A DNA stretch of 64,000 nucleotides from Parabacteroides distasonis. GTDB lineage: Bacteria; Bacteroidota; Bacteroidia; Bacteroidales; Tannerellaceae. Shown piece after piece: positions 1 through 64,000 of the stretch. Numbering within the stretch: position 1 is the stretch's first letter; each line of letters starts with the position of its first letter. Made by a program: the position numbers and the translations under genes. The notes below the pieces were generated by a model, which saw only the letters and a program-made list of their open reading frames with translations, was not told the origin of the DNA and ran no database searches. Location: assembly GCF_004793765.1 (NCBI RefSeq), contig NZ_SRYM01000018.1, positions 1 through 64,000 on the forward strand, given 5' to 3'.

Positions 1-455
1 CGGAGAGCAAAACATAGAGTATGTCCCGTTTCGATATGCCAATGGTGATACCCGTGAGCAGCTGCTGGCAAGGGCTAGACATGTACTTGTCAAGCATTAT
101 AGCAAATGGACTGAATCCCAAAGAATACGTGCGGAAATCATATTCGCACATTATCCGGAACTGAAATCAGTTCACGACTTGGCTACAGAGTTGACCGATG
201 TGTATAATAGGATGTGGCACGTGGAAAGCTTGCCTTGTGGTACAATAAAACATAAAAGCTTGGGTACGGATGTCTCAGAACCGTAACAAATACCATGCAG
301 AACTATTATGAGGCAATACTAAATATTTTGTTAACAGGGAAACGAATGCATTTGCAGAATCATTCAATGCAAAAATTAAAGCGTTCAGAGCACAGTTTAG
401 GGGAGTCGGAGATATACCATTCTTTATTTTTAGATTATGCAAACTAACAGTGTAG
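1..455 (+). pseudogene. ISAon1-family transposase remnant, copy 1 (C-terminal part)
   Basis: Frame 2 reads without a start from the window edge to a stop at 284-286 and contains LLARARHVLVKHYSKW and WTESQRIRAEIIFAHYPELK, typical of the late part of ISAon1-type DDE transposases. After that stop, 342-455 reads in another context as NAFAESFNAKIKAFRAQFRG... ending FRLCKLTV-stop, which is the usual C-terminal tail of the same family. The stretch that should join the two blocks is missing, so the copy is deleted or frame-shifted and non-functional. The rest of it lies outside the window. A small hairpin followed by T residues lies just after the stop (about 472-495). The family call is from memory of the conserved tail. 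Confidence 0.75.
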
Positions 456-522
456 ATTTAACATACCCATAGGGTTTTCGGACTGACCCTTTTTAGGTGT
501 GCTTTGTTGTTCGGATGGATAA

Positions 523-802
523 GAAGGTGTAAACGGATATGTCCCGGGCCGGCTGCGGTCGAATGGCTTCTATGAAGAAAGTGTAGTAAGGGATTATCCG
601 GTAAGAGGACTTAAGATGCCGTTTCATGTAAAGCGTCGCCCTTGAATGGACTGATACCCAACGGACATGTGTCGGAATGCTGTTCGGTCTCTACTCGTAT
701 CTGAAAGAAGCCTACAGACTGTCACAGAATCTCAAAGCCAAACTTCACGGCGTAAGCGATACCAAATTCTTCATTTCCTGCCTCTGCAAAATTTATGCCT
801 AA
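523..802 (+). pseudogene. ISAon1-family transposase remnant, copy 2 (internally deleted)
   Basis: An open stretch from 523 contains FYEESVVRDYPVRGLK and HVKRR. This resembles the small N-terminal ORF of ISAon1 elements and stops at 643-645. In a different frame, 644-802 reads EWTDTQRTCVGMLFGLYSYLKEAYRLSQ followed directly by HGVSDTKFFISCLCKIYA-stop. That pairs a mid-transposase block with the C-terminal tail. Most of the transposase between these blocks is gone. The copy follows the first remnant in the same orientation, so two related elements decayed side by side next to the end of the cobalamin operon. Confidence 0.65.
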
Positions 803-887
803 ATACAGGTTTGTTATTATGTGTCGAGACGTGGCGTGTTGTATCTCTATAGTGGGGGGAAATATTTTTCTCGGAATGTGCTGGAAG

Positions 888-1421
888 TTAATCCAGCACT
901 AATTTTACGATAGATCCGTAAGACGGTACGTTCTTAAAAGCATCTTGCAAAGGATATTCGCCCGCATAGACCTGGGCGCATGTTAATACGCCACCATGGG
1001 CGAACAAGCATATCTTCTGCAATCCGGTTTTACGAAGCTCGTCAAGGAAGTCGCTAACCCGGTTATATTGGTCTTGGAACGATTCTCCATTAGGAGTCGG
1101 GGTGTTTATCCAATCCTTGAACCACGCCTCGGAACGAGGATCGGAGGATAACTCATTCCACGATTTCATTTCCCACTCCCCGAAATTTACCTCCTTGATA
1201 CGCTCTTCTCTCTCTGCCTCCGGAAAGCCGCAATAGTTAGCTAGGCGCACGCAGCGGGTAAGGGGGCTTGTCCAAACCTTATCGAACGTATGATCGCTCA
1301 AGCCTTTTTTTACTTCTTCTGCCTCTTCCTTGAAAGTCGGTTTCAATGGAACATCGGTCTGTCCGTAGGCGTAGCCGGCGGGAACATCGACAGAGGTATG
1401 TCTGATTAAATAAATCTCCAT
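888..1421 (-). CDS. cobC: Alpha-ribazole phosphatase (histidine phosphatase family)
   Basis: Predicted to remove the phosphate from alpha-ribazole 5'-phosphate or from the adenosylcobalamin phosphate in nucleotide-loop assembly of vitamin B12. The 177-residue protein begins MEIYLIRHT, with the phosphatase nucleophile His8 in the RH motif. A second conserved Arg is near residue 56 (TSPLTRC) and the second catalytic His near residue 142 (LFAHGGVL). Length fits the family. It is the last gene of a minus-strand operon and starts 2 bp after cobS ends. The family alone could be another phosphoglycerate-mutase-like phosphatase; the operon decides the role. Confidence 0.9.
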   Translation of the reverse strand: MEIYLIRHTSVDVPAGYAYGQTDVPLKPTFKEEAEEVKKGLSDHTFDKVWTSPLTRCVRLANYCGFPEAEREERIKEVNFGEWEMKSWNELSSDPRSEAWFKDWINTPTPNGESFQDQYNRVSDFLDELRKTGLQKICLFAHGGVLTCAQVYAGEYPLQDAFKNVPSYGSIVKLVLD

Positions 1422-1423
1422 AA

Positions 1424-2173
1424 TTATATTGTTTGATAGATGATCACGAAACCCATATAGAAACTTAACTCACAAAGAAGAAAAGTCGCTCCGCAGCAGT
1501 CTCCAGTATATCCTTGTATCTTTCTCTTCATGAAAGAGGTGAGGAAATACCAAGTGATAATCGGGAATACACCCGCTAGTAAGTAAATAGGTTGGGGAAG
1601 CCATAATAATGGTAACAAAGCACAAATGATGCTAAATACATATTCTTGAGAAGTCATTCGGCTATATACGGTCTTGCTCTTGGATTCCTCCTCTTTCCTT
1701 GCGTAGGACAGGCGATTGATGATCATGCTGGAGACACCTTTGCTAAAAGGATCTCCAGCTAGTATGGCACATCCCGCCAGCTCGATCGGGAGACTGCTTA
1801 TTAGTAGGTAGAATAGCCCGAAGTAGAAAATCAGTCCGATTACCCCATAGCTACCTATATGCGAGTCTTTCATGATCGCTAGTATGCGTTCCCGGCTGGT
1901 GCCGCCACCGAAACCGTCGAAGAAATCCGCCAGCCCGTCCTCATGCAGACAGCCAGTTATCAGCAATCGGGTAATCATGGTGCATAAGATCGCCACGGAT
2001 AGCGGAAGAATCAAGGAGCTAGTGTACAAGACCAATACCGACAAACCAGCCGTCAGCCAACCGACCAACGCCCAATGGCTCACGATATTCTTGAAACAGG
2101 CCGCCGGAACCTCCGCCAACCGCCAGAACGGTAACCGAGTAAAGAATATAAACGCAGCGAGTATCCGCAACAT
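1424..2173 (-). CDS. cobS: Adenosylcobinamide-GDP ribazoletransferase (cobalamin synthase)
   Basis: Integral membrane enzyme that joins alpha-ribazole (or its phosphate) to adenosylcobinamide-GDP, the last assembly step of adenosylcobalamin. The 249-residue sequence is hydrophobic, with several membrane segments. It carries the family signature HEDGLADFFDGFGGG at residues 77-91, an acidic cluster thought to bind metal and the GDP substrate, followed by MKDSHIGSYG at 101-110. Length is normal. It lies 1 bp after cobT and 2 bp before cobC, so translational coupling is likely. Confidence 0.95.
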   Translation of the reverse strand: MLRILAAFIFFTRLPFWRLAEVPAACFKNIVSHWALVGWLTAGLSVLVLYTSSLILPLSVAILCTMITRLLITGCLHEDGLADFFDGFGGGTSRERILAIMKDSHIGSYGVIGLIFYFGLFYLLISSLPIELAGCAILAGDPFSKGVSSMIINRLSYARKEEESKSKTVYSRMTSQEYVFSIICALLPLLWLPQPIYLLAGVFPIITWYFLTSFMKRKIQGYTGDCCGATFLLCELSFYMGFVIIYQTI

Positions 2174-2174
2174 A

Positions 2175-3215
2175 TCAGAAATATTTGGTGATTGCCGCTT
2201 GCTTGAAACTATGCATCTCGTTGATCATGCGAACGGCGGAGTCGAGTATCGGGTAAGCGCATACCGAGCCGGAGCCTTCTCCCAGCCGTAGCCCTAGATC
2301 GAGCAATGCTTTTGCCCCCAAGAAATCCAGTATCCGTTTATGCCCGGCCTCGTCGCCGCAATGCCCGAATACGCAATACGATTGCATTTCCGGATATAAA
2401 CGGGAAGCCACCAATACGCAATTCGTCATGATAAAACCATCCACGAGGATAATCATCTTCAGTTCGGCGGCACGTAACATGCCTCCTACAGCCATAACCA
2501 TCTCATACCCTCCGAAGTAGCGCATTACATCCAAGACGCTTCCATCCCCCTTGTAATTCTCCAACGAGCGTTTCAGTACGTTGTATTTATGCCGTACGCC
2601 TTCGCTGTCCAGTCCGCTACCGGCTCCCACACAGTCGATCAATGGGATTTGCGTGAGGCAAGTCATCCACATGCTGGAAGCCGCCGTATTCCCGATACCC
2701 ATCTCTCCGAAACTGATCACGTTACAGCCTTCATTGTAACAATCCGTCACGATATCGGCTCCGTATTGAAGGGCTTTCTCCATCTCCTCCACGGTCATGG
2801 CCGCCTCGTGAAGGAAGTTACGGGTTCCTCCCTTGCGCACCTTGCGGTTGATGAGTTGGGGGATAACGGGGAAATCGAAATCCACGCCGCCATCCACGAT
2901 CTTCAACTCAAAACCATGCTGGCGTGCAAGGTAACAAACTCCCGCTCCTCCGTTCAAGAAATTATGGATCACTTGGCGAGTTACCTCCTTGGGAGATTTG
3001 CTTACGCCCTCGTCGGCGATGCCGTGATCCGAGGCATAGATTACGTTCACGGGATGACGCAAGACTGGCGATAAGGTCTGCTGGATCAATCCCACTTGCA
3101 GGGCGAGCGCCTCGAGCGTTCCCAATGAGCCTTTCGGCTTTGTCAGATTATCGATCTTGTCTTGTAAAGCGGCCTCCAGCCCTTTGTCCGGGGCCTCGAT
3201 GTGAAATTGTATCAT
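2175..3215 (-). CDS. cobT: Nicotinate-nucleotide--dimethylbenzimidazole phosphoribosyltransferase
   Basis: Makes alpha-ribazole phosphate from nicotinate mononucleotide and a lower-ligand base. The 346-residue protein has the family motifs [12 protein letters not shown] near residues 61-72 and [14 protein letters not shown] around 167-180. A C-terminal [10 protein letters not shown] contains the Glu used as general base in the family. Length matches well-studied CobT proteins. It sits between cobU and cobS with 1 bp to cobS and about 30 bp to cobU. Which base is activated cannot be read from the sequence. Confidence 0.95.
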
Positions 3216-3245
3216 GATAGTAGTATTTTATATAAGTCGTTGTTC

Positions 3246-3761
3246 TTATTCCTTGATCTTGACGGGGATTCCGCTGACCATCAAGACAACCTCGTCCGCC
3301 TTCGAGGAGATGTATTGGTTGAGCCAGCCTTGCATATCGGTAAATTTCCGTTGCACCTCGTCTATCGGCACACCTCCCATACCCAACTCATTTGTCACGA
3401 AGATCAGGCAGGCATCTTGCCGGGAGAGTTTATCGAACTCCGCTTTCAGGAGGGAGAGGGATAATTCCACGTCGCTTTGATTATCGAAGAAGAAGTTCGT
3501 CCCCCAAAGGGTTACACAATCGATCACCACGACACGACTGGTAAGATCGTGGCGGCTCAAGTATTTCTCTTCCTCTATATTGGTCCACTCGGGTCCACGG
3601 TCTCGCTGATGGCGTTCCACCCGCTTCCGGAACTCCTCGTCCCAGATGCGGGAGGTAGCTAGGTAAACCGGGTTGGGCGACAGCGATAAGGCGAGCCGCT
3701 GGGCGTATCCGCTCTTGCCGGACCGCTGTCCTCCGGTTACTAAGATCACTTTCTTACTCAT
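3246..3761 (-). CDS. cobU: Adenosylcobinamide kinase / adenosylcobinamide-phosphate guanylyltransferase
   Basis: Bifunctional enzyme that phosphorylates adenosylcobinamide and then transfers GMP to give adenosylcobinamide-GDP. The start chosen is MSKKVILVTGGQRSGKSG at 3761. A purine-rich GGAGGC lies just upstream, and the P-loop GGQRSGKS falls at residues 10-17 as in the family. The His that becomes guanylylated in this family is probably His51 (ERHQRDRG). A longer ORF upstream is possible but would place 12 extra residues before the P-loop. The start overlaps the end of the preceding S4-protein gene by 8 bp, consistent with coupled translation. Confidence 0.93.
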   Translation of the reverse strand: MSKKVILVTGGQRSGKSGYAQRLALSLSPNPVYLATSRIWDEEFRKRVERHQRDRGPEWTNIEEEKYLSRHDLTSRVVVIDCVTLWGTNFFFDNQSDVELSLSLLKAEFDKLSRQDACLIFVTNELGMGGVPIDEVQRKFTDMQGWLNQYISSKADEVVLMVSGIPVKIKE

Positions 3762-4332
3762 AGCCTCCGTGATTCCTGTTTTTCCGGTGGGCGGCACGTT
3801 TCGCCTTGTTGATCGGGTTGTTCTTGCTCGTCTTCCGAAGGGTGGCCGATTTCGGGTTGGCGGCGATTCGTTGTGCCACCGCCGATTTTCTCAGAGCCTT
3901 TCCGAACTTAGGGCGCAAGGCATCCCGCAATAATTTCTCCTCATCGGTAAGTTTGGCGGTCTTGGGTTTCCAGCCTCCCTCTTTCTGCGCCTTACGGGCG
4001 GCTGCGTATTTATTGAATTTTCCGAACTTCTCCATTTTGGCACCTCCTCGGCCTCCCTTGTTTTCGGGTTTCGCTTTCCGGAGCGTGCCGAGTAACTCCT
4101 TCTCTTGCTGCTCTTCTTTTTTCGCCTCCTCTTGCAGGCGGATGTACTTCTCTACGTTCAAGCGCTCGCCATCCACCAATACGAGATCCTCCGCCGTGAC
4201 CTTCTGGCCTACGTGCGGTTGCTTGCCGTTTACGGTTACCCGTTCCATCTCGATGAAATTGTCCGCTTCCCGGCGTGAGCAGACACCGGCTTCGCTTATC
4301 AGTTTGTTTAATCTAATTTCCATATTATTCAT
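3754..4332 (-). CDS. S4-domain RNA-binding protein embedded in the cobalamin operon
   Basis: The first 50 residues form an S4 RNA-binding domain of the RsuA/RluF pseudouridine-synthase type (RLNKLISEAGVCSRREAD, then VTVNGKQPHVG). The catalytic pseudouridine-synthase domain is absent. The rest is a lysine- and arginine-rich tail with alanine-rich helical stretches, ending RKNRNHGGYE. It is therefore probably a ribosome- or RNA-binding accessory protein, not an enzyme. Either the first Met (4332) or the Met three codons later may be the start. It lies 1 bp after cbiB and overlaps cobU by 8 bp. Nothing in its sequence links it to cobalamin chemistry. Confidence 0.85.
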   Translation of the reverse strand: MNNMEIRLNKLISEAGVCSRREADNFIEMERVTVNGKQPHVGQKVTAEDLVLVDGERLNVEKYIRLQEEAKKEEQQEKELLGTLRKAKPENKGGRGGAKMEKFGKFNKYAAARKAQKEGGWKPKTAKLTDEEKLLRDALRPKFGKALRKSAVAQRIAANPKSATLRKTSKNNPINKAKRAAHRKNRNHGGYE

Positions 4333-4333
4333 A

Positions 4334-5293
4334 TTATATTATTACTAAAATAAGGGTGACGATCACACCCATCAACAATTCCGTATTGCTATTCACTTGA
4401 ATGGCGATACGCATATCCTCGGTCGTGAACGGCCTTGCGTTCGTTCCGATATAAGGCTTCTCCACCGGTTTGCCGAAATAATCGTGCGTCCCTCCGAACT
4501 GGCAATCCAAGATGGCCGCCAAGGCCGCTTCCGGATAACCGGAATTGGGGCTTGCATGTTCAGGGCCGAAACGCCGTACGAAATCCCTTTTCCCCCAATT
4601 ATTGGAGACCAACAACATCAAATAGGCCGTGAGGCGGGCCGGGATGTAATTGGCGATATCGTCGATTTGCGCCGCTATCCGTCCGAACTCAAGGTAACGA
4701 TCATTCTTATAACCGATCATCGAGTCCAGCGTGTTCACCATCTTGTAAGCCATCATCCCCGGAAACCCCAGCAGGGCGAACCAAAACATCGGGGCGATTA
4801 CGCCGTCGCTTAAGTTCTCGGACAAGGTCTCCAACGCCGCCGCCCGTATCTCTTGCGGAGACAGGTTCGAGGTATCCCTCCCCACGATCCGTGCCACTTG
4901 CCGCCGTCCTTCTTCCGTGCTACGGTCCACGGCCTCGAACACCGCCTTCACTTCCTTGATAAGCGTCTTTCCGGACAGGCAATAAAATACGCCGACAGCC
5001 GTCAGCAACCCACTGAACTGCGGATGTATGATCCAAGCCCACGACAATATCCACTCGCAGATTAAATACACGCCAAGGATAAGCACGACTGCCAGTATAC
5101 CGCCTTTTAGGACCCGCTCGGAGCCTTTATTCAACGCTTTCTCTCCGGCGCTGATCGCTTTGCCAAACCATACGATCGGATGGGGCCAACCTTCCGGGTC
5201 TCCCAGCAACCGGTCGGATAACCAACCGCCCAAAAAGGGCACGATCTTGAGTAAATTGATAGAATGATGTAACCAATACATATTGAATGTCAT
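4334..5293 (-). CDS. cbiB: Adenosylcobinamide-phosphate synthase (CbiB/CobD)
   Basis: Membrane enzyme that attaches the aminopropanol arm to adenosylcobyric acid. The sequence has the family opening DRLLGDPEGWPHPIVWFGK. Several hydrophobic segments follow, then RIVGRDTSNLSPQEIRAAALETLSENLSDG in the middle, and a C-terminal membrane anchor. The start is uncertain. A longer ORF begins at 5326, Met at 5293 is used here, and Met at 5281 is also possible. A TAAGTTTG promoter-like box on the minus strand at 5302-5309 favours one of the two later starts. First gene of the operon. No cobalamin riboswitch core is visible upstream. Confidence 0.9.
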   Translation of the reverse strand: MTFNMYWLHHSINLLKIVPFLGGWLSDRLLGDPEGWPHPIVWFGKAISAGEKALNKGSERVLKGGILAVVLILGVYLICEWILSWAWIIHPQFSGLLTAVGVFYCLSGKTLIKEVKAVFEAVDRSTEEGRRQVARIVGRDTSNLSPQEIRAAALETLSENLSDGVIAPMFWFALLGFPGMMAYKMVNTLDSMIGYKNDRYLEFGRIAAQIDDIANYIPARLTAYLMLLVSNNWGKRDFVRRFGPEHASPNSGYPEAALAAILDCQFGGTHDYFGKPVEKPYIGTNARPFTTEDMRIAIQVNSNTELLMGVIVTLILVII

Positions 5294-5301
5294 TGAAGGA
5301 A

Positions 5302-5309
5302 CAAACTTA
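5302..5309 (-). promoter_or_regulatory. Candidate -7 box for the cobalamin operon
   Basis: On the minus strand this reads TAAGTTTG, a match to the Bacteroidetes -7 consensus TAnnTTTG. No good -33 TTTG is found 19-20 bp upstream, so it is tentative. If used, the leader is very short and cbiB would start at 5293 or 5281. Confidence 0.35.
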
Positions 5310-5326
5310 GACAAAAAAAAGAACAT

Positions 5327-5674
5327 AAGGAAGCGGTAAGCGATTCTTCATCACACATTAGGCGAAAGAAACCTACATTTAAAGGATTTCGAGCGTAGAC
5401 TTTCATCTTCTATCAGCCGTTAAACGATCTTCCACCATCCGTTGCATGATCTTCTAACAGTTGGTGGATGATCATACAACGGATGGTAGAAGATGAATAG
5501 GTACGGAGAAAACGGCTAAAGGATGCCTTTAGAAACCTTAAATCTTTGGGAAGGGAGGGCTTGATATACGGGGGATTCCTTTTAATTTTGTATTTATTAA
5601 CAAGAAATGCGCCCTTACGGCCGGTTATTATTACTTTATTTGCTCCCACCGTATCGTGAAAGGAGTTAATCGAG
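5327..5674. other. Divergent intergenic region, cbiB / sigma-sulfatase ORF
   Basis: About 350 bp between two divergent genes. It holds a 92-bp array of 22-bp units in both orientations (5404-5495) and otherwise shows no gene, tRNA or riboswitch. Short open frames across it are not convincing as proteins. Confidence 0.7.
5404..5495. repeat. Array A: 22-bp units in both orientations
   Basis: The core (C/G)ATCTTC(T/C)A begins at 5404, 5426 and 5448, exactly 22 bp apart. The reverse-complement core occurs at 5485-5495 and, in altered form, at 5463-5473, again 22 bp apart. Unit 5426-5447 and the reverse complement of 5474-5495 agree at 18 of 22 positions. The whole block can fold into one long imperfect hairpin. 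The unit sequence is not seen in the other arrays of the window. Confidence 0.8.
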
Positions 5675-6511
5675 ATGACAGATGAAAAATCCATTTTAGA
5701 ACAATTTGCCGCTGGAAATCATACCGCTTTCCGGGAATTGTTCATGCGTTACCATCTGAAAGTCTATTATTTCGTGCTGGGACTCGTGAAGTCCGAGAGC
5801 GATGCCGAGGACTTGACCCAAGAGATTTTCCTAAAGCTTTGGACGCATCGGAGTCGTTTCACGGAAGTGAGGACGTTCGGTTCCTACCTCTATGTGCTAT
5901 ATAAAACGGATATAGACCGTGAGCAATGGAAGGAGGTGTCGGATAAAGAGCCGGAAATCTATGAGCGGATGAAGCGTTATTCGAATTGGTTTAAGGATGA
6001 GTTACTGGTGGATTTCCCGAAGAAGGATACCCGTCCGTTTATAATCGGTCATCCGCAGGAAACCTGTTCAAAGCTACCGGCCCGGGATGCGAGGATATCT
6101 GGCCCGATCGAACGCTCCAACCGTTATCCGAATTGTTCTTATTTTACGAATTGGAAAAGCCCGGAAGCAGAGATAAGCTGGAATGTGGAGGTTGAGGAAT
6201 CCGGCTTGTTCGAGGCTTTTGTTTATTATACTTGTGATAGGCGAAATATAGGCTCTACTTTTGAGCTTCGTACGGACCGGGATGCTGAGAATCTTGTATT
6301 TACATTGGATCAAGTAAATGACCAACCCATGCTCGGTGCTGATTTGGATAGGGTTCTCCGGGAGGAGTCTTATGTGAAAGGATTTGCTCCTTGCTCTGTC
6401 GGTACGATTCCTCTATCGAAAGGTGCGGCCACTTTATCCTTGCAAGCGAAAACGATCCGGAATGAGGAGGCCATGAATTTTTGGATGTTGGTGCTAAAAC
6501 GAGTGAAATGA
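5675..6511 (+). CDS. Chimeric ORF: ECF sigma-factor N-terminus fused to arylsulfatase C-terminus
   Basis: Residues 1 to about 73 are a clear sigma-70 region 2 of the Bacteroidetes ECF type (AFRELFMRYHLKVYYFVLG, then DAEDLTQEIFLKLW and FGSYLYV). From about residue 75 the sequence changes to the tail of a Bacteroidetes arylsulfatase (REQWKEVSDKEPEIYERMKR, then PFIIGHPQETCSKLPARDA, ending MNFWMLVLKRVK). Sigma region 4, which binds the -35 element, is missing, as are the sulfatase active site and catalytic domain. The join is at roughly 5888-5903 and keeps one open frame of 278 codons. An in-frame deletion that fused two genes is the simplest reading. Neither parent activity should survive. Family assignments are from memory. 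Confidence 0.7.
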   Translation: MTDEKSILEQFAAGNHTAFRELFMRYHLKVYYFVLGLVKSESDAEDLTQEIFLKLWTHRSRFTEVRTFGSYLYVLYKTDIDREQWKEVSDKEPEIYERMKRYSNWFKDELLVDFPKKDTRPFIIGHPQETCSKLPARDARISGPIERSNRYPNCSYFTNWKSPEAEISWNVEVEESGLFEAFVYYTCDRRNIGSTFELRTDRDAENLVFTLDQVNDQPMLGADLDRVLREESYVKGFAPCSVGTIPLSKGAATLSLQAKTIRNEEAMNFWMLVLKRVK

Positions 6512-6540
6512 GTCTGAGATTGAAAAAAGTTGTATAACTA

Positions 6541-6571
6541 TTTGTCAGTTATCAAATAATCACTACCTTTG
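6541..6571 (+). promoter_or_regulatory. Promoter of the rpsF-rpsR-rplI operon
   Basis: TTTG at 6541-6544, a 19-bp spacer and TACCTTTG at 6564-6571 form an ideal Bacteroidetes housekeeping promoter. It lies about 40 bp before the rpsF start. Confidence 0.85.
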
Positions 6572-6612
6572 CACCGCAAAATTTTTTATTAATCAATATT
6601 AAACAGCGTTTT

Positions 6613-6969
6613 ATGAACAATTACGAAACCGTTTTCATTTTGACTCCCGTTTTGTCTGACGCTCAGATGAAGGAAGCGGTAGAGAAATTCACGAACCTTC
6701 TGAAAGCTCAAGGAGCTGAGATCGTGAATGAAGAGAACTGGGGCTTGCGCAAGTTAGCTTATCCTATCGACAAGAAGACAACAGGCTTCTACCAGTTGGT
6801 TGAATTCAAGGCAGATCCTAGTGTTATCGCTACTTTGGAGTTGAACTTCCGTCGTGACGAGCGTGTGATCCGCTTCTTGACTTTCCGTCAAGACAAGTAT
6901 GCCGCAGAATATGCAGCTAAGAGAAGAAATCTGAAATCATCTAAAGAAACAGTAAAGGAGAATAATTAA
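6613..6969 (+). CDS. rpsF: 30S ribosomal protein S6
   Basis: The 118-residue protein starts [16 protein letters not shown] and has the S6 pattern [24 protein letters not shown] followed by [18 protein letters not shown]6 binds 16S rRNA together with S18 in the platform of the small subunit. First gene of the usual rpsF-rpsR-rplI operon, 2 bp before rpsR, under a strong consensus promoter. It has no long acidic tail. Confidence 0.98.
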
Positions 6970-6971
6970 TT

Positions 6972-7241
6972 ATGGCAGCAACTCAATCAGAAATCAGATA
7001 TTTAACTCCGCCTTCAGTAGACGTTAAGAAGAAAAAATATTGCCGTTTCAAAAAGAACGGTATCAAGTATATCGATTATAAGGATCCTGAATTCTTGAAG
7101 AAATTCTTGAACGAGCAAGGTAAGATCCTTCCGCGTCGTATCACTGGTACTTCATTGAAGTTCCAACGTCGTGTAGCTCAGGCTGTAAAGCGTGCTCGTC
7201 ATTTGGCTTTGCTTCCTTACGTAACCGATTTGATGAAATAA
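6972..7241 (+). CDS. rpsR: 30S ribosomal protein S18
   Basis: An 89-residue basic protein with the S18 signature [39 protein letters not shown] and the C-terminal RAVKRAR-type helix. It pairs with S6 on 16S rRNA. It starts 2 bp after rpsF and is followed by rplI after 21 bp, so the three are co-transcribed and stoichiometric. Confidence 0.98.
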
Positions 7242-7262
7242 TAAATTAAGAGGAGACAGAAT

Positions 7263-7709
7263 ATGCAAGTTATTTTGAAAGAAGATGTAGTGAATTTAGG
7301 CTACAAAGACGATATCGTAACAGTAAAAGACGGTTACGGACGTAACTTTCTAATCCCCACGGGTAAGGCAGTAATCGCTTCAGAGTCTGCTAAGAAAGTA
7401 TTGGCTGAGAACTTGAAGCAACGCGCCCACAAATTGGCTAAGATCAAGGACGACGCTCAGGCTTTGGCCGCTAAGTTAGAGGGTGTAGCTTTGACGATCG
7501 GCGCTAAGACTAGCTCTACAGGTACGATCTTCGGTTCTGTAACGAATATTCAAGTGGCTGAGGCTTTGGCTAAGGCTGGTTTTGAGAATATCGATCGTAA
7601 GATTATCTATATCAAGGAGTCTGTTAAGGAAGTAGGTAGCTATAAGGCTGTTTTGAAACTTCATAAAGAGGTTTCCGTTGAGGTTCCTTTCGAGGTTGTT
7701 TCTGAATAA
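7263..7709 (+). CDS. rplI: 50S ribosomal protein L9
   Basis: A 148-residue protein beginning [32 protein letters not shown], the canonical L9 N-terminal domain that binds 23S rRNA. A helical connector and a C-terminal domain with [12 protein letters not shown] follow. Length is normal. An AGGAG-like sequence lies 8-12 bp upstream. It ends the ribosomal operon and is followed by a strong hairpin terminator. Confidence 0.98.
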
Positions 7710-7729
7710 TAGGTACTTTAATATATCAT

Positions 7730-7767
7730 AAAAGAGGGTAGTTTCGAAACTGCCCTCTTTTTTTGTT
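7730..7767 (+). terminator. Terminator after rplI
   Basis: AAGAGGGTAGTTTC pairs with GAAACTGCCCTCTT with almost no loop and runs straight into a T tract. It follows the rplI stop by about 20 bp. Confidence 0.9.
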
Positions 7768-7786
7768 TTAATTATAAAAAAAGACA

Positions 7787-7817
7787 TCTGTCAATCAGCA
7801 AAAAAACGCTACATTTG
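7787..7817 (+). promoter_or_regulatory. Candidate promoter of the amidase gene
   Basis: TACATTTG at 7810-7817 matches the -7 box. TCTG at 7787-7790, 19 bp upstream, is a one-base variant of the -33 element. The amidase start lies about 28 bp downstream. Confidence 0.55.
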
Positions 7818-7844
7818 TCTCCAAATTTGCAATAATTTTAGAAA

Positions 7845-9008
7845 GTGAGCAAAAAGTCTTTTCTATATATTAACTTGCTATTTGCGTTGTTTTTTTTCTT
7901 GCCCGGACTTCAGGCGAGAGAGAAGACTTTTACGGTCGTGATTGATGCTGGGCATGGCGGGAAAGACCCGGGTGCTAGGGGAGCGAATATTAATGAGAAG
8001 GAGATAAATCTCGCTGTCGCTTTGAAACTGGGGCGATTGATAGAGAATAATGCGGAGGATGTACGTGTGATCTATACTCGTAAGACGGATTGTTTTATCG
8101 AGTTGGACGAACGTGCGAATATAGCGAATCGCAATAAGGCAGATCTTTTCGTGTCTATCCATACAAATGCCGTAAAGCGTGGAAGTACCGTGCAAGGTAC
8201 GGAGACGTATACGCTGGGTTTGGCCCGTAGTGAAGAGAACTTAGAGGTAGCTATGAGCGAGAACTCTGCGATCTTGTTGGAGGATAATTATCAACAGCGG
8301 TATGAGGGATTTGACCCGAACTCTTCGGAGTCATATATCATTTTCGAGTTTATGCAGAATAAGCATATGGAGCAGAGTATTAGTTTGGCTTCCGAGATAC
8401 AGAAATCATTTGGGGCTTGTAAACGGGTAGACCGTGGCGTAAGACAGGCTGGTTTTTTGGTGCTTCGCAAAACGGGCATGCCCAGTGTTCTGGTCGAGTT
8501 GGGGTATATATCGAATCGTCAAGAAGAGCAGTTCATGAGAACCGCCGCTGGACAAAATAAATTGGCAGAAGCGTTGTACGATGCTTTTTGTAAATATAAG
8601 AGGAATTACGATCGCCGTAAAGGAAATATTTCTGGAGTTGTCGCTGCTCCCGTAGCGAATGAGAAAACTCCGCCTCCGGGGAGCGAGGCTGATATCTTAA
8701 ATAAAAAACAGCAAGTCATAAGACAGAAAACTTCAGTTTCTTCTACCACTTCCGTGAACAGGAACACGAAAGGAAAGGTTATATATAAGATACAATTCTT
8801 GACTTCCAATAAGAAGCTTCCTGCTAACTCCCGCTTATTTAAGGGGTACAAGAACGTGGATTTCTATGTGGAGAAGGGTATCTATAAATACACGTATGGC
8901 GAGACTACGGATTTTAACTCGATCCGGAAGATGCGCCGAACGATCGCAAAAGATTTTAAAGATGCTTTCATCATTGCTTTTAAGGATGGGAAGAAGGTGA
9001 AATATTAA
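7845..9008 (+). CDS. N-acetylmuramoyl-L-alanine amidase (Amidase_3) with C-terminal SPOR-like domain
   Basis: Secreted zinc amidase that cuts the bond between MurNAc and the stem peptide, probably during cell division or wall turnover. A signal peptide (MSKKSFLYINLLFALFFFLPGLQA) precedes the catalytic domain. That domain shows VVIDAGHGGKDPGARG, then ERANIANRNKADLFVSIHTNA with a zinc-ligand His, and PSVLVELGYISN near its end. A Lys/Gln-rich linker then leads to a C-terminal SPOR-like region starting around residue 315 (KIQFLTSNKKLP). The start codon is GTG at 7845; an ATG would remove the signal peptide. The MCE gene follows after 37 bp and may be co-transcribed. Confidence 0.92.
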   Translation: MSKKSFLYINLLFALFFFLPGLQAREKTFTVVIDAGHGGKDPGARGANINEKEINLAVALKLGRLIENNAEDVRVIYTRKTDCFIELDERANIANRNKADLFVSIHTNAVKRGSTVQGTETYTLGLARSEENLEVAMSENSAILLEDNYQQRYEGFDPNSSESYIIFEFMQNKHMEQSISLASEIQKSFGACKRVDRGVRQAGFLVLRKTGMPSVLVELGYISNRQEEQFMRTAAGQNKLAEALYDAFCKYKRNYDRRKGNISGVVAAPVANEKTPPPGSEADILNKKQQVIRQKTSVSSTTSVNRNTKGKVIYKIQFLTSNKKLPANSRLFKGYKNVDFYVEKGIYKYTYGETTDFNSIRKMRRTIAKDFKDAFIIAFKDGKKVKY

Positions 9009-9045
9009 TGATTTAGGAATAAATTATACATTATAAATAAAAGAA

Positions 9046-9930
9046 ATGAAAAGTGTATTCACTAAAGAGGCGAAGATCGGACTTGTGACGATCGTAAGTC
9101 TGGCGTTATTGTATTTAGGCATTAATTATCTGAAGGGTATTAATCTGTTTCAACCGGTGAACCATTACTACGTATCATTCAGCAACGTAAAGGGAGTGAC
9201 GATTTCCAGCCCTGTATTTGTGGATGGTTTTAAGGTGGGATTGGTTCGTGATATTGTTTATGATTATGATACGACCGGTAAGATCATCGTTGAGGTTAGC
9301 TTGGAAGATAAGATGAGACTGAATAAGGGCAGTTATATAGCGGTTGTTAATACTTTCTTAAGCGGAGCTGAGTTGCATATCCACTTGAATACTTACGTAG
9401 ACGACTTCTTGAAGCCAGGTTCTACGGTTGAGGGACGAATGGAAGAGGATATGATGCAATCCGTACAGGAGAAGATCTTGCCAAGCGTTGAGAACCTTTT
9501 GCCGAAGATCGACACGATTTTGGGTAGCTTGCAAACCTTGATCGCTCATCCGGCCTTGGCTCAATCCTTGAATCATATCGAAAAAACGACTAGTAACCTA
9601 GAGGTGTCTACCCGTCAGTTGAATCAGATGTTGAGTAAGGATGTACCGGGTATCGTGAATAACTTGAAGACGATGACGGATAATTTCTCGGAGGTGAGCG
9701 CCAACTTGAAAGAATTGGATTTGGCTACAACGGTCAATTCCATCAATGCGACTTTGGCGAACTTGAAGTTGACTACGGATAAATTGAACTCGACAGACAA
9801 TAGTATCGGCTTGTTGTTAAACGATAAAGGATTGTATGATAATCTGAACAGCACGATGGACAATGCCTCCAAGCTATTGCTGGATTTGAGGGAGAATCCG
9901 AAGAGATACGTCCATTTCTCTGTTTTTTGA
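9046..9930 (+). CDS. MCE/MlaD-family lipid-transport protein
   Basis: The 294-residue protein has one N-terminal membrane anchor (GLVTIVSLALLYLGINYLKG). It is followed by an MCE domain (YYVSFSNVKGVTISSPVFVDGFKVGLV, then a DKMRLNKGSYIAV core), the fold that forms hexameric rings moving phospholipids across the periplasm. The C-terminal half is a long amphipathic, leucine-rich helix with Asn-rich repeats, as in other single-MCE proteins. The ATPase and permease partners (MlaE/MlaF) are not in this window. It follows the amidase gene, as is common in this order. Confidence 0.88.
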   Translation: MKSVFTKEAKIGLVTIVSLALLYLGINYLKGINLFQPVNHYYVSFSNVKGVTISSPVFVDGFKVGLVRDIVYDYDTTGKIIVEVSLEDKMRLNKGSYIAVVNTFLSGAELHIHLNTYVDDFLKPGSTVEGRMEEDMMQSVQEKILPSVENLLPKIDTILGSLQTLIAHPALAQSLNHIEKTTSNLEVSTRQLNQMLSKDVPGIVNNLKTMTDNFSEVSANLKELDLATTVNSINATLANLKLTTDKLNSTDNSIGLLLNDKGLYDNLNSTMDNASKLLLDLRENPKRYVHFSVF

Positions 9931-10295
9931 TTATGTTAAAAAATCATAGCATAAAAGACATTATTTAGAATCGTTCTAATTAGATAAAAAGTAAGGGGAC
10001 TTCTTTGATTATAAGCATAAGGTCTTTAGGTAAAGTAAGATAGATGCTTCCTGAGGCCTTATCCTGTCACCGGACGTCGGTGTTTACGCTTTTGTAGAGG
10101 TCTCTAAAATAAAGGGTTTTTGGACGTTGACTTCTCTAAGTGTCAGTAAATTAGATATGTAGTGGTAACTGTCTGAACCTAAAAGGGATATTGGAAATTC
10201 ATATTTACCAAACAAAATAGCACTTTTTTTTTCGGAATTAATTTCTAAACTTTGTAGTCCGAATGTGAAAAGTATTAGTGGGAGAGAAAGAAAAC
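9931..10295. other. Intergenic region before dnaA
   Basis: 365 bp without a convincing gene. It contains a short dyad (TTAGAA-TCG-TTCTAA near 9967-9981) and an imperfect hairpin (ATAAGG near 10018 with CCTTAT near 10056) that may terminate the MCE transcript. No cluster of DnaA boxes (TTATCCACA-like) is visible, so this is not called an origin. Confidence 0.6.
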
Positions 10296-11693
10296 ATGCA
10301 GACTGATTATCAAACATTGTGGAATAAGTGCCTTACGGTTATAAAGGATATTGTGCCTAAGGCAGCTTTTGACACATGGTTCGTGCCTATCGTTCCGTTA
10401 TCATACGAAGACAAGAAGTTTACCATACAGGTACCTAGTCAATTCTTCTATGAGTATTTGGAAGAGAAGTACGTTAATGTATTGAAAGTTACATTGTATC
10501 GCGTAATCGGTCAAGGAACCATTCTTAACTACCGTATTATGGTGGATAAGACAACCGGAGGTACGGTTGATTATCCGGCGGAGAATGCTTCTACCGCTGT
10601 AAAGAAGGTCACTCCCAAGGATGCAAACAAGGCTCCGAATCCTTTTATGACGACAGTTCCGCAGGATTTGGATCCTCAGTTGAATCCGAAGTATAATTTT
10701 GATAATTATTTCGAGGGTACAAGCAACAAGCTAGTTCGTACGGCGGGTGAGGCTGTTGCCCAGAATCCGGGAAAGACTACGTTTAACCCGTTGTTCATTT
10801 TTGGCCCGTCAGGAGTAGGTAAAACTCATTTATGCCATGCGATCGGAACTCGGATACGGGAGTTGCATCCAGAAAAGAAAGTGTTGTATGTATCTTCGCA
10901 TTTGTTTCGGGTACAGTTTACGGACGCTATCCGTAAGAATACGACTAATGATTTCTTGAATTTCTATCAGAATATCGATGTGCTGCTGTTGGATGATATA
11001 CAGGAGTTGATCGGTATGGATAAGACCCAGAATACATTCTTCCATATTTTCAACCACCTGCATCAGTTGGGTAAGCAGCTTATTTTGACTTCTGATAAGC
11101 CGCCTGTGGATTTGCAAGGGATGGAAGAGCGTTTGATCACCCGTTTAAAATGGGGATTGACGGCTGAGTTGAGCCGTCCGGATCTGGATCTACGTAAGAA
11201 GATACTGAAGAATAAGATCAACCATGACGGAATCATGATTCCGGATGAGGTCTTTAACTTTATTGCTAATAATGTGACGGAGAATGTTCGTGATTTGGAA
11301 GGTATTCTTGTCTCTTTGATGGCTAATGCTGTTATCAATAATCGTGAGATCGATCTGCCGCTGACGAAACGTGTGGTTAGCCAAGCAGTCCGATTAGAGA
11401 AGAAACAGATTTCCGTACAGATGATTCAGGAGATTGTTTGCAAGTATTTCAACTTGGAGCAATCGGTTATCCAGACTAATTCCCGTAAACGGGAAATCGT
11501 GCAAGCCCGTCAGATCACGATGTATTTGGCGAAGAAATATACGGACTCCTCTTTTTCCCATATTGGAAAGATTGTAGGAAAGAAAGACCATGCGACAGTC
11601 TTGCATGCTTGTAAGACGATTAAAGACCAAATTGAGACCAGTAAGTCTTTCCGTTCTTCCGTAGAGGAAATCGAGGTCTTGCTCAAGAACTAA
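10296..11693 (+). CDS. dnaA: Chromosomal replication initiator protein DnaA
   Basis: AAA+ ATPase that melts the replication origin. Domain I is at the N-terminus ([25 protein letters not shown]) and a flexible linker is near residues 85-125. The AAA+ core has Walker [15 protein letters not shown] and Walker [11 protein letters not shown], and the C-terminal DNA-binding domain carries the signature [14 protein letters not shown]. The ATG at 10296 is preceded by GGAGAGAAAG. An in-frame GTG six codons upstream is less likely. Length of about 465 residues is normal. No replication gene such as dnaN is beside it, as expected in Bacteroidetes. Confidence 0.97.
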
Positions 11694-11718
11694 ATTAAGG
11701 ATCCCTATATAGTAGGAT

Positions 11719-11752
11719 AAGGACGTCTCTTTGAAGAGGCGTCCTTTTTTTG
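11719..11752 (+). terminator. Terminator after dnaA
   Basis: AAGGACGTCTCTT pairs with AAGAGGCGTCCTT around a TG loop, followed by a T tract, about 25 bp after the dnaA stop. Confidence 0.88.
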
Positions 11753-11951
11753 TTTTGGTAAATTTGCGCAAGTGTTAAGTTTTCTTTTTGGGAAACTATT
11801 TACTGTCTACTTTTGTTTAAGTAATTGAATATGTGAGACTGTAGGTTCTGTTTTGGGAAACTTTTTAATAAGAATTCTTTTTAACGCAGGGTAATTTGGA
11901 TAACTGGTAAAGTATGCGTAAACTTGCAGTCGCAAAATAAATATAATAATT

Positions 11952-14492
11952 GTGGATCGTAAAACTTACACTTTTGACGAAGCGTTTAAGGCTTCATTGG
12001 ATTACTTTACCGGTGATGAGCTCGCCGCTAAAGTATGGGTAAATAAATATGCCTTGAAGGATGCGTTTGGAAATATCTATGAGAAATCTCCGAATGATAT
12101 GCATCATCGCTTGGCAAGTGAGATTACCCGTGTGGAAAAAAAGTATCCGAATCCGTTGTCGGAACAAGAACTTTTCGACCTGTTTGATCATTTCCGTTAT
12201 ATTGTTCCGCAAGGAAGTCCGATGACGGGAATTGGCAATGATTATCAAATTGCCTCACTCTCTAATTGTTTTGTTATTGGATTGGACGGACAAGCGGATT
12301 CATATGGTGCGATTATCCGTATTGACGAAGAACAGGTACAATTGATGAAGCGTCGTGGTGGTGTAGGTCATGATCTTTCCCATATCCGCCCGAAAGGTTC
12401 TCCGGTTAAGAATTCAGCGTTGACTTCTACCGGATTGGTTCCGTTTATGGAACGCTACTCGAATTCCACCCGTGAAGTAGCCCAAGATGGCCGTCGTGGA
12501 GCTTTGATGTTGAGCGTTTCTATTAAGCATCCAGACTCGGAGGCATTTATTGACGCTAAGATGACGGAGGGTAAGGTTACAGGTGCAAATGTGTCTGTGA
12601 AGATTGATGATGATTTCATGAATGCCGCAGTTAATGGTGGTACCTATAAGCAACAATATCCAATTGATTCGGATTCTCCCGTTTATGTAAAGGATATCGA
12701 TGCTTCAGGCTTATGGAAAAAAATTATTCATAATGCTTGGAAATCCGCTGAACCAGGTGTGTTATTCTGGGACACGATCTTACGTGAGTCTGTACCAGAC
12801 TGCTATGCGGATTTGGGATTCCGTACGGTTTCTACAAATCCTTGTGGTGAGATACCTCTTTGTCCGTATGATAGCTGCCGTTTGCTAGCGATCAATTTAT
12901 ATTCATATGTGGTAAATCCATTCACTCCGGATGCTTATTTCGATTATGATTTGTTTAAGAAGCATGTAGGTTTGGCCCAGCGGATTATGGATGATATCAT
13001 TGATTTGGAATCGGAGAAGATCGAGATGATTTTGGGTAAGATCGACTCGGATCCGGAATCCATGGAGGTAAGACAAACAGAGCGTCATTTGTGGGAAAAG
13101 ATCCAACGGAAGACTTTGCAAGGACGTCGTACAGGTGTGGGTATCACGGCGGAAGGTGATATGATTGCTGCTTTAGGCCTACGTTATGGAACAGAAGAAG
13201 CAACCGATTGCGCAGAACTTATACAGAAAACGTTAGCTTTGGCTGCTTATCGTTCATCCGTAATGTTGGCGAAAGAACGGGGCGCTTTTGAAATCTTTGA
13301 TGCGAAACGTGAGGAAAAGAACCCATTCATCAACCGTTTGCGTGAGGCTGATCCTGCTTTATATGAGGATATGTTGAAATATGGCCGTCGTAATATCGCT
13401 TGCTTAACAATCGCTCCGACAGGAACGACTAGCTTGATGACACAGACCACTTCCGGTATAGAGCCGGTATTCTTGCCGGTATATAAGCGTCGTCGCAAAG
13501 TAAACCCGAATGATTCCGAAGCTCGTGTGGACTTCGTGGATGAGACTGGTGACGCTTTCGAGGAGTATATCGTATTCCATCATAAGTTCGTAACATGGAT
13601 GCAAGCGAATGGTTATTCGACGAATAAGAAATATACACAAGAAGAAGTGGAGGAGCTAGTTGCTAAGTCTCCTTATTATAAAGCGACTTCTAATGATGTC
13701 GATTGGTTACAAAAAGTCCGTATGCAAGGACGCATCCAGAAATGGGTGGATCATTCTATCAGCGTAACGATCAATTTGCCGAATGATGTAAGTGAGGAAT
13801 TGGTAGACTCTTTGTATGTTGAGGCATGGAGATGCGGATGTAAAGGATGTACGGTTTATCGGGATGGTTCTCGTTCCGGTGTCTTGATCGCTACGGATAA
13901 AAAGAAGAAAAAAGAGGATTGCAACTGCATGCAACCACCGGTTATCGTATCTACCCGTCCTCGTGAATTGGATGCGGATGTGGTAAAATTCCAGAATAAC
14001 CGTGAGAAATGGATCGCTTTCGTAGGTTTGCTGAACGGACGTCCGTATGAGATCTTTACGGGCTTGGCTGATGACGAAGAGGGTATCATGTTACCCAAAA
14101 ACGTATCTAAGGGGGCGATTATCAAGAGCTATGATGAGGATGGAAATAAGCATTACGACTTCCAATTCAAGAATAAACGCGGTTATAAGATGACAATCGA
14201 GGGCTTGGATGGTAAGTTTAATCCGGAATATTGGAACTACGCTAAATTGATCTCCGGTGTGCTCCGTTACGGAATGCCTATCGATCAGGTTATAAAACTT
14301 GTACAGGGTATGGAGTTGAATAGCGAGTCTATCAATACTTGGAAGAATGGGGTGGAACGGGCCTTGAAGAAATATTTACCGAACGGCATGGAAGCGAAAG
14401 GACAGAAATGCCCGAACTGTGGGTTGGAGACTTTGATTTATCAAGAAGGTTGCTTGATCTGTACGAATTGTGGAGCTTCTAAATGCGGTTAA
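11952..14492 (+). CDS. nrdJ: Adenosylcobalamin-dependent ribonucleoside-diphosphate reductase (class II)
   Basis: Makes deoxyribonucleotides using adenosylcobalamin as radical source, without oxygen. The 846-residue protein starts at GTG 11952 (MDRKTYTFDEAF). Conserved points are SNCFVIGLDG with the first redox Cys, VQLMKRRGGVGHDLSHIRP, and the catalytic-loop motif STNPCGEIPL. It also has ITAEGDMIAALGLRYG and the C-terminal CGCKGCTVYRDGSRSGVL. The very end is a zinc ribbon with two Cys pairs (CPNC and CTNC), common in this subgroup. Genes that complete the cofactor lie 6.6 kb away (888-5293). The glucanotransferase gene follows after 23 bp. Confidence 0.95.
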   Translation: MDRKTYTFDEAFKASLDYFTGDELAAKVWVNKYALKDAFGNIYEKSPNDMHHRLASEITRVEKKYPNPLSEQELFDLFDHFRYIVPQGSPMTGIGNDYQIASLSNCFVIGLDGQADSYGAIIRIDEEQVQLMKRRGGVGHDLSHIRPKGSPVKNSALTSTGLVPFMERYSNSTREVAQDGRRGALMLSVSIKHPDSEAFIDAKMTEGKVTGANVSVKIDDDFMNAAVNGGTYKQQYPIDSDSPVYVKDIDASGLWKKIIHNAWKSAEPGVLFWDTILRESVPDCYADLGFRTVSTNPCGEIPLCPYDSCRLLAINLYSYVVNPFTPDAYFDYDLFKKHVGLAQRIMDDIIDLESEKIEMILGKIDSDPESMEVRQTERHLWEKIQRKTLQGRRTGVGITAEGDMIAALGLRYGTEEATDCAELIQKTLALAAYRSSVMLAKERGAFEIFDAKREEKNPFINRLREADPALYEDMLKYGRRNIACLTIAPTGTTSLMTQTTSGIEPVFLPVYKRRRKVNPNDSEARVDFVDETGDAFEEYIVFHHKFVTWMQANGYSTNKKYTQEEVEELVAKSPYYKATSNDVDWLQKVRMQGRIQKWVDHSISVTINLPNDVSEELVDSLYVEAWRCGCKGCTVYRDGSRSGVLIATDKKKKKEDCNCMQPPVIVSTRPRELDADVVKFQNNREKWIAFVGLLNGRPYEIFTGLADDEEGIMLPKNVSKGAIIKSYDEDGNKHYDFQFKNKRGYKMTIEGLDGKFNPEYWNYAKLISGVLRYGMPIDQVIKLVQGMELNSESINTWKNGVERALKKYLPNGMEAKGQKCPNCGLETLIYQEGCLICTNCGASKCG

Positions 14493-14515
14493 ATAATCAA
14501 CTAAATCTATATATC

Positions 14516-17203
14516 ATGAAAGTCACTTTTAATATAAACTTCCATACCGTTTGGGGACAGAAGTTATGTGTAGTGGGTTCCATACCGGAATTAGGTTCTT
14601 GGGAACCTGCTCTGGCTAAAGAGATGAATTACTCTGGGGATGGAAACTGGAAGCTAGAACTGCATCTTCCATCCAATATAAAAGATATAGAATATAGATA
14701 TTTTTTAAGTGTTAATGATAAGCAGATTTTTGAGGAGTGGGAAAAGAATCACTGGATTGTATTGGATGGCCAATCTGATTCTTACATCCTTTATGATTAT
14801 TGGCAAATCCGTCCGGATAATCTAGCCTTTTATTCTTCGGCTTTCACCAAAAGTTTATTCGCTCATCCCTGCAATACATATGAGAGGGTTGTTAGGAGTG
14901 GTAGAAAATTGGTGATAAAGATATCCGCTCCTCGGGTGGAAAAGAATCAGTGTGTAGCCATTACCGGAAATCAGGAATGCTTAGGTAATTGGCATCCGGA
15001 TAAGGCTTTGTTGCTGAGTTGCGATACATTCCCGGAATGGCATATTGATTTGGATGCTGCGGAGATACGATATCCTTTAGAATATAAATTTTTGGTTTGG
15101 GATAATGATTCCCGCCAGCCTTTGTATTGGGAGAGTGATGAGAATCGTATTCTAAGTCTTGTTCCCCAAAAGCAGGGTGAGACCGTTGTAATATCTGGTC
15201 TTTACTTCCGAGATAGCTTACCGTTATGGCGTTGTGCAGGCTCGGTTATCCCCGTTTTTTCCTTGCGTTCGGAAAAAAGTTTTGGAGTAGGAGATTTGGG
15301 AGATTTGCGAATGTTGGTGGATTGGGCAAGAAAGACGCACCAACGTATCATTCAAGTATTACCTATGAATGATACGACGATGACCCATACTTGGGTGGAT
15401 TCCTATCCGTATAGCGCTATTTCTATTTATGCCCTTCATCCGATGTATGTGGATTTATCTGCTTTGGGAGCCTTGCGAGATCCAGAAAGAGTCGCTTTTT
15501 ATGCTGGGAAGCAAGAAAAATTAAACGCAAAAGATACGGTCGATTACGAAGAAGTATTGAAATATAAATTGGGTTATTGTCAAGAATATTTTGCGCAAGA
15601 AGGCAAGGCTCTATTAGATATGCCGGAGTTTAAAGAGTTTTTGGCGCAAAATGAGTCATGGTTGATGCCTTACGCTGCTTATTGCTTCTTGAGGGAAAGC
15701 TATGGGACATCTGATTTCTCTCAATGGCAAGATAATTCTATTTACAATAAGACACGTGTCTGGGCTCTATGCCAGAAAGAGAGTGACGCATGGCCGGAGA
15801 TCTCGTTCACTTATTTCTTGCAATATGTATTGCACAACCAATTCAAGTCGGTATCGGATTATGCCCGTAAAAATGGAGTTGTATTGAAAGGTGATTTACC
15901 AATTGGCGTGAGTCGCACTAGCGTTGAGGCTTGGACGGAGCCAAAATATTTTAATATGAATGGACAAGCTGGCGCTCCACCAGATGATTTCTCCATGAAC
16001 GGTCAAAACTGGCTGTTTCCTACTTATAATTGGAATGCGATGGAGGCAGATAATTTCTCTTGGTGGAAAAAGCGCTTTGCTAAGTTAGGTGATTATTTTG
16101 ATTGTTTCCGTATAGATCATATTTTGGGATTTTTCCGGATTTGGGAGGTTCCTTGTGAATATGTGCAAGGGCTTTGCGGCCATTTCAATCCAGCGTTGCC
16201 ATTCTCGAAAGAAGAGATTGAGCAGTATGGATTGAATTTTAACGAGTCTCGTTTTACGACTCCACATATCAATCGACAATTCTTATCGGAATTGTTTGAA
16301 GAAAATGCAGAAGAGGTTATAGGAGCTTATTTGGTACAATTTTCCTCCCAGCATTATGTATTAAAATCGTTCTGTGATACGCAAAGGAAGATTGAGGTGT
16401 TGTTTGCGGATAAAGTGGATCCTGTTTCCCTGCGGATCAAGAACGGCCTGTTTACAATTGCGAATGAAGTATTATTCCTTCGTGATCCAAGAGAGACCGA
16501 TAAGTTTCATCCTCGGATCTCGGCGAATCGATCCTATATCTATCAGGAATTGAGTGGGGCAGACCGTTATGCGTTCGATCAGTTATACTGGCATTTCTTC
16601 TATCATCGTCATAATGATTTCTGGAAGGCGCAAGCGTTTAAACGTTTGACACCATTGGTTGCATCTACGGAAATGTTGGTTTGTGGAGAGGACTTAGGTA
16701 TGATCCCTGCCTCTGTTCCCGAGGTTATGAATAAGTTGCAAATACTAAGTCTTGAGATTGAGCGTATGCCGAAGAGTCCTCAACGGGAATTTTCCGATAT
16801 GTTTAATTTGCCTTATCATTCCGTTTGTACAACTTCCACGCATGATATGACTCCTCTTCGCAATTGGTGGAAAGAAGATCCGGAGAAGACACGACGTTAT
16901 TACAACCAAGTATTGCTGCGGATCGGTGAGGCTCCGGATGAATGCACGACTGATATCGCAACCCAGATTATATCTAATCATTTGAAGACTCGTTCCATGT
17001 TGACGATTATCCCGTTGCAGGATTGGTTCGCCATGGATGATTCTATCAAGCGAAAGGATATAGAACCCGAGCGTATTAATGTTCCCGCAAATTCAAAGCA
17101 TTATTGGCGCTACCGGATGCATGTTACGTTGGAACAGCTTTTACAAGCTGATAACCTGAATAATAAGATCGTCTCGTTGATAAAAGAGGCCGGAAGAAAA
17201 TAA
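14516..17203 (+). CDS. malQ: 4-alpha-glucanotransferase (GH77) with two N-terminal starch-binding domains
   Basis: Transfers maltooligosaccharide units between alpha-1,4 glucans in the cytoplasm. Two CBM20-like modules lead (about residues 1-115, VWGQKLCVVGSIPELGSWEP; and 125-235, CVAITGNQECLGNWHPDKAL). The GH77 barrel then shows FRIDHILGFFRIWEVP with the nucleophile Asp near residue 531 and GEDLGMIPASVPEVM with the acid/base Glu near 723. It also shows STHDMTPLRNWW with a transition-state Asp. This large architecture is the plant DPE2/Bacteroidetes type, not the short E. coli type. The ATG at 14516 is used; the frame remains open further upstream. There is no signal peptide. Confidence 0.95.
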   Translation: MKVTFNINFHTVWGQKLCVVGSIPELGSWEPALAKEMNYSGDGNWKLELHLPSNIKDIEYRYFLSVNDKQIFEEWEKNHWIVLDGQSDSYILYDYWQIRPDNLAFYSSAFTKSLFAHPCNTYERVVRSGRKLVIKISAPRVEKNQCVAITGNQECLGNWHPDKALLLSCDTFPEWHIDLDAAEIRYPLEYKFLVWDNDSRQPLYWESDENRILSLVPQKQGETVVISGLYFRDSLPLWRCAGSVIPVFSLRSEKSFGVGDLGDLRMLVDWARKTHQRIIQVLPMNDTTMTHTWVDSYPYSAISIYALHPMYVDLSALGALRDPERVAFYAGKQEKLNAKDTVDYEEVLKYKLGYCQEYFAQEGKALLDMPEFKEFLAQNESWLMPYAAYCFLRESYGTSDFSQWQDNSIYNKTRVWALCQKESDAWPEISFTYFLQYVLHNQFKSVSDYARKNGVVLKGDLPIGVSRTSVEAWTEPKYFNMNGQAGAPPDDFSMNGQNWLFPTYNWNAMEADNFSWWKKRFAKLGDYFDCFRIDHILGFFRIWEVPCEYVQGLCGHFNPALPFSKEEIEQYGLNFNESRFTTPHINRQFLSELFEENAEEVIGAYLVQFSSQHYVLKSFCDTQRKIEVLFADKVDPVSLRIKNGLFTIANEVLFLRDPRETDKFHPRISANRSYIYQELSGADRYAFDQLYWHFFYHRHNDFWKAQAFKRLTPLVASTEMLVCGEDLGMIPASVPEVMNKLQILSLEIERMPKSPQREFSDMFNLPYHSVCTTSTHDMTPLRNWWKEDPEKTRRYYNQVLLRIGEAPDECTTDIATQIISNHLKTRSMLTIIPLQDWFAMDDSIKRKDIEPERINVPANSKHYWRYRMHVTLEQLLQADNLNNKIVSLIKEAGRK

Positions 17204-17210
17204 AAAATTG

Positions 17211-17240
17211 AGGGCCGTATCGAAAAGTGCGGCCCTTTTT
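17211..17240 (+). terminator. Terminator after malQ
   Basis: AGGGCCG at 17211-17217 pairs with CGGCCCT at 17230-17236, followed by TTTTT. It lies just after the malQ stop and before the convergent bactofilin gene. Confidence 0.88.
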
Positions 17241-17277
17241 AAAATAGTAAGTGGAAAAATACTGATTTAATTTGAGT

Positions 17278-17652
17278 TTATTTGTCCGTTTTCTTTTTCT
17301 CGGAACACATCGTGCAGGCTCCGTTAAACCGTGCGTTTGGTTCGATTTCTAAGGATTGGGTATATATATCTCCCTTAATGATTGCCGTTGATTTTAGGAC
17401 AAGTTTCGCGCTTACTTTTATGGAACCATCTACCTCACCGAGAATCTCGGCATTTTCGGAGACGATATTACCTATTACGCTACCTTTGGGACCGATAACG
17501 ATCTTGCTGTTGCAACTGATGTCTCCTTCTACTTTTCCATCCAAGCGAAAGTCTGTTTCTGTTATAATATTACCCTTTATGGTTGTCCCAGCCGCTAAAG
17601 CATTATGCAAGCCACCAGCGGAGTTTTCATCTTTTTGTTTTATTCCCATCAT
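17278..17652 (-). CDS. Bactofilin-family polymer-forming cytoskeletal protein
   Basis: A 124-residue soluble protein. Its centre (GTTIKGNIITETDFRLDGKVEGDISCNSKI, then GPKGSVIGNIVSENAEILGEVDG) shows the short hydrophobic and glycine periodicity of the right-handed beta-helix DUF583/bactofilin fold. The termini are short and polar. Bactofilins polymerise without nucleotides and organise cell-wall enzymes. It is convergent with malQ and divergent from folB. Met1 or Met2 may be the start. A minus-strand TATATTTG at 17674-17681 is a plausible -7 box. Confidence 0.9.
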   Translation of the reverse strand: MMGIKQKDENSAGGLHNALAAGTTIKGNIITETDFRLDGKVEGDISCNSKIVIGPKGSVIGNIVSENAEILGEVDGSIKVSAKLVLKSTAIIKGDIYTQSLEIEPNARFNGACTMCSEKKKTDK

Positions 17653-17740
17653 AATGTGTTGTTACTTGGTTGGCAAATATAAGATTATTTTTTTGCAGGA
17701 AGGTTTACTTTCTATATATTTACAGATAAATTAAAAGATT

Positions 17741-18109
17741 ATGACAACAAAGATTGAATTACGGAGGATGACGTTCTATGCCTATCATGGCGTGGTACCC
17801 CAAGAAACCCAGGTAGGGAATACTTTTATCGTGGATTTGATATTGACAGCTCCGTTGGAGGATGCGGTATGGAGTGACGATTTGAACGATACGATCAATT
17901 ATGCCACAGTATATGAGACCGTGAAAGCGGAAATGGCTATCCCCTCGAAACTTCTCGAGCATGTGGCGGGACGTATCTTGAAGACTTTGAAAGAGAGATT
18001 CCCGCAGATCACGGAGGTGGAACTTGTCTTGTCTAAATTGAATCCTCCGTTTGGCGGAGATATTCATAGTGCTTCGATAATTCTTAAAGAAAGCTTTCTT
18101 TCTGTTTAG
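17741..18109 (+). CDS. folB: Dihydroneopterin aldolase
   Basis: Folate pathway enzyme converting 7,8-dihydroneopterin to 6-hydroxymethyl-7,8-dihydropterin and glycolaldehyde. The 122-residue protein shows IELRRMTFYAYHGVVPQETQVGNTFIVDL, including the family Tyr and Glu, then NYATVYETVK, LLEHVAGRI and a C-terminal LSKLNPPFGGDIHSASI with the catalytic Lys. Length is typical of the octameric enzyme. It is followed by the hydrogenase gene after 70 bp; no functional link is evident. Confidence 0.95.
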   Translation: MTTKIELRRMTFYAYHGVVPQETQVGNTFIVDLILTAPLEDAVWSDDLNDTINYATVYETVKAEMAIPSKLLEHVAGRILKTLKERFPQITEVELVLSKLNPPFGGDIHSASIILKESFLSV

Positions 18110-18179
18110 AAACTTTTATTTATCTTCGCGTTTGTAAAGAAATAATGCGATATACTAAAAGCACAAATACGATAACATT

Positions 18180-19616
18180 ATGGCATTTACCAACAACGTA
18201 ATGATTGTTCGTCACGGATTGCTGGCGAAATTAGTAAAGCTTTGGAAAGAAAACCGTCTTTTGGAAGAAATTGATCGTTTGCCGATCGAGTTGAGTCCCC
18301 GAAAATCGAAAGTGAGGGGTCGTTGCTGTGTACATAAGGAGCGTGCCGTTTGGAAATACAAGACCTTGCCTTTGCTTGGTTTTGATATGCAGGACGAGGA
18401 AGATGAGTTGACACCGCTTTCAGAGTATGCGAAGCGTGCCTTGTTCCGCTCGGAGAATAAGAAGGAAAATATCATGTGCGTAGTGGATGAGGCGTGTTCC
18501 TCTTGTGTCTCCGTAAATTATGAGATCACGAATCTTTGCCGGGGTTGTGTGGCTCGTAGTTGTTATATGAACTGTCCGAAGGACGCTATCCGATTCAAGA
18601 AAAACGGTCAGGCTGAGATTGATCATGACACTTGTATCAGCTGTGGTAAATGCCACCAAAGCTGTCCGTACCATGCCATCGTTTATATCCCGATTCCTTG
18701 CGAGGAAGTTTGCCCGGTTAAGGCGATCAGCAAGGACGAATATGGGGTGGAGCATATCGACGAATCTAAATGTATATATTGCGGTAAATGTGTGAATGCT
18801 TGTCCGTTCGGTGCTATCTTCGAGATCTCGCAAGTATTCGATATCTTGCAACGTTTGCGGAATAAGGAACAGATGGTAGCGATTGTCGCTCCGTCTATCT
18901 TAGCTCAGTTTAGCGCTCCGAAGGAAAAAGTGTATGGTGCTATCAAGTCCTTGGGATTCGAGGAAGTGGTCGAGGTGGCGCAAGGTGCTATGGAAACCAC
19001 CCATCATGAGGCGGAAGAATTGATCGAGAAATTGAAAGAAGGACAACCGTTCATGACCACTAGCTGCTGTCCGTCTTACGTGCAATTGGCTGAGAAACAT
19101 ATCCCGGATTTAAAGAAATACATTTCTTCTACCGGATCTCCGATGTATTATACGGCTCGTATTGTGAAGGAAAAATATCCGGATGCGAAGATCGTGTTTG
19201 TTGGCCCGTGCGTGGCAAAACGAAAAGAGGTGAAACTAGATCCGTGCGTGGATTTTACACTTACGTTTGAGGAAGTAGGTTCCGTATTGGAGGGATTGAG
19301 TATCAATATCGAGGAGGTCCAGCCTTTCTCCGTATTATTTAACGCTGTTCGTGAGGCGCATGGCTTCGCCCAAAGTGGTGGTGTGATCAACGCAGTTAAG
19401 GTTTATTTGAAGGACGAGAACGTGAATGCCGTGCAGGTAGCCAACTTGACAAAGAAAAATGTGGCATTATTACGTGCTTACGCAAAAACCGGAAAGGCCC
19501 CTGCGCAGTTTATAGAAGTGATGGCTTGCGAGGGCGGGTGTGTGACCGGTCCTTGTATGCATGCCGATAAGGCTGCCGGCCAAAAGCAGTTTATTAAGGA
19601 ACTTACTAAATTCTAG
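18180..19616 (+). CDS. Monomeric [FeFe] hydrogenase, group B/C-like
   Basis: Predicted cytoplasmic iron-only hydrogenase. Iron-sulfur ligands come first: [18 protein letters not shown], a ferredoxin pair [11 protein letters not shown] and [11 protein letters not shown], and an extra CPVKAI. The H-cluster motifs are TSCCPSY near residue 295, GPCVAKRKE near 342 and [13 protein letters not shown] near 448. In classical group A enzymes these read TSCCPxW, MPCxxKxxE and ExMACxxGCxxGGG. The Tyr for Trp, Gly for Met and Pro-Cys for Gly-Gly changes point to the less-studied group B or C. There are no PAS, kinase or NADH-binding modules. Maturases HydE, HydF and HydG are not in this window. Confidence 0.88.
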
Positions 19617-19621
19617 ACGAA

Positions 19622-20869
19622 ATGATTAAAAAAATGGCTTTATTTGTCTCTTTGATGGGAGTTTTTCTCTGTACCGCTTCTTGTGGGCATAAAGAATTAC
19701 CGTCGATGGGAGATTATTCTGTACAAGTATTTAATGATGCTCGTGTACGTTTCGCTCCGAAGGTATATCCCGCCGTTTTTAACGCTCCGGGATCGGATAG
19801 TATCTATCATTTGGTGAATGGTCGTATTATCTTGAGAAAGGTAACATTGCCGGAATATAAGCGAAACGTTTCCGTTAAACTTCGGGTTACAGTAGCTTCA
19901 AATGGAGATCGCTGGGATAAATCCGGCTCTTGTTTTGTATTGCCAAATGCCTCGGGTATTAATTTGTTGAATATCGCTAAAGGCGAGAAGGAATTCCCAG
20001 CGGTGGATAGCGTGAAACTAGAGAAGATGATCGGTATCATCCCCGGGACGGATTATCAACCTACCGTGGAGCTGATGCGTTTCATGACTCCGTTTGGAGT
20101 AGGACATTACAGTAGTCCTGAGGATAGTTTGACGAAACACCGTAAGCCCGTGTATATCGACCATTGGGAAGATAGCGTAAGCTGGGAGCAAGATATAACC
20201 GATTTGTATCCTCTTTTGGAAGGTGGTGCTTATGTTGGAATTTTTATCGATACATGGACACCGGAAGGATATGTCGCAAGCATGACAATTGATGTGGATG
20301 AGTCTGATCTGACTTGCGATGCTTTGCCGAAGAAACATGTAGAGCCGTTGATGAATACGGTTTATTATATCGGGCAGGAATATCCGGATATATTCGCCCG
20401 GAAGGATGTGTCATTGGATTTTGATATTCCTCAAAGCGCACGTGATGTCCGTCTGAAATATATCGTTACGGGACATGGTGGGCATTCCGGTGGTGATGAG
20501 TTTGTGGAAAAACAGAATATTGTTTCCATTGATGGAGTTCCAGTCTTGGATTTTGTTCCTTGGCGTACGGACTGCGCATCTTTCCGCCGTTTTAATCCGG
20601 CTACTGGGGTTTGGTTGAGAAAGCGTTTGGCTTCCTATATCACCGAGAAGGGATATTCGGAGAAGGAAGTAGAGGAGCCCTTGGCGTCTTCGGATCTTTC
20701 CCGCTCTAATTGGTGTCCCGGATCGGATGTGATACCGGAAGAGGTGATACTGAAAGATATCCAACCCGGCCATCATACGCTGACGGTGAGTATTCCGGAA
20801 GCGGCAGAGGTGGATGGGAATAAATTGAATCATTGGTTAGTCTCAGTCTATTTGGTCTGGGATGAGTAA
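19622..20869 (+). CDS. PNGase F-like lipoprotein
   Basis: Predicted exported N-glycan-releasing enzyme or relative. A lipoprotein signal ends in TASC with Cys21. The body has two beta-sandwich-like parts. Residues near 275-320 ([27 protein letters not shown]) and the tail ([30 protein letters not shown], ending [12 protein letters not shown]) match the second domain of peptide-N4-(N-acetyl-beta-glucosaminyl)asparagine amidase F. Two acidic residues needed for catalysis in PNGase F cannot be placed with certainty by eye, so activity is unproven. It starts 5 bp after the hydrogenase gene and may share its transcript. Confidence 0.8.
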
Positions 20870-20886
20870 ATAATGTGATAATATGT

Positions 20887-20935
20887 TAATGTGCCAATCA
20901 TTCTCTCATCAACTAATTGGTGTATTGGTACATTA
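20887..20935. repeat. Imperfect palindrome between the PNGase F-like gene and the MarC-family gene
   Basis: TAATGTGCCAAT at 20887-20898 pairs with ATTGGTACATTA at 20924-20935 (11 of 12), with an inner CCAAT/ATTGG echo. The surrounding AT-rich phrase with repeated AATGTG and CCAAT words is a style seen between Bacteroidales genes and may act as a weak terminator. Confidence 0.6.
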
Positions 20936-20956
20936 GCCGATTAAAAAATTATTGAT

Positions 20957-21601
20957 ATGGAAGACTTGTTACCTTTCGCCCTATTATGTTTCACTTCGTT
21001 TTTTACGTTGACCAATCCACTCGGTACGATGCCGGTCTTCTTGACTATGACCAATGGCATGAATGACCATGAGCGGAAAGCGATTGTCCGAAGGGCCACG
21101 ATTGTGTCGTTCATCACCTTGATGGTTTTTACTTTTTCCGGTCAGTTCTTGTTTAAGTTCTTTGGTATCTCGTCGAACGGCTTTCGCATAGCCGGTGGTT
21201 TTATTATCTTTAAGATCGGATTTGATATGCTTCAGGCACGTTACTCCAATGCGAAGTTGAAAGAGGAAGAGGTGAAAACTTATGCGGATGATATATCCAT
21301 TACTCCTTTGGCTATCCCGATGTTGTGTGGCCCGGGAGCGATCGCCAACGCTATCATGCTTATGGATGATGCTTCGACACTCACCTTAAAGGGTACGTTG
21401 GTCGGAATAATTGCATTGGTCTATTTTATCACGTTCTTGATCTTGCAAGCTTCTACCCGACTGGTACGTATATTGGGAGAGACTGGAAATAACGTAATGA
21501 TGCGTTTGATGGGATTGATACTGATGGTGATCGCTGTGGAATGTTTCGTAAGCGGATTGAAGCCCATCTTGATCGATATTTTGCGTGAGGCCATGGACTA
21601 A
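20957..21601 (+). CDS. MarC-family integral membrane protein
   Basis: A 214-residue protein with about six membrane segments. It has the MarC features FTLTNPLGTMPVFLTMTNGM in the first segment, RIAGGFIIFKIGFDMLQ in the middle and SITPLAIPMLCGPGAIANAIML at the fourth segment. The E. coli name refers to antibiotic resistance, but that role was withdrawn for MarC itself; the transported substrate, if any, is unknown. The last 216 bp are overlapped on the other strand by the run-on of the truncated hexosaminidase gene. Confidence 0.9.
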   Translation: MEDLLPFALLCFTSFFTLTNPLGTMPVFLTMTNGMNDHERKAIVRRATIVSFITLMVFTFSGQFLFKFFGISSNGFRIAGGFIIFKIGFDMLQARYSNAKLKEEEVKTYADDISITPLAIPMLCGPGAIANAIMLMDDASTLTLKGTLVGIIALVYFITFLILQASTRLVRILGETGNNVMMRLMGLILMVIAVECFVSGLKPILIDILREAMD

Positions 21602-22429
21602 CAAATTACCAGACCAGCTTTTTTCTGCGATGGGCGCTAAATATTGGAATAACCTTTTTTTATCCTCATCGCAATTGGAGATATTTGATTTCCAGATAAG
21701 TTGCTCTGCTTGGAACGGGAGATATGATATGATATCATGGGGATGTACCGTTCCGCTTGAGATCGTGATTTTCTTGGATTTAGCATACATGTTCATGTCC
21801 TTCATTTTTTGTTGTTCTTCAGATGTCGTATCATGAAGTTCTTCTGTGAAATGAAGTCTGTTTATTTTTAACATGGCTAGGTGATCGATCAATTCTTTAA
21901 GATTATCCTTCGGGATGAGAGTGAATGGTGTGTGTATTGCCACGGTCCGATTGTTGTATCGAGGGCCATCTAGTATGGTCATTCCCGGTACATTCCATTG
22001 AATATTCTCTACCTGAGTTTCGCTGTTTATTGCTGGAGGAAGCAGAAAACGTAAAGTTTGCATTGCGTAAAAGAAACCTTTTTGTCCGGATGCTTTTATT
22101 AGAATACAAGAGGGGGCTATATTCAGTTTATAATGTTCGGTCGCTAGTTCTCTGTCTGTGCGGAATATGATATTGGCTCGTTTGTCTTGTATTTTTATTT
22201 CCGGGGTGAATCCGGCGGAAAGCGTAAACAGATCGGTCAACTCCCGAGCGATCATAGCCTGTTTTTCATTTTCTACACTGATGAGGGTTGCCTTATTGAA
22301 GGTGAAATCACCTTTGTCTGATACACTTTGCAAGGGGAAAGGAATGATCTCCGGTTTTTCGTCCGGAAGGAAACATTTTACAAGTATCATAACCAAAATA
22401 ATAGAATATATACCCGTTGTCCGTAACAT
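21602..22429 (-). pseudogene. Truncated GH20-type beta-hexosaminidase
   Basis: Starting at 22429, a signal-peptide-like helix is followed by a GH20b-type N-terminal domain (IIPFPLQSVSDKGDFTFNKATLI, then SGQKGFFYAMQTLRFLLPP). The beginning of a barrel follows (MTILDGPRYNNRTVAIHTPFTLIPKDNLKELIDHLAMLKINRLHF). Most of the catalytic barrel, including the Asp-Glu catalytic pair, is absent. The sequence jumps to a piece like the family's late AEKSWSG and then runs into the antisense of the marC-like gene, where the open frame continues 72 codons without meaning. The gene has lost its middle and end and is very unlikely to be active. Confidence 0.75.
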
Positions 22430-22612
22430 AAGAATAACTTTTAATAATATGCTTTCTTTGTTTGATTTTTATTTGCTGCAAATCTATGTTTTAAGGATGT
22501 CTCCTTATGTTCAAAATCGTCCTTGAAAATTCAAAAATCGTTTTTCTTACTCTGCACGCCTTATATTTCGGACGATTTTGTATTTTTGCCGGACAATGGG
22601 TGATATACAACT

Positions 22613-25600
22613 ATGCGAGTATTTTGGAAGTTTTTGCAAATATATATATTGCTGTTTTTTGTGTTTTTGACAGAGTCTCTTTGTGCTGTACCTAAGTATT
22701 ATTTTAAACAAATCTCTTTGGAAAACGGATTATCGCAGTCTTCCGTGAAATGTGTACTGGTAGATGAAATAGGTGTTATGTGGATTGGTACCCGGTTTGG
22801 GTTGAATCGTTTCGATAGGGAAAAAATAACCGTTTATCAGGAGGAGAGAGAGAATCCGAATTCTCTTCCTTATAATGATATTGTTTTTTTAGAGGAAGAT
22901 GCGGAGGGGAATATTTGGGTAGGAACTAGTCGCGGATTGGCATATTTCGATCGTGGTACTCGAAAATTTGTACGTCAGGAAATAGACGGTCAGCCTTTGG
23001 TCGCTGCTTGTAGTCTCCTCATGCCGGAAGGAATTTATTTTTTAGGGAGGCAAGGTGTTTTTCGTTATTCCTATGCGGAAAAGAAAATGATCCGATGTAA
23101 GTTCAAGGAAAGTCCGTTTGAATTTTCGCCTAATTATGTTTATTTGTATGACGAAAAAGAGAGGAAGGTCATACTGTCTTTTCAGGAAAAAGGGCTTTGG
23201 TGGTATTCGCTAGACACCGGAGATATGGAACGTGTGTCGTTTATCCCAAAAGGGAATATCCCCTCCATGTATATAGATTCATTCAAGAGAATATGGGTGG
23301 CTATCTATAATAAAGGTGTTTTTTGTTATGATCGAGAGGGGAGATTGCAGGAACATTTGGAAACCCCGGAGAGGTTGACTCATAATGTCGTACAAGATAT
23401 GTGCGAGAAAGATGGCGAACTTTGGCTGGCAACGGACGGAGGTGGTATCAATATATATAATTACGAAAATAAGACCGTAAGAGCGATTATGCATCTTCCG
23501 GGCGATCGCCATTCGTTGCCAGTAAATTCTTTCGCTTGTCTGTATATCGATGATGAGGATAATGTTTGGGCGGGCAGTATTAGGGGAGGATTGATCGGTA
23601 TCAAACCTGTTTTTATGACAACTTATCGGGATGCTCCTCCCGGAGCTTCTTACGGTTTGAGTTTTCAGTCGGTCACTTCCATGTATGAAGATCGTGATGG
23701 GAAAATCTGGATAGGAACGGATGGGGGAGGTCTTGATTTGTTTGATCCGCAAAAAGAGACTTTCCGGAAATATCCTCAGACAGCGGGGATGAAGGTGGTG
23801 TCTATCATGCCGTATAGCGATTCGGAATTGTTGTTATCTTTGTTTGGTGCAGGGCTTTATCATTTTAATAAAAATACTGGAGAATGCCGAGAGTTTTTGT
23901 TAAATTGGGGGCATGTGCGAAAGGATTTATTCTTGCGAGGTAATTCGATTCGTTTATTTCCTTTAGACGAGGATCGTTTTTGTCTTTTATCCGATAATCA
24001 TTTGTCTGTGTATAATCAGCGGAAACAACAATTTGAGTCTTTACCGGAAGATCTGTTACCGCAAAGTTTGCTTGCGCCCCGTTTCATACAAGGCGATTCT
24101 TGTTACATAAGTTCTTCTGCGGCTTTGTATGTGTTGGATATCCCGCATAAGCAACTACGTCCGTTATTTGTGAGGAATGAGGATGTTGGTACGATACTTG
24201 CGGTAAAACAAGATAAAGATAACCGTTTTTGGTTGGGGACATCTTCCGGACTATATGTTTATGACCGTCTCTCGGAAAGATTGGACACGGTTGATTTGGA
24301 TCGTTTTATTGGGGTAACGTCTCTTGCGTTTGATCGTTCTGATCGTCTTTGGATAAGTACTCATGAAGGGTTGTATGCGTATGTGCCGGATGAAAAACGC
24401 ATAATCGTTTTCGGGGAATCTGACGGTGTCTTTACACGTGAGTTTCTTCCGGAACCTGCTTTTGAGGCTTCTTCTGGTAATATTTATATTTCTGGAGTGG
24501 AAGGGCTGGTTAGGATACGGCCTGATTATGACTTTTATGAGGAAGAGGATTTTTCTGTCAGCTTGATTAATTTGGCTTTAGATGGTTTACCGATCCATCC
24601 CGATGGTATATCTGGAGAACAGGCTATTTCCATTCCGTGGGATTATGTTTCCTTTGGGTTAAGCGTTATCGTGAAAGAGAAGGATTTGATGCGGAAGAAA
24701 TTATTCCGTTTTTCCATCAAGGGAGACCGTGAGGAGTTGTTGGAGACTTCAAGCCATGCGTTTACATTTCCGGCGCTTTCTCCGGGCAACTATGAATTAT
24801 GGGTTTCCTATAGCAAGAAGAATGGAGACTGGAGTGTTCCTTTGAGATTATTGACAGTAGATGTGGAGCCTCCTTTGTGGAGACGTGCTTGGTTTCTGAT
24901 TGCGATGGGGGTGATTGTGTTTGCGGCAATTGGAGGGACGATCTGGTCTGTCATGCGACGCAAAGAACGGAAACTTGCTTGGGCCATGAAAGAACATGAA
25001 CGAAAGTTTTATGAGGAAAAAGTTCGTTTCATGGTGAACATCAGCCATGAATTACGTACGCCGCTTACTTTGATCTACGCTCCGCTCAAACGTTTACTGA
25101 AATCCGGAAAGGTGACGGATAAAGATGTATTCCGGCAATTGGATGGTTTGTTGTTGCAAACTTGCCGGATGCGGGAGATCGTTGATATGGTGCTCGATGC
25201 TCAGAAGTCTGATACGAATGGCGATATTATGGATATTCGTTTTTACGATCTTAACGATTGGATACGATCGATAACGGATGATTTTATCATGGAATTCGAA
25301 GCCCGTAGGATTTCTGTGCGGTTCAAGTTAGATGCTTCACTAGAGAAGGTACCCTTTGATGCTTCCAAATGCCGTGTCGTTTTATCTAATTTATTGATAA
25401 ATGCGATGAAATTCAGCGATCCGGATACCTCATTGGTCATTGGTACGGAGCGTATGGATAAGCATGTGCGGGTTTTCCTTGCGGACCAAGGGATCGGATT
25501 GAAACATGTGGATATAAACCGCCTTTTTACCTGTTTTTACCAAGGTGAACACGATCGTAAAGGAAGTGGGATCGGGTTGGCTTATGCCCGGAAACTTATA

Positions 25601-26548
25601 GAGTTGCATGGCGGAAGTATAGGAGCTTGCAATAATGAGGATGGAGGTGCCACTTTCTATTTCGACCTTCCTTTCACGCAAGCGCTTGTTTCTGCGGAAC
25701 CGAATAGGGTTATTGATTTAAGAGTGAAGGGTGCTGACATGCCGGAAACAGATGTATACGGAGTACAGGTAGATGCGGAGCTTGCTAAGTATACATTGTT
25801 GGTGGTTGAAGATGAGATAGAGCTACGTAACTACTTGTTCGGTGTCTTGCAAGCAGAGTTTAAGGAGGTTTTTGTAGCCGGGGACGGGGAAGAGGCTTGG
25901 GAAATTCTGGGGCAATGTCAGCCGGATATTGTAATCAGTGATGTCATGATGCCTCGGACTGATGGTTTTGAGCTGTGTTATCGAATCAAGAACGACGTAG
26001 CGGTTAGCCATATTCCTGTGGTTCTATTGACCGCTAGAGCGGATCAAGCAAGTTCGGTAGAGGGGTATAAATCAGGGGCGGATATCTATTTGTCGAAGCC
26101 GTTTGATATAGATTCCTTGTTGGTGATTCTGCGGAATATATTGAGACAGCGAGACCTACTTCGTGCGCATTATCGTGAGTCTGGTTGCCTATTCTCTCCA
26201 AAAGAGGATGCGACAAGCAATGCAGATGAACAATTCATGTGTAAATTGAATGCGTTGCTTCGGGAGAACTTGAGCAATCCGGATTTGAATGTGTCTTTTA
26301 TCGCCTCTGCGATGGCGATGAGTAGAACGACGCTGTATAGCAAGTTCAGTCATTTGTCGGATGTCTCGGTTGGTGATTATGTGATTCGGTTTCGTATGGT
26401 CGAGGCTTCTCGGTTGCTTTCATCTCATAAGGATATGAATATCCAGGAAGTCGCGGACCGTGTCGGTTTTTCTAGTGCTCGTTATTTTAGCACGGCTTTT
26501 AAACAAAGCTATGGGGTTACTCCAACCGAATATCGTCGACATAATTAG
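22613..26548 (+). CDS. Hybrid two-component system regulator (sensor, kinase, receiver and AraC output in one protein)
   Basis: A 1311-residue HTCS of the type that controls polysaccharide-utilization loci. In order: signal peptide (about 1-25) and periplasmic beta-propeller repeats (VMWIGTRFGLNRFD, NIWVGTSRGLAYFD and IWIGTDGGGLDLFD style, roughly 30-640). A Y_Y_Y domain (about 650-750) and a membrane helix near 760-782 (WFLIAMGVIVFAAIGGTIWSV) follow. Next come a HisKA with FMVNISHELRTPL (His near 810), a HATPase and a receiver with VISDVMMP (phospho-Asp near 1109). The AraC-type DNA-binding end lies at about 1205-1311 (DVSVGDYVIRFRMVEASRLL, then FSTAFKQSYGVTPTEYR). No intact glycan-degradation genes follow; its divergent neighbour is a broken hexosaminidase. 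Confidence 0.95.
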   Translation: MRVFWKFLQIYILLFFVFLTESLCAVPKYYFKQISLENGLSQSSVKCVLVDEIGVMWIGTRFGLNRFDREKITVYQEERENPNSLPYNDIVFLEEDAEGNIWVGTSRGLAYFDRGTRKFVRQEIDGQPLVAACSLLMPEGIYFLGRQGVFRYSYAEKKMIRCKFKESPFEFSPNYVYLYDEKERKVILSFQEKGLWWYSLDTGDMERVSFIPKGNIPSMYIDSFKRIWVAIYNKGVFCYDREGRLQEHLETPERLTHNVVQDMCEKDGELWLATDGGGINIYNYENKTVRAIMHLPGDRHSLPVNSFACLYIDDEDNVWAGSIRGGLIGIKPVFMTTYRDAPPGASYGLSFQSVTSMYEDRDGKIWIGTDGGGLDLFDPQKETFRKYPQTAGMKVVSIMPYSDSELLLSLFGAGLYHFNKNTGECREFLLNWGHVRKDLFLRGNSIRLFPLDEDRFCLLSDNHLSVYNQRKQQFESLPEDLLPQSLLAPRFIQGDSCYISSSAALYVLDIPHKQLRPLFVRNEDVGTILAVKQDKDNRFWLGTSSGLYVYDRLSERLDTVDLDRFIGVTSLAFDRSDRLWISTHEGLYAYVPDEKRIIVFGESDGVFTREFLPEPAFEASSGNIYISGVEGLVRIRPDYDFYEEEDFSVSLINLALDGLPIHPDGISGEQAISIPWDYVSFGLSVIVKEKDLMRKKLFRFSIKGDREELLETSSHAFTFPALSPGNYELWVSYSKKNGDWSVPLRLLTVDVEPPLWRRAWFLIAMGVIVFAAIGGTIWSVMRRKERKLAWAMKEHERKFYEEKVRFMVNISHELRTPLTLIYAPLKRLLKSGKVTDKDVFRQLDGLLLQTCRMREIVDMVLDAQKSDTNGDIMDIRFYDLNDWIRSITDDFIMEFEARRISVRFKLDASLEKVPFDASKCRVVLSNLLINAMKFSDPDTSLVIGTERMDKHVRVFLADQGIGLKHVDINRLFTCFYQGEHDRKGSGIGLAYARKLIELHGGSIGACNNEDGGATFYFDLPFTQALVSAEPNRVIDLRVKGADMPETDVYGVQVDAELAKYTLLVVEDEIELRNYLFGVLQAEFKEVFVAGDGEEAWEILGQCQPDIVISDVMMPRTDGFELCYRIKNDVAVSHIPVVLLTARADQASSVEGYKSGADIYLSKPFDIDSLLVILRNILRQRDLLRAHYRESGCLFSPKEDATSNADEQFMCKLNALLRENLSNPDLNVSFIASAMAMSRTTLYSKFSHLSDVSVGDYVIRFRMVEASRLLSSHKDMNIQEVADRVGFSSARYFSTAFKQSYGVTPTEYRRHN

Positions 26549-26601
26549 TGTTGGTTATTTATTCAGTCTGTAGGGCGAATATTACGCTTTATAAACAAAA
26601 A

Positions 26602-26634
26602 TTTCCCGGCGGGGAATTATTTTTCGCCGGGAAA
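26602..26634 (-). terminator. Terminator of the minus-strand catalase transcript
   Basis: TTTCCCGGCG at 26602-26611 pairs with CGCCGGGAAA at 26625-26634. Read on the minus strand, the stem is followed by a T-rich run, so it stops transcription coming from the catalase and small-protein genes. It may also slow read-through from the HTCS gene. Confidence 0.8.
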
Positions 26635-26664
26635 GGATTAATTACTTACAAGTGCGATATTCGG

Positions 26665-26775
26665 TTATTTTTTAGCCGATTTCTTATCAGAAGTTGAGCA
26701 CTTGGATTCTTTGACTTTGGTTTCTTTTTTTGAACCCTTCGCTTCTACTTGTTTTTTTTCATTTTTCTTGTTCAT
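26665..26775 (-). CDS. Small lysine-rich protein (36 residues)
   Basis: A complete short frame starting MNKKNEKKQVEAKGSKKE and ending SDKKSAKK, with 15 Lys, one Cys and no hydrophobic core. It sits between the manganese catalase gene (about 52 bp downstream of it in transcription order) and a terminator. An AT-rich leader (TTAAAAATTAAA) precedes the ATG, the usual form of Bacteroidetes leaders. Low complexity and charge suggest an unstructured nucleic-acid- or membrane-surface-binding peptide. No function can be assigned. Confidence 0.6.
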   Translation of the reverse strand: MNKKNEKKQVEAKGSKKETKVKESKCSTSDKKSAKK

Positions 26776-26827
26776 GATGCTTTAATTTTTAAGAGAGTAA
26801 ATATATTGGGTAGTAGTTTCTAGCCTA

Positions 26828-27772
26828 CTACTTTTCTTTATTTTGATAATCACACCAGCTCATGATGCTCTTAGGAACGGACGAAAGAATTTCCTCACTA
26901 CGTTCCTTGGCCAGTTTCTTATCCATTTCCTTCACCTCTTTCTCGGTGCGATGTGTACCTTTCGGCTTGCGGTCGACAAGGCCATTTGTACTTCGCACTT
27001 CTTCTAAAGGATCAGTTATATATTGCCATTCTTCTTTTAAGCGTGTACTTTTTCCTTCATTCCAAGGTCCGCGTGCGTCATCCTTTTTAGACATATTGAA
27101 ATACAGGTTACTGTATTTGGGGGAGGTTTGAAATGATCCGGGAGGAAAGTTAGGCTGGATTGTCTCTAATGCCGCCTCGAATTGTTGGAAATGAGTAACC
27201 TCGCGTGTCATAAGAAAAATGAGAGTCTCCTTCACGTAAGGGTCATCCGTTAACGGAATAAGATTTTCATATCCGATTTTAGCCCGGCATTCTCCCGCCA
27301 TGTTGGAACGTAGATCTACTGTGAGATCTGCGTTTGCAGACACGTATGTTGCGCACCATGGATTACCGTTACTGTCTGTTAGCGTAGGACTTCCGGGAGA
27401 TGTAACCAAGAATTGTGGGTTGGTGAAGGCCTGATGGATGAAATCCTCTTTGGCTGCTTTACCGTTCATCATGGTATTGATCTCCATATTTTCCACGACA
27501 TCTTTCATTTTTCCGTTCACCGGTCCGAGGAGCATTTGGATAGTGGCTCCAACAATTTCAAGATGTCCCAGTTCTTCTGTTGCGATATCCATCAACATAT
27601 CATATTTGTCGGGATAAGGATTATGGCAACTAAAAGCCTGGACAAAATATTGCAAGGCTGATTTTAACTCCCCGTTAGCACCTCCGAAAGCCTCGAGGAG
27701 TACACGTGCGAAACGTGGGTCTGGAGCAGATACACGAGTATTGTACTGCAAATCTTTTACATGATAAAACAT
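26828..27772 (-). CDS. Manganese (non-haem) catalase
   Basis: Dimanganese enzyme that disproportionates hydrogen peroxide in the cytoplasm. The 314-residue protein opens MFYHVKDLQYNTRVSAPDPRFARVLLEAFGGANGELKSALQYF, which holds the first Glu ligand in the usual place. DIATEELGHLEIVGATIQML gives a Glu/His pair and MTREVTHFQQFEAALETI gives another. The tail after residue 270 is lysine-rich and extends past the core. It is transcribed away from the HTCS, with the small lysine-rich protein gene behind it. The upstream region has a 12-bp perfect palindrome. Confidence 0.93.
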   Translation of the reverse strand: MFYHVKDLQYNTRVSAPDPRFARVLLEAFGGANGELKSALQYFVQAFSCHNPYPDKYDMLMDIATEELGHLEIVGATIQMLLGPVNGKMKDVVENMEINTMMNGKAAKEDFIHQAFTNPQFLVTSPGSPTLTDSNGNPWCATYVSANADLTVDLRSNMAGECRAKIGYENLIPLTDDPYVKETLIFLMTREVTHFQQFEAALETIQPNFPPGSFQTSPKYSNLYFNMSKKDDARGPWNEGKSTRLKEEWQYITDPLEEVRSTNGLVDRKPKGTHRTEKEVKEMDKKLAKERSEEILSSVPKSIMSWCDYQNKEK

Positions 27773-27808
27773 AACTCAAAAATTTAAATTATACATATAA
27801 ATATTTGA

Positions 27809-27820
27809 AGATGCGCATCT
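27809..27820. promoter_or_regulatory. Perfect 12-bp palindrome upstream of manganese catalase
   Basis: AGATGCGCATCT is a perfect dyad about 37 bp upstream of the catalase start on the minus strand. Position and symmetry fit a repressor or activator operator. The surrounding DNA is AT-rich, so the GC-containing dyad stands out. No regulator is identified. Confidence 0.4.
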
Positions 27821-27962
27821 GGTAAAAAAACAATGATAGGTCTATTTTAGTTGGCATATTCTTTTGTATATAGGATTGTTTAACGAAATAAGTGGGGAGA
27901 TATAAACGTGTATTAATGGACTTTTTTTTGATTAAGGTAGATTTTTTATTTTGTGATAAATA

Positions 27963-28004
27963 AAAAGAGGACGATAGAATATAATATCTTACGTCCTCTT
28001 TTTG
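27963..28004. terminator. Hairpin terminator after the YtxH-like gene
   Basis: AAAAAGAGGACG and CGTCCTCTTTTT form a strong stem with T runs on both strands. It lies just beyond the stop of the minus-strand YtxH-like gene. Between it and the catalase start (27773-27962) no gene is visible. Confidence 0.85.
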
Positions 28005-28013
28005 TTTGGATGA

Positions 28014-28319
28014 TTAATCGATCATTTTTTTTATATTATTTGCGTAGCTGTGTACTTTGTTTTTGATATCATCAGTTTTTTCTGCGATATTAAAAGCTTC
28101 GTCGGCAACCTTATCTGCTACTTTTGTGCCAGTATTTGCCATTTTATTTTTGGCTGAATCTATCATGTTCTCCGCTTTGTCTCCGATTTGATGAAAGACT
28201 TGATTTGTCTTTTCTTTCAATGCCTTTCCCTTAGAAGAGCGAGAGAAACGATAAGCCACCACGCCTATGATCGATCCTAATCCTAGACCTAACCAAAATT
28301 TAGAACAATTAGTTTCCAT
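28014..28319 (-). CDS. YtxH-like stress protein
   Basis: A 101-residue protein. A short N-terminal hydrophobic anchor (WLGLGLGSIIGVVAYRFSRSSKGKALK) is followed by a long charged amphipathic helix with Lys/Asp/Ala repeats (KAENMIDSAKNKMANTGTKVADKVADEAFNIAEKTDDI). This is the YtxH/general-stress-protein build, similar also to LEA-like repeats. It is likely anchored in the inner membrane with the helix outside it. It lies 32 bp after the GlsB-like gene in the same direction, so the two probably form a small stress operon. Confidence 0.75.
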   Translation of the reverse strand: METNCSKFWLGLGLGSIIGVVAYRFSRSSKGKALKEKTNQVFHQIGDKAENMIDSAKNKMANTGTKVADKVADEAFNIAEKTDDIKNKVHSYANNIKKMID

Positions 28320-28351
28320 AAATTCAAGAAGTTTAGAAGATGAATAATTAA

Positions 28352-28609
28352 TTATATTTCTGTTTTATGTGGAGTTCTAAATAAAGAAACGATCCACAAT
28401 AATAGAATAGCTCCGACAACGGATGTAATTAAGCTACCTAGAATCCCTGCGGTGGCAATACCTAATAGACCGAATACCAAACCACCTAAGACTCCGCCAA
28501 CAATGCCAATCAATAAATTGATAAGGATACCGAACCCCCCTCCTTTCATGATCTTGCTAGCAATAAAACCAGCTAAGATTCCAATGATAATATACCAAAT
28601 GAAATGCAT
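28352..28609 (-). CDS. GlsB/YeaQ/YmgE-family stress-response membrane protein
   Basis: An 85-residue, glycine-rich, very hydrophobic protein with three membrane segments. Its GILAGFIASKIMKGGGFGILINLLIGIVGGVLGGLVFGLLG is the transglycosylase-associated protein signature. Such proteins are induced by acid, osmotic or stationary-phase stress in other bacteria; the molecular role is not known. First gene of the pair with the YtxH-like protein. Confidence 0.9.
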   Translation of the reverse strand: MHFIWYIIIGILAGFIASKIMKGGGFGILINLLIGIVGGVLGGLVFGLLGIATAGILGSLITSVVGAILLLWIVSLFRTPHKTEI

Positions 28610-28873
28610 GTTAATAATTTTTTTATGTGTTAATGTTCAAAAGTTATAATGTAAATATAAGTCTTGATATCAAAACTGAATTATATTTTAACAACAGCAT
28701 TAGTATGAAAATAGTTCGTTGTATAAAAGTGAATTAACAATTGTTTTGATGTATATATGTAACTGTATTTGTTTTTTTGATATAAGAAAGTATTTTATAT
28801 ATTTATGGAACTATTTTCTTTTCGATATTGTTTTCTTGAAAAAATATCTTGTAAACAAATATCTTTAAGAGCT

Positions 28874-29167
28874 ATGAAATGGGAAGAAACTTTGAGATAC
28901 AAATTGGAGAATCCTGTCCAAGCAGATAATGAATGTCTTTACCAGATATGTAGGGATGCTTATGAGGAGGGATGTGTACACGAGAAATCTTTGGCAATGG
29001 AGGCATATAGGCTTAGATGTTGTCATTTGTTTGGAGATAAATGTATGATGATATCGAATACAATTCCTCGTCATATTAAAATATGTGATGGCACCTGTGG
29101 CTATATGCGTAAATATGAATTTGAGTTGTATAAACTAGAGGACTGTGTTAAGAAAATGCAGAGTTGA
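28874..29167 (+). CDS. Hypothetical cysteine-containing protein
   Basis: 97 residues from MKWEETLRYKLENPVQADNECLYQICRDAYEEGC. A longer frame begins at 28805 but its first 23 residues look like untranslated AT-rich DNA. Eight Cys are scattered, including ICDGTCGYM near the end. No signal peptide or membrane segment is visible, so it is probably cytoplasmic, with possible metal binding. It lies 1 bp before the next small gene. I do not recognise the family. Confidence 0.6.
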   Translation: MKWEETLRYKLENPVQADNECLYQICRDAYEEGCVHEKSLAMEAYRLRCCHLFGDKCMMISNTIPRHIKICDGTCGYMRKYEFELYKLEDCVKKMQS

Positions 29168-29168
29168 T

Positions 29169-29360
29169 ATGGAGGTAGTTGCGATATGGTTTATCGGGTT
29201 GGTCCTAGCTTTAAAAGCTGCTCTTAAAATTTGGAACCTTCATGCTCCAATGCGAAGAAGGCTTATAGCCGTTATTTTGATAGTCATTACTAGTTGGATA
29301 GGATTGTTCTTTTATGATTTTTATGGTAGAACCAAATTTCCGGTATGGTTAAATCAATAA
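29169..29360 (+). CDS. Small two-helix membrane protein
   Basis: 63 residues from MEVVAIWFIGLVLALKAALKIW. Two membrane helices flank a basic loop (HAPMRRR) and the end is hydrophilic (YGRTKFPVWLNQ). The start at 29169 lies just after the TGA of the preceding gene, which suggests coupling. A start at 29145 inside the previous gene is less likely. Function unknown. Confidence 0.6.
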   Translation: MEVVAIWFIGLVLALKAALKIWNLHAPMRRRLIAVILIVITSWIGLFFYDFYGRTKFPVWLNQ

Positions 29361-29389
29361 TAAAGGAGCTTGAATTCTTCCTAATATTA

Positions 29390-29428
29390 TTTCAGGAGGA
29401 ACAGGAATCGTCCTTATTCCTCCTGAAA
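29390..29428. terminator. Bidirectional terminator between convergent genes
   Basis: TTTCAGGAGGA at 29390-29400 is the exact inverse of TCCTCCTGAAA at 29418-29428, with T residues following on the plus strand. It separates the small membrane protein gene from the convergent FAD oxidase gene. Confidence 0.85.
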
Positions 29429-29431
29429 TTT

Positions 29432-30643
29432 TTAAACTATTCGTTGGAAACCAAATATGTCACTACGTTCGTCTTCTATACCTTGTAGGGTATTACGTAT
29501 GATTTGTGCGCCAATCATACTGAACGTGATTCCGTTTCCTCCGTATCCCAGATCAAAAAATATGTGTTGCATCCCGGGCCATGTCCCGATGAACGGAAGT
29601 CCGTCTTTCGTAGTACTAAAAGTTCCACACCAAGCCATTTCTGTTTCGAAAGGTACTGTAGGCAATAAATTATGGAATTTCTTCTCAAGTATCTCTGTTT
29701 TTTTCCGAAGAAGTTCATCTCTAGCTTCCGGATCGCAGAATTCTTCGTCTTCTCCTCCTATAATAATACGATTATCACAGGTTCTCACATATATGTAAGG
29801 CTCTCCTGTTTCCCAAATAAGACAACGTTTTGTCCACAGATCTTTATGGTCCACAGGATGTGAGATAAGTGCATAAGTGGAGGTCAGTTTCATTACTTTT
29901 TTAGGCAGGAACTGTCCGGCTTCAAATCCGGCGGCGATAATCACATATTTACATTGGATAACCAAGCCTTCCCTTGTTTCTAATCGGCAACCCTGGGATG
30001 TTTCTTCACAGGAGATAATCTCTGTATGGGTAAATATTCGTAAATCATCTTTTTGCAGGTGAAACCGAAAGAGCTTTGTCGCCGCTTTGTAAGCATCAAT
30101 TTGTGCGGATTGATGATTAAGTAACGCTCCAGCATAGGTTTCTAGCTTGTACCGTTTATGTAGCTCTTCCTTGTTTAATAGTTCTGTGGGAAGTCCATGC
30201 CGTTTACGTATTTCATATTCATGTTCGATAAGTTTTACTCCTTTCTCATCACTCGCATAAAAGATACTAGGCATCCATTCAAAATCGGCGTCGATTCCAG
30301 TCTCTTTCAAAACATTTTCAATGTCTGAAATAGATTGCAAACAGGAGCGATAAGCGATTACTGCGTTTTGTTCGCCTATTTGTTTAGCCATTCGGCAAAG
30401 CGGAACGTCTATCTCGTATTGTAAAAGTGCCGTACTGGCAGCCGAGCTGCCCGTGGCGATACTCCGCTTATCCACCACACAGCATTTCAATCCTGTCCGG
30501 CATAATTCATGTGCTACGAGGGCGCCTGTAATGCCGGAACCAATAATTATTATATCCGTATCCAGATTCTCTTTCAAAGGATTATAATAATCGAATAGGG
30601 GATTTTTGATAATCCAGTAGGGCAATCCTGAATGTAAGTCCAT
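29432..30643 (-). CDS. FAD-dependent oxidoreductase, DAO (glycine/D-amino-acid oxidase) family
   Basis: A 403-residue flavoprotein with the dinucleotide-binding motif DIIIIGSGITGALVAHELCRTG near residues 30-50. ATGSSAASTALLQYEID follows in the FAD/substrate region, and GTWPGMQHIFFDLGYGGNGITFSMIGAQI completes the FAD fold near the end. No signal peptide is visible. Substrate unknown; relatives oxidise amino acids or gamma-glutamylputrescine. It is transcribed with the small YtxH-like membrane protein gene upstream and lies among stress genes. Confidence 0.85.
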   Translation of the reverse strand: MDLHSGLPYWIIKNPLFDYYNPLKENLDTDIIIIGSGITGALVAHELCRTGLKCCVVDKRSIATGSSAASTALLQYEIDVPLCRMAKQIGEQNAVIAYRSCLQSISDIENVLKETGIDADFEWMPSIFYASDEKGVKLIEHEYEIRKRHGLPTELLNKEELHKRYKLETYAGALLNHQSAQIDAYKAATKLFRFHLQKDDLRIFTHTEIISCEETSQGCRLETREGLVIQCKYVIIAAGFEAGQFLPKKVMKLTSTYALISHPVDHKDLWTKRCLIWETGEPYIYVRTCDNRIIIGGEDEEFCDPEARDELLRKKTEILEKKFHNLLPTVPFETEMAWCGTFSTTKDGLPFIGTWPGMQHIFFDLGYGGNGITFSMIGAQIIRNTLQGIEDERSDIFGFQRIV

Positions 30644-30660
30644 TGTTATACGTTTTAATT

Positions 30661-30981
30661 TTATATTCTTTCTACTTTATGTTTTACCTTCTCTACTTTT
30701 CTTTGACTTTCTTTTCTTGTATCATCCCAGGCATCGTGTAATTTATCAGCCTCATCCTCCACTTTTTCTATGGCGTTGTCTAAAGCTTTATTAATGTCAA
30801 CCTTATCCTGTTTTTTATTGCCGCATGATAAGGAGATAAGACCTAACATACAGATTGGAATCATTAAAAATGTAAGTTTTGATTTCCCCTTTGTTTTACG
30901 TGACAAGAGATACAAAACGATTCCGACTATTGTTATCACACCTTGTAATAATTTATTATTTTCCAGTTTCATAGCTTCCAA
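30661..30981 (-). CDS. Small membrane protein with charged helical tail
   Basis: 106 residues (or 103 if Met at 30972 is used). Two hydrophobic segments (LLQGVITIVGIVLYLLS and LTFLMIPICMLGLISLSCG) are followed by a highly charged amphipathic helix (DKVDINKALDNAIEKVEDEADKLHDAWDD). This resembles the tail of YtxH- and CsbD-like stress proteins. A Cys after the second hydrophobic segment looks like a lipobox but is too far in for a normal lipoprotein signal. It lies 17 bp before the FAD oxidase gene. Confidence 0.65.
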   Translation of the reverse strand: MEAMKLENNKLLQGVITIVGIVLYLLSRKTKGKSKLTFLMIPICMLGLISLSCGNKKQDKVDINKALDNAIEKVEDEADKLHDAWDDTRKESQRKVEKVKHKVERI

Positions 30982-31069
30982 TTTTATGAATGATAAATTT
31001 TAAATTTCTCACTATACCACCTTCAAGATTATGTGGTAGCTTCTTGACTTTTTTGCTTTTTGTTTCCAT
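30956..31069 (-). CDS. Possible 37-residue basic protein
   Basis: A short frame starting METKSKKVKKLPHNLEGG and ending HKIGSYETGK. It overlaps the start of the next gene by 26 bp (or 17 bp with that gene's later start). The leader TTATTAAAATTAAAACGGT before its ATG resembles the leader of the FAD oxidase gene (ATAAAATTAAAACGTAT), which supports translation. Otherwise there is no homology evidence. Confidence 0.4.
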   Translation of the reverse strand: METKSKKVKKLPHNLEGGIVRNLKFIIHKIGSYETGK

Positions 31070-31295
31070 ACCGTTTTAATTTTAATAAGTGAATTGTCCG
31101 TAAAGGACGAATGTTTTTATATCTTAGGATTTTAACGATTAAAAAACAGAGTAAGAACCTTTTTTTGTTGTTCTCGTTAAGAAAATAGAATATTATTTTA
31201 AGGATTTATTATATCGATTTTTAAAAATGTAAAAAAAATAAAAATGAGATATCCTTTATGGGGTATATAGTTGTTTGTTCTTTAAACGCTTATAT

Positions 31296-32288
31296 ATGGA
31301 TAATAATCGGGATCATATGGAAAATCTAAAAAGACACCTGTCTGTTGACAAATTAGATGGCTTTGGAAGTAAGAAGAAACTGACCATGTCTCTGCTTTTT
31401 AAAATATTAAAGGATATGGTTCAAGGATTTATTGACGATAGTGTACCAAGACTAAGCGCATCATTGGCTTATGCCACATTATTTTCTATCATACCTCTTC
31501 TTTCTCTTTTGATTACGATTGGTGTGTTTCTGAAGATGGATATGGCTGGACAATTATATGCTCAGTTGGAACCTATATTGGGAACAAGCGTAGTGAATGC
31601 ATTAAACTCTGTCATAGAGAATGCCGCAAATAGTAATTCATCCACATTTGCGACAATTGTTAGTTTGGCGGTTTCAGTTTTTGGTGCGACTACTATTTTT
31701 GCGGAAATGCAAAGCTCGCTCAATACAATATGGGGAATTAAAGCAATCCCGAAGAAAAGTTGGTTGAAATATTTAAAAAATAGATTACTTTCATTCTCTA
31801 TAATTCTTGTGTTTGCTTTTATACTTTTGGTGACATTTATGATTTCCAATGTCATTGAAAATTTAAGTGTCCGGTTTATGACTAATTATCCTGATGTCGC
31901 TGAATCGCTAGTAAAAGTGACGGGAATCTTTTTAAATGTAATTGTTACTACAACTATCTTTGCACTCATATTTAAAATATTGCCAGATGCGAAAATAAAA
32001 ATTAAGGATATTTTCACGGGGGCTATCGTAACAACTATTTTATTACTGGTAGGGCAATGGGGAATATCCCTTTACATTAATATAGCGAATGTCGGAACCG
32101 TTTATGGAACGGCGGCATTTCTTGCGGTATTAATTACTTGGATTTATTATTCGGCCATTATCATTTACACGGGGGCTGAATTTACCAAGGCATGGGCTAA
32201 TGATATGGGAGGCAAAATCTTTCCGGATGAATATGCTGTGGCTACTAAGATTGTGGAAATACACAAGGATGGGCCGATAAATGAGTGA
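31296..32288 (+). CDS. YihY/BrkB-family integral membrane protein
   Basis: About 330 residues with six membrane segments. It has the family hallmarks DSVPRLSASLAYATLFSIIPLLSLLITIG near residues 50-80, ATTIFAEMQSSLNTIWGIKA, and VYGTAAFLAVLITWIYYSAIIIYTGAEFTKAW near the end. Older names (ribonuclease BN, virulence factor BrkB) are misleading; the family is now seen as membrane proteins of unknown transport role. The start at 31296 (MDNNRDHMENL) is preferred over an upstream Met at 31275. Confidence 0.88.
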   Translation: MDNNRDHMENLKRHLSVDKLDGFGSKKKLTMSLLFKILKDMVQGFIDDSVPRLSASLAYATLFSIIPLLSLLITIGVFLKMDMAGQLYAQLEPILGTSVVNALNSVIENAANSNSSTFATIVSLAVSVFGATTIFAEMQSSLNTIWGIKAIPKKSWLKYLKNRLLSFSIILVFAFILLVTFMISNVIENLSVRFMTNYPDVAESLVKVTGIFLNVIVTTTIFALIFKILPDAKIKIKDIFTGAIVTTILLLVGQWGISLYINIANVGTVYGTAAFLAVLITWIYYSAIIIYTGAEFTKAWANDMGGKIFPDEYAVATKIVEIHKDGPINE

Positions 32289-32290
32289 CA

Positions 32291-33316
32291 TTATCTTTTA
32301 TTTATTAATTGGTCAAATGTTTTTTCTCCTTTTAGGTAAAACGCTAGGATAAGGCTTCCCCGCGAAAGTTCTGGGATGGAGGGAAGAACGGTTTTCTCCA
32401 AGTTTATTTTACGCTTAGACGCATATTCCGGTTTGAGTTGGTGATAGGCTTTCCTTGCCTCATAAACGGCTTTGGCGTTTGCGAAATGTCCTTCCAGCAG
32501 GAACTTCGCGGCGGCGATATAATCCAGCCAAAAGCGGACACGCATCACATGCCTTAAATCGTCTTCCCGTGAATTCTTATAAAGCATCAATAAGCTGTTC
32601 CGGAAATTCAAGAATGTCTTACGGGGACTTTCCGCATTTAATGTGGCTCCACCTACGTGGTAGACGATGGATTGAGGGACACATACCAACCGATATCCCC
32701 GGGAACGTAAGCGCCAACACATATCGACTTCCTCTTGATGGGCAAAGAACCCTGCATCCAATCCTCCTGCTTCCTTGTAAATAGCGGTACGAATGAACAG
32801 ACAGGCTCCTGTGGCCCATAAGATATCGGTAGTCGTGTCGTATTGCCCCTCGTCCTTTTCCACGATATGCAAGATTCTTCCCCGGCAAAAGGGATAGCCG
32901 TATTTATCAATGTATCCTCCGGCCGCTCCTGCGTACTCAAAGTATTCTTTATTGCGTTGGGCTCGTATTTTGGGTTGGACGCAGGCGATGGTGTGATCTG
33001 AATCGAGTGCGGCTATCGGGGCATCCAACCAATTGGGAGTTACTTCTACGTCGCTGTTTAATAAAACGCAATATTCATGATCAATCCTGCTAAGTGCCTG
33101 ATTATATCCCTCGGCAAAACCGTAATTTTGGTCGAAGCGGATAATGCCGACCGTAGGGAATTTAGCCTTCAACATCTCGATCGAGTCATCGGTGGAACCG
33201 TTATCGGCTACGATAACCTCTGCCCATTCCGGAGAATTGGCTACGACGGAAGGTAGGAATTCCTCCATTAACTTTCTTCCATTCCAGTTTAAGATGACAA
33301 TCGCTACTTTTTTCAT
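32291..33316 (-). CDS. Family 2 glycosyltransferase
   Basis: A 341-residue GT-A enzyme that adds a sugar from a nucleotide donor to an envelope acceptor. It begins KKVAIVILNWNGRKLMEEFLPSVV, with VADNGSTDDSIEML and the metal-binding-type LLNSDVEV in the N-terminal half. A middle GGLDAGFFAHQEEVDMCWRLRSRGY is characteristic of rhamnosyltransferase-like GT2. It overlaps the acyltransferase stop by 4 bp, so it is the third gene of the mtaB operon. Acceptor and sugar unknown. Confidence 0.9.
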   Translation of the reverse strand: MKKVAIVILNWNGRKLMEEFLPSVVANSPEWAEVIVADNGSTDDSIEMLKAKFPTVGIIRFDQNYGFAEGYNQALSRIDHEYCVLLNSDVEVTPNWLDAPIAALDSDHTIACVQPKIRAQRNKEYFEYAGAAGGYIDKYGYPFCRGRILHIVEKDEGQYDTTTDILWATGACLFIRTAIYKEAGGLDAGFFAHQEEVDMCWRLRSRGYRLVCVPQSIVYHVGGATLNAESPRKTFLNFRNSLLMLYKNSREDDLRHVMRVRFWLDYIAAAKFLLEGHFANAKAVYEARKAYHQLKPEYASKRKINLEKTVLPSIPELSRGSLILAFYLKGEKTFDQLINKR

Positions 33317-34203
33317 CCTTGTTGCTCGTGTTTATGTTTCCAACGTTTATGGGTCCATAGCCAGTAGGCCGGATCACGCAAGATCATTTTCTCTAAGAGT
33401 CGTGCGTATCGCTCGGTGATGTAATTCTCAGGTGTCTCTTTCGGTATCTCTGTAATGAGTTTCATATCCACGGTGTAGTAGCCTCTTTTTACCTTTTGGG
33501 TATCGAGGAAGATAACCGGTAGGTTCAATTTACGTGCGATACGTTCCGGACCGGTTAGTATGGCCGTATCTTGATGAAGGAACTCTGTCCAATAATGCAG
33601 GTTGGCCTTACTGGGTGTCTGGTCCGCCAAGAAGATGACGACAGAGCGGGTCTTGTCTTGTTTTAGCTTGATGATATTCCGTATCGTATCGTTTTTCTTG
33701 ATGCCGAAAGAACCGAATCGCGTCCTGAGATTAGCGAATAGCCTATCAAAAGCCTTGTTATTTAACGGACGATATATCTGATAGATACGTGAGTCCTCGA
33801 AACGGGTGGTCGACCCGGAGAACCATTCCCAATTGCCATAATGTCCCATCGTAAGAATGAAGCAAGTATGGCCTTTTTCCATAAGCTGATCAACTAATTC
33901 CGGATTCCTTAAATAAGCGCGCCGCTGTATCTCATCTAGGGATATATGGGCTAATTTGATCGTTTCCACGATATAATCGGCGAAATGATGGTAAAAACGA
34001 CGTTCCAACCGGCGCAATTCTTCTTTGGACTTATCCGGGAAGGAGGCGGTTATATTACGGCGGACTACTTTCACCCGATATCCGGCTATTTTATAGATAA
34101 GTGCATATAAAATATTTGATAGTACGTATAAAGCCCGCATGGGAAGTAAGGCGTGTACTTTTACCCAGCTATAAAGAATGGTGTATTGTATTTTGTCCCA
34201 CAT
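33313..34203 (-). CDS. Lipid A biosynthesis-type lysophospholipid acyltransferase
   Basis: A 296-residue member of the LpxL/HtrB acyltransferase family. The catalytic block is TMGHYGNWEW (His and acidic partner, HX4E form), followed by YQIYRPLNNKAFDRLF. VIFLADQTPSKANLHYWTEFLHQDTAILTGPERIARK then supplies the second substrate-binding block. A hydrophobic N-terminus would anchor it to the inner membrane. It probably adds a secondary acyl chain to lipid A. It sits 5 bp after mtaB and overlaps the glycosyltransferase start by 4 bp. Confidence 0.92.
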   Translation of the reverse strand: MWDKIQYTILYSWVKVHALLPMRALYVLSNILYALIYKIAGYRVKVVRRNITASFPDKSKEELRRLERRFYHHFADYIVETIKLAHISLDEIQRRAYLRNPELVDQLMEKGHTCFILTMGHYGNWEWFSGSTTRFEDSRIYQIYRPLNNKAFDRLFANLRTRFGSFGIKKNDTIRNIIKLKQDKTRSVVIFLADQTPSKANLHYWTEFLHQDTAILTGPERIARKLNLPVIFLDTQKVKRGYYTVDMKLITEIPKETPENYITERYARLLEKMILRDPAYWLWTHKRWKHKHEQQG

Positions 34204-34208
34204 GATCG

Positions 34209-35546
34209 TTAGCTATTGATAGTTGGCAGTTGGCCATTGACAGTGAGGGCGGTGCGATCCTCATTCCAGTCCCCTAATGTGACTTGACGGGTTTCGTTTA
34301 CCAAGGAAGCGTCATAAGGGATTTCCACCTTTATATAGTTTTCGGTAAAGCCGTGCATCTTGCCGTCTTTTTGGGTATGCTCGAATAAGACGTTCGCTTT
34401 CTGTCCGATGTGGGCCTCATAAAAGGCATGTAGTTTCCGATCCGAGATATCCAAGAGCTGTTGGCTGCGTACGTGTTTGGTCTTTGGGTCTACTACATAA
34501 TCGATCTTCAGCGCTTGGGTACCCGGGCGTTCGGAATAACTGAATACGTGCAGTTGGCTTAAATCCAAACTATCGATGAATTGGCGGGCCTCCTCGAAGT
34601 ACTCGTCGGTCTCGCCGCGGGTTCCTACGATTACGTCTACGCCGATAAAGGCATGTGGCATTATTTCCTTGATCTTTTCGATCTTATGACGGAAAAGAGC
34701 GGTGTCGTAACGGCGTCGCATGAGTTTCAATACGGCATCGCTACCGCTTTGCAAGGGTATATGGAAATGAGGGGCGAAACGTTTGCTACGGGCTACGAAA
34801 TCTATCGCCTCGTCGGTAATCAGGTTGGGTTCGATAGAGGAGATCCGGTAGCGAATGATACCTTCTACCTCGTCGAGGGCACGGATTAAGCCGATAAAGG
34901 TCTCATGGGTGCTTTTACCGAAATCCCCGATATTTACTCCCGTCAATACGATCTCCTTTCCTCCTTTACGGGCTACTTCCCAGGCTTGCTCTACCATACT
35001 GGCGATCGTCCCGTTCCGGCTTCTTCCACGGGCGAAAGGTATGGTGCAATAGGAGCAATAATAGTCGCATCCGTCTTGTACTTTCAGGAAATGACGGGTA
35101 CGGTCGTCCGCCGAGCAGGATGGAGAGAAGGAACGTATGTCTTTGCTTGGTGAGGCGATAACCGCTCCACCGTTTTCTTTCTTCTCCAGATTCTCCAGAT
35201 ATTGAAGGATCTCTAGTTTCTGTTCGGCGCCAAGAACCAGATCAACGCCTTCTATATGGGAGACTTCCTCCGGCTTCAACTGCGCATAGCAACCGGTCAC
35301 CACGATAAAGGCTCCGGGGTGTTGTTTTCCGATCCGACGAATCGCCTGCCTACATTTCTTGTCGGCAAGTTCCGTGACGGAGCAGGTATTCACCACGCAT
35401 ATATCCGCTTTCTCGCCGGGACGTACTTTGCGGACACCTTGCTCGGCTAATAGCTTCCCGATGGTAGAGGTCTCTGCGAAATTAAGTTTGCAACCCAACG
35501 TATAATAAGCGGCCTTTTTATTGTTAAATACGGTCTGATCTATCAT
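34209..35546 (-). CDS. mtaB: tRNA (N6-threonylcarbamoyladenosine-37-C2)-methylthiotransferase
   Basis: Radical-SAM enzyme that converts t6A37 to ms2t6A37 in ANN-decoding tRNAs. The N-terminal MTTase domain supplies Cys19, Cys55 and Cys86 for the auxiliary cluster. The radical-SAM triad is C150-x3-C154-x2-C157 (QDGCDYYCSYC). A TRAM-like RNA-binding end holds TENYIKVEIPYDASLVNE. At 445 residues it is a normal length for MtaB. First gene of an operon with the acyltransferase and glycosyltransferase. Minus-strand TACCTTTG at 35566-35573 is its likely -7 box. Confidence 0.93.
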   Translation of the reverse strand: MIDQTVFNNKKAAYYTLGCKLNFAETSTIGKLLAEQGVRKVRPGEKADICVVNTCSVTELADKKCRQAIRRIGKQHPGAFIVVTGCYAQLKPEEVSHIEGVDLVLGAEQKLEILQYLENLEKKENGGAVIASPSKDIRSFSPSCSADDRTRHFLKVQDGCDYYCSYCTIPFARGRSRNGTIASMVEQAWEVARKGGKEIVLTGVNIGDFGKSTHETFIGLIRALDEVEGIIRYRISSIEPNLITDEAIDFVARSKRFAPHFHIPLQSGSDAVLKLMRRRYDTALFRHKIEKIKEIMPHAFIGVDVIVGTRGETDEYFEEARQFIDSLDLSQLHVFSYSERPGTQALKIDYVVDPKTKHVRSQQLLDISDRKLHAFYEAHIGQKANVLFEHTQKDGKMHGFTENYIKVEIPYDASLVNETRQVTLGDWNEDRTALTVNGQLPTINS

Positions 35547-35565
35547 TTTTGATTTTGTTAGGTCG

Positions 35566-35596
35566 CAAAGGTACTAATTAAGCCCGGATTAGTAAA
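35566..35596 (-). promoter_or_regulatory. Candidate promoter of mtaB
   Basis: On the minus strand TACCTTTG occupies 35573 down to 35566. A weak -33 (TTTA at 35596-35593) is spaced 19 bp upstream. The mtaB start lies about 20 bp downstream. Confidence 0.55.
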
Positions 35597-35996
35597 GAGT
35601 TCGGATTGAGATGGACTTAAAAACCTTTACTATTGGCAGAGAAAACGCGTGAATGCCAATTAAAATATATTCATAGCTTAAATAGTTGTTTAAGCTCTTT
35701 TTGAAAGTATATCTGATTTACCTTATGTATAATGTGTTTTAATTCATGCGTTTTCTCTGAACTATTGGATATATTCTATAAACCACGTCGTGGTCTGTGC
35801 GATTCACGTCGTGATCTGTATAATCCACGTCGTGGTTTGTAAAGATCACGACGTGGTTTATAGAATAGTGGTTTGTCCGAGAGAGAATGCCTATTGTCTC
35901 GGCCGACTATATTTCCCGATGCTCAGCGTTTTTTGTCTATATTTTTTGTACTTTTGCGGATCGAGAAATGTGTAAAGACTAATTAGTTATAAAAAT
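35597..35996. other. Divergent intergenic region, mtaB / valS
   Basis: Together with the mtaB promoter this is a 450-bp gap between divergent genes. It contains array B (35773-35866) and a TACTTTTG box at 35949-35956 that could serve valS, though without a well-placed -33. Short open frames across the array are not believable proteins. No RNA gene is seen. Confidence 0.7.
35773..35866. repeat. Array B: 21-bp units with palindromic CACGTCGTG core
   Basis: The core CACGTCGTG starts at 35784, 35805 and 35826, and its inverse CACGACGTG at 35847, exactly 21 bp apart. In addition the outer 20 bp at 35773-35792 and 35847-35866 are perfect inverse complements. The array therefore has three direct units, one inverted unit and a hairpin that closes the block. 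Confidence 0.85.
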
Positions 35997-38618
35997 ATGG
36001 AAATCGCTAGTAAGTACAATCCCGCTGAAGTAGAGGGGAAGTGGTATCAGTATTGGTTGGATAACGGCTTCTTTAAGTCAAAGCCAGACGGCCGTGAGCC
36101 GTATACGATCGTAATCCCGCCCCCTAACGTCACCGGCGTATTGCACATGGGGCATATGCTTAACAATACGATCCAAGATATCTTGGTTCGCCGTGCCCGT
36201 ATGATGGGTAAGAACGCTTGTTGGGTACCGGGTACGGATCATGCTTCGATCGCTACGGAGGCGAAGGTGGTGAATCGTTTGGCCGGGCAAGGAATCAAGA
36301 AAACCGATCTGACTCGCGACGAGTTCTTGCGGCACGCTTGGGAATGGAAAGAAGAGCATGGCGGTATCATCTTGAAGCAGCTTCGTAAATTGGGTGCTTC
36401 CTGCGATTGGGATCGTACGGCGTTCACGATGGACGAGAAACGTTCGGAAAGCGTCATCAAGGTTTTTGTCGATCTGTATAAGAAGGGCTTGATCTACCGG
36501 GGCGTGCGTATGGTGAATTGGGACCCTAAGGCGTTGACGGCCCTGTCCGACGAGGAGGTTATCTATAAGGAAGAGCATAGCAAGCTGTACTATCTTCGTT
36601 ATAAGATCGTAGGTGAGGCGGGATATGCCATTGTCGCTACTACCCGTCCGGAGACGATTATGGGAGATACGGCGATGTGTATCAACCCGAACGACCCGAA
36701 GAACCAACATCTGAGAGGAAAGAAAGTGATCGTTCCGCTGGTAGGCCGTGAGATTCCGGTGATCGAGGATGATTACGTGGATATAGAGTTTGGTACGGGC
36801 TGTTTGAAAGTGACCCCGGCACACGATGTAAACGACTATATGTTGGGCGAGAAATATAATTTGCCTTCTATTGATATATTCAACGATAACGGTACGCTTA
36901 GCGAGGCCGCCGGCCTGTACGTGGGCATGGATCGTTTCGATGTCCGCAAGCAGATCGAGGAAGACTTGCGTAACGCCGGTCTTTTGGAGAAGGTAGAGGC
37001 TTACGAGAACAAGGTGGGTTTCTCGGAGCGTACGAACGTGCCTATCGAACCGAAATTGTCTATGCAATGGTTCTTGAAGATGGAGCATCTCGCTCAGATT
37101 GCCTTGGAGCCGGTCATGAAGGACGATATCAAGTTCTATCCGCCGAAGTTCAAGAATACCTACCGTCATTGGATGGAGAATATCAAGGACTGGTGTATCA
37201 GCCGTCAGCTTTGGTGGGGACACCGTATCCCGGCTTACTTCTTGCCGGAAGGTGGTTACGTGGTAGCCGAGACGGAAGAGAAAGCTTTGGAACTGGCGAA
37301 AGAGAAATGTGGTAACCCGAATCTGACCGTGTCTGATTTGCGTCAGGACGAGGACGTATTGGATACTTGGTTCTCTTCTTGGTTGTGGCCGATTTCCTTG
37401 TTCGACGGTATCAATAACCCGGATAACGAGGAAATCAATTATTACTATCCGACCAGTGATTTGGTAACCGGACCGGATATCATCTTTTTCTGGGTAGCTC
37501 GTATGATTATGGCCGGCTATGAGTACAGAGGGAAAATGCCGTTCAAGAGCGTCTACTTTACGGGTATCGTTCGCGATAAGCTGGGACGTAAAATGTCCAA
37601 ATCTTTAGGAAACTCTCCCGATCCGTTGCAATTGATCGAGCAATACGGTGCGGACGGCGTACGTATGGGCTTGATGCTTGCGGCTCCTGCCGGAAATGAT
37701 ATTCCTTTCGATGATGCTTTGTGTGAGCAAGGACGTAACTTCAATAATAAGATATGGAACGCTTTCCGCTTGGTGAAGGGCTGGACGGTAGACGATACGA
37801 TCGCCCAGCCGGAGGCTTCCGCTATCGCCGTGAAATGGTTCAAGACGCAGTTGGATAAGACGATCGCCGAGGTGGATGACTCTTTCAGTAAATATCGTCT
37901 GAGCGAGGCGATGATGGCTGTTTATAAATTGTTCTGGGATGAGTTCTCCTCGTGGTATCTGGAGATGGTAAAACCGGGGTATCAGCAGCCGATCGACAAG
38001 GCTACTTATGAGGCTACGTTAGGTTTCTTCGATGCCTTGCTTCGTTTGCTTCATCCTTTCATGCCGTTTATTACCGAGGAATTATGGCAAGCCCTTGAGC
38101 CTCGAGAGGAAGGTGAGAGCTTGATGGTTGCCCAAATGCCGGAAGTAGCGGTTGTAGATAGCGCGTATTTGGATGCTTTCGAGATCGTGAAAGAGATCGT
38201 TGGCGGTATCCGTACCATTCGTTTGCAAAAGAATATACCGAATAAGGATGCGTTGGAATTACAGATCGTGGGTGAGTACAATGAGGCGTTCAACGCTGTG
38301 ATCGCTAAGATGTGTAATCTCTCTTCCATCTCCAAGGTAGAGGAGAAAGTTGCCGGTGCCGTATCGTTCTTGGTTCGTACGACTGAATATGCCGTACCTT
38401 TAGGTAATCTGATCAATGTGGAGGAAGAGTTGGCTAAGCTTCAAGAGGAATTGAAATACCAAAAAGGTTTCTTGACTTCTGTCATGAAGAAATTAGGCAA
38501 TGAGAATTTCGTAAGCAAAGCCCCGGCGAAAGTAATCGAGATGGAGAAGAAAAAGCAAGCCGATGCCGAATCGAAGATTAAGTCTATCGAGGAAAGTATC
38601 GCCGCCTTGACAAAATAA
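35997..38618 (+). CDS. valS: Valyl-tRNA synthetase
   Basis: Class I synthetase charging tRNA-Val. The 873-residue protein has the HIGH motif in [17 protein letters not shown] near residue 50 and an editing (CP1) domain with [38 protein letters not shown] and the KMSKS loop [14 protein letters not shown] near residue 531 follow, then an anticodon-binding domain. The C-terminal coiled coil ([31 protein letters not shown]) is typical of bacterial ValRS. The start at 35997 is [20 protein letters not shown], standard for the family. Confidence 0.98.
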
Positions 38619-38645
38619 AGAGAACAGCTGTTTCTTTGAAATAAG

Positions 38646-38686
38646 AGCCTGTATCAATCTTTCTTAGGTTGATATAGGCTTTTTTG
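38646..38686 (+). terminator. Terminator after valS
   Basis: AGCCTGTATCAA at 38646-38657 pairs with TTGATATAGGCT at 38669-38680, followed by TTTTTG, about 28 bp after the valS stop. Confidence 0.88.
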
Positions 38687-38789
38687 TTGTATAAGTTGAA
38701 AATGTGGTATTAAAATTGTCTATATTGATATCTTGGTATTTAAATTTTTATTAACTTGCCGGGCATTGAATAATGGATAGTCGTGCTAA

Positions 38790-39871
38790 CTTTTCAAGGT
38801 ATATATCAAGAGATTGCTGCGTTATTACTATCTGCAAGATCCGGATAGCTTACGTATATATTTGAAAATAGCGGAACCTCTTTTCATCGCGACAAACCGG
38901 ATCGAGGAATTATATAGGGCGAAGGGATGGAAGCGGCTAGGGCTTACAGAGATTCTAAAGAAGTGCACGATTCGATTATGCGGGTAAAATATTACGAGGA
39001 TTTAGCGAAGCTGAAAAACCAACGAGAGGTGGAAAAACTAGAGGTGCAAAGTAAGAAACTGGAGCTAGAGGCGGAAAAGTCGCATGTCCGTATCTTGATG
39101 CTTGGAGGGGGATTTGTCTTGGTGTTGTTACTATGTGCGGGCTTGGGTGTAATCGCTTATACCCGTCATCGTGCGGGGGTACGATTAAAGATCGCCAAGG
39201 AAAAAGCGGAAGAGGCGGATCACCTGAAATCTGCGTTCTTGGCAAACATGAATCATGAGATCAGGACTCCTTTAAACGCCATCGTGGGATTCTCGCAGGT
39301 AATCGCCGATGAGGAAGATGCGGAAACTCGTCATGAGCTCTCCAATATTATACAAAGTAATAATGAATTGTTGCAACGCTTGATAGAAGACGTATTGGAT
39401 ATATCGAAAATCGAGTCGAATACGTTGGCTTTCGTTTTGGCGAATCATGAAATGGAGGCTTTAATGAAAGATATCTATAGTATCATTTTATTACGCATGT
39501 CTGAAAATGTAGAACTTCGATTGGATGATTGCCAACCTTTTACGCTTTATACCGATCGGAGCAGATTAACGCAAGTCCTCACTAATTTATTGACGAATGC
39601 TATCAAGCACACGAAAAAAGGTTATATTTGCTTCGGGTATGATGTGACGGAGCAGGAAATCCGCTTTTATGTGACGGATACAGGCGAGGGAATCCCGGAC
39701 GACCAATTGGAACGGGTTTTCGATCGTTTTGTCAAGTTGACGGAATGGACTAATGGAGTCGGGTTGGGATTGGCTATCTCCAAGGCTTTGGTCACAAAGC
39801 TCGGCGGTCGTATAGAAGTGACCTCCAAGCAAGGGGTGGGTTCTACCTTTAGCGTTATTTTCCCAAGATAA
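38790..39871 (+). pseudogene. Internally deleted, frame-shifted TPR-type histidine kinase
   Basis: An upstream frame from 38790 reads RLLRYYYLQDPDSLRIYLKIAEPLF and IEELYRAKGWK, like the beginning of a Bacteroidetes TPR sensor. At about 38925-38930 the reading switches frame to the piece starting MEAARAYRDSKEVHDSIMRV, which is the last part of such a sensor region. Then follow a coiled coil (LKNQREVEKLEVQSKKLELEAE), one membrane helix (LMLGGGFVLVLLLCAGLGVIAYT) and HisKA with FLANMNHEIRTPLNAI. The HATPase has GEGIPDDQLERVFDRFVK and GVGLGLAISKALV. The central TPR sensor and any secretion signal are missing. The kinase half (38927-39871, 314 codons) is open and could still be made. Confidence 0.7.
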
Positions 39872-39903
39872 ACAGTATACATTAATATATATTATAATAG
39901 ACC

Positions 39904-40755
39904 ATGAAACACTCAAGACGTACATTTTTTAAACAAGGATTGGCGGGTGCCTTTTTATTAGGAACCTCCACGATCGTTCGGGCCGCTTTGCCGGACCCTG
40001 TAAAACCGAAGGCTCCGAAGGCCGCAAACCCATTCCACCTGGGAATGGCGGGATATACTTTCGTTAATTTTGATTTAGATACGACGTTGAAGACGTTGGA
40101 ACGATTAGATATCCATTATCTTTGTATCAAGGATTTCCATTTGCCGTTGAATAGTACGGATGAGCAGATCAAGGCTTTTCATGATAAATGCGCTGCCCAT
40201 AAAGTGACGGGATATGCCGTAGGCCCTATTTATATGAAGAGCGAGGAAGAGATTGACCGTGCGTTTGATTATGCGAAGCGGGTAGGAGTGAAGTTGATCG
40301 TCGGTGTCCCGAATTACGAGCTTTTACCCTATGTGGATAAAAAAGTGAAGGAGTATGATTTTCATTACGCCATCCACTTGCACGGTCCTGATATTAAGAC
40401 GTATCCCGATGCTACGGACGTTTGGGAGCATACGAAGGATTTAGATCCCCGTATCGGTATGTGTCTGGATGTCGGACATGACTTGCGAAACGGCTGTGAT
40501 CCTGTGGCCGACTTGAAGAAATACCATACCCGGGTGTTTGATATGCATATCAAGGACGTGACGGATTCTTCGAAGGCGGGAGTCGGGATCGAGATCGGTC
40601 GTGGAAAGATCGACTTCCCTGCGCTGATCCGTATGATGCGGGAAGTTAATTACACGGGAATGTGTAGCTTGGAATACGAGAAAGACATGAAAGACCCATT
40701 CTTGGGGATCGCGGAGTCTATCGGCTATTTCAAGGCTGTGAGTGATTTGACATAA
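39904..40755 (+). CDS. Tat-exported sugar phosphate isomerase/epimerase-like TIM-barrel protein
   Basis: The 283-residue protein begins with a twin-arginine signal (KHSRRTFFKQGLAGAFLLGTS), so it is probably exported folded to the periplasm. The body is an AP-endonuclease-2/xylose-isomerase-like barrel, with metal-ligand style segments YAIHLHGPDIKTYPD, GMCLDVGHDLRNG, VFDMHIKDVTDS and MCSLEYEKDM. Substrate unknown; related exported proteins act on modified sugars. A strong hairpin terminator follows the stop. Confidence 0.85.
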   Translation: MKHSRRTFFKQGLAGAFLLGTSTIVRAALPDPVKPKAPKAANPFHLGMAGYTFVNFDLDTTLKTLERLDIHYLCIKDFHLPLNSTDEQIKAFHDKCAAHKVTGYAVGPIYMKSEEEIDRAFDYAKRVGVKLIVGVPNYELLPYVDKKVKEYDFHYAIHLHGPDIKTYPDATDVWEHTKDLDPRIGMCLDVGHDLRNGCDPVADLKKYHTRVFDMHIKDVTDSSKAGVGIEIGRGKIDFPALIRMMREVNYTGMCSLEYEKDMKDPFLGIAESIGYFKAVSDLT

Positions 40756-40758
40756 TGT

Positions 40759-40781
40759 GGGGGCGTAAATCGCCCCCTTTT
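40759..40781 (+). terminator. Terminator after the TIM-barrel gene
   Basis: GGGGGCG, loop TAAAT, CGCCCCC, then TTTT, only a few bp after the stop codon. The DUF6340 gene starts 7 bp further on. Confidence 0.88.
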
Positions 40782-40787
40782 AAATAG

Positions 40788-41828
40788 ATGAAGATGAGAA
40801 GCATTCTTTTTATAGGCATAGCGAGTTTGTTGTCCGCTTGTAGCACGATTAATTATGTAGGTATCGAGACGTATAATCCTGCGGAGGTGACGTTTCCTGA
40901 GAATGTCGCCAAGGTACTTATCGTAAACAATGCCGTTCCCCAACCGGAGGATGCGGGTTACGAATACACCTTGCAGGGAGAAAAGCAGGATACTTGCAAA
41001 GCGAAAGCGGATAGTGCGCTGTTTGACGCTTGCCGTACTTTAGGGGAGGCTATCGTGGAGGCTTCTTATTTTAACGACGTATTGCTTTACCATGATGCGG
41101 TTCGAAAAGATAATCAGGCGTTTTTGGATACGAAACTTACCCAAGGGCAAGTAGCGTCGCTATGCGATGAGACCGGTGCCGATGCGGTTATCTCCATCGA
41201 CCGCTTGCTGTTCGATATGAAGAAAAGCGTAGGTACCTTGGGCGAAGGGTATGTAATGGGAATGATCGACGTGCAGATGGCTGGCGTGATACGCAGTTAC
41301 GTTCCTGATCGTGAGGCTCCACTGGCGACGGTACATATGAAAGATAGTATTTATTGGGCGGAAAGTGCGGATTATATGCCGATCTTGGATAAGGTATTGC
41401 CCTCTCCGGAGAATGCTTTGCGTGGGGCCGGTAAATATTTCGGGGCGAAGGTCTACGCTAATTTTGTTCCTCATTGGGAGAAGGAGACTCGTTGGTACTT
41501 TACCGGAATGGGTTCACGTTGGAAAGAGGCTTCCGTTTATGCGGCTAATGAGAAATGGGATATGGCGGAAGATCGTTGGTCCGGGCTTTACCGGGGTACG
41601 GAAAACTGGAAAAGCCGGGCGAAGGCGGCCTCTAATCTGGCCCTATGCCATGAGATGAGAGGAGATTTAAAAGAAGCCTATGAGTGGGCTCATAAATCAT
41701 ACGATTTATTCAAGCGTAATAGTGGTGATAATGATAAGAGTACCAAATTATTGGAACTCTATGTGCAGGCGTTGGCCGAACGAATTCGTTCCGATAAGAA
41801 ACTAAATGTGCAATTTGGTGAGGATTAA
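40788..41828 (+). CDS. DUF6340-type lipoprotein
   Basis: A 346-residue envelope protein with a lipoprotein signal ending SLLSACS (Cys18). The sequence VEVTFPENVAKVLIVNNAVPQ-like opening, LCDETGADAVISIDRLLFDMKK and the tail with TPR-like pairs (WDMAEDRWSGLYRGTENWKSRAKAASNLALCHEMRGDLKEAYEWAHKSYDLF) fit the Bacteroidales DUF6340 family. Role unknown; the tail helices suggest protein contact at the outer membrane. The terminator just upstream implies it is expressed separately from the barrel protein. Confidence 0.75.
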   Translation: MKMRSILFIGIASLLSACSTINYVGIETYNPAEVTFPENVAKVLIVNNAVPQPEDAGYEYTLQGEKQDTCKAKADSALFDACRTLGEAIVEASYFNDVLLYHDAVRKDNQAFLDTKLTQGQVASLCDETGADAVISIDRLLFDMKKSVGTLGEGYVMGMIDVQMAGVIRSYVPDREAPLATVHMKDSIYWAESADYMPILDKVLPSPENALRGAGKYFGAKVYANFVPHWEKETRWYFTGMGSRWKEASVYAANEKWDMAEDRWSGLYRGTENWKSRAKAASNLALCHEMRGDLKEAYEWAHKSYDLFKRNSGDNDKSTKLLELYVQALAERIRSDKKLNVQFGED

Positions 41829-41890
41829 CGGCGTTATTCGGTGAATTATTATTACTTTTGAGGCATATTCGAATAAAGGAGAATTAATAT

Positions 41891-42352
41891 ATGAACGCAA
41901 ATATAGCAAAGGTTCAATCCCTCATCGAGAACGCTTTTACGTCGGCTATCGAGAAGCTGGCCAAGGATGAGTCCGGTAATTTTATAAGCGACTTATATGT
42001 GCAGGCCGATGCGGAAAGCGGGGAACTGCAAATTTATGATGATGAGGAGCATTTGATCGAAAAGATCGTTATCTTCGATTGGGTGAACTCGAACGAGGAG
42101 GAGAACGCATTCAATAAGCGGGTTGCCGCTTCGGTGAAGGCGGTCCTTACGATCTTATCCACCAAGAATATTTTTGACGCTCCCCGGTTCATGAAACCTC
42201 TTTCTGTTAGCTTGACTGATGAGGATTTTGTTGTAATAGAGGAACTTCTCTTCATCGACGATGATATGCTTCGTCTGGACGATCCTCTATTAAAAGATTT
42301 AGATGCGGATTTAGATGATTTTTTAGCGAATCTTCTTGCAGATGTCAAATAA
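41891..42352 (+). CDS. Conserved-looking acidic protein of unknown function
   Basis: 153 residues, no signal peptide, strongly acidic, with a very acidic C-terminus (DDDMLRLDDPLLKDLDADLDDFLANLLADVK). The N-terminal part (VQSLIENAFTSAIEKLAKDESGNFISDLYVQADAESGELQIYDDEEHLIEKIVIFDW) has the regular strand and helix spacing of a folded domain. I do not recognise the family. The promoter of the following tRNA-Thr gene overlaps its 3' end. Confidence 0.7.
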   Translation: MNANIAKVQSLIENAFTSAIEKLAKDESGNFISDLYVQADAESGELQIYDDEEHLIEKIVIFDWVNSNEEENAFNKRVAASVKAVLTILSTKNIFDAPRFMKPLSVSLTDEDFVVIEELLFIDDDMLRLDDPLLKDLDADLDDFLANLLADVK

Positions 42353-42366
42353 ACCCTGTATCTTTG
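42336..42366 (+). promoter_or_regulatory. Promoter of tRNA-Thr
   Basis: TTG at 42336-42338, 20-bp spacer, TATCTTTG at 42359-42366. It lies inside the end of the preceding gene and about 25 bp before the tRNA. Confidence 0.7.
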
Positions 42367-42391
42367 CGCCCGAAATAAAGAAACAAATGTT

Positions 42392-42464
<73 letters not shown>

Positions 42465-42473
42465 CACAAAGTT

Positions 42474-42506
42474 AAGCAGTTATCTTTTTAGGTAACTGCT
42501 TTTTTG
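42474..42506 (+). terminator. Terminator after tRNA-Thr
   Basis: AGCAGTTA at 42475-42482 pairs with TAACTGCT at 42493-42500, followed by a T tract. Confidence 0.88.
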
Positions 42507-42655
42507 TTTGATAAAGTTGCGGTTTTAGTGAAGTTGGGGAGGTAAGGTTAAACTGGGTGTTAAACCGGAAATGCAATGAACGCAACAGCGTTATTATTTG
42601 CGTCAAATTTGCGTCACCAAATGCAACAAAACGCCAAAACAAAACGATTTTTTAT

Positions 42656-42690
42656 CAATAAAAAAAGCGGCTACTTGTTTTGTAACCGCT
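42656..42690 (-). terminator. Terminator after tRNA-Ala (minus strand)
   Basis: On the minus strand AGCGGTTA and TAGCCGCT form a stem, followed by a T tract (A-run at 42660-42666 on the plus strand). Between the two tRNA terminators (42507-42655) no gene is seen; it contains closely spaced GCGTCA words of unknown meaning. Confidence 0.8.
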
Positions 42691-42701
42691 TGATTTATTA
42701 T

Positions 42702-42778
42702 TGGTGGAGCATATCGGACTCGAACCGATCACCTACAGACTGCCAGTCTGTCGCTCTAGCCAGATGAGCTAATGCCCC
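42702..42778 (-). tRNA. tRNA-Ala (anticodon GGC)
   Basis: On the minus strand the acceptor GGGGCAT pairs with ATGCTCC (one G-U pair), followed by ACCA, so the CCA end is encoded. The anticodon loop CTGGCAG gives anticodon GGC, reading GCC and GCU alanine codons. The T arm carries GTTCGAGTC. It faces tRNA-Thr. Minus-strand TATATTTG at 42797-42804 is a likely -7 box. Confidence 0.95.
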
Positions 42779-42864
42779 GTCTTGTTAATTCATGTGCAAA
42801 TATAAGGCTTTTCTTGATATATGCGCTATCTTTGTATAAGAAATTTCAAGAGAAAGGAAAGAAG

Positions 42865-43179
42865 ATGATAGTTTATAATACGACTTTTCATATCCATAAG
42901 GATATCGTGGATGAGTGTCTGGAATATTTGAAGAATAGTTATATACCGAAAGCCTCCGAGAGCGGTATCCTTTATAGTCCTTATTTGAGACGGATCTTGG
43001 ATTCGCGGAATGAGGAAGGTGAAAGTTTCTCCGTACAGTTCCATACGAGGGATATCGATTCGTTGAATGAGTGGGTGCGTAAGGAAGGCGGAGCCTTGCA
43101 GCAAGATTTGATAGGACGTTATAAAGAGAAAATCGCAGGATTCTCTACCCTGTTGGAAGATATAGAATTGCCTAAATGA
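42865..43179 (+). CDS. DUF4286-family protein
   Basis: 104 residues beginning [36 protein letters not shown]. The pattern of a ferredoxin-like alpha-beta fold (HIHKDIVDE, then [22 protein letters not shown]) fits DUF4286, small cytoplasmic proteins of unknown role found beside ruvC in Bacteroidetes. AAAGGAAAGAAG precedes the ATG; a longer frame that begins inside the tRNA-Ala gene is excluded. It overlaps ruvC by 4 bp, so translation is coupled. TATCTTTG at 42827-42834 is a plausible -7 box. Confidence 0.8.
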
Positions 43180-43733
43180 TCAAGGACCGTATTATATTAG
43201 GCATAGACCCCGGTACGATCGTGATGGGATACGGTATCTTGAAGATCGAGGGGAATAAGCCGAAGCTGGAAGCTATGGGAATCCTGCAATTGAATAAATA
43301 TGAGGATCATTACCTCCGTCTGCGTAAGATATTCGAACGGGTCTTGGCCTTGATCGATCAATACCATCCGGATGAGTTGGCTATCGAGGCGCCTTTCTTC
43401 GGGAAGAACGTACAGAGTATGTTGAAACTCGGAAGGGCACAAGGAGTAGCGATGGCGGCGGCTTTAGAGCGGGATATCCCGATCTTCGAGTACGCCCCTC
43501 TAAAAATCAAGCTCTCGATCACGGGGAATGGAAATGCGGCGAAAGAACAAGTGGCCGGCATGCTACAACGCTATCTGAAGATACCGGATGAGTCTATGCT
43601 TCCGCAATTGGACGCTACGGATGGGTTGGCGGCGGCTGTTTGTCATTATTTCCAAACCAATAATCCGATCTCGGAAAAGAAGTATACGGGATGGAAGGAT
43701 TTTATCGCTAAGAACCCTGGGAAAGTGAGATGA
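43176..43733 (+). CDS. ruvC: Crossover junction endodeoxyribonuclease RuvC
   Basis: Holliday-junction resolvase. The 185-residue protein has the catalytic acidic residues in [16 protein letters not shown] (Asp near residue 10), [25 protein letters not shown] (Glu near 68) and [16 protein letters not shown] (two Asp near the C-terminus). The short tail after residue 170 is lysine-rich. Start ATG overlaps the DUF4286 stop. It is followed by a perfect 18-bp inverted repeat that probably ends transcription. Confidence 0.97.
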
Positions 43734-43791
43734 ATTGAAAATTGAGAATTATCGTTTATCAAATCAGCAATCGTAATTCTCAATTTTCAAT
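43734..43791. terminator. AT-rich 18-bp perfect inverted repeat between ruvC and gdhA
   Basis: ATTGAAAATTGAGAATTA at 43734-43751 is the exact inverse complement of 43774-43791. The block is built from repeated ATTGAAA/TTTTCAAT words, a style also seen at 50585-50620. Its position between convergent genes fits a two-way terminator. Confidence 0.7.
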
Positions 43792-43807
43792 TTTCAGTTT
43801 TCAATTA

Positions 43808-45142
43808 TTACACGATACCTTGCGCCATCATAGCTTTCGCTACTTTCATGAAGCCTGCGATATTCGCGCCTTTTACATAATTGATATATTCGCCATCTTT
43901 ACCGTGAGCTACGCATTGTTCGTGGATTGCGCTCATGATCTGATGTAATTTAGCGTCTACCTCGGCGGCGGTCCATGAGATATGCATAGCGTTCTGAGTC
44001 ATCTCTAATCCGGAAGTAGCTACACCTCCGGCGTTGACAGCCTTACCCGGAGCGAATAATTGCTTATGCTCGATGAACAAGTCTACAGCCTCAGCCGTAC
44101 AACCCATGTTAGAAACCTCAGCTACGCACAAAGTCTTGTTCTCGATCAACTTACGAGCGTCAGCCTCGTTCAGCTCATTCTGGGTAGCGCATGGCAACGC
44201 TATATCTACTTTTTGTTCCCAAGGTTTCTTGCCGGGATAGAAGGTAGAGCCCGGGAACTCGTCTGCGTAAGGAGCTACGATATCATTTCCGGAATTACGC
44301 AATTCCAACATATAGTCGATCTTCTCGCCGGAGATACCCGCCGGATCATAGATATATCCGTCAGGACCGGAGATAGTAACCACTTTAGCGCCCAACTCGG
44401 TTGCCTTTGTAGCGGCACCCCAAGCCACGTTGCCGAAACCGGAGATGGCGACCGTCTTACCCTTAATATCGATTCCGTGAGTCTCCAGCATTTGATGTAC
44501 GAAGTAAAGAGCGCCGAAGCCGGTAGCTTCCGGACGAAGGATAGAACCTCCGAACTCCATGCCCTTACCCGTGAACGTACCTGTGTTCTCGCGAGCCAAT
44601 TTCTTGTACATACCGTACATATAACCAACCTCACGGCCACCTACGCCTATATCGCCAGCCGGAACATCCCTGTCCGGACCAAGATTACGCCATAATTCAA
44701 GAATAAACGCTTGGCAGAAACGCATGATCTCGGCGTCGCTCTTTCCTCTCGGAGCGAAATCGGAACCACCTTTGCCACCACCCATCGGAAGGGTTGTCAA
44801 AGCGTTTTTAAATGTTTGCTCGAATCCTAAGAATTTCAAGATAGACAAGTTAACGGACGGGTGGAAACGGATGCCTCCCTTGTACGGGCCGATTGCGTTG
44901 TTGAACTGAACACGGTATCCCAAGTTAACTTGTATCTCACCTTTATCATCTACCCAAGGCACACGGAAAGTGAAAATACGTTCCGGCTCAACTAGGCGTT
45001 CAATGATTTTCGCTTTCTCAAATTCCGGATGTTGGTTGTACACTTCCTCAATTGATAAAAGCACTTCTTTTACTGCTTGCAAATACTCCTTTTCTCCCGG
45101 ATGTTTTGCCTCTAGCGCTGATAAAATAACTTCAGTCTTCAT
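43808..45142 (-). CDS. gdhA: Glutamate dehydrogenase, 444-residue hexameric type (copy 1)
   Basis: Interconverts 2-oxoglutarate plus ammonia and glutamate. Conserved points are YKGGIRFHPSVNLSILKFLGFEQTFKNAL, the catalytic-lysine motif LPMGGGKGGSDF, GRGGREVGYMYGMYKK-like GVGGREVGYMYGMYKKL, and the dinucleotide-binding GKTVAISGFGNVAWG. Length and motifs are of the NADP-type family of E. coli GdhA; cofactor use is not provable by eye. A paralogue of equal length lies 5.6 kb away on the same strand. Promoter on the minus strand: TACATTTG at 45187-45180, with CTTG 19 bp upstream. Confidence 0.95.
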   Translation of the reverse strand: MKTEVILSALEAKHPGEKEYLQAVKEVLLSIEEVYNQHPEFEKAKIIERLVEPERIFTFRVPWVDDKGEIQVNLGYRVQFNNAIGPYKGGIRFHPSVNLSILKFLGFEQTFKNALTTLPMGGGKGGSDFAPRGKSDAEIMRFCQAFILELWRNLGPDRDVPAGDIGVGGREVGYMYGMYKKLARENTGTFTGKGMEFGGSILRPEATGFGALYFVHQMLETHGIDIKGKTVAISGFGNVAWGAATKATELGAKVVTISGPDGYIYDPAGISGEKIDYMLELRNSGNDIVAPYADEFPGSTFYPGKKPWEQKVDIALPCATQNELNEADARKLIENKTLCVAEVSNMGCTAEAVDLFIEHKQLFAPGKAVNAGGVATSGLEMTQNAMHISWTAAEVDAKLHQIMSAIHEQCVAHGKDGEYINYVKGANIAGFMKVAKAMMAQGIV

Positions 45143-45179
45143 AGCATTTATATTCTTTAAAAGGATAACATTCTGTTGG

Positions 45180-45210
45180 CAAATGTAGGTAATTCTTTGG
45201 AATGACCAAG
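45180..45210 (-). promoter_or_regulatory. Promoter of glutamate dehydrogenase copy 1
   Basis: Minus-strand CTTG (45210-45207), 19-bp spacer, TACATTTG (45187-45180). The start codon is about 38 bp downstream. Confidence 0.65.
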
Positions 45211-45337
45211 AGTTTCGCTTACTTTTTATCAGTGAAAACCTAAAAATCTTCAGTTAGAGTCAGAATGCGTACTTTCATGTTTCAAGAGTTATTATTTTTC
45301 CTTACATTTGACTCGAATAATTCTATCAGAATCTATT

Positions 45338-48292
45338 ATGAGCGGTATACCGAACTTAAAAGACTTGGTGTTCAGAGACACCCCGTTTGCCAATCTAATG
45401 AATAAGCGTATATATAATGTATTGCTTATCGCTACGAAATATGATTCCTTCATGCTGGAAGATGACGGGCGTGTAGATGAGCAGATATTTAACGAATATA
45501 CTTCCTTAAGCCTCCGTTACCCACCCCGGTTTACGCAGGTGACTACCGAGGAGGAGGCTTTGAATGAGTTGAAGAACCGGAACTTCGAATTGATCATTTG
45601 CATGCCGAATATGGATAACCGGGATATATTCGCGGCGGCGAGCGAGATAAAGGTGCATTATCCGAATATCCCGATCGTCGTATTGACTCCTTTCTCGAAA
45701 GAGGTGTCTAAGCGGATCGCCAACGAGGATCTGAGCGCTATCGATTATGTGTTCAGCTGGTTGGGTAACTCGGAGTTGTTATTGGCGATTATCAAGTTGA
45801 TCGAGGATAAGATGAACGCTCCGGACGATACGGCCAGCGTGGGCGTACAGATCATCTTGTTGGTGGAGGATTCCATTCGTTTTTATTCGTCCGCTTTGCC
45901 TCATTTATATAAGTTTGTGCTGGAGCAGAGCCAGATGTTCGCTAAGGAGGCGTTGAACGATCACCAGCGTACGTTGCGTATGCGTGGCCGTCCGAAGATC
46001 AAATTGGCCCGGAATTACGAGGAGGCGGTACGTATCTTTGATCAGTATCGGGATAATATGTTGGGTATTATCTCGGATATGAGTTTTATGCACAATGGCG
46101 TGAAAGATCCGTATGCCGGTTATAAGTTCGGACAGTATGTACGGAAAACGGGTTTGATCATTCCTTTCGTGCTGGAATCTTCGGAGGCTAGCAACCATGT
46201 GTACGCGAAGGAACTGAACGCCTCGTTTATCGATAAGAATTCCAAGAGTTATCCGCAGGATTTGAAAAAGAAGATCATGCAGCGTTTCGGCTTCGGCGAT
46301 TTCGTGATCCTGAATCCGCATACGAAAGAGGAGATCATGCGCATCAAGGATTTGAAAGACCTTCAAAAGAAAGTCTTCCAGATTCCCGACGATTCGTTGG
46401 TTTACCATCTCTCCCGGAATCATTTCTCCCGTTTCTTTTATTCCCGTGCCATGTTTCCACCCGCCGAGGTTTTGAAGCATGTGGACGTGAGTGACTATAA
46501 GGATATGGATGAGGCCCGGAAATTGATTTTCGACTTGATCGTGCAATATCGCCGGATGAAGAACACGGGTGTCGTGGCGGTTTATCAGAAGGATCGTTTT
46601 GATGAGTATAGTAATTTTGCCCGTATCGGTGACGGTTCGCTGGGAGGTAAGGGTAGAGGTCTTGCCTTTATCGGTGCGATGGTGAAGCGATACCCTAAGC
46701 TGGAGAGTGATAATTTTGCCGTGAATATCCCGAAGACGGTCGTGATCTGTACCGATATCTTCGACGAGTTCATGGAGACGAACGAGTTGTATCCGGTAGC
46801 GCTGGGCGATGCGGACGACGAGACGATCCTCCGGTATTTCTTGCGGGCCAGCTTGCCCTCCCGTTTAATCGAGGACTTGATGGCTTTCTTCGATGTGGTG
46901 AAAAGCCCGATCGCCGTGCGTTCCTCCAGCCTGCTGGAAGATTCGCATTATCAACCTTTCGCCGGGATCTATTCTACGTATATGGTACCTAAGATCGAGG
47001 AGAAATACGATATGCTCCGTACGGTGAGCGACGCTATCAAGGCGGTGTATGCCTCTGTCTTTTATAAGGATAGTAAGGCGTATATGACGGCTACTTCGAA
47101 CTTGATCGATCAGGAGAAGATGGCTATCGTCTTGCAAGAAGTGGTAGGCTCCCGTTATAATGATCATTTCTATCCGACGATGTCGGGCGTGGCCCGTTCC
47201 TTGAATTTCTATCCGATCGGTAACGAGAAGGCGGAGGATGGGATTGCGAATATCGCCTTGGGATTGGGTAAATATATTGTCGATGGCGGGCAAACCTTAC
47301 GTTTCTCTCCCCGACATCCCCATAGCATCTTGCAGATGAGTACGATGGATTTCGCTCTTAGGGAAACGCAGACTCGTTTCTATGCCTTGGATTTGAAGAA
47401 TATGGCGGAAACCTTCTCGGTAGATGATGCCTTTAACTTGGTGAAGCTGGGCTTGAAGGACGCTGACGCTGAAGGTTCCCTGAAATATATTGTCTCTACA
47501 TACGATCCGTACGATCAGATTATCCGTGACGGTTATTACCCGGGCGGTCGTAAGATCCTTTCTTTCGTGAATATCCTACAGCATGACGTATTCCCGCTGG
47601 CGGATACGTTGGATCAGATCTTACGGATCGGGCAGCAGGAAATGGGTCGTCCGGTAGAGATTGAGTTCGCTGTCAACATGGACCCGTCGGATCATACGAG
47701 AGCGACTTTCTATCTGTTGCAAATCCGTCCGATCGTAGATAATAAAGAGATTATGGACGAGGATCTGAGCTTGGTGAAGAACGAGGAAACCATCCTTTCT
47801 TCTACCAGTGTTTTGGGACATGGTATCGTAAACGATGTACAGGATATTATATATGTAAAGACGGGCGCTTTTAATTCATCCAATAATCAGTTGATCGCTT
47901 ATGAGATCGAGAAGATGAACCGTTCGTTTACCGATCAGGAGAAAGGATACGTATTAGTCGGCCCCGGCCGATGGGGGAGTAGCGACTCTTGGTTGGGTAT
48001 TCCGGTGAAATGGCCGCATATCAGTAACGCACGGGTGATCGTGGAGTGCGGATTGGAGAACTATCGGGTAGACCCGAGTCAAGGTACCCATTTCTTCCAG
48101 AACCTGACTTCGTTCGGAGTGGGCTATTTTACGGTTAATCCATTTAAGGGAGATGGTTGGTTCGATGAGGCGTTCTTGAATGCGCAACCTGCCGTAGAGG
48201 AGACGGAATATCTTCGTCATGTACATTTTGATGCTCCGATTACGATTAAGATGGATGGGAAGAAAAGTCTTGGCGTGGTGCTGAAATCTTGA
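45338..48292 (+). CDS. Receiver-receiver-PPDK_N protein (PEP/pyruvate-binding domain without phosphohistidine domain)
   Basis: 984 residues from MSGIPNLKDLVFRDTPFANL; an in-frame TTG 30 bp upstream is unlikely. Residues about 25-145 look like a receiver fold lacking the phospho-Asp (FELIICMPNMDN). A second receiver (about 165-345) has ILLVEDSIRFY, an Asp in LGIISDMSFMHNG, PFVLESSE and FIDKNS, so it may be phosphorylated. From about 430 follows an ATP-grasp PPDK_N domain (DGSLGGKGRGLAFIGAM, then SPIAVRSSSLLEDSHYQPFAGIYSTYMVP, and VEIEFAVNMDPSDHTRATFYLLQIRPI). The central phosphohistidine and C-terminal PEP-barrel domains of true PEP synthase are absent, replaced by about 200 other residues. 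Annotation simply as PEP synthase would overstate what is visible. TACATTTG at 45303-45310 may be its -7 box. Confidence 0.85.
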   Translation: MSGIPNLKDLVFRDTPFANLMNKRIYNVLLIATKYDSFMLEDDGRVDEQIFNEYTSLSLRYPPRFTQVTTEEEALNELKNRNFELIICMPNMDNRDIFAAASEIKVHYPNIPIVVLTPFSKEVSKRIANEDLSAIDYVFSWLGNSELLLAIIKLIEDKMNAPDDTASVGVQIILLVEDSIRFYSSALPHLYKFVLEQSQMFAKEALNDHQRTLRMRGRPKIKLARNYEEAVRIFDQYRDNMLGIISDMSFMHNGVKDPYAGYKFGQYVRKTGLIIPFVLESSEASNHVYAKELNASFIDKNSKSYPQDLKKKIMQRFGFGDFVILNPHTKEEIMRIKDLKDLQKKVFQIPDDSLVYHLSRNHFSRFFYSRAMFPPAEVLKHVDVSDYKDMDEARKLIFDLIVQYRRMKNTGVVAVYQKDRFDEYSNFARIGDGSLGGKGRGLAFIGAMVKRYPKLESDNFAVNIPKTVVICTDIFDEFMETNELYPVALGDADDETILRYFLRASLPSRLIEDLMAFFDVVKSPIAVRSSSLLEDSHYQPFAGIYSTYMVPKIEEKYDMLRTVSDAIKAVYASVFYKDSKAYMTATSNLIDQEKMAIVLQEVVGSRYNDHFYPTMSGVARSLNFYPIGNEKAEDGIANIALGLGKYIVDGGQTLRFSPRHPHSILQMSTMDFALRETQTRFYALDLKNMAETFSVDDAFNLVKLGLKDADAEGSLKYIVSTYDPYDQIIRDGYYPGGRKILSFVNILQHDVFPLADTLDQILRIGQQEMGRPVEIEFAVNMDPSDHTRATFYLLQIRPIVDNKEIMDEDLSLVKNEETILSSTSVLGHGIVNDVQDIIYVKTGAFNSSNNQLIAYEIEKMNRSFTDQEKGYVLVGPGRWGSSDSWLGIPVKWPHISNARVIVECGLENYRVDPSQGTHFFQNLTSFGVGYFTVNPFKGDGWFDEAFLNAQPAVEETEYLRHVHFDAPITIKMDGKKSLGVVLKS

Positions 48293-48299
48293 GAAAATA

Positions 48300-48396
48300 A
48301 CAATAGGCATTGTAAGGTGCTAACGATCGCAGTTGTTAGCCCTTTATAATGCCCATCGTTAGAGGCTTATAATGCCTATTGTACTGTTTTATAATG
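48300..48396. repeat. Array C: 22-23-bp units with nested inversions
   Basis: TTATAATG recurs at 48344, 48367 and 48389, spaced 23 and 22 bp. ACAATAGGCATT at 48300-48311 is the exact inverse of 48371-48382. CTAACGAT at 48320-48327 is the exact inverse of 48355-48362. The last unit reaches into the stop codon of the MurU-like gene. The array lies between convergent genes. Confidence 0.75.
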
Positions 48397-49123
48397 TTCG
48401 TAGCCATTCCTCGGCGGCGGCCAAGGTTTCCGGCTTGCCGATATCCAATAGTTTTAGGTTATCCGCCATATAAGCCCTGATATCGGTTTTGGCGCAAATA
48501 GCCAGATAGAAGTTAATAATAGAGAACTTTCCGGTCCATTCCTCCATCAGTTCCAATATCTTGGGCGAGAGTACGTGGATTCCCCCAAAGGCGTACTCGT
48601 TATGTTGATCCGGGTCAAAATAGGGATAGTAAGATTTTACCTCACCGGTCTCATGGTTTTGCCAACCGCACAGTCTATTCTCCTTATTAAATAATAGATA
48701 ACGTGAGGTGTTACGCTGGCTGACGAGTAAGGTAGCCAACGGATTTGTTTGTACATGGGTATCGTATAGTTTCTTGAGATCCACGTTCGATAAAATATCG
48801 ACATTATGTATCAAGAAAGGTTCGTTCCCACATAAAAGAGAAGTGGCCTTTTTGATACCTCCTCCCGTATCCAGCAGATAGTCACTTTCGTCCGAGATTT
48901 CGATCCGGAGACCAAAGTTGTTGTTCGCTTTCAGAAAATCCAAGATCTGGTTGCCTAAATGGTGGATATTGATCACGATCTGATCGAAACCGGAGGATTT
49001 CAGTTTCTGTATGACGTGTTCTAGCATCGGTTTGCCCCCGATAGGTATAAGCGCTTTTGGCGTGTGATCGGTTAACGGCTTCAGTCTGGAACCAGTACCG
49101 GCCGCAAAAATCATAGCTTTCAT
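48389..49123 (-). CDS. MurU-like sugar-1-phosphate nucleotidyltransferase
   Basis: 244 residues with the nucleotidyltransferase signature MKAMIFAAGTGSRLKPLTDHTPKALIPIGGKPMLEHVIQKL. FLIHNVDILSNVDLKKLY supplies the metal-binding Asp and YAFGGIHVLSPKILELM the late active-site part. Size and motif set fit MurU, which makes UDP-MurNAc from MurNAc 1-phosphate in peptidoglycan recycling. Its start overlaps the upstream kinase stop by 4 bp, and that kinase resembles AmgK, MurU's usual partner. Exact sugar is an inference from this pairing. Confidence 0.82.
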   Translation of the reverse strand: MKAMIFAAGTGSRLKPLTDHTPKALIPIGGKPMLEHVIQKLKSSGFDQIVINIHHLGNQILDFLKANNNFGLRIEISDESDYLLDTGGGIKKATSLLCGNEPFLIHNVDILSNVDLKKLYDTHVQTNPLATLLVSQRNTSRYLLFNKENRLCGWQNHETGEVKSYYPYFDPDQHNEYAFGGIHVLSPKILELMEEWTGKFSIINFYLAICAKTDIRAYMADNLKLLDIGKPETLAAAEEWLRTL

Positions 49124-50550
49124 AATGTAGGGTTAAAGAGTTGTTCTATATTTTGTTCTCTATGTACTAAATGTACTTTTACTCCGAACTTGGTGTTAAG
49201 ATGTTCCGCCAGATGTTGTGCGGAGTAGACCGAACGGTGCTGTCCTCCCGTACATCCGAAACAAATCATCAAATTGGTGAATCCACGATCCATATATCGT
49301 TTTACCGACGCATCTACGATATGATAGACATGCTCTAGGAAGCTTGTGATCTCCCTGTCATCTTCCAAGAACTGGATGACCGGTTTATCCAAACCGGTGA
49401 AATGATTGTAACGCTCGTATTTACCGGGATTGTTTATCGCACGGCAATCGAATATGAATCCACCTCCGTTCCCGCTAGGGTCGTTCGGGATTCCTTTTTT
49501 ATAGGCGAAGCTCATGACCTTTACTTCCAGCATATGTTTCTGGATATCATCCGTGAATTGTTTCAACCCGGTAAGCTCACGAAGGACGGAGCATAAATAG
49601 GGATATTCCGGATAGTCATTCTTCAATAACTGCCGCAGGTTCTCGATTGCGAACGGGACGCTTTGGATGAAATGAGGCTTTTTCTCGAAATATCCCCGGA
49701 AACCATAAGCCCCCAATACCTGCAAGGTCCTGAACAGGACGAAATGGCGTAGCTGGCTATGGAAATAAGTCTTGTCTACCGGGATATATTTACGTAGGGC
49801 CGTGATATAATCCGATAGTAATTCATTCCTCAGAGCCTCCGGATATTTCGCTTTCGCTTGCCAAAGGAAGGAAGCCACGTCATAATAGACCGGGCCTTTT
49901 CGTCCACCTTGAAAATCAATAAACCAAGGCTCTCCGTCCTTTACCATAACATTGCGTGACTGGAAATCACGGTACAGGAATGTGGCGGAAGAGCTGCGTA
50001 ACAATACGTCGCTCATCTTCAAGAAATCATCTTCTAGACGATTTTCCTGAAACTCCATCCCGGTAGCCTTTAAGAAACAGTACTTGAAATAATTCAAATC
50101 CCAAAGGATAGACCGTTGGTTGAACTCGGCTTGCGGATGGCAATACGAGAAATCGAAGCCGTCGGACCCCAAAAACTGGATGTCGGGGAGCTTGGTGATC
50201 GTCTTGTGTAATAAACGGCGTTCCTCCTCGTCGAATACGCTGCTTCTACGGCCTTTCTCGATGGCGTTGAAAAGAAGCGTATCTCCTAAATCCTCTTGGA
50301 TATAAAATGAATGGTCGTCCGAGCTGGCATATACTTGCGGTACGGGTAAGCCCTTCCTCCGGAAATGTTTTGCCATATAGATAAAAGCCTCGTTCTCCTC
50401 AATAGAAGTGCCACTAACTCCAATCAACGTCTCAGGACCTTTTATCCTGAAATACCGGCGGTTAGAGCCGGATGACGGTAACTCCGTTATTTCCTCTGCC
50501 GGTGATCCTGTATATGATTGGTATAGCTTCCTAAGTTCTTCTGTTATCAT
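49120..50550 (-). CDS. AmgK-like sugar kinase fused to RapZ C-terminal domain
   Basis: 476 residues. The first about 330 form an aminoglycoside-phosphotransferase-type kinase (SSGSNRRYFRIKG, catalytic FLYRDFQSRNVMVKDGEPWFIDFQGG). This is the fold of AmgK, which phosphorylates MurNAc and GlcNAc at the anomeric carbon. The last about 135 (VMSFAYKKGIPNDPSGNGGGFIFDCRAINNP, then CFGCTGGQHRSVYSAQHLAEHL) are the C-terminal domain of RapZ, which in E. coli binds RNA and senses amino-sugar phosphate. The RapZ N-terminal P-loop domain is absent. Coupled by a 4-bp overlap to the MurU-like gene. Confidence 0.85.
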   Translation of the reverse strand: MITEELRKLYQSYTGSPAEEITELPSSGSNRRYFRIKGPETLIGVSGTSIEENEAFIYMAKHFRRKGLPVPQVYASSDDHSFYIQEDLGDTLLFNAIEKGRRSSVFDEEERRLLHKTITKLPDIQFLGSDGFDFSYCHPQAEFNQRSILWDLNYFKYCFLKATGMEFQENRLEDDFLKMSDVLLRSSSATFLYRDFQSRNVMVKDGEPWFIDFQGGRKGPVYYDVASFLWQAKAKYPEALRNELLSDYITALRKYIPVDKTYFHSQLRHFVLFRTLQVLGAYGFRGYFEKKPHFIQSVPFAIENLRQLLKNDYPEYPYLCSVLRELTGLKQFTDDIQKHMLEVKVMSFAYKKGIPNDPSGNGGGFIFDCRAINNPGKYERYNHFTGLDKPVIQFLEDDREITSFLEHVYHIVDASVKRYMDRGFTNLMICFGCTGGQHRSVYSAQHLAEHLNTKFGVKVHLVHREQNIEQLFNPTL

Positions 50551-50584
50551 ACTTATCGATTTACGGCACTAAGATACCGCTTTT

Positions 50585-50622
50585 TAATTGAAAATTAAGA
50601 ATTGAAAATTGAAAATTAAAGG
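50585..50622. repeat. AT-rich ATTGAAA word repeat
   Basis: TTAATTGAAAATTAAGAATTGAAAATTGAAAATTAA-like DNA upstream of the AmgK-RapZ gene, made of the same words as the 43734-43791 inverted repeat. Probably a common filler repeat of the genome or a weak terminator. No coding content. Confidence 0.5.
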
Positions 50623-50747
50623 GATATTGGACTTGTCTAAACAAAGAAAGGAGTAGAACTCATTACGAGCCTACCCCTTTACTTATATGATCATCAATAA
50701 ATAATCGCTATCTGCGACACTCTCAATAATTCCCAATATTCAATTAT

Positions 50748-52082
50748 TTAAAGGATGCCCTGTGCCATCATAGCCTTCGCTACCTTCATGAAACCGGCTA
50801 CGTTTGCGCCTTTCACATAGTTTACGTAACCATCCTCTTGCTTTCCGTATTTTACGCATTGCTCGTGGATGTTTTCCATGATGCTTTGAAGTTTCTGGTC
50901 TACTTCCTCGCTGCTCCAGCTTAACTTCTGTGCGTTCTGAGTCATCTCAAGACCGGAAACGGATACACCACCAGCGTTAGCGGCCTTACCCGGAGCGTAA
51001 AGGATCTTGGCCTCCAGGAATGCGTCGATAGCTTCCGGCGTAGAAGGCATGTTAGCACCCTCGGATACAGCGAAGCAACCGTTAGCCAATAAAGTCTTGG
51101 CATCGTCGCCGTTCAACTCATTCTGGGTTGCGCTCGGCATAGCGATGTCGCATTTCTCTCCCCAAGGACGAGCGCCTTGTACATATTTGCATCCGTATTG
51201 CTCCGCGTATTCACGGATACGGCCACGATACAAGTTCTTCAACTCCATGATATAATCCAGTTTCTCACGGTCGATACCATCCGGATCATAGATATAACCG
51301 TCGGAATCAGACATCGTGACAACTTTCGCTCCAAGACTGATTAATTTCTCTACCGTATATTGAGCCACGTTTCCGGAACCTGATACACAAACTACCTTGT
51401 CCTTGATATCAATGTTGCGGGTTTTCAGCATCTGCAACAAGAAATATACGTTTCCGTAACCGGTAGCTTCCGGACGGATCAAGGAACCACCGAACTCAAT
51501 ACCCTTACCCGTGAATGTACCTGTATTCTCACGAGCTAATTTCTTATACATTCCATACATATAAGCCACTTCACGTCCGCCTACACCGATATCGCCGGCA
51601 GGAACATCCGTGTCCGGACCGATATGGCGCCATAACTCAAGGATGAAGGCTTGGCAGAAACGCATGATCTCTGCGTTTGATTTCCCTCTCGGGCTGAAGT
51701 CGGAACCTCCTTTACCACCACCCATCGGCAATGTAGTCAGTGAATTTTTAAACGTTTGCTCAAAGGCCAAGAATTTAAGGATCGACTGGTTTACGGAAGC
51801 GTGGAAACGGATACCGCCTTTGTACGGGCCGATAGCGTTGTTGTGCTGGATACGGTAACCCATGTTCGTCTGGATTTGTCCCTTGTCGTCCATCCAAGTT
51901 ACACGGAAAGAGAAAATGCGATCGGGGATACAAAGGCGCTCGATCAAGTTGCTTTTCTCAAATTCCGGATGCTCGTTGTAAGCTTCCTCGATAGTTCCTA
52001 AAACCTCTGATACTGCTTGATGATATTCCGGTTCGTTCGGAAATCTTCTTTTCAAGTTGTCTAAAACTTCACTTGCCTTCAT
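50748..52082 (-). CDS. Glutamate dehydrogenase, 444-residue hexameric type (copy 2)
   Basis: Same length and layout as the enzyme at 43808-45142. It has YKGGIRFHASVNQSILKFLAFEQTFKNSL, catalytic LPMGGGKGGSDFSPRGKS, GDIGVGGREVAYMYGMYKKL and dinucleotide-binding DKVVCVSGSGNVAQYTVEKL. Differences cluster around the nucleotide-binding fold (SGSGNVAQYT here, SGFGNVAWGA in copy 1) and the last helices, so cofactor preference or regulation may differ. It has an ideal Bacteroidetes promoter on the minus strand. Confidence 0.95.
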   Translation of the reverse strand: MKASEVLDNLKRRFPNEPEYHQAVSEVLGTIEEAYNEHPEFEKSNLIERLCIPDRIFSFRVTWMDDKGQIQTNMGYRIQHNNAIGPYKGGIRFHASVNQSILKFLAFEQTFKNSLTTLPMGGGKGGSDFSPRGKSNAEIMRFCQAFILELWRHIGPDTDVPAGDIGVGGREVAYMYGMYKKLARENTGTFTGKGIEFGGSLIRPEATGYGNVYFLLQMLKTRNIDIKDKVVCVSGSGNVAQYTVEKLISLGAKVVTMSDSDGYIYDPDGIDREKLDYIMELKNLYRGRIREYAEQYGCKYVQGARPWGEKCDIAMPSATQNELNGDDAKTLLANGCFAVSEGANMPSTPEAIDAFLEAKILYAPGKAANAGGVSVSGLEMTQNAQKLSWSSEEVDQKLQSIMENIHEQCVKYGKQEDGYVNYVKGANVAGFMKVAKAMMAQGIL

Positions 52083-52149
52083 GACTGAATTTTATATTTA
52101 GAATGTTATAACATTTTGTTATCCGTATGCCGTTTGTTTAACGACGTGG

Positions 52150-52180
52150 CAAAGGTAAGCTAAATTTTGATAATGGCAAA
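52150..52180 (-). promoter_or_regulatory. Promoter of glutamate dehydrogenase copy 2
   Basis: Minus-strand TTTG (52180-52177), 19-bp spacer, TACCTTTG (52157-52150), a perfect consensus. The start codon is about 67 bp downstream, leaving a leader of around 60 nt. Confidence 0.85.
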
Positions 52181-52247
52181 TAATTGAAAGATAAAATGCG
52201 TAAAAAATATCATTTAGATATATTGCGTTTGAAAAAGCGACGAAATG

Positions 52248-52430
52248 TTATTCGTCTCTATGTTTGAAATTCTTGTAGATCGGAACGAACACAATGATAG
52301 CGGAGGCTACAAGGGCAAATATGACGTCGAAATTGATCGTTTCGCTGTATACAAGCAGCATGTAGCATAAGACACCCCATAGTAAGGTGATACATACGGC
52401 TTGACTATTTGTTATCTTTCTGCGTGCCAT
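52248..52430 (-). CDS. Small two-helix membrane protein
   Basis: 60 residues from MARRKITNSQAVCITLLWGVLCYMLLVYS, with a second helix IFALVASAIIVFVPIYKNFKHRDE and basic ends. It follows the DUF2007 protein gene by 13 bp on the same strand, so the two are probably co-transcribed. Function unknown. Confidence 0.65.
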   Translation of the reverse strand: MARRKITNSQAVCITLLWGVLCYMLLVYSETINFDVIFALVASAIIVFVPIYKNFKHRDE

Positions 52431-52443
52431 TGATTACATTTGT

Positions 52444-52833
52444 TTAGTTTGAGGAGATAAGCGATCCGAAGTAAATCACCAAAGCCAAAAAGACAGCTAT
52501 GATGACGAATAGGATCATGATTTGTTTCTCTAAGGGATATTTTCGTAGAAAAGGGATATGACGTGCGAATCCGGCAACTTGTTCTACCGGTTCCGCTTGC
52601 TCGTCTTCCCGGGGCAGGTCGTAACCGCCTTCCTCCATGATCTTCATGGCCCGGGTAACGTCGCCTTCCAGAATCTCCACCCGTGCGCCGCCTACGTCTA
52701 CGTAACCGGCCATGATCTGGCTGCTTAACTCGTTACGGAGATAACATTCTATCCCTTCCGATCTCAACAGGGCCATCAGTGGTTGGGCTTCCGCCGGATA
52801 GGTGAACCGGGCTATTTCTACGATCTTGTCCAT
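52444..52833 (-). CDS. DUF2007-type signal-transducing protein with C-terminal membrane helix
   Basis: 129 residues from MDKIVEIARFTYPAEAQPLMALLRSEGIECYLRNELSSQIMAGYVDVGGARVEIL, the classic DUF2007 small alpha-beta domain. An acidic linker and one membrane helix (QIMILFVIIAVFLALVIYFGSLI) follow. The start at 52833 fits the family; a frame 11 codons longer is not needed. Minus-strand TACATTTG at 52857-52850 is a plausible -7 box. Role in the cell unknown. Confidence 0.8.
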   Translation of the reverse strand: MDKIVEIARFTYPAEAQPLMALLRSEGIECYLRNELSSQIMAGYVDVGGARVEILEGDVTRAMKIMEEGGYDLPREDEQAEPVEQVAGFARHIPFLRKYPLEKQIMILFVIIAVFLALVIYFGSLISSN

Positions 52834-52946
52834 GATATTTGTTTTTCTGCAAATGTAAGTAGACAATCACGAATTAACCGTGTTTTTTGTTGTAATTTAC
52901 TTTTTTTATACGTGAATATTATGAAACAGTATGATTTACGGAGAGT

Positions 52947-53852
52947 ATGCGGATGTATATAGCCCGATTGAGAGAGCAAGGACGTTATTCGTCCGCCAAG
53001 AGTTATCAAGATGCATTGAATTCATTCCTGCGTTTTTGTGGGCAGGAGATGATTCTTTATACCCATATTGACCGGGAAATGCTTTTGAGGTATCAAGACT
53101 ATTTGCGGGACCGGGAGTGCTCGTGGAATACGATATCTACTTATATGCGTAGGATTTGCCGTGTGTATGGATTAGCGATGGAGAATGGGGAGGCTCCTTT
53201 TTCCCGTTATTTGTTCAAGGGGATTTTCATGGGAGTGAAGAGCAAACAGAAGAAGGCGTTGCCTGCGGAATCCTTGCGTTTGTTGATGACAGCTCCGCTG
53301 GCTGCTCCGGAGTTGCGCAAAACACAGCGGGCATTGTGTTTGATGTTCTTGTTTTGTGGTATGGCGTTTGTCGATTTTGCTCATTTGAAAAAGAGTGATA
53401 TCCAGAATGGTGTCTTGAGGTATAACCGCCAGAAGACGGGGACGCCGATGTTGGTCGAGATACAGCCTGTAGCCAAAGAGTTGTTGGCTGCGCTGATGAC
53501 CGACACGTTTCGGGATTCTCCTTATCTATTCACTTTCTTGAGTGGGACGAAAACGGGTGAAGAGGCCTTCCGGGAATATACCTCTGCCTTGGCTGATTTT
53601 AACAGGTCTCTGAAGGAACTGGCAAATACCTGTGGTGTGACGGGAATGGTTACCTCGTATTCGATCCGTCATTCTTTCGCTACGACCTTGAAGGAACAGG
53701 GCGTACCGATTGAGATGATCAGCGAATTGCTAGGACACCAATCGATCAAGACCACGCAAATCTATTTAAAGAGTTTCTCTTTGGATAAGATGTCTGCGGT
53801 GAACAAGGCTTGCTTCGAAAGTATATATAATAAGGTATCAAAGGTGGGGTAG
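52947..53852 (+). CDS. Tyrosine recombinase adjacent to the invertible capsule promoter
   Basis: 301-residue phage-integrase-family recombinase. An N-terminal SAM-like core-binding domain (YSSAKSYQDALNSFLRFCGQ) is followed by the catalytic domain. It has HLKKSDIQNGVLRYNRQKTGTPM (Lys region), SYSIRHSFATTLKEQG (second Arg and His), LLGHQSIKTTQIYL with the late His and the nucleophile Tyr. The first catalytic Arg is not where expected: the segment reads FLFCGMAFVDFAHL. The CTnDOT integrase also lacks this Arg. The gene stops 2 bp before a 26-bp inverted repeat, so it most likely flips the neighbouring promoter segment. Confidence 0.9.
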   Translation: MRMYIARLREQGRYSSAKSYQDALNSFLRFCGQEMILYTHIDREMLLRYQDYLRDRECSWNTISTYMRRICRVYGLAMENGEAPFSRYLFKGIFMGVKSKQKKALPAESLRLLMTAPLAAPELRKTQRALCLMFLFCGMAFVDFAHLKKSDIQNGVLRYNRQKTGTPMLVEIQPVAKELLAALMTDTFRDSPYLFTFLSGTKTGEEAFREYTSALADFNRSLKELANTCGVTGMVTSYSIRHSFATTLKEQGVPIEMISELLGHQSIKTTQIYLKSFSLDKMSAVNKACFESIYNKVSKVG

Positions 53853-53854
53853 GC

Positions 53855-53880
53855 GATCGGCTACTTGGGAAGTAGCGTAA
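53855..53880. repeat. Left 26-bp inverted repeat of the invertible segment
   Basis: Perfect inverse complement of 54143-54168; the match ends exactly at both outer bases. Inside it, GCTACTT (53860-53866) and AAGTAGC (53870-53876) form inverted arms around GGG, the layout of a tyrosine-recombinase core site with an asymmetric centre. Confidence 0.93.
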
Positions 53881-53883
53881 AAG

Positions 53884-53907
53884 AATGGGTAATAATCATT
53901 ACCCATT
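53884..53907. terminator. Hairpin 1 inside the invertible segment
   Basis: AATGGGTAAT, loop AATC, ATTACCCATT: a perfect 10-bp stem directly after the left repeat. Probably ends the recombinase transcript in this orientation. Confidence 0.6.
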
Positions 53908-53916
53908 TGAAGGGAT

Positions 53917-53938
53917 GAGATGGGGTATGCCCCGTCTC
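53917..53938. terminator. Hairpin 2 inside the invertible segment
   Basis: GAGATGGGG and CCCCGTCTC form a GC-rich stem with one T-G pair around loop TATG. No long T run follows, so termination is uncertain. After inversion it would lie just upstream of the capsule genes. Confidence 0.5.
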
Positions 53939-54072
53939 TATACTTAATGTTTGTAGATTTGGGGGAGTGACGTGATGATGCTGGAAATATGAGGTCGTTT
54001 CGTCTCTATTGTCGTGTTCATACACATACGAATAGAAACGAAAAATCAAGGAAAAATAAATTCAGAAAACAA

Positions 54073-54130
54073 ACAAAGCCTACACAAAGCCTGAAAATTG
54101 TTTGTTATTCGGTGTTTTTTACTAAATTTG
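54073..54130 (+). promoter_or_regulatory. Capsule-locus promoter with upstream direct repeats
   Basis: TTTG at 54101-54104, 18-bp spacer, TAAATTTG at 54123-54130: a good Bacteroidetes promoter, 12 bp inside the right inverted repeat and reading rightward. Two exact ACAAAGCCT copies at 54073-54081 and 54084-54092 lie one helical turn apart, just upstream of the -33 element, as expected of an activator site. Confidence 0.82.
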
Positions 54131-54142
54131 CGGCGTGGAAGA

Positions 54143-54168
54143 TTACGCTACTTCCCAAGTAGCCGATC
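54143..54168. repeat. Right 26-bp inverted repeat of the invertible segment
   Basis: Perfect inverse complement of 53855-53880, with the same arms GCTACTT (54147-54153) and AAGTAGC (54157-54163) around CCC. The 135 bp from here to the next gene form the untranslated leader of the capsule transcript, where UpxY-type antiterminators are known to act. Confidence 0.93.
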
Positions 54169-54303
54169 TTTCCCGTCCCGATAGAAGAGATATTGATATG
54201 GTTTCTATTGCTTTTAAATTTTCGGGAATAGAAAAGGGTATTTGATTTAAGTATTGATTATCAGTGTATTAATAGAATACGCTGATATGGCATTGAAGTA
54301 TCT

Positions 54304-55359
54304 ATGGGTCATGATCTTCCCCCTTTACCATTGCGTGATGTCCACACCGTAAGATGGTATGTGTTATCTCTTCCTGCTTGTCATAAAGGCCCTGTCAAGG
54401 GTTTGGAGAAGGAGTTGGATCGCAGGGTGCGTTGGGGTGAGCCTACGTTCGATTTTTTCGCCCCCTCTTTCGTGGAGATGCACCGCCGTGAGGGGCGTTT
54501 GGTGGAGACTCACCGTCCGTTACTCTATAATTACGTGTTTATCCGCTCCTCTGTGTATGAGATCTTCCGTTTGAAACGGGATTTCCCCTTGTATAATTTC
54601 CTGCCTAGCGTGGATGGCCGTGGCTCATATCCTTTTGTCTCCGATCGTGAGATGGAAAACTTGCGTTGGGTGGCCCGTTCTTACTCGGATGAACTTCCTG
54701 TATATGTGCCGGAAGCGGGTTATTTGCGTAAAGGTGACCGGATACGCATCACGGATGGCCGTTTCAAGGGTGTTGAGGCAAGCGTGGTGATACAGCCCGG
54801 TGTCGGCGAACGGGAGGTGATGGTATGCGTGGACAACTGGATGTGGGTTCCCCTGTTGCGTGTTCAGCCGGGTGAATATGAGGTGATCGGTTTGGCCGAG
54901 GAGGGCAAGCATGTATATACTCGTTTGGACAATTCCCGGATACAAAATGGTCTCCATGAGGCGTTGGGCCGTCATTGGGGAGATTGTGGTGTTACGGCTG
55001 CCGATCGTGAGCTGGCGACCGAGACCTTGCGTGCCTATGGGGAGTTACAGCTGGATTCGGCCGTGATGCGTTGCAAGCTCTATTCCCTCTTGTTGCCCGC
55101 CTATACGATACTAGGGGACGAGGAGCGGCAAAAGTCGTTGATCGGAACGATCGTCTCGTTCCTACCCTTGATCCGTGCGGAGCAGTCGTTGGCATTATTA
55201 CTACTTACGCTTTATGGCTGTACGGATAGCAGTATCTATTATTATCGTGCGCACGAGTTGATCGATCCGTGGAGTCGGGAATCCTCCCCGAAGAAGAGTA
55301 AATTATCCTTGATCCGTCGGTTAGCCGACTACGACCGCTGGCTGAAACATAATTCATAA
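54304..55359 (+). CDS. UpxY-family transcription antiterminator, long form
   Basis: 351 residues. The N-terminal NusG-like domain (VRWYVLSLPACHKGPVKGLEKEL, then FFAPSFVEMHRREGRLVETHRPLLYNYVFIRSS) spans about 15-120. A KOW motif lies near 140-155 (GYLRKGDRIRITDGRFKGVEASVV). B. fragilis UpxY proteins are about half this length; here some 150 extra residues follow, mostly helical (RELATETLRAYGELQLDSAVMRCKLYSLLLPAYTILG). The product should load on RNA polymerase in the leader and allow transcription through this locus. First gene after the invertible promoter. Confidence 0.88.
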   Translation: MGHDLPPLPLRDVHTVRWYVLSLPACHKGPVKGLEKELDRRVRWGEPTFDFFAPSFVEMHRREGRLVETHRPLLYNYVFIRSSVYEIFRLKRDFPLYNFLPSVDGRGSYPFVSDREMENLRWVARSYSDELPVYVPEAGYLRKGDRIRITDGRFKGVEASVVIQPGVGEREVMVCVDNWMWVPLLRVQPGEYEVIGLAEEGKHVYTRLDNSRIQNGLHEALGRHWGDCGVTAADRELATETLRAYGELQLDSAVMRCKLYSLLLPAYTILGDEERQKSLIGTIVSFLPLIRAEQSLALLLLTLYGCTDSSIYYYRAHELIDPWSRESSPKKSKLSLIRRLADYDRWLKHNS

Positions 55360-55370
55360 TTCAAAAAGAA

Positions 55371-55751
55371 ATGTCTTCCCTTCCCGCTGGTGTTCGCTTG
55401 GTCGCATTGCTAAACGAACACCTGAATGAGATCATGGATCGTGAGCGCACGAACCGTACCTCGATCCATTTATATTGTACGGGTCCTTATTGGGTGGCTT
55501 TCGAGCGTTCTGCCTATCAGTTGTGTCTCACTTTTCCGGATAGCGAGATCACGCCGCTGCGCCTGTTCGCTTACCCGTTCCCGATCGTGATGGTGTCCGT
55601 GACGGATCGCTCGTTGCGTTCGTACGCCCGTAAACATATTTTGAGGCGGGACGAGACAGATTACGTGGTGCTGACCGTCCCCGAATCCTCCTCGACCGAC
55701 TACCGAAGATGGCATGCCGGTGAGGTGGAGGGCTTGCCCCAGCTGACATGA
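55371..55751 (+). CDS. Small protein in the UpxZ position
   Basis: 126 residues, soluble, starting MSSLPAGVRLVALLNEHLNEIMDRERTNRTSIHLY. The sequence has an alpha-beta layout with YPFPIVMVSVTDRSLRSYARKHILRRDE. Capsule loci of Bacteroidales carry a upxZ gene directly after upxY whose product blocks UpxY proteins of other loci. This gene has the position and roughly the size, but I cannot confirm sequence membership. It starts 11 bp after the UpxY-like gene. Confidence 0.6.
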   Translation: MSSLPAGVRLVALLNEHLNEIMDRERTNRTSIHLYCTGPYWVAFERSAYQLCLTFPDSEITPLRLFAYPFPIVMVSVTDRSLRSYARKHILRRDETDYVVLTVPESSSTDYRRWHAGEVEGLPQLT

Positions 55752-55767
55752 ACCAAAAATTTTATTC

Positions 55768-57681
55768 ATGATGAACCTTTTTTCTAAACTCTCAACGTGG
55801 TATTTCTCAAGGAAAGCGTTGCCGTATTGGAGCATTATCCTGTTGGATTGCTTGGTGATCCTGTTTTCAGGTTTGCTGGTATATGCGTTGAATAATGGTA
55901 TCTTCGCCACGATGGGTATCTTCTGGCACCTGTCGCTCACGTGGGGTGTTTGTTTGGTGCCTTATCTGTTGGGCTTCAGGTTGTTCCGTACGTATTCGGG
56001 CATCATTCGCTACTCTTCCTTCGTGGATTTGCAGCGGGTGGGCTTCGCCGTGCTGTTCGGTGCGGTTTGCGTAGTGGCCTTCCAAGAGCTTACGGACTTC
56101 TCGCCTTACTTGGTGTATATCCGTAAACGGGATCTTGTGTTATCCTCCCTGCTGGCGATGAGCTTGATGTGGGCGCTGCGTGTGTTCGTGAAATACTTCT
56201 ACGTGACGACCTTCCGTCAGTCGAAGGCTAAGCGCGCCTTTATCTTTGGCGTGAAGCAAGGCGGTATCAGTCTGGCGAAGAGTATCCAGAATCAGGATCC
56301 TGCGCAATATGTGCTGGCAGGCTTTGTCTCGGAGGCCGGGAACATGCAGAATCGTATATTGATGGGAGTGCGTGTATACCCTTTTGATGAGGAGTTGATC
56401 GATACCATGTGCCGGGAGCGGGCGACGATCCTTTTCGTCTCTCCTTTGAAGAGCGACTCCATCCGGGAACAGCCGGATATGGTGGCTCGTCTGGTGGAGG
56501 CGGGGATTAAGATCTACGTGACGCCGGCGGCGCAAGAATGGGACGGAAAGAGCGATTTGACGCATACGCAACTCCGGATGGTGGAGATCGAGGATCTGCT
56601 TCCCCGGGAAAAGATAGAGATAGACATGGAGGCGGTGGGTCGCTTGCTTCGTGGTCAACGCATCCTGATAACGGGAGCCGCCGGCAGCATTGGTGGCGAG
56701 ATGGTGCGCCAGATCGCCTCGTTCGCTCCGGATCGTTTGATCTTGGTAGATCAGGCGGAGACTCCCTTGCACGACATCCGCTTGATGATGGCGAGGGATT
56801 GGCGGGATATCAACGCCTATACCTTGGTGGCGGACATCGCTAACAAGTCTCGCATGGAGGAGATCTTCTCGGAGCATCGTCCCGCCTATGTATTCCATGC
56901 GGCGGCTTATAAACACGTTCCGATGATGGAGGATAATCCTTGCGAGAGCGTGGGTAACAACGTGGACGGTACCCGTGTGATCGCCGACTTGGCCGTGAAG
57001 TATGGCACGAGGAAATTCGTGATGATCTCCACGGATAAGGCGGTGAATCCTACGAACGTGATGGGTTGCTCGAAACGTATCTGCGAGATTTACGTGCAGA
57101 GCCTCGACAAGGCGATCAAGGAGGGGTATGTGGAAGGTGTGACGCAGTTCGTTACGACCCGCTTCGGCAACGTACTGGGTTCTAACGGCTCAGTGATTCC
57201 GTTATTCCGTGAACAGATTGCCAAGGGCGGTCCCGTGACAGTGACGCATCCGGATATCATCCGTTTCTTCATGTTGATCCCGGAGGCTTGCCGGTTGGTA
57301 TTGGAGGCAGGTACGATGGGTAACGGTGGGGAGATCTTCGTCTTCGACATGGGCAAGCCCGTGCGTATCATCGACTTGGCGAAACGTATGATCCAGCTCT
57401 CGGGTGCCAAGAACGTAGAGATCCATTTCACCGGTCTTCGTGCTGGTGAGAAACTGTACGAGGAAGTACTGAACGACGAGGAGATCACCTTACCAACTTT
57501 CCATCCGAAGATCAAGATCGCCAAGGTACGGGAGTACGATTATGATACGGTTTGCCAAGATATAGATGAACTCGTTGGGTTAGGCCGCTCGAAGGACGAT
57601 ATGGCCATCGTGGGCAAGATGAAGGCGATCGTCCCCGAGTTTAAGAGCCGGCACTCCAAGTATGAGGTACTGGATAAATAG
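55768..57681 (+). CDS. FlaA1/CapD-type UDP-sugar 4,6-dehydratase/epimerase
   Basis: 637-residue membrane protein. Four to five N-terminal helices (about 15-130), a nucleotide-binding middle domain (about 145-270, AFIFGVKQGGISLAKSI) and a C-terminal SDR domain. The SDR domain shows GAAGSIGGEMVRQ near 302, HAAAYKHVPMMEDNP near 383 and STDKAVNPTNVMGCSKRICE near 420. It is expected to make a 4-keto-6-deoxy or epimerised UDP-HexNAc, often the first sugar of a capsule repeat. Composition resembles the upx genes more than the AT-rich transferases behind. The 290-bp gap after it holds array D. Confidence 0.93.
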   Translation: MMNLFSKLSTWYFSRKALPYWSIILLDCLVILFSGLLVYALNNGIFATMGIFWHLSLTWGVCLVPYLLGFRLFRTYSGIIRYSSFVDLQRVGFAVLFGAVCVVAFQELTDFSPYLVYIRKRDLVLSSLLAMSLMWALRVFVKYFYVTTFRQSKAKRAFIFGVKQGGISLAKSIQNQDPAQYVLAGFVSEAGNMQNRILMGVRVYPFDEELIDTMCRERATILFVSPLKSDSIREQPDMVARLVEAGIKIYVTPAAQEWDGKSDLTHTQLRMVEIEDLLPREKIEIDMEAVGRLLRGQRILITGAAGSIGGEMVRQIASFAPDRLILVDQAETPLHDIRLMMARDWRDINAYTLVADIANKSRMEEIFSEHRPAYVFHAAAYKHVPMMEDNPCESVGNNVDGTRVIADLAVKYGTRKFVMISTDKAVNPTNVMGCSKRICEIYVQSLDKAIKEGYVEGVTQFVTTRFGNVLGSNGSVIPLFREQIAKGGPVTVTHPDIIRFFMLIPEACRLVLEAGTMGNGGEIFVFDMGKPVRIIDLAKRMIQLSGAKNVEIHFTGLRAGEKLYEEVLNDEEITLPTFHPKIKIAKVREYDYDTVCQDIDELVGLGRSKDDMAIVGKMKAIVPEFKSRHSKYEVLDK

Positions 57682-57746
57682 CTTTTTCTTTATATAATTC
57701 GAGGCTATATATTCACACACCCCCAATGGATGAAGGCTGAGCAAAA

Positions 57747-57839
57747 AAAGTATGTTAGGTGACTTGCGCCACGCACCTAAGATACTTTGCTGATGCACCT
57801 AAGATCTTTTGCCGATGTACCTAAGATACTTTTGTCAAA
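57747..57839. repeat. Array D: 22-bp units
   Basis: (C/T)ACCTAAGAT begins at 57774, 57796 and 57818, exactly 22 bp apart, each followed by a variant of ACTTTTGCTGATG. An inverted unit (AAAGTATGTTAGGTG, 57747-57761) matches the inverse of 57774-57788 at 13 of 15 positions. Confidence 0.8.
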
Positions 57840-57909
57840 TAATTTGGTATTGCTACAAGGCACTGTATAGGGTGCTGAGGCATGGAAATAGAAAAATAGA
57901 TGGCTGAAA

Positions 57910-57942
57910 ATTGATCGTTTAAGGGAAATAACGTTATATTTG
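57910..57942 (+). promoter_or_regulatory. Candidate own promoter of the AAA/nuclease-like gene
   Basis: ATTG at 57910-57913 and TATATTTG at 57935-57942, 21 bp between them, about 30 bp before the start codon at 57972. It suggests expression independent of the capsule promoter. Confidence 0.55.
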
Positions 57943-57971
57943 TCTTGACGAACCAATAAACAGAGACGAAG

Positions 57972-59537
57972 ATGGAAGGGCGGCGATTATATCCGATAGG
58001 GATACAGACATTCTCGGAAATCCGAGAGGGTAATTATGTGTATGTTGATAAGACAGCCTTAGTCTATGGAATGACACATGCGGATTCAAAATATGTCTTC
58101 TTGAGTCGTCCTCGTCGTTTCGGAAAGTCGTTGCTTACTTCTACGCTCCATAGTTATTTCGAGGGGTGGAAGGATTTGTTTGAGGGTTTGGCTATCGAGC
58201 GTCTGGAGAAGGAGTGGACAAGTTATCCGGTGCTTCATTTTGACATGAGCACAGCGAAGCATATGGACAAGGATCGGCTTCTGAGTGAGCTGGAGAGGAA
58301 ATTGTATGGTTACGAGCAGATATACGGACGTGATGAGAGCGCTATTTATACGAACCAACGTCTGGAAAGTCTTATCAAACGTGCCTACGCCCAGACCGGT
58401 CTAAAGGTGGTTATCTTGATCGACGAGTACGACGCTCCCTTGCTGGACGTGGTGCATGAGGAGAAGGAGCTGCCGAAGCTTCGCGACGTGATGCGTAACT
58501 TCTATAGTCCGCTTAAAGCCTGCGATCCTTATTTGCGTTTTGTTTTCTTGACCGGAATTACCAAGTTCTCCCAATTGAGCATCTTCAGTGAGTTGAACAA
58601 TATAAAGAACATCAGCATGCTCCCGGAGTACGCCGCCCTCTGTGGCATCACGGAGGAGGAGATGCGTGAGCAGATGGGCGAGGGTATCGGTCGTTTGGCC
58701 GACAACCTCGGCGTTTCTCCGGAGGGTGCCTTGGGTGCCTTGAAATCGAATTATGACGGTTACCATTTCACGTGGCCGTCGCCCGATATATACAACCCGT
58801 TCAGCCTGTTGAACGCCTTGGCCGACAGTAAACTAAATTCCTATTGGTTCGGTAGCGGTACGCCCACCTATTTGATCGAGATGCTGAACAAGTATCACGT
58901 GAAACCCCAGCAAATAGGCGCACGCAAGGTTTTGGCAGAGTCGTTTGACGCACCCACGGAACGGATGGTCGATATTACGCCATTGCTCTATCAGAGCGGT
59001 TACATCACGATAAAGGATTATTCCTCGCTCACGAATTTGTACACGCTCGACATCCCAAACAAGGAGGTACGTATGGGATTGATGAAGAGTTTATTGCCCA
59101 ATTATTTGCATCAATACACAGCGGATGGACTTACTACGGTAGCCCTTCTTTTCGAGGCGATCGCTGGAGAGCGGATGGACGATGCCCTGCGTTTATTGCA
59201 GACCTTCCTGTCCACCCAATGTGACAATACGGATTACGAGGGCCATTATCAGTCCTTGCTTTACACGATCTTCAGCCTGCTAGGAATGTATGTGGACGTG
59301 GAAGTCCGTACCCCGAAAGGCCGTGTGGATATGGTGATGCGCACACCGACAACACTCTATGTCGTGGAATTGAAGTTAAACAAGACTGCGGATATAGCCC
59401 TTGAGCAAATCAATTTGCGCAATTACCCGGAGCGCTTCGCTCTTTGTGGGTTGCCGATCGTAAAGGTTGGAATTAATTTTGATAGTGGGCGGCATACGTT
59501 GGGGGATTGGGTTATTGAGGGTTCTATGTCTTGTTGA
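57972..59537 (+). CDS. AAA-ATPase-like protein with PD-(D/E)XK nuclease-like domain (DUF1703 type)
   Basis: 521 residues. The N-terminal AAA-ATPase_like domain opens RRLYPIGIQTFSEIREGNYVYVDKTALVY. Its P-loop is in FLSRPRRFGKSLLTSTL near residue 46 and the Walker B-like VVILIDEYDAPLLD near 150. The C-terminal part carries the PD-(D/E)XK pattern GRVDMVMRTPTTLYVVELKLNK near 451-470. This large Bacteroidales family occurs in many near-copies per genome; its function is unproven and defence or mobile roles are only suspected. It stands between capsule genes, with array D before it, array E after it and its own promoter. Confidence 0.88.
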   Translation: MEGRRLYPIGIQTFSEIREGNYVYVDKTALVYGMTHADSKYVFLSRPRRFGKSLLTSTLHSYFEGWKDLFEGLAIERLEKEWTSYPVLHFDMSTAKHMDKDRLLSELERKLYGYEQIYGRDESAIYTNQRLESLIKRAYAQTGLKVVILIDEYDAPLLDVVHEEKELPKLRDVMRNFYSPLKACDPYLRFVFLTGITKFSQLSIFSELNNIKNISMLPEYAALCGITEEEMREQMGEGIGRLADNLGVSPEGALGALKSNYDGYHFTWPSPDIYNPFSLLNALADSKLNSYWFGSGTPTYLIEMLNKYHVKPQQIGARKVLAESFDAPTERMVDITPLLYQSGYITIKDYSSLTNLYTLDIPNKEVRMGLMKSLLPNYLHQYTADGLTTVALLFEAIAGERMDDALRLLQTFLSTQCDNTDYEGHYQSLLYTIFSLLGMYVDVEVRTPKGRVDMVMRTPTTLYVVELKLNKTADIALEQINLRNYPERFALCGLPIVKVGINFDSGRHTLGDWVIEGSMSC

Positions 59538-59585
59538 GAGTTACAGGTTACTCTAGTCTGATAAAGATATTTTATCTTCGTGCGG

Positions 59586-59654
59586 AAGATGTATCATCTT
59601 GTTGATGTAAGGTGTATCATCTTATGGTTGTAAGATGTATTATCTTTCAGAGGT
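59586..59654. repeat. Array E: 23-bp units
   Basis: AAGATGTAT, AAGGTGTAT and AAGATGTAT begin at 59586, 59609 and 59632, exactly 23 bp apart. The first contains its own dyad, AAGATG-TAT-CATCTT. The rest of the 59538-59832 gap is AT-rich with GGACAGT words near 59704-59718 and holds no gene. Confidence 0.78.
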
Positions 59655-59832
59655 ATCAGGCTTACGGAAACGAAGGGACCCCTAATCGAATTGCGTACCT
59701 TGTTGGACAGTGGACAGTCAAAGAATTCAGAATTTAGAAGTCAGTATTATACAGAAGCCCTTAATTATCTGAATTGATTCTGAAAAGAGATATTTGCTTT
59801 CTTTATAGCCTTTTTAATCACAATCAAATCGT

Positions 59833-60810
59833 ATGAATGTTCCCAAAATCGACATAATTGTACCAGTGTATAATGTCGAACCATATTTGAGAAAATGTGT
59901 TGATTCTTTATTGAATCAAACTTATGATGATTATATAATCTCTTTGGTAGATGATGGTTCTCCTGATGAGTGTCCTGTCATCTGTGATGAATATGCAATC
60001 AACTATCCGGAAAAAATCAGGGTTTATCATAAGCAGAATGGAGGATTATCAGATGCGAGGAATTATGCGGTAGAAAGATCAAAATCGGAGTTTGTGATTT
60101 TTGTGGATTCCGATGATTGGGTATCGGAGCATTTTATTCAGAATCTAGTTGAAGGACTCACCTCTAGTGAAATTGATATGGTAGTTTCTCCATATTACAG
60201 AGCAACAGAAACCTCGGAAGGATTTTCTATATATTTTAATATGTCAACAAAAGCTCCTTGCGCAATGGAAATGGAAGAGGCTTTAGTGGAGTTGTGTAAA
60301 GAAAAATATTATGGAAATCATGCATGGTCTAAACTTTTTCGTTTAGGTTTACTTAAGGTGTATCCTTATCCAAAGGGTAAATATTATGAGGATTCTTATA
60401 CTACATATAAACATATAGCTCATTCAAGGTTGGTGTCGTATGTTTCTACTCCTGGATATTATTATCTTCAACGTAAGGGTAGTATCGTACGTTCTGAATT
60501 TCAGAGAAAGCATCTTGATGTTATTTATGCAACCCAAGAAATGGTAAAGTATATGATTGACAATCATTTTTCTCGGAAAACTATTTCGTTTGGAGTTTAT
60601 AAATTATTAAGAAATGCCCATGCTACATTTATTCATGCTAAGAGAGAGCAAGATTTTGATATAATTTATGATGAGATATTTTTGATTTTGAATCAATATA
60701 AGGAGTATTTTCCTGCTATTAATCAATCGTTGAAAGAAGCGATGATTCATAAACTGATGATGTCTTGTCGTTTATTGTATCATTTTATGATTCTTTATAA
60801 AAAAGAATGA
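59833..60810 (+). CDS. Family 2 glycosyltransferase of the capsule locus
   Basis: 325-residue GT-A transferase. It starts MNVPKIDIIVPVYNVEPYLRKCVDSLLNQT, then SLVDDGSPDECPVICDEYA, LSDARNYAVERSKSEFVIFVDSDDWVS with the metal-binding Asp pair, and HAWSKLFRLGLLK in the acceptor half. It adds one sugar to the lipid-linked repeat unit. From this gene on the DNA is clearly more AT-rich than before, with many AT-ending codons. Confidence 0.92.
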   Translation: MNVPKIDIIVPVYNVEPYLRKCVDSLLNQTYDDYIISLVDDGSPDECPVICDEYAINYPEKIRVYHKQNGGLSDARNYAVERSKSEFVIFVDSDDWVSEHFIQNLVEGLTSSEIDMVVSPYYRATETSEGFSIYFNMSTKAPCAMEMEEALVELCKEKYYGNHAWSKLFRLGLLKVYPYPKGKYYEDSYTTYKHIAHSRLVSYVSTPGYYYLQRKGSIVRSEFQRKHLDVIYATQEMVKYMIDNHFSRKTISFGVYKLLRNAHATFIHAKREQDFDIIYDEIFLILNQYKEYFPAINQSLKEAMIHKLMMSCRLLYHFMILYKKE

Positions 60811-60857
60811 CTGTTATTAATGGTTTGATTGTAATTAATTGAGTTATATTTGATTGT

Positions 60858-62297
60858 ATGATAAGATTAAAGCAATATATAGGGTTTGGACTGTATTTGA
60901 CATTGAACATGTTTTTTATATTGTTTTTTTTGATAGTTCAATCTGACTTTATAATAAGTGGTCTTTTTTTGGTGTGGGCAAATATGACTGTGTATGCTGT
61001 AAGAGACTTGAAATCAAAAGGTATGCTGTTTGCCTTTTGTGTGGCCTTTTTTTCGTTTCTTATGGGTAGGCATTTGTTATCTTATTATTTTAATTATGAA
61101 GTAGAGGTCTTTTCTGAGGAGATTAATACACATGCGGAATTATGTATGTTGCTGAGCTTATTGACTGTTTTTTTTTCTTATATATTTTTTTATGTGCGTA
61201 ATAGGAGAAAGAATAAACAGAGTCATGCTGAATATGTTTTACCTGATAGATATATAAAAATTATACGCAAATATTCTCTTAGAATATTTTGGGTTGCTTT
61301 TGTATTCTCTGTGATATATGCGATTTTTATTGTAGTTTTGGTACATACGATAGGCTATTTGGCTAGCTATACGGTCGAAGGAAAGGAGATGATGAGAGGC
61401 AATTATTTATTGTTGACACTCAATAGGATAGAACAGGCTCTTCCTGTTGCTTTTTGTTGTTATCTAGCGACATTTCCTGAAAGAAAGTCGTGTAATAAAA
61501 TCTGTATGTTCTATTTTTTATACTTGGCTCTTACGTTGTTGGGAGGGCAAAGAGGCCCATTCATATTGGGAACCCTATTTTTGATGATATATTATTTTTA
61601 CCGGAATAAGAGAGAGGGTGAAATATGGATAAAGAAAAGTTGGATAAGGATGGGACTGATAGCATTTCCTTTTTTACTTGCCGGATTAGGGATTTTTTCT
61701 AAAATACGAACTGGAGATAAGATCGAATTTAGTAATGTGGGTGATTCTATTGTGGATTTTGTGTATAATAACGGAGTAAGTGTTAATGTAATAAAAAGAT
61801 CTTATGAGTTAGATTCTCGCTTAAGATCAGATCGATTTTATTCATTACATTTTCTTCATGATGGTGTATTTGGATTAGTTTTTGGTTCTGATGGCGCAGG
61901 TAATAATGCGGATAAGGCTACCGAGGGTTATCACCTTGCTCATGCGCTTCCATACTTAATGTTCCGTGATAAATATCTTGAAGGGGCAGGAACAGGTACA
62001 AGCTATATAGCAGAGTTGTATCATGATTTTGGTTATATTGGAATAGTGCTTGGAAATGTGATTTATGGATTTCTGTTGGCCTCATTAGCTAAGTTTGATA
62101 AAAATAAACCCTTTAATACATCGGTTAAACTTTTGATTATAACTCGGCTTCTTTGGGCACCACGTGGAGGATTTACTGAATTTATTACGATATTATCTCT
62201 TCCTGCTACAATTTTTATATATGTCGCTGTTTTTTGGGGTGCATTTTTAGTGTTTAATATTCCACGGAGACGTTATACTAAATTGGGTGTTGGATAA
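60858..62297 (+). CDS. Wzy-type capsular polysaccharide polymerase
   Basis: 479-residue inner membrane protein with about ten to twelve hydrophobic segments and a large polar loop near residues 285-375 (SNVGDSIVDFVYNNGVSVNVIKRSYELDSRLR, then GTGTSYIAELYHDFGYIGIVLGN). This is the O-antigen polymerase layout; the GTSYIAELYHDFGYIG segment resembles the conserved late loop of Bacteroidales Wzy proteins. It joins repeat units on the periplasmic side. Sequence conservation is low in this family, so the call rests on topology and position. Confidence 0.82.
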   Translation: MIRLKQYIGFGLYLTLNMFFILFFLIVQSDFIISGLFLVWANMTVYAVRDLKSKGMLFAFCVAFFSFLMGRHLLSYYFNYEVEVFSEEINTHAELCMLLSLLTVFFSYIFFYVRNRRKNKQSHAEYVLPDRYIKIIRKYSLRIFWVAFVFSVIYAIFIVVLVHTIGYLASYTVEGKEMMRGNYLLLTLNRIEQALPVAFCCYLATFPERKSCNKICMFYFLYLALTLLGGQRGPFILGTLFLMIYYFYRNKREGEIWIKKSWIRMGLIAFPFLLAGLGIFSKIRTGDKIEFSNVGDSIVDFVYNNGVSVNVIKRSYELDSRLRSDRFYSLHFLHDGVFGLVFGSDGAGNNADKATEGYHLAHALPYLMFRDKYLEGAGTGTSYIAELYHDFGYIGIVLGNVIYGFLLASLAKFDKNKPFNTSVKLLIITRLLWAPRGGFTEFITILSLPATIFIYVAVFWGAFLVFNIPRRRYTKLGVG

Positions 62298-62321
62298 AAA
62301 TAATTTTTAATTTTAATAGTT

Positions 62322-63836
62322 GTGAATGTTTCTGAAAACAACAGGCGTATTGCTCGTAATACGTTACTACTTTATGGAAGGAAAGCTGTAACCATGTTGA
62401 TTGCGCTATATTCATCAAGAGTATTGCTGCAATATTTGGGAATTGATGATTTTGGTTTATACGGACTTATAGGTAGTATAATTGCTGTTTTTACGTCACT
62501 CAAATCAACATTCGCCGCATCTGTTCAGAGATTTCTAAATGTAAATAAGGAAGAGAGTATCGCAAGGAAAAATGAAATCTTCTGCATGGGGATGATCATT
62601 CATGTGTTAATTGCGGTTGTCTTTATTCTATTAGCAGAGATTGGAGGTGCGATATTGCTCCCTAATCTTAATTTGAATACTGAAAAACTAATAGTTGCAG
62701 GATGTATACTTCGTTTTACTATCTTGTCGGCAGCAGTTTCTATAATTACAGTTCCTTTTGATGCGCTTGCTATGGCAAATGAGAAATTTGATGCCTTGGC
62801 AGTTATTTCTATTATAGATTCTGTTTTGCGTCTTTGTGTGATATTTATTTTGTCATTTAGTCCGATTCAGAGGGTCGTTTTTTATGCAATATTACTTTTA
62901 TGTGTAACTATTGTACATATTCTTATGATAGGGGGGTATTGTTATAAAACTTTTAAGGATACAGTGAAATTTCATTTTGTAAGGGATAGAGTTTTATTTA
63001 AGCGAATGACCTCTTTCGCAGGATGGAATTTTTTTGGTAATTTAGGATACTATCTAACAAGTGAAGGTGTGAATTTTATTCTTAATATATTTGGTGGAAT
63101 AGTAGCTAATGCTTCACGTACAATCTCTTATCAAGTGAAAAACGCATTACAGACTTTGGTGAATGATATAACTGTTGCTTTTCAGCCTCAGAGTATGATG
63201 GCTTTTTCAACAGATAAACAACGTTTTTATAATCTTCAATTTTTAGCGACAAAAGCAAGATTTGCTATATGCATAGTTTTGGGGTTCCCTTTATTTTTAT
63301 TCATTCCTGAGATTTTGCAAGTTTGGTTGGGAAAACAACCGGAAGGAGCAGCGACCTTTATAAGATGTATTCTATTGTTTGTGGTCATACGTTGTTGGCA
63401 TGATGCTATTGATACAACCTTTAAATCGGCTGCACGTATGCGAAATTATCAAATATGTGAAATGTCTATTATGCTATTTAACTTACCTGTATCTTGGCTT
63501 ATGCTTCATTTGAAATTGCCTCTGTATAGTGTGTTTATAACAATGTCGGTTATTGAATTTGTAAATCTGATAGCAATAATGGTATTGGCATATAAAGAGT
63601 TGGGTTTTATGATAGGGGATTATATTAAGAAAGTAATTATACCTTCGGTATTTATAATTTGTATCATGGGTATAATATTTCTAAGTTATTCTTTTTTTGA
63701 TATACGCCTTTATGGGTGGACAGAGATGTTGCTTTTTTTAATAGTTACATTTATTGTTGCGATTGGTTTGATTTTTATGATCTTGTTTTCTCAGATTGAG
63801 CGAGAGAAATTAGTGTCTATGTTGAAATATAAATAA
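62322..63836 (+). CDS. Wzx-type flippase (polysaccharide biosynthesis protein)
   Basis: 504 residues with about twelve to fourteen membrane helices. Start GTG at 62322 (MNVSENNRRIARNTLLLYGRKAVTMLIALYSSRVLLQYLGIDDFGLYGLIG), the typical opening of Bacteroidales Wzx proteins of the MOP/MATE superfamily. The middle TSFAGWNFFGNLGYYLTSEGVNFILNIFGG is also characteristic. It flips undecaprenyl-linked repeat units to the periplasm for the Wzy polymerase encoded 25 bp before it. Confidence 0.9.
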   Translation: MNVSENNRRIARNTLLLYGRKAVTMLIALYSSRVLLQYLGIDDFGLYGLIGSIIAVFTSLKSTFAASVQRFLNVNKEESIARKNEIFCMGMIIHVLIAVVFILLAEIGGAILLPNLNLNTEKLIVAGCILRFTILSAAVSIITVPFDALAMANEKFDALAVISIIDSVLRLCVIFILSFSPIQRVVFYAILLLCVTIVHILMIGGYCYKTFKDTVKFHFVRDRVLFKRMTSFAGWNFFGNLGYYLTSEGVNFILNIFGGIVANASRTISYQVKNALQTLVNDITVAFQPQSMMAFSTDKQRFYNLQFLATKARFAICIVLGFPLFLFIPEILQVWLGKQPEGAATFIRCILLFVVIRCWHDAIDTTFKSAARMRNYQICEMSIMLFNLPVSWLMLHLKLPLYSVFITMSVIEFVNLIAIMVLAYKELGFMIGDYIKKVIIPSVFIICIMGIIFLSYSFFDIRLYGWTEMLLFLIVTFIVAIGLIFMILFSQIEREKLVSMLKYK

Positions 63837-63905
63837 TATTATTGTTGAATAATGCTTTTTTTCTTGATAGATTGTGAAATTTTTTTTTGATATGATAATG
63901 TTAAA

Positions 63906-64000
63906 ATGAGAAATCTAATCCTTCTTACAAATTTTTTTCCTTATGGTAATGGTGAACCATATTTGGAAACTGAGGTGAAATATTATGAACAGAATTTTGA
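63906..64000 (+). CDS. Glycosyltransferase, N-terminal fragment cut by the window end
   Basis: Starts MRNLILLTNFFPYGNGEPYL and continues in frame to the last base (31 codons). The FPYGNGEPYLETEV opening is that of GT4-like (GT-B) glycosyltransferases common in Bacteroidales polysaccharide loci. The gene continues beyond the window and the capsule operon with it. Confidence 0.7.
   Translation, partial: MRNLILLTNFFPYGNGEPYLETEVKYYEQNF

Follow-up and report, generated by a model that had tools for sequence, protein, structure and literature searches.

The window, a 64,000-nucleotide stretch of a Parabacteroides distasonis contig, contains a tyrosine recombinase gene, a pair of inverted repeats enclosing a promoter, and a capsule operon. 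The recombinase gene (52947..53852, + strand, as for the regulator, 126-aa and capsule genes below) encodes 301 amino acids from this start and matches the profiles Phage_integrase (PF00589) at 64.7 bits, where 27.1 is the cut-off, and Phage_int_SAM_5 (PF13102) at 57.2 bits. Among the columns invariant in six recombinase paralogues are K163, R241, H264 and Y273, which we take to be its catalytic residues. With the R-H-Y residues and a profile score above cut-off, the protein falls in the tyrosine recombinase / phage integrase superfamily.

The left inverted repeat (53855..53880, +; 17-bp core 53860-53876) begins 2 bp after the recombinase stop. Its arm is complementary at 26 of 26 positions to the right repeat (54143..54168, −; core 54147-54163), with 262 bp between them; both are presumed recombination sites. 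The 26-bp repeat is far above chance level. It was the longest of three found when the whole window was scanned for perfect inverted repeats of at least 14 bp with arms at most 600 bp apart; in 40 dinucleotide shuffles none came to 26 bp, the longest being 16 bp. The core, GCTACTTGGGAAGTAGC, was located in both orientations by a pattern search of the isolate's own genome and fits the P. distasonis-type consensus GCTACTYRGNRAGTAGC.

Within the enclosed segment (53881..54142, unstranded) a pattern match places a Bacteroides-type promoter, TTTG-N18-TAAATTTG, at 54101..54130 (+), 12 bp inward of the right arm; it is directed at the gene for a 351-aa regulator. The pattern is by itself insufficient as proof of a promoter: eight matches to TTTGN{17,20}TANNTTTG lie in the window, where 1.5 would be expected. 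Scanning for sigma-70-type sites, a search blind to TTTG-type promoters, gave two elsewhere in the region (1.7 expected). The ON orientation is called by a promoter probe; homologous segments lie inverted at paralogous and orthologous loci. Two palindromes lie at 53884..53938 (unstranded), and no intrinsic terminator was found there or elsewhere in the region. The second (53917-53938) is one copy of a GAGACGGGGC-type repeat that is dispersed in genomes of the genus; such GAGACGGGGC-RTG-CCCCGTCTC palindromes occur at many sites in genomes G004 and G023 and recur within invertible segments.

Past the right core, a 5′ leader (54164..54303, +) leads to the regulator gene (54304..55359), followed by a 126-aa gene of no known family (55371..55751). 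The 126-aa product is not UpxZ-like by profile (E 0.37); searching PDB profiles with it returned no match at E 10 or below, and only a weak fold match was obtained. Family profiles identify the capsule genes that follow as a Polysacc_synt_2 nucleotide-sugar enzyme (55768..57681) and, at 59833..63836, a glycosyltransferase 2, a Wzy polymerase and a polysaccharide flippase-type protein. An AAA-ATPase-like/PDDEXK_9 gene at 57972-59537, between these capsule genes, is likely an insertion. An earlier note on this DNA, made from the letters alone, had described a tyrosine recombinase ending 2 bp before a perfect 26-bp repeat with its inverse 262 bp on, and a promoter 12 bp inside the far repeat pointing at a UpxY-like gene in the apparent ON orientation, and had set it beside the invertible capsule promoters of Bacteroides. 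These placements hold, and the invertible promoter architecture, the ON orientation, the adjoining tyrosine recombinase and the capsule operon are all supported.

Promoter between repeats, integrase upstream, NusG/UpxY-type first gene and capsule operon make this a P. distasonis-type module. According to the available parts of the account of P. distasonis APCS2/PD (PMC12118408), 10 of its 12 CPS operons have the same type of repeat and an upstream integrase, with a 17-bp consensus GCTACTYRGNRAGTAGC, a promoter region of 314-345 bp and a NusG-annotated first gene; capsule expression there changes under phage. The outer repeat-to-repeat length in the window is 314 bp, and consensus, integrase and first-gene type are common to both. 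The UpxZ-like domain, leader hairpin and locus-by-locus comparison of orientation presented here are not mentioned in those parts. As excerpted, the same source describes adjacent invertases at B. thetaiotaomicron CPS1/3/5/6 and at B. xylanisolvens CPS loci, which resemble the window in their inner-dyad repeats, adjacent integrase or tyrosine invertase and capsule operon, although their repeats are GTTAC-type and those of the window GCTAC-type. The arrangement that the earlier note set apart from the Mpi loci, a recombinase next to its site, is thus already in print for all three species. Excerpts on B. fragilis (PMC12632263, PMC5903667, PMC3090145) likewise describe invertible polysaccharide promoters, one of them driven by the tyrosine recombinase Tsr19; unlike the window's enzyme, Mpi is a single serine-type enzyme serving at least thirteen regions. 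In a gut community, the neighbourhood of invertons is enriched in UpxY genes, by the portion of PMC11892184 seen. The invertible capsule promoter is real, known and ordinary for the genus, and in this isolate possibly crippled.

The isolate's genome (G000) encodes five close paralogues of the recombinase at 57-68% identity. The earlier note had proposed searching other genome copies for the 26-bp site. Across the 4.2 Mb of this genome the pattern GCTACYNNNNNRGTAGC has 11 matches, all inside the six paralogous modules, which have its arms in common (the reversed pattern, as a control, gave two matches). Two inverted copies of the dyad core are present in five of the six; the window module (C87) is ON, and C89, C106, C120 and C33 are OFF. 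In C33 the recombinase frame extends into the site and stops inside it. The sixth module, C109 (L114), has one recombination site (14108-14124), and its recombinase and antiterminator genes have no promoter segment between them, which is either a true deletion or an artefact of the assembly.

Close relatives of the recombinase (threshold E 1e-60) were found in 5 of 38 genomes searched, giving 25 modules in total. A scan of named genomes gave 11 loci; nine belong to Parabacteroides sp. ZJ-118 and to a Parabacteroides MAG, two genomes that we equated with G017 and G023 through gene positions on contigs. Two sites are present in 22 modules, 8 ON and 14 OFF; the three with one site are C109 and a pair of G023 modules located at the ends of contigs. 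A 20-base promoter probe matched at 16-20 positions in 21 of the 22, and by this probe G000_C87, G004_4643 and G017_C52 are ON. The exception, G018_C40, matches at 12 of 20, so that its ON call is weak (12 vs 10), and no UpxY-type gene was recognised past its right site. This diverged locus (L111) has a 122-bp segment ahead of a gene that by eye resembles HU-type DNA-binding proteins.

Strand agreed with state in 97 of 97 homologous segment pairs, 46 of them of opposite state; because the promoter is itself part of the segment, this mainly says that the segments are true homologues in both directions. At one locus in two genomes (G000_C106 and G017_C52), identity is 92% over 2.5 kb upstream and 87% downstream, and the intervening segment is inverted at 80% identity; between paralogous loci G017 C44 and C36, flanks are collinear and the segment is inverted at 98.6%. 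Collinear flanks around a reversed segment are, at the level of sequence, strong evidence that the module family inverts. They also tell against reading the repeats as attachment sites of a mobile element, an idea that the integrase superfamily membership of the enzyme would allow. The two sites are an inverted rather than a direct pair; in relatives only the segment is reversed, between collinear flanks; no close relative (at most 34% identity) appeared among the best 80 of 158 recombinase matches in viral contigs; and the exact 26-mer had no match there. We rejected this candidate as extremely improbable.

Comparison of orientation among strains, as the earlier note had suggested, thus gave both states across the family, but the window locus itself is ON in both copies that can be read, in the window and in G004; a third copy (G023_C33) stops shortly past the left core. 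The G004 segment (L102, about 2930-5490) carries an insertion of some 2.5 kb with 551-aa and 251-aa open reading frames, by eye what we take to be an IS21-type element; it lies directly upstream of the promoter, which is nearly intact.

The recombinase start in the window is disturbed. Of the 25 modules, 24 have, 27-36 nt ahead of the first matched residue, an in-frame ATG that yields a conserved N-terminus, MxxxDFVxGM-like; the window copy is the sole one without it. By comparison with the 25 modules, the conserved family start (52921..52962, +) is out of frame here, reaching a stop after 13 codons, and translation from 52947 or 52953 lacks the conserved N-terminal residues that close relatives have. 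Superfamily membership does not hinge on the N-terminus, which is nonetheless relevant to recombinase activity. Possible explanations are a protein some nine residues shorter and an error in the assembly at this start. An intact recombinase, as the earlier note had worded it, is therefore doubtful in this copy; the enzyme may be weakened or lost in the isolate and the switch left ON. It is possible, if less probable than not, that the window copy is a relic fixed ON, and the ON state and interrupted segment of the G004 orthologue point the same way. Yet the internal ATG leaves 301 residues with both recombinase domains, enzymes from the paralogous modules could recombine these arms in trans, and the out-of-frame start could be a sequencing error. 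Together, the disturbed start and the interrupted G004 segment may be a natural case of a switch become fixed ON.

The earlier note had called the module self-contained, with a dedicated recombinase. Physically this holds in all 25 modules, where a site begins at most 16 bp ahead of the recombinase stop and at most 10 bp past it. Functional exclusivity fares less well, with site arms common to six modules and near-identical recombinases beside different cores. The recombinases of G017_C50 and C44 are 99.7% identical but their cores differ; the two loci diverge at the left site, and their segments are 44% alike (54% with one inverted) against a shuffled background of 44%. Those of G000_C33 and G004_128 are 98.3% identical with segments only 52% alike, and 208 bp of the C33 segment is 95% like that of G004_1873. 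Because near-identical enzymes adjoin unlike cores and segments, exclusivity is best treated as a candidate property; enzyme appears tied to site physically and, evolutionarily, only loosely. That paralogous recombinases act on one another's sites, the adjoining gene being merely the usual source, we put not far short of even. Arguing for such sharing are the common GCTAC(T/C)...(A/G)GTAG arms, an identical 17-bp core in C87, C89 and C109, and recombinase pairs 99.7%, 94.3% and 93.4% identical that adjoin different cores; against it, every genomic match to the site pattern adjoins a recombinase gene, with zero orphans, which suggests local action. In ZJ-118 (L051, L052), near-identical recombinases precede different segments and unlike downstream sequence, the likeness breaking off at the left site, and capsule operons seem to have been swapped behind a conserved recombinase gene. 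We also considered whether the recombinase itself moves promoter segments from one locus to another, and set this aside, since ordinary homologous recombination explains the pattern equally well.

The regulator matches the UpxY model NF033644 over residues 36-187 (68 bits, E 9.5e-19), below the curated cut-off of 100. The UpxY likeness noted earlier therefore stands and curated membership does not, and we call it UpxY-like only. The earlier note overlooked a C-terminal domain (residues about 202-351; 54907-55356) that matches the UpxZ fold (4epz), so that the protein looks like a two-domain UpxY-UpxZ fusion, as suggested by several agreeing lines of weak to moderate weight. Like the UpxY/UpxZ pair of B. 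fragilis, it stands at the head of a capsule operon, with a UpxY-like part, a UpxZ-like fold and a length matching the summed lengths of the pair; unlike the pair, it is a single chain and scores beneath the curated UpxY and UpxZ cut-offs. The UpxZ family model PF06603 matched neither the regulator nor 18 C-terminal domains, and found no separate upxZ gene in the isolate's genome, where the control likewise matched nowhere. It matched in 0 of 119 genomes of the order in one search and, at E 0.1, in 16 of 393 in another, above cut-off in one; the model may miss much.

We regard it as somewhat more probable than not that the regulator of Parabacteroides capsule switches joins UpxY and UpxZ in a single chain; this protein would activate its own operon via the leader hairpin and inhibit the regulators of other switches. 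The C-terminal domain could instead be helical in a generic way (TPR/14-3-3-like) and have no relation to UpxZ. The caveat that attaches to helical models in the fold match, near-tied hits in the search with this domain, and the short genes tabulated in the available part of PMC9409006 weaken the fusion and favour a generic module, which we still consider unlikely. The fusion is apparently undescribed in print; the literature passages seen that name both UpxY and UpxZ mention none, which is not proof of absence. A fusion would explain the missing partner upxZ in P. distasonis at loci with the long regulator. It would thereby bear, in part, on a puzzle stated in the portion of PMC9409006 seen, that no upxZ is found beside P. 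distasonis upxY; the uphY-like genes tabulated there encode 179-192 aa, a shorter type than the window regulator. If the fusion is real, one promoter flip would make mutual exclusion a property of one polypeptide, a simple system for testing how gut Bacteroidales limit themselves to few capsules, a restriction relevant to phage resistance and colonisation.

Taken as a whole, the locus is very probably a phase-variable capsule switch with a recombinase-flipped promoter and an apparently fused regulator. The tyrosine recombinase would recombine the two inverted dyad sites (core GCTACT-5 bp-AGTAGC), flipping the promoter segment. In the ON orientation the promoter would transcribe the hairpin leader and then the genes for the 351-aa regulator, the 126-aa protein and capsule synthesis. 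The NusG/UpxY-like part of the regulator would most likely enable RNA polymerase to read through its own operon, and the fused UpxZ-like domain most likely block the regulators of other capsule loci, one protein doing both jobs.

Within the leader, an alignment identifies a conserved RNA hairpin (54259..54287, +), a candidate antiterminator recognition element. The long regulator was in reach in 17 of the 25 modules, and these supplied the leaders; with the near-copies G004_647 and G004_1578 excluded, 15 distinct sequences were left. An Rfam search gave a single match, far below gathering score. Two measures were at chance (pairs changed on both sides, 166 of 500 shuffles; further pair types, 312 of 500). 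Three others were reached in 0 of 500 shuffles, a result to be read knowing that related sequences may beat shuffles even without structure: paired cells (89.7% vs 82.0% shuffled), cells changed on both sides (15 vs 6.7) and covariation score (0.42 vs 0.27). When the hairpin was slid along the alignment as a control, 39-52% of cells paired.
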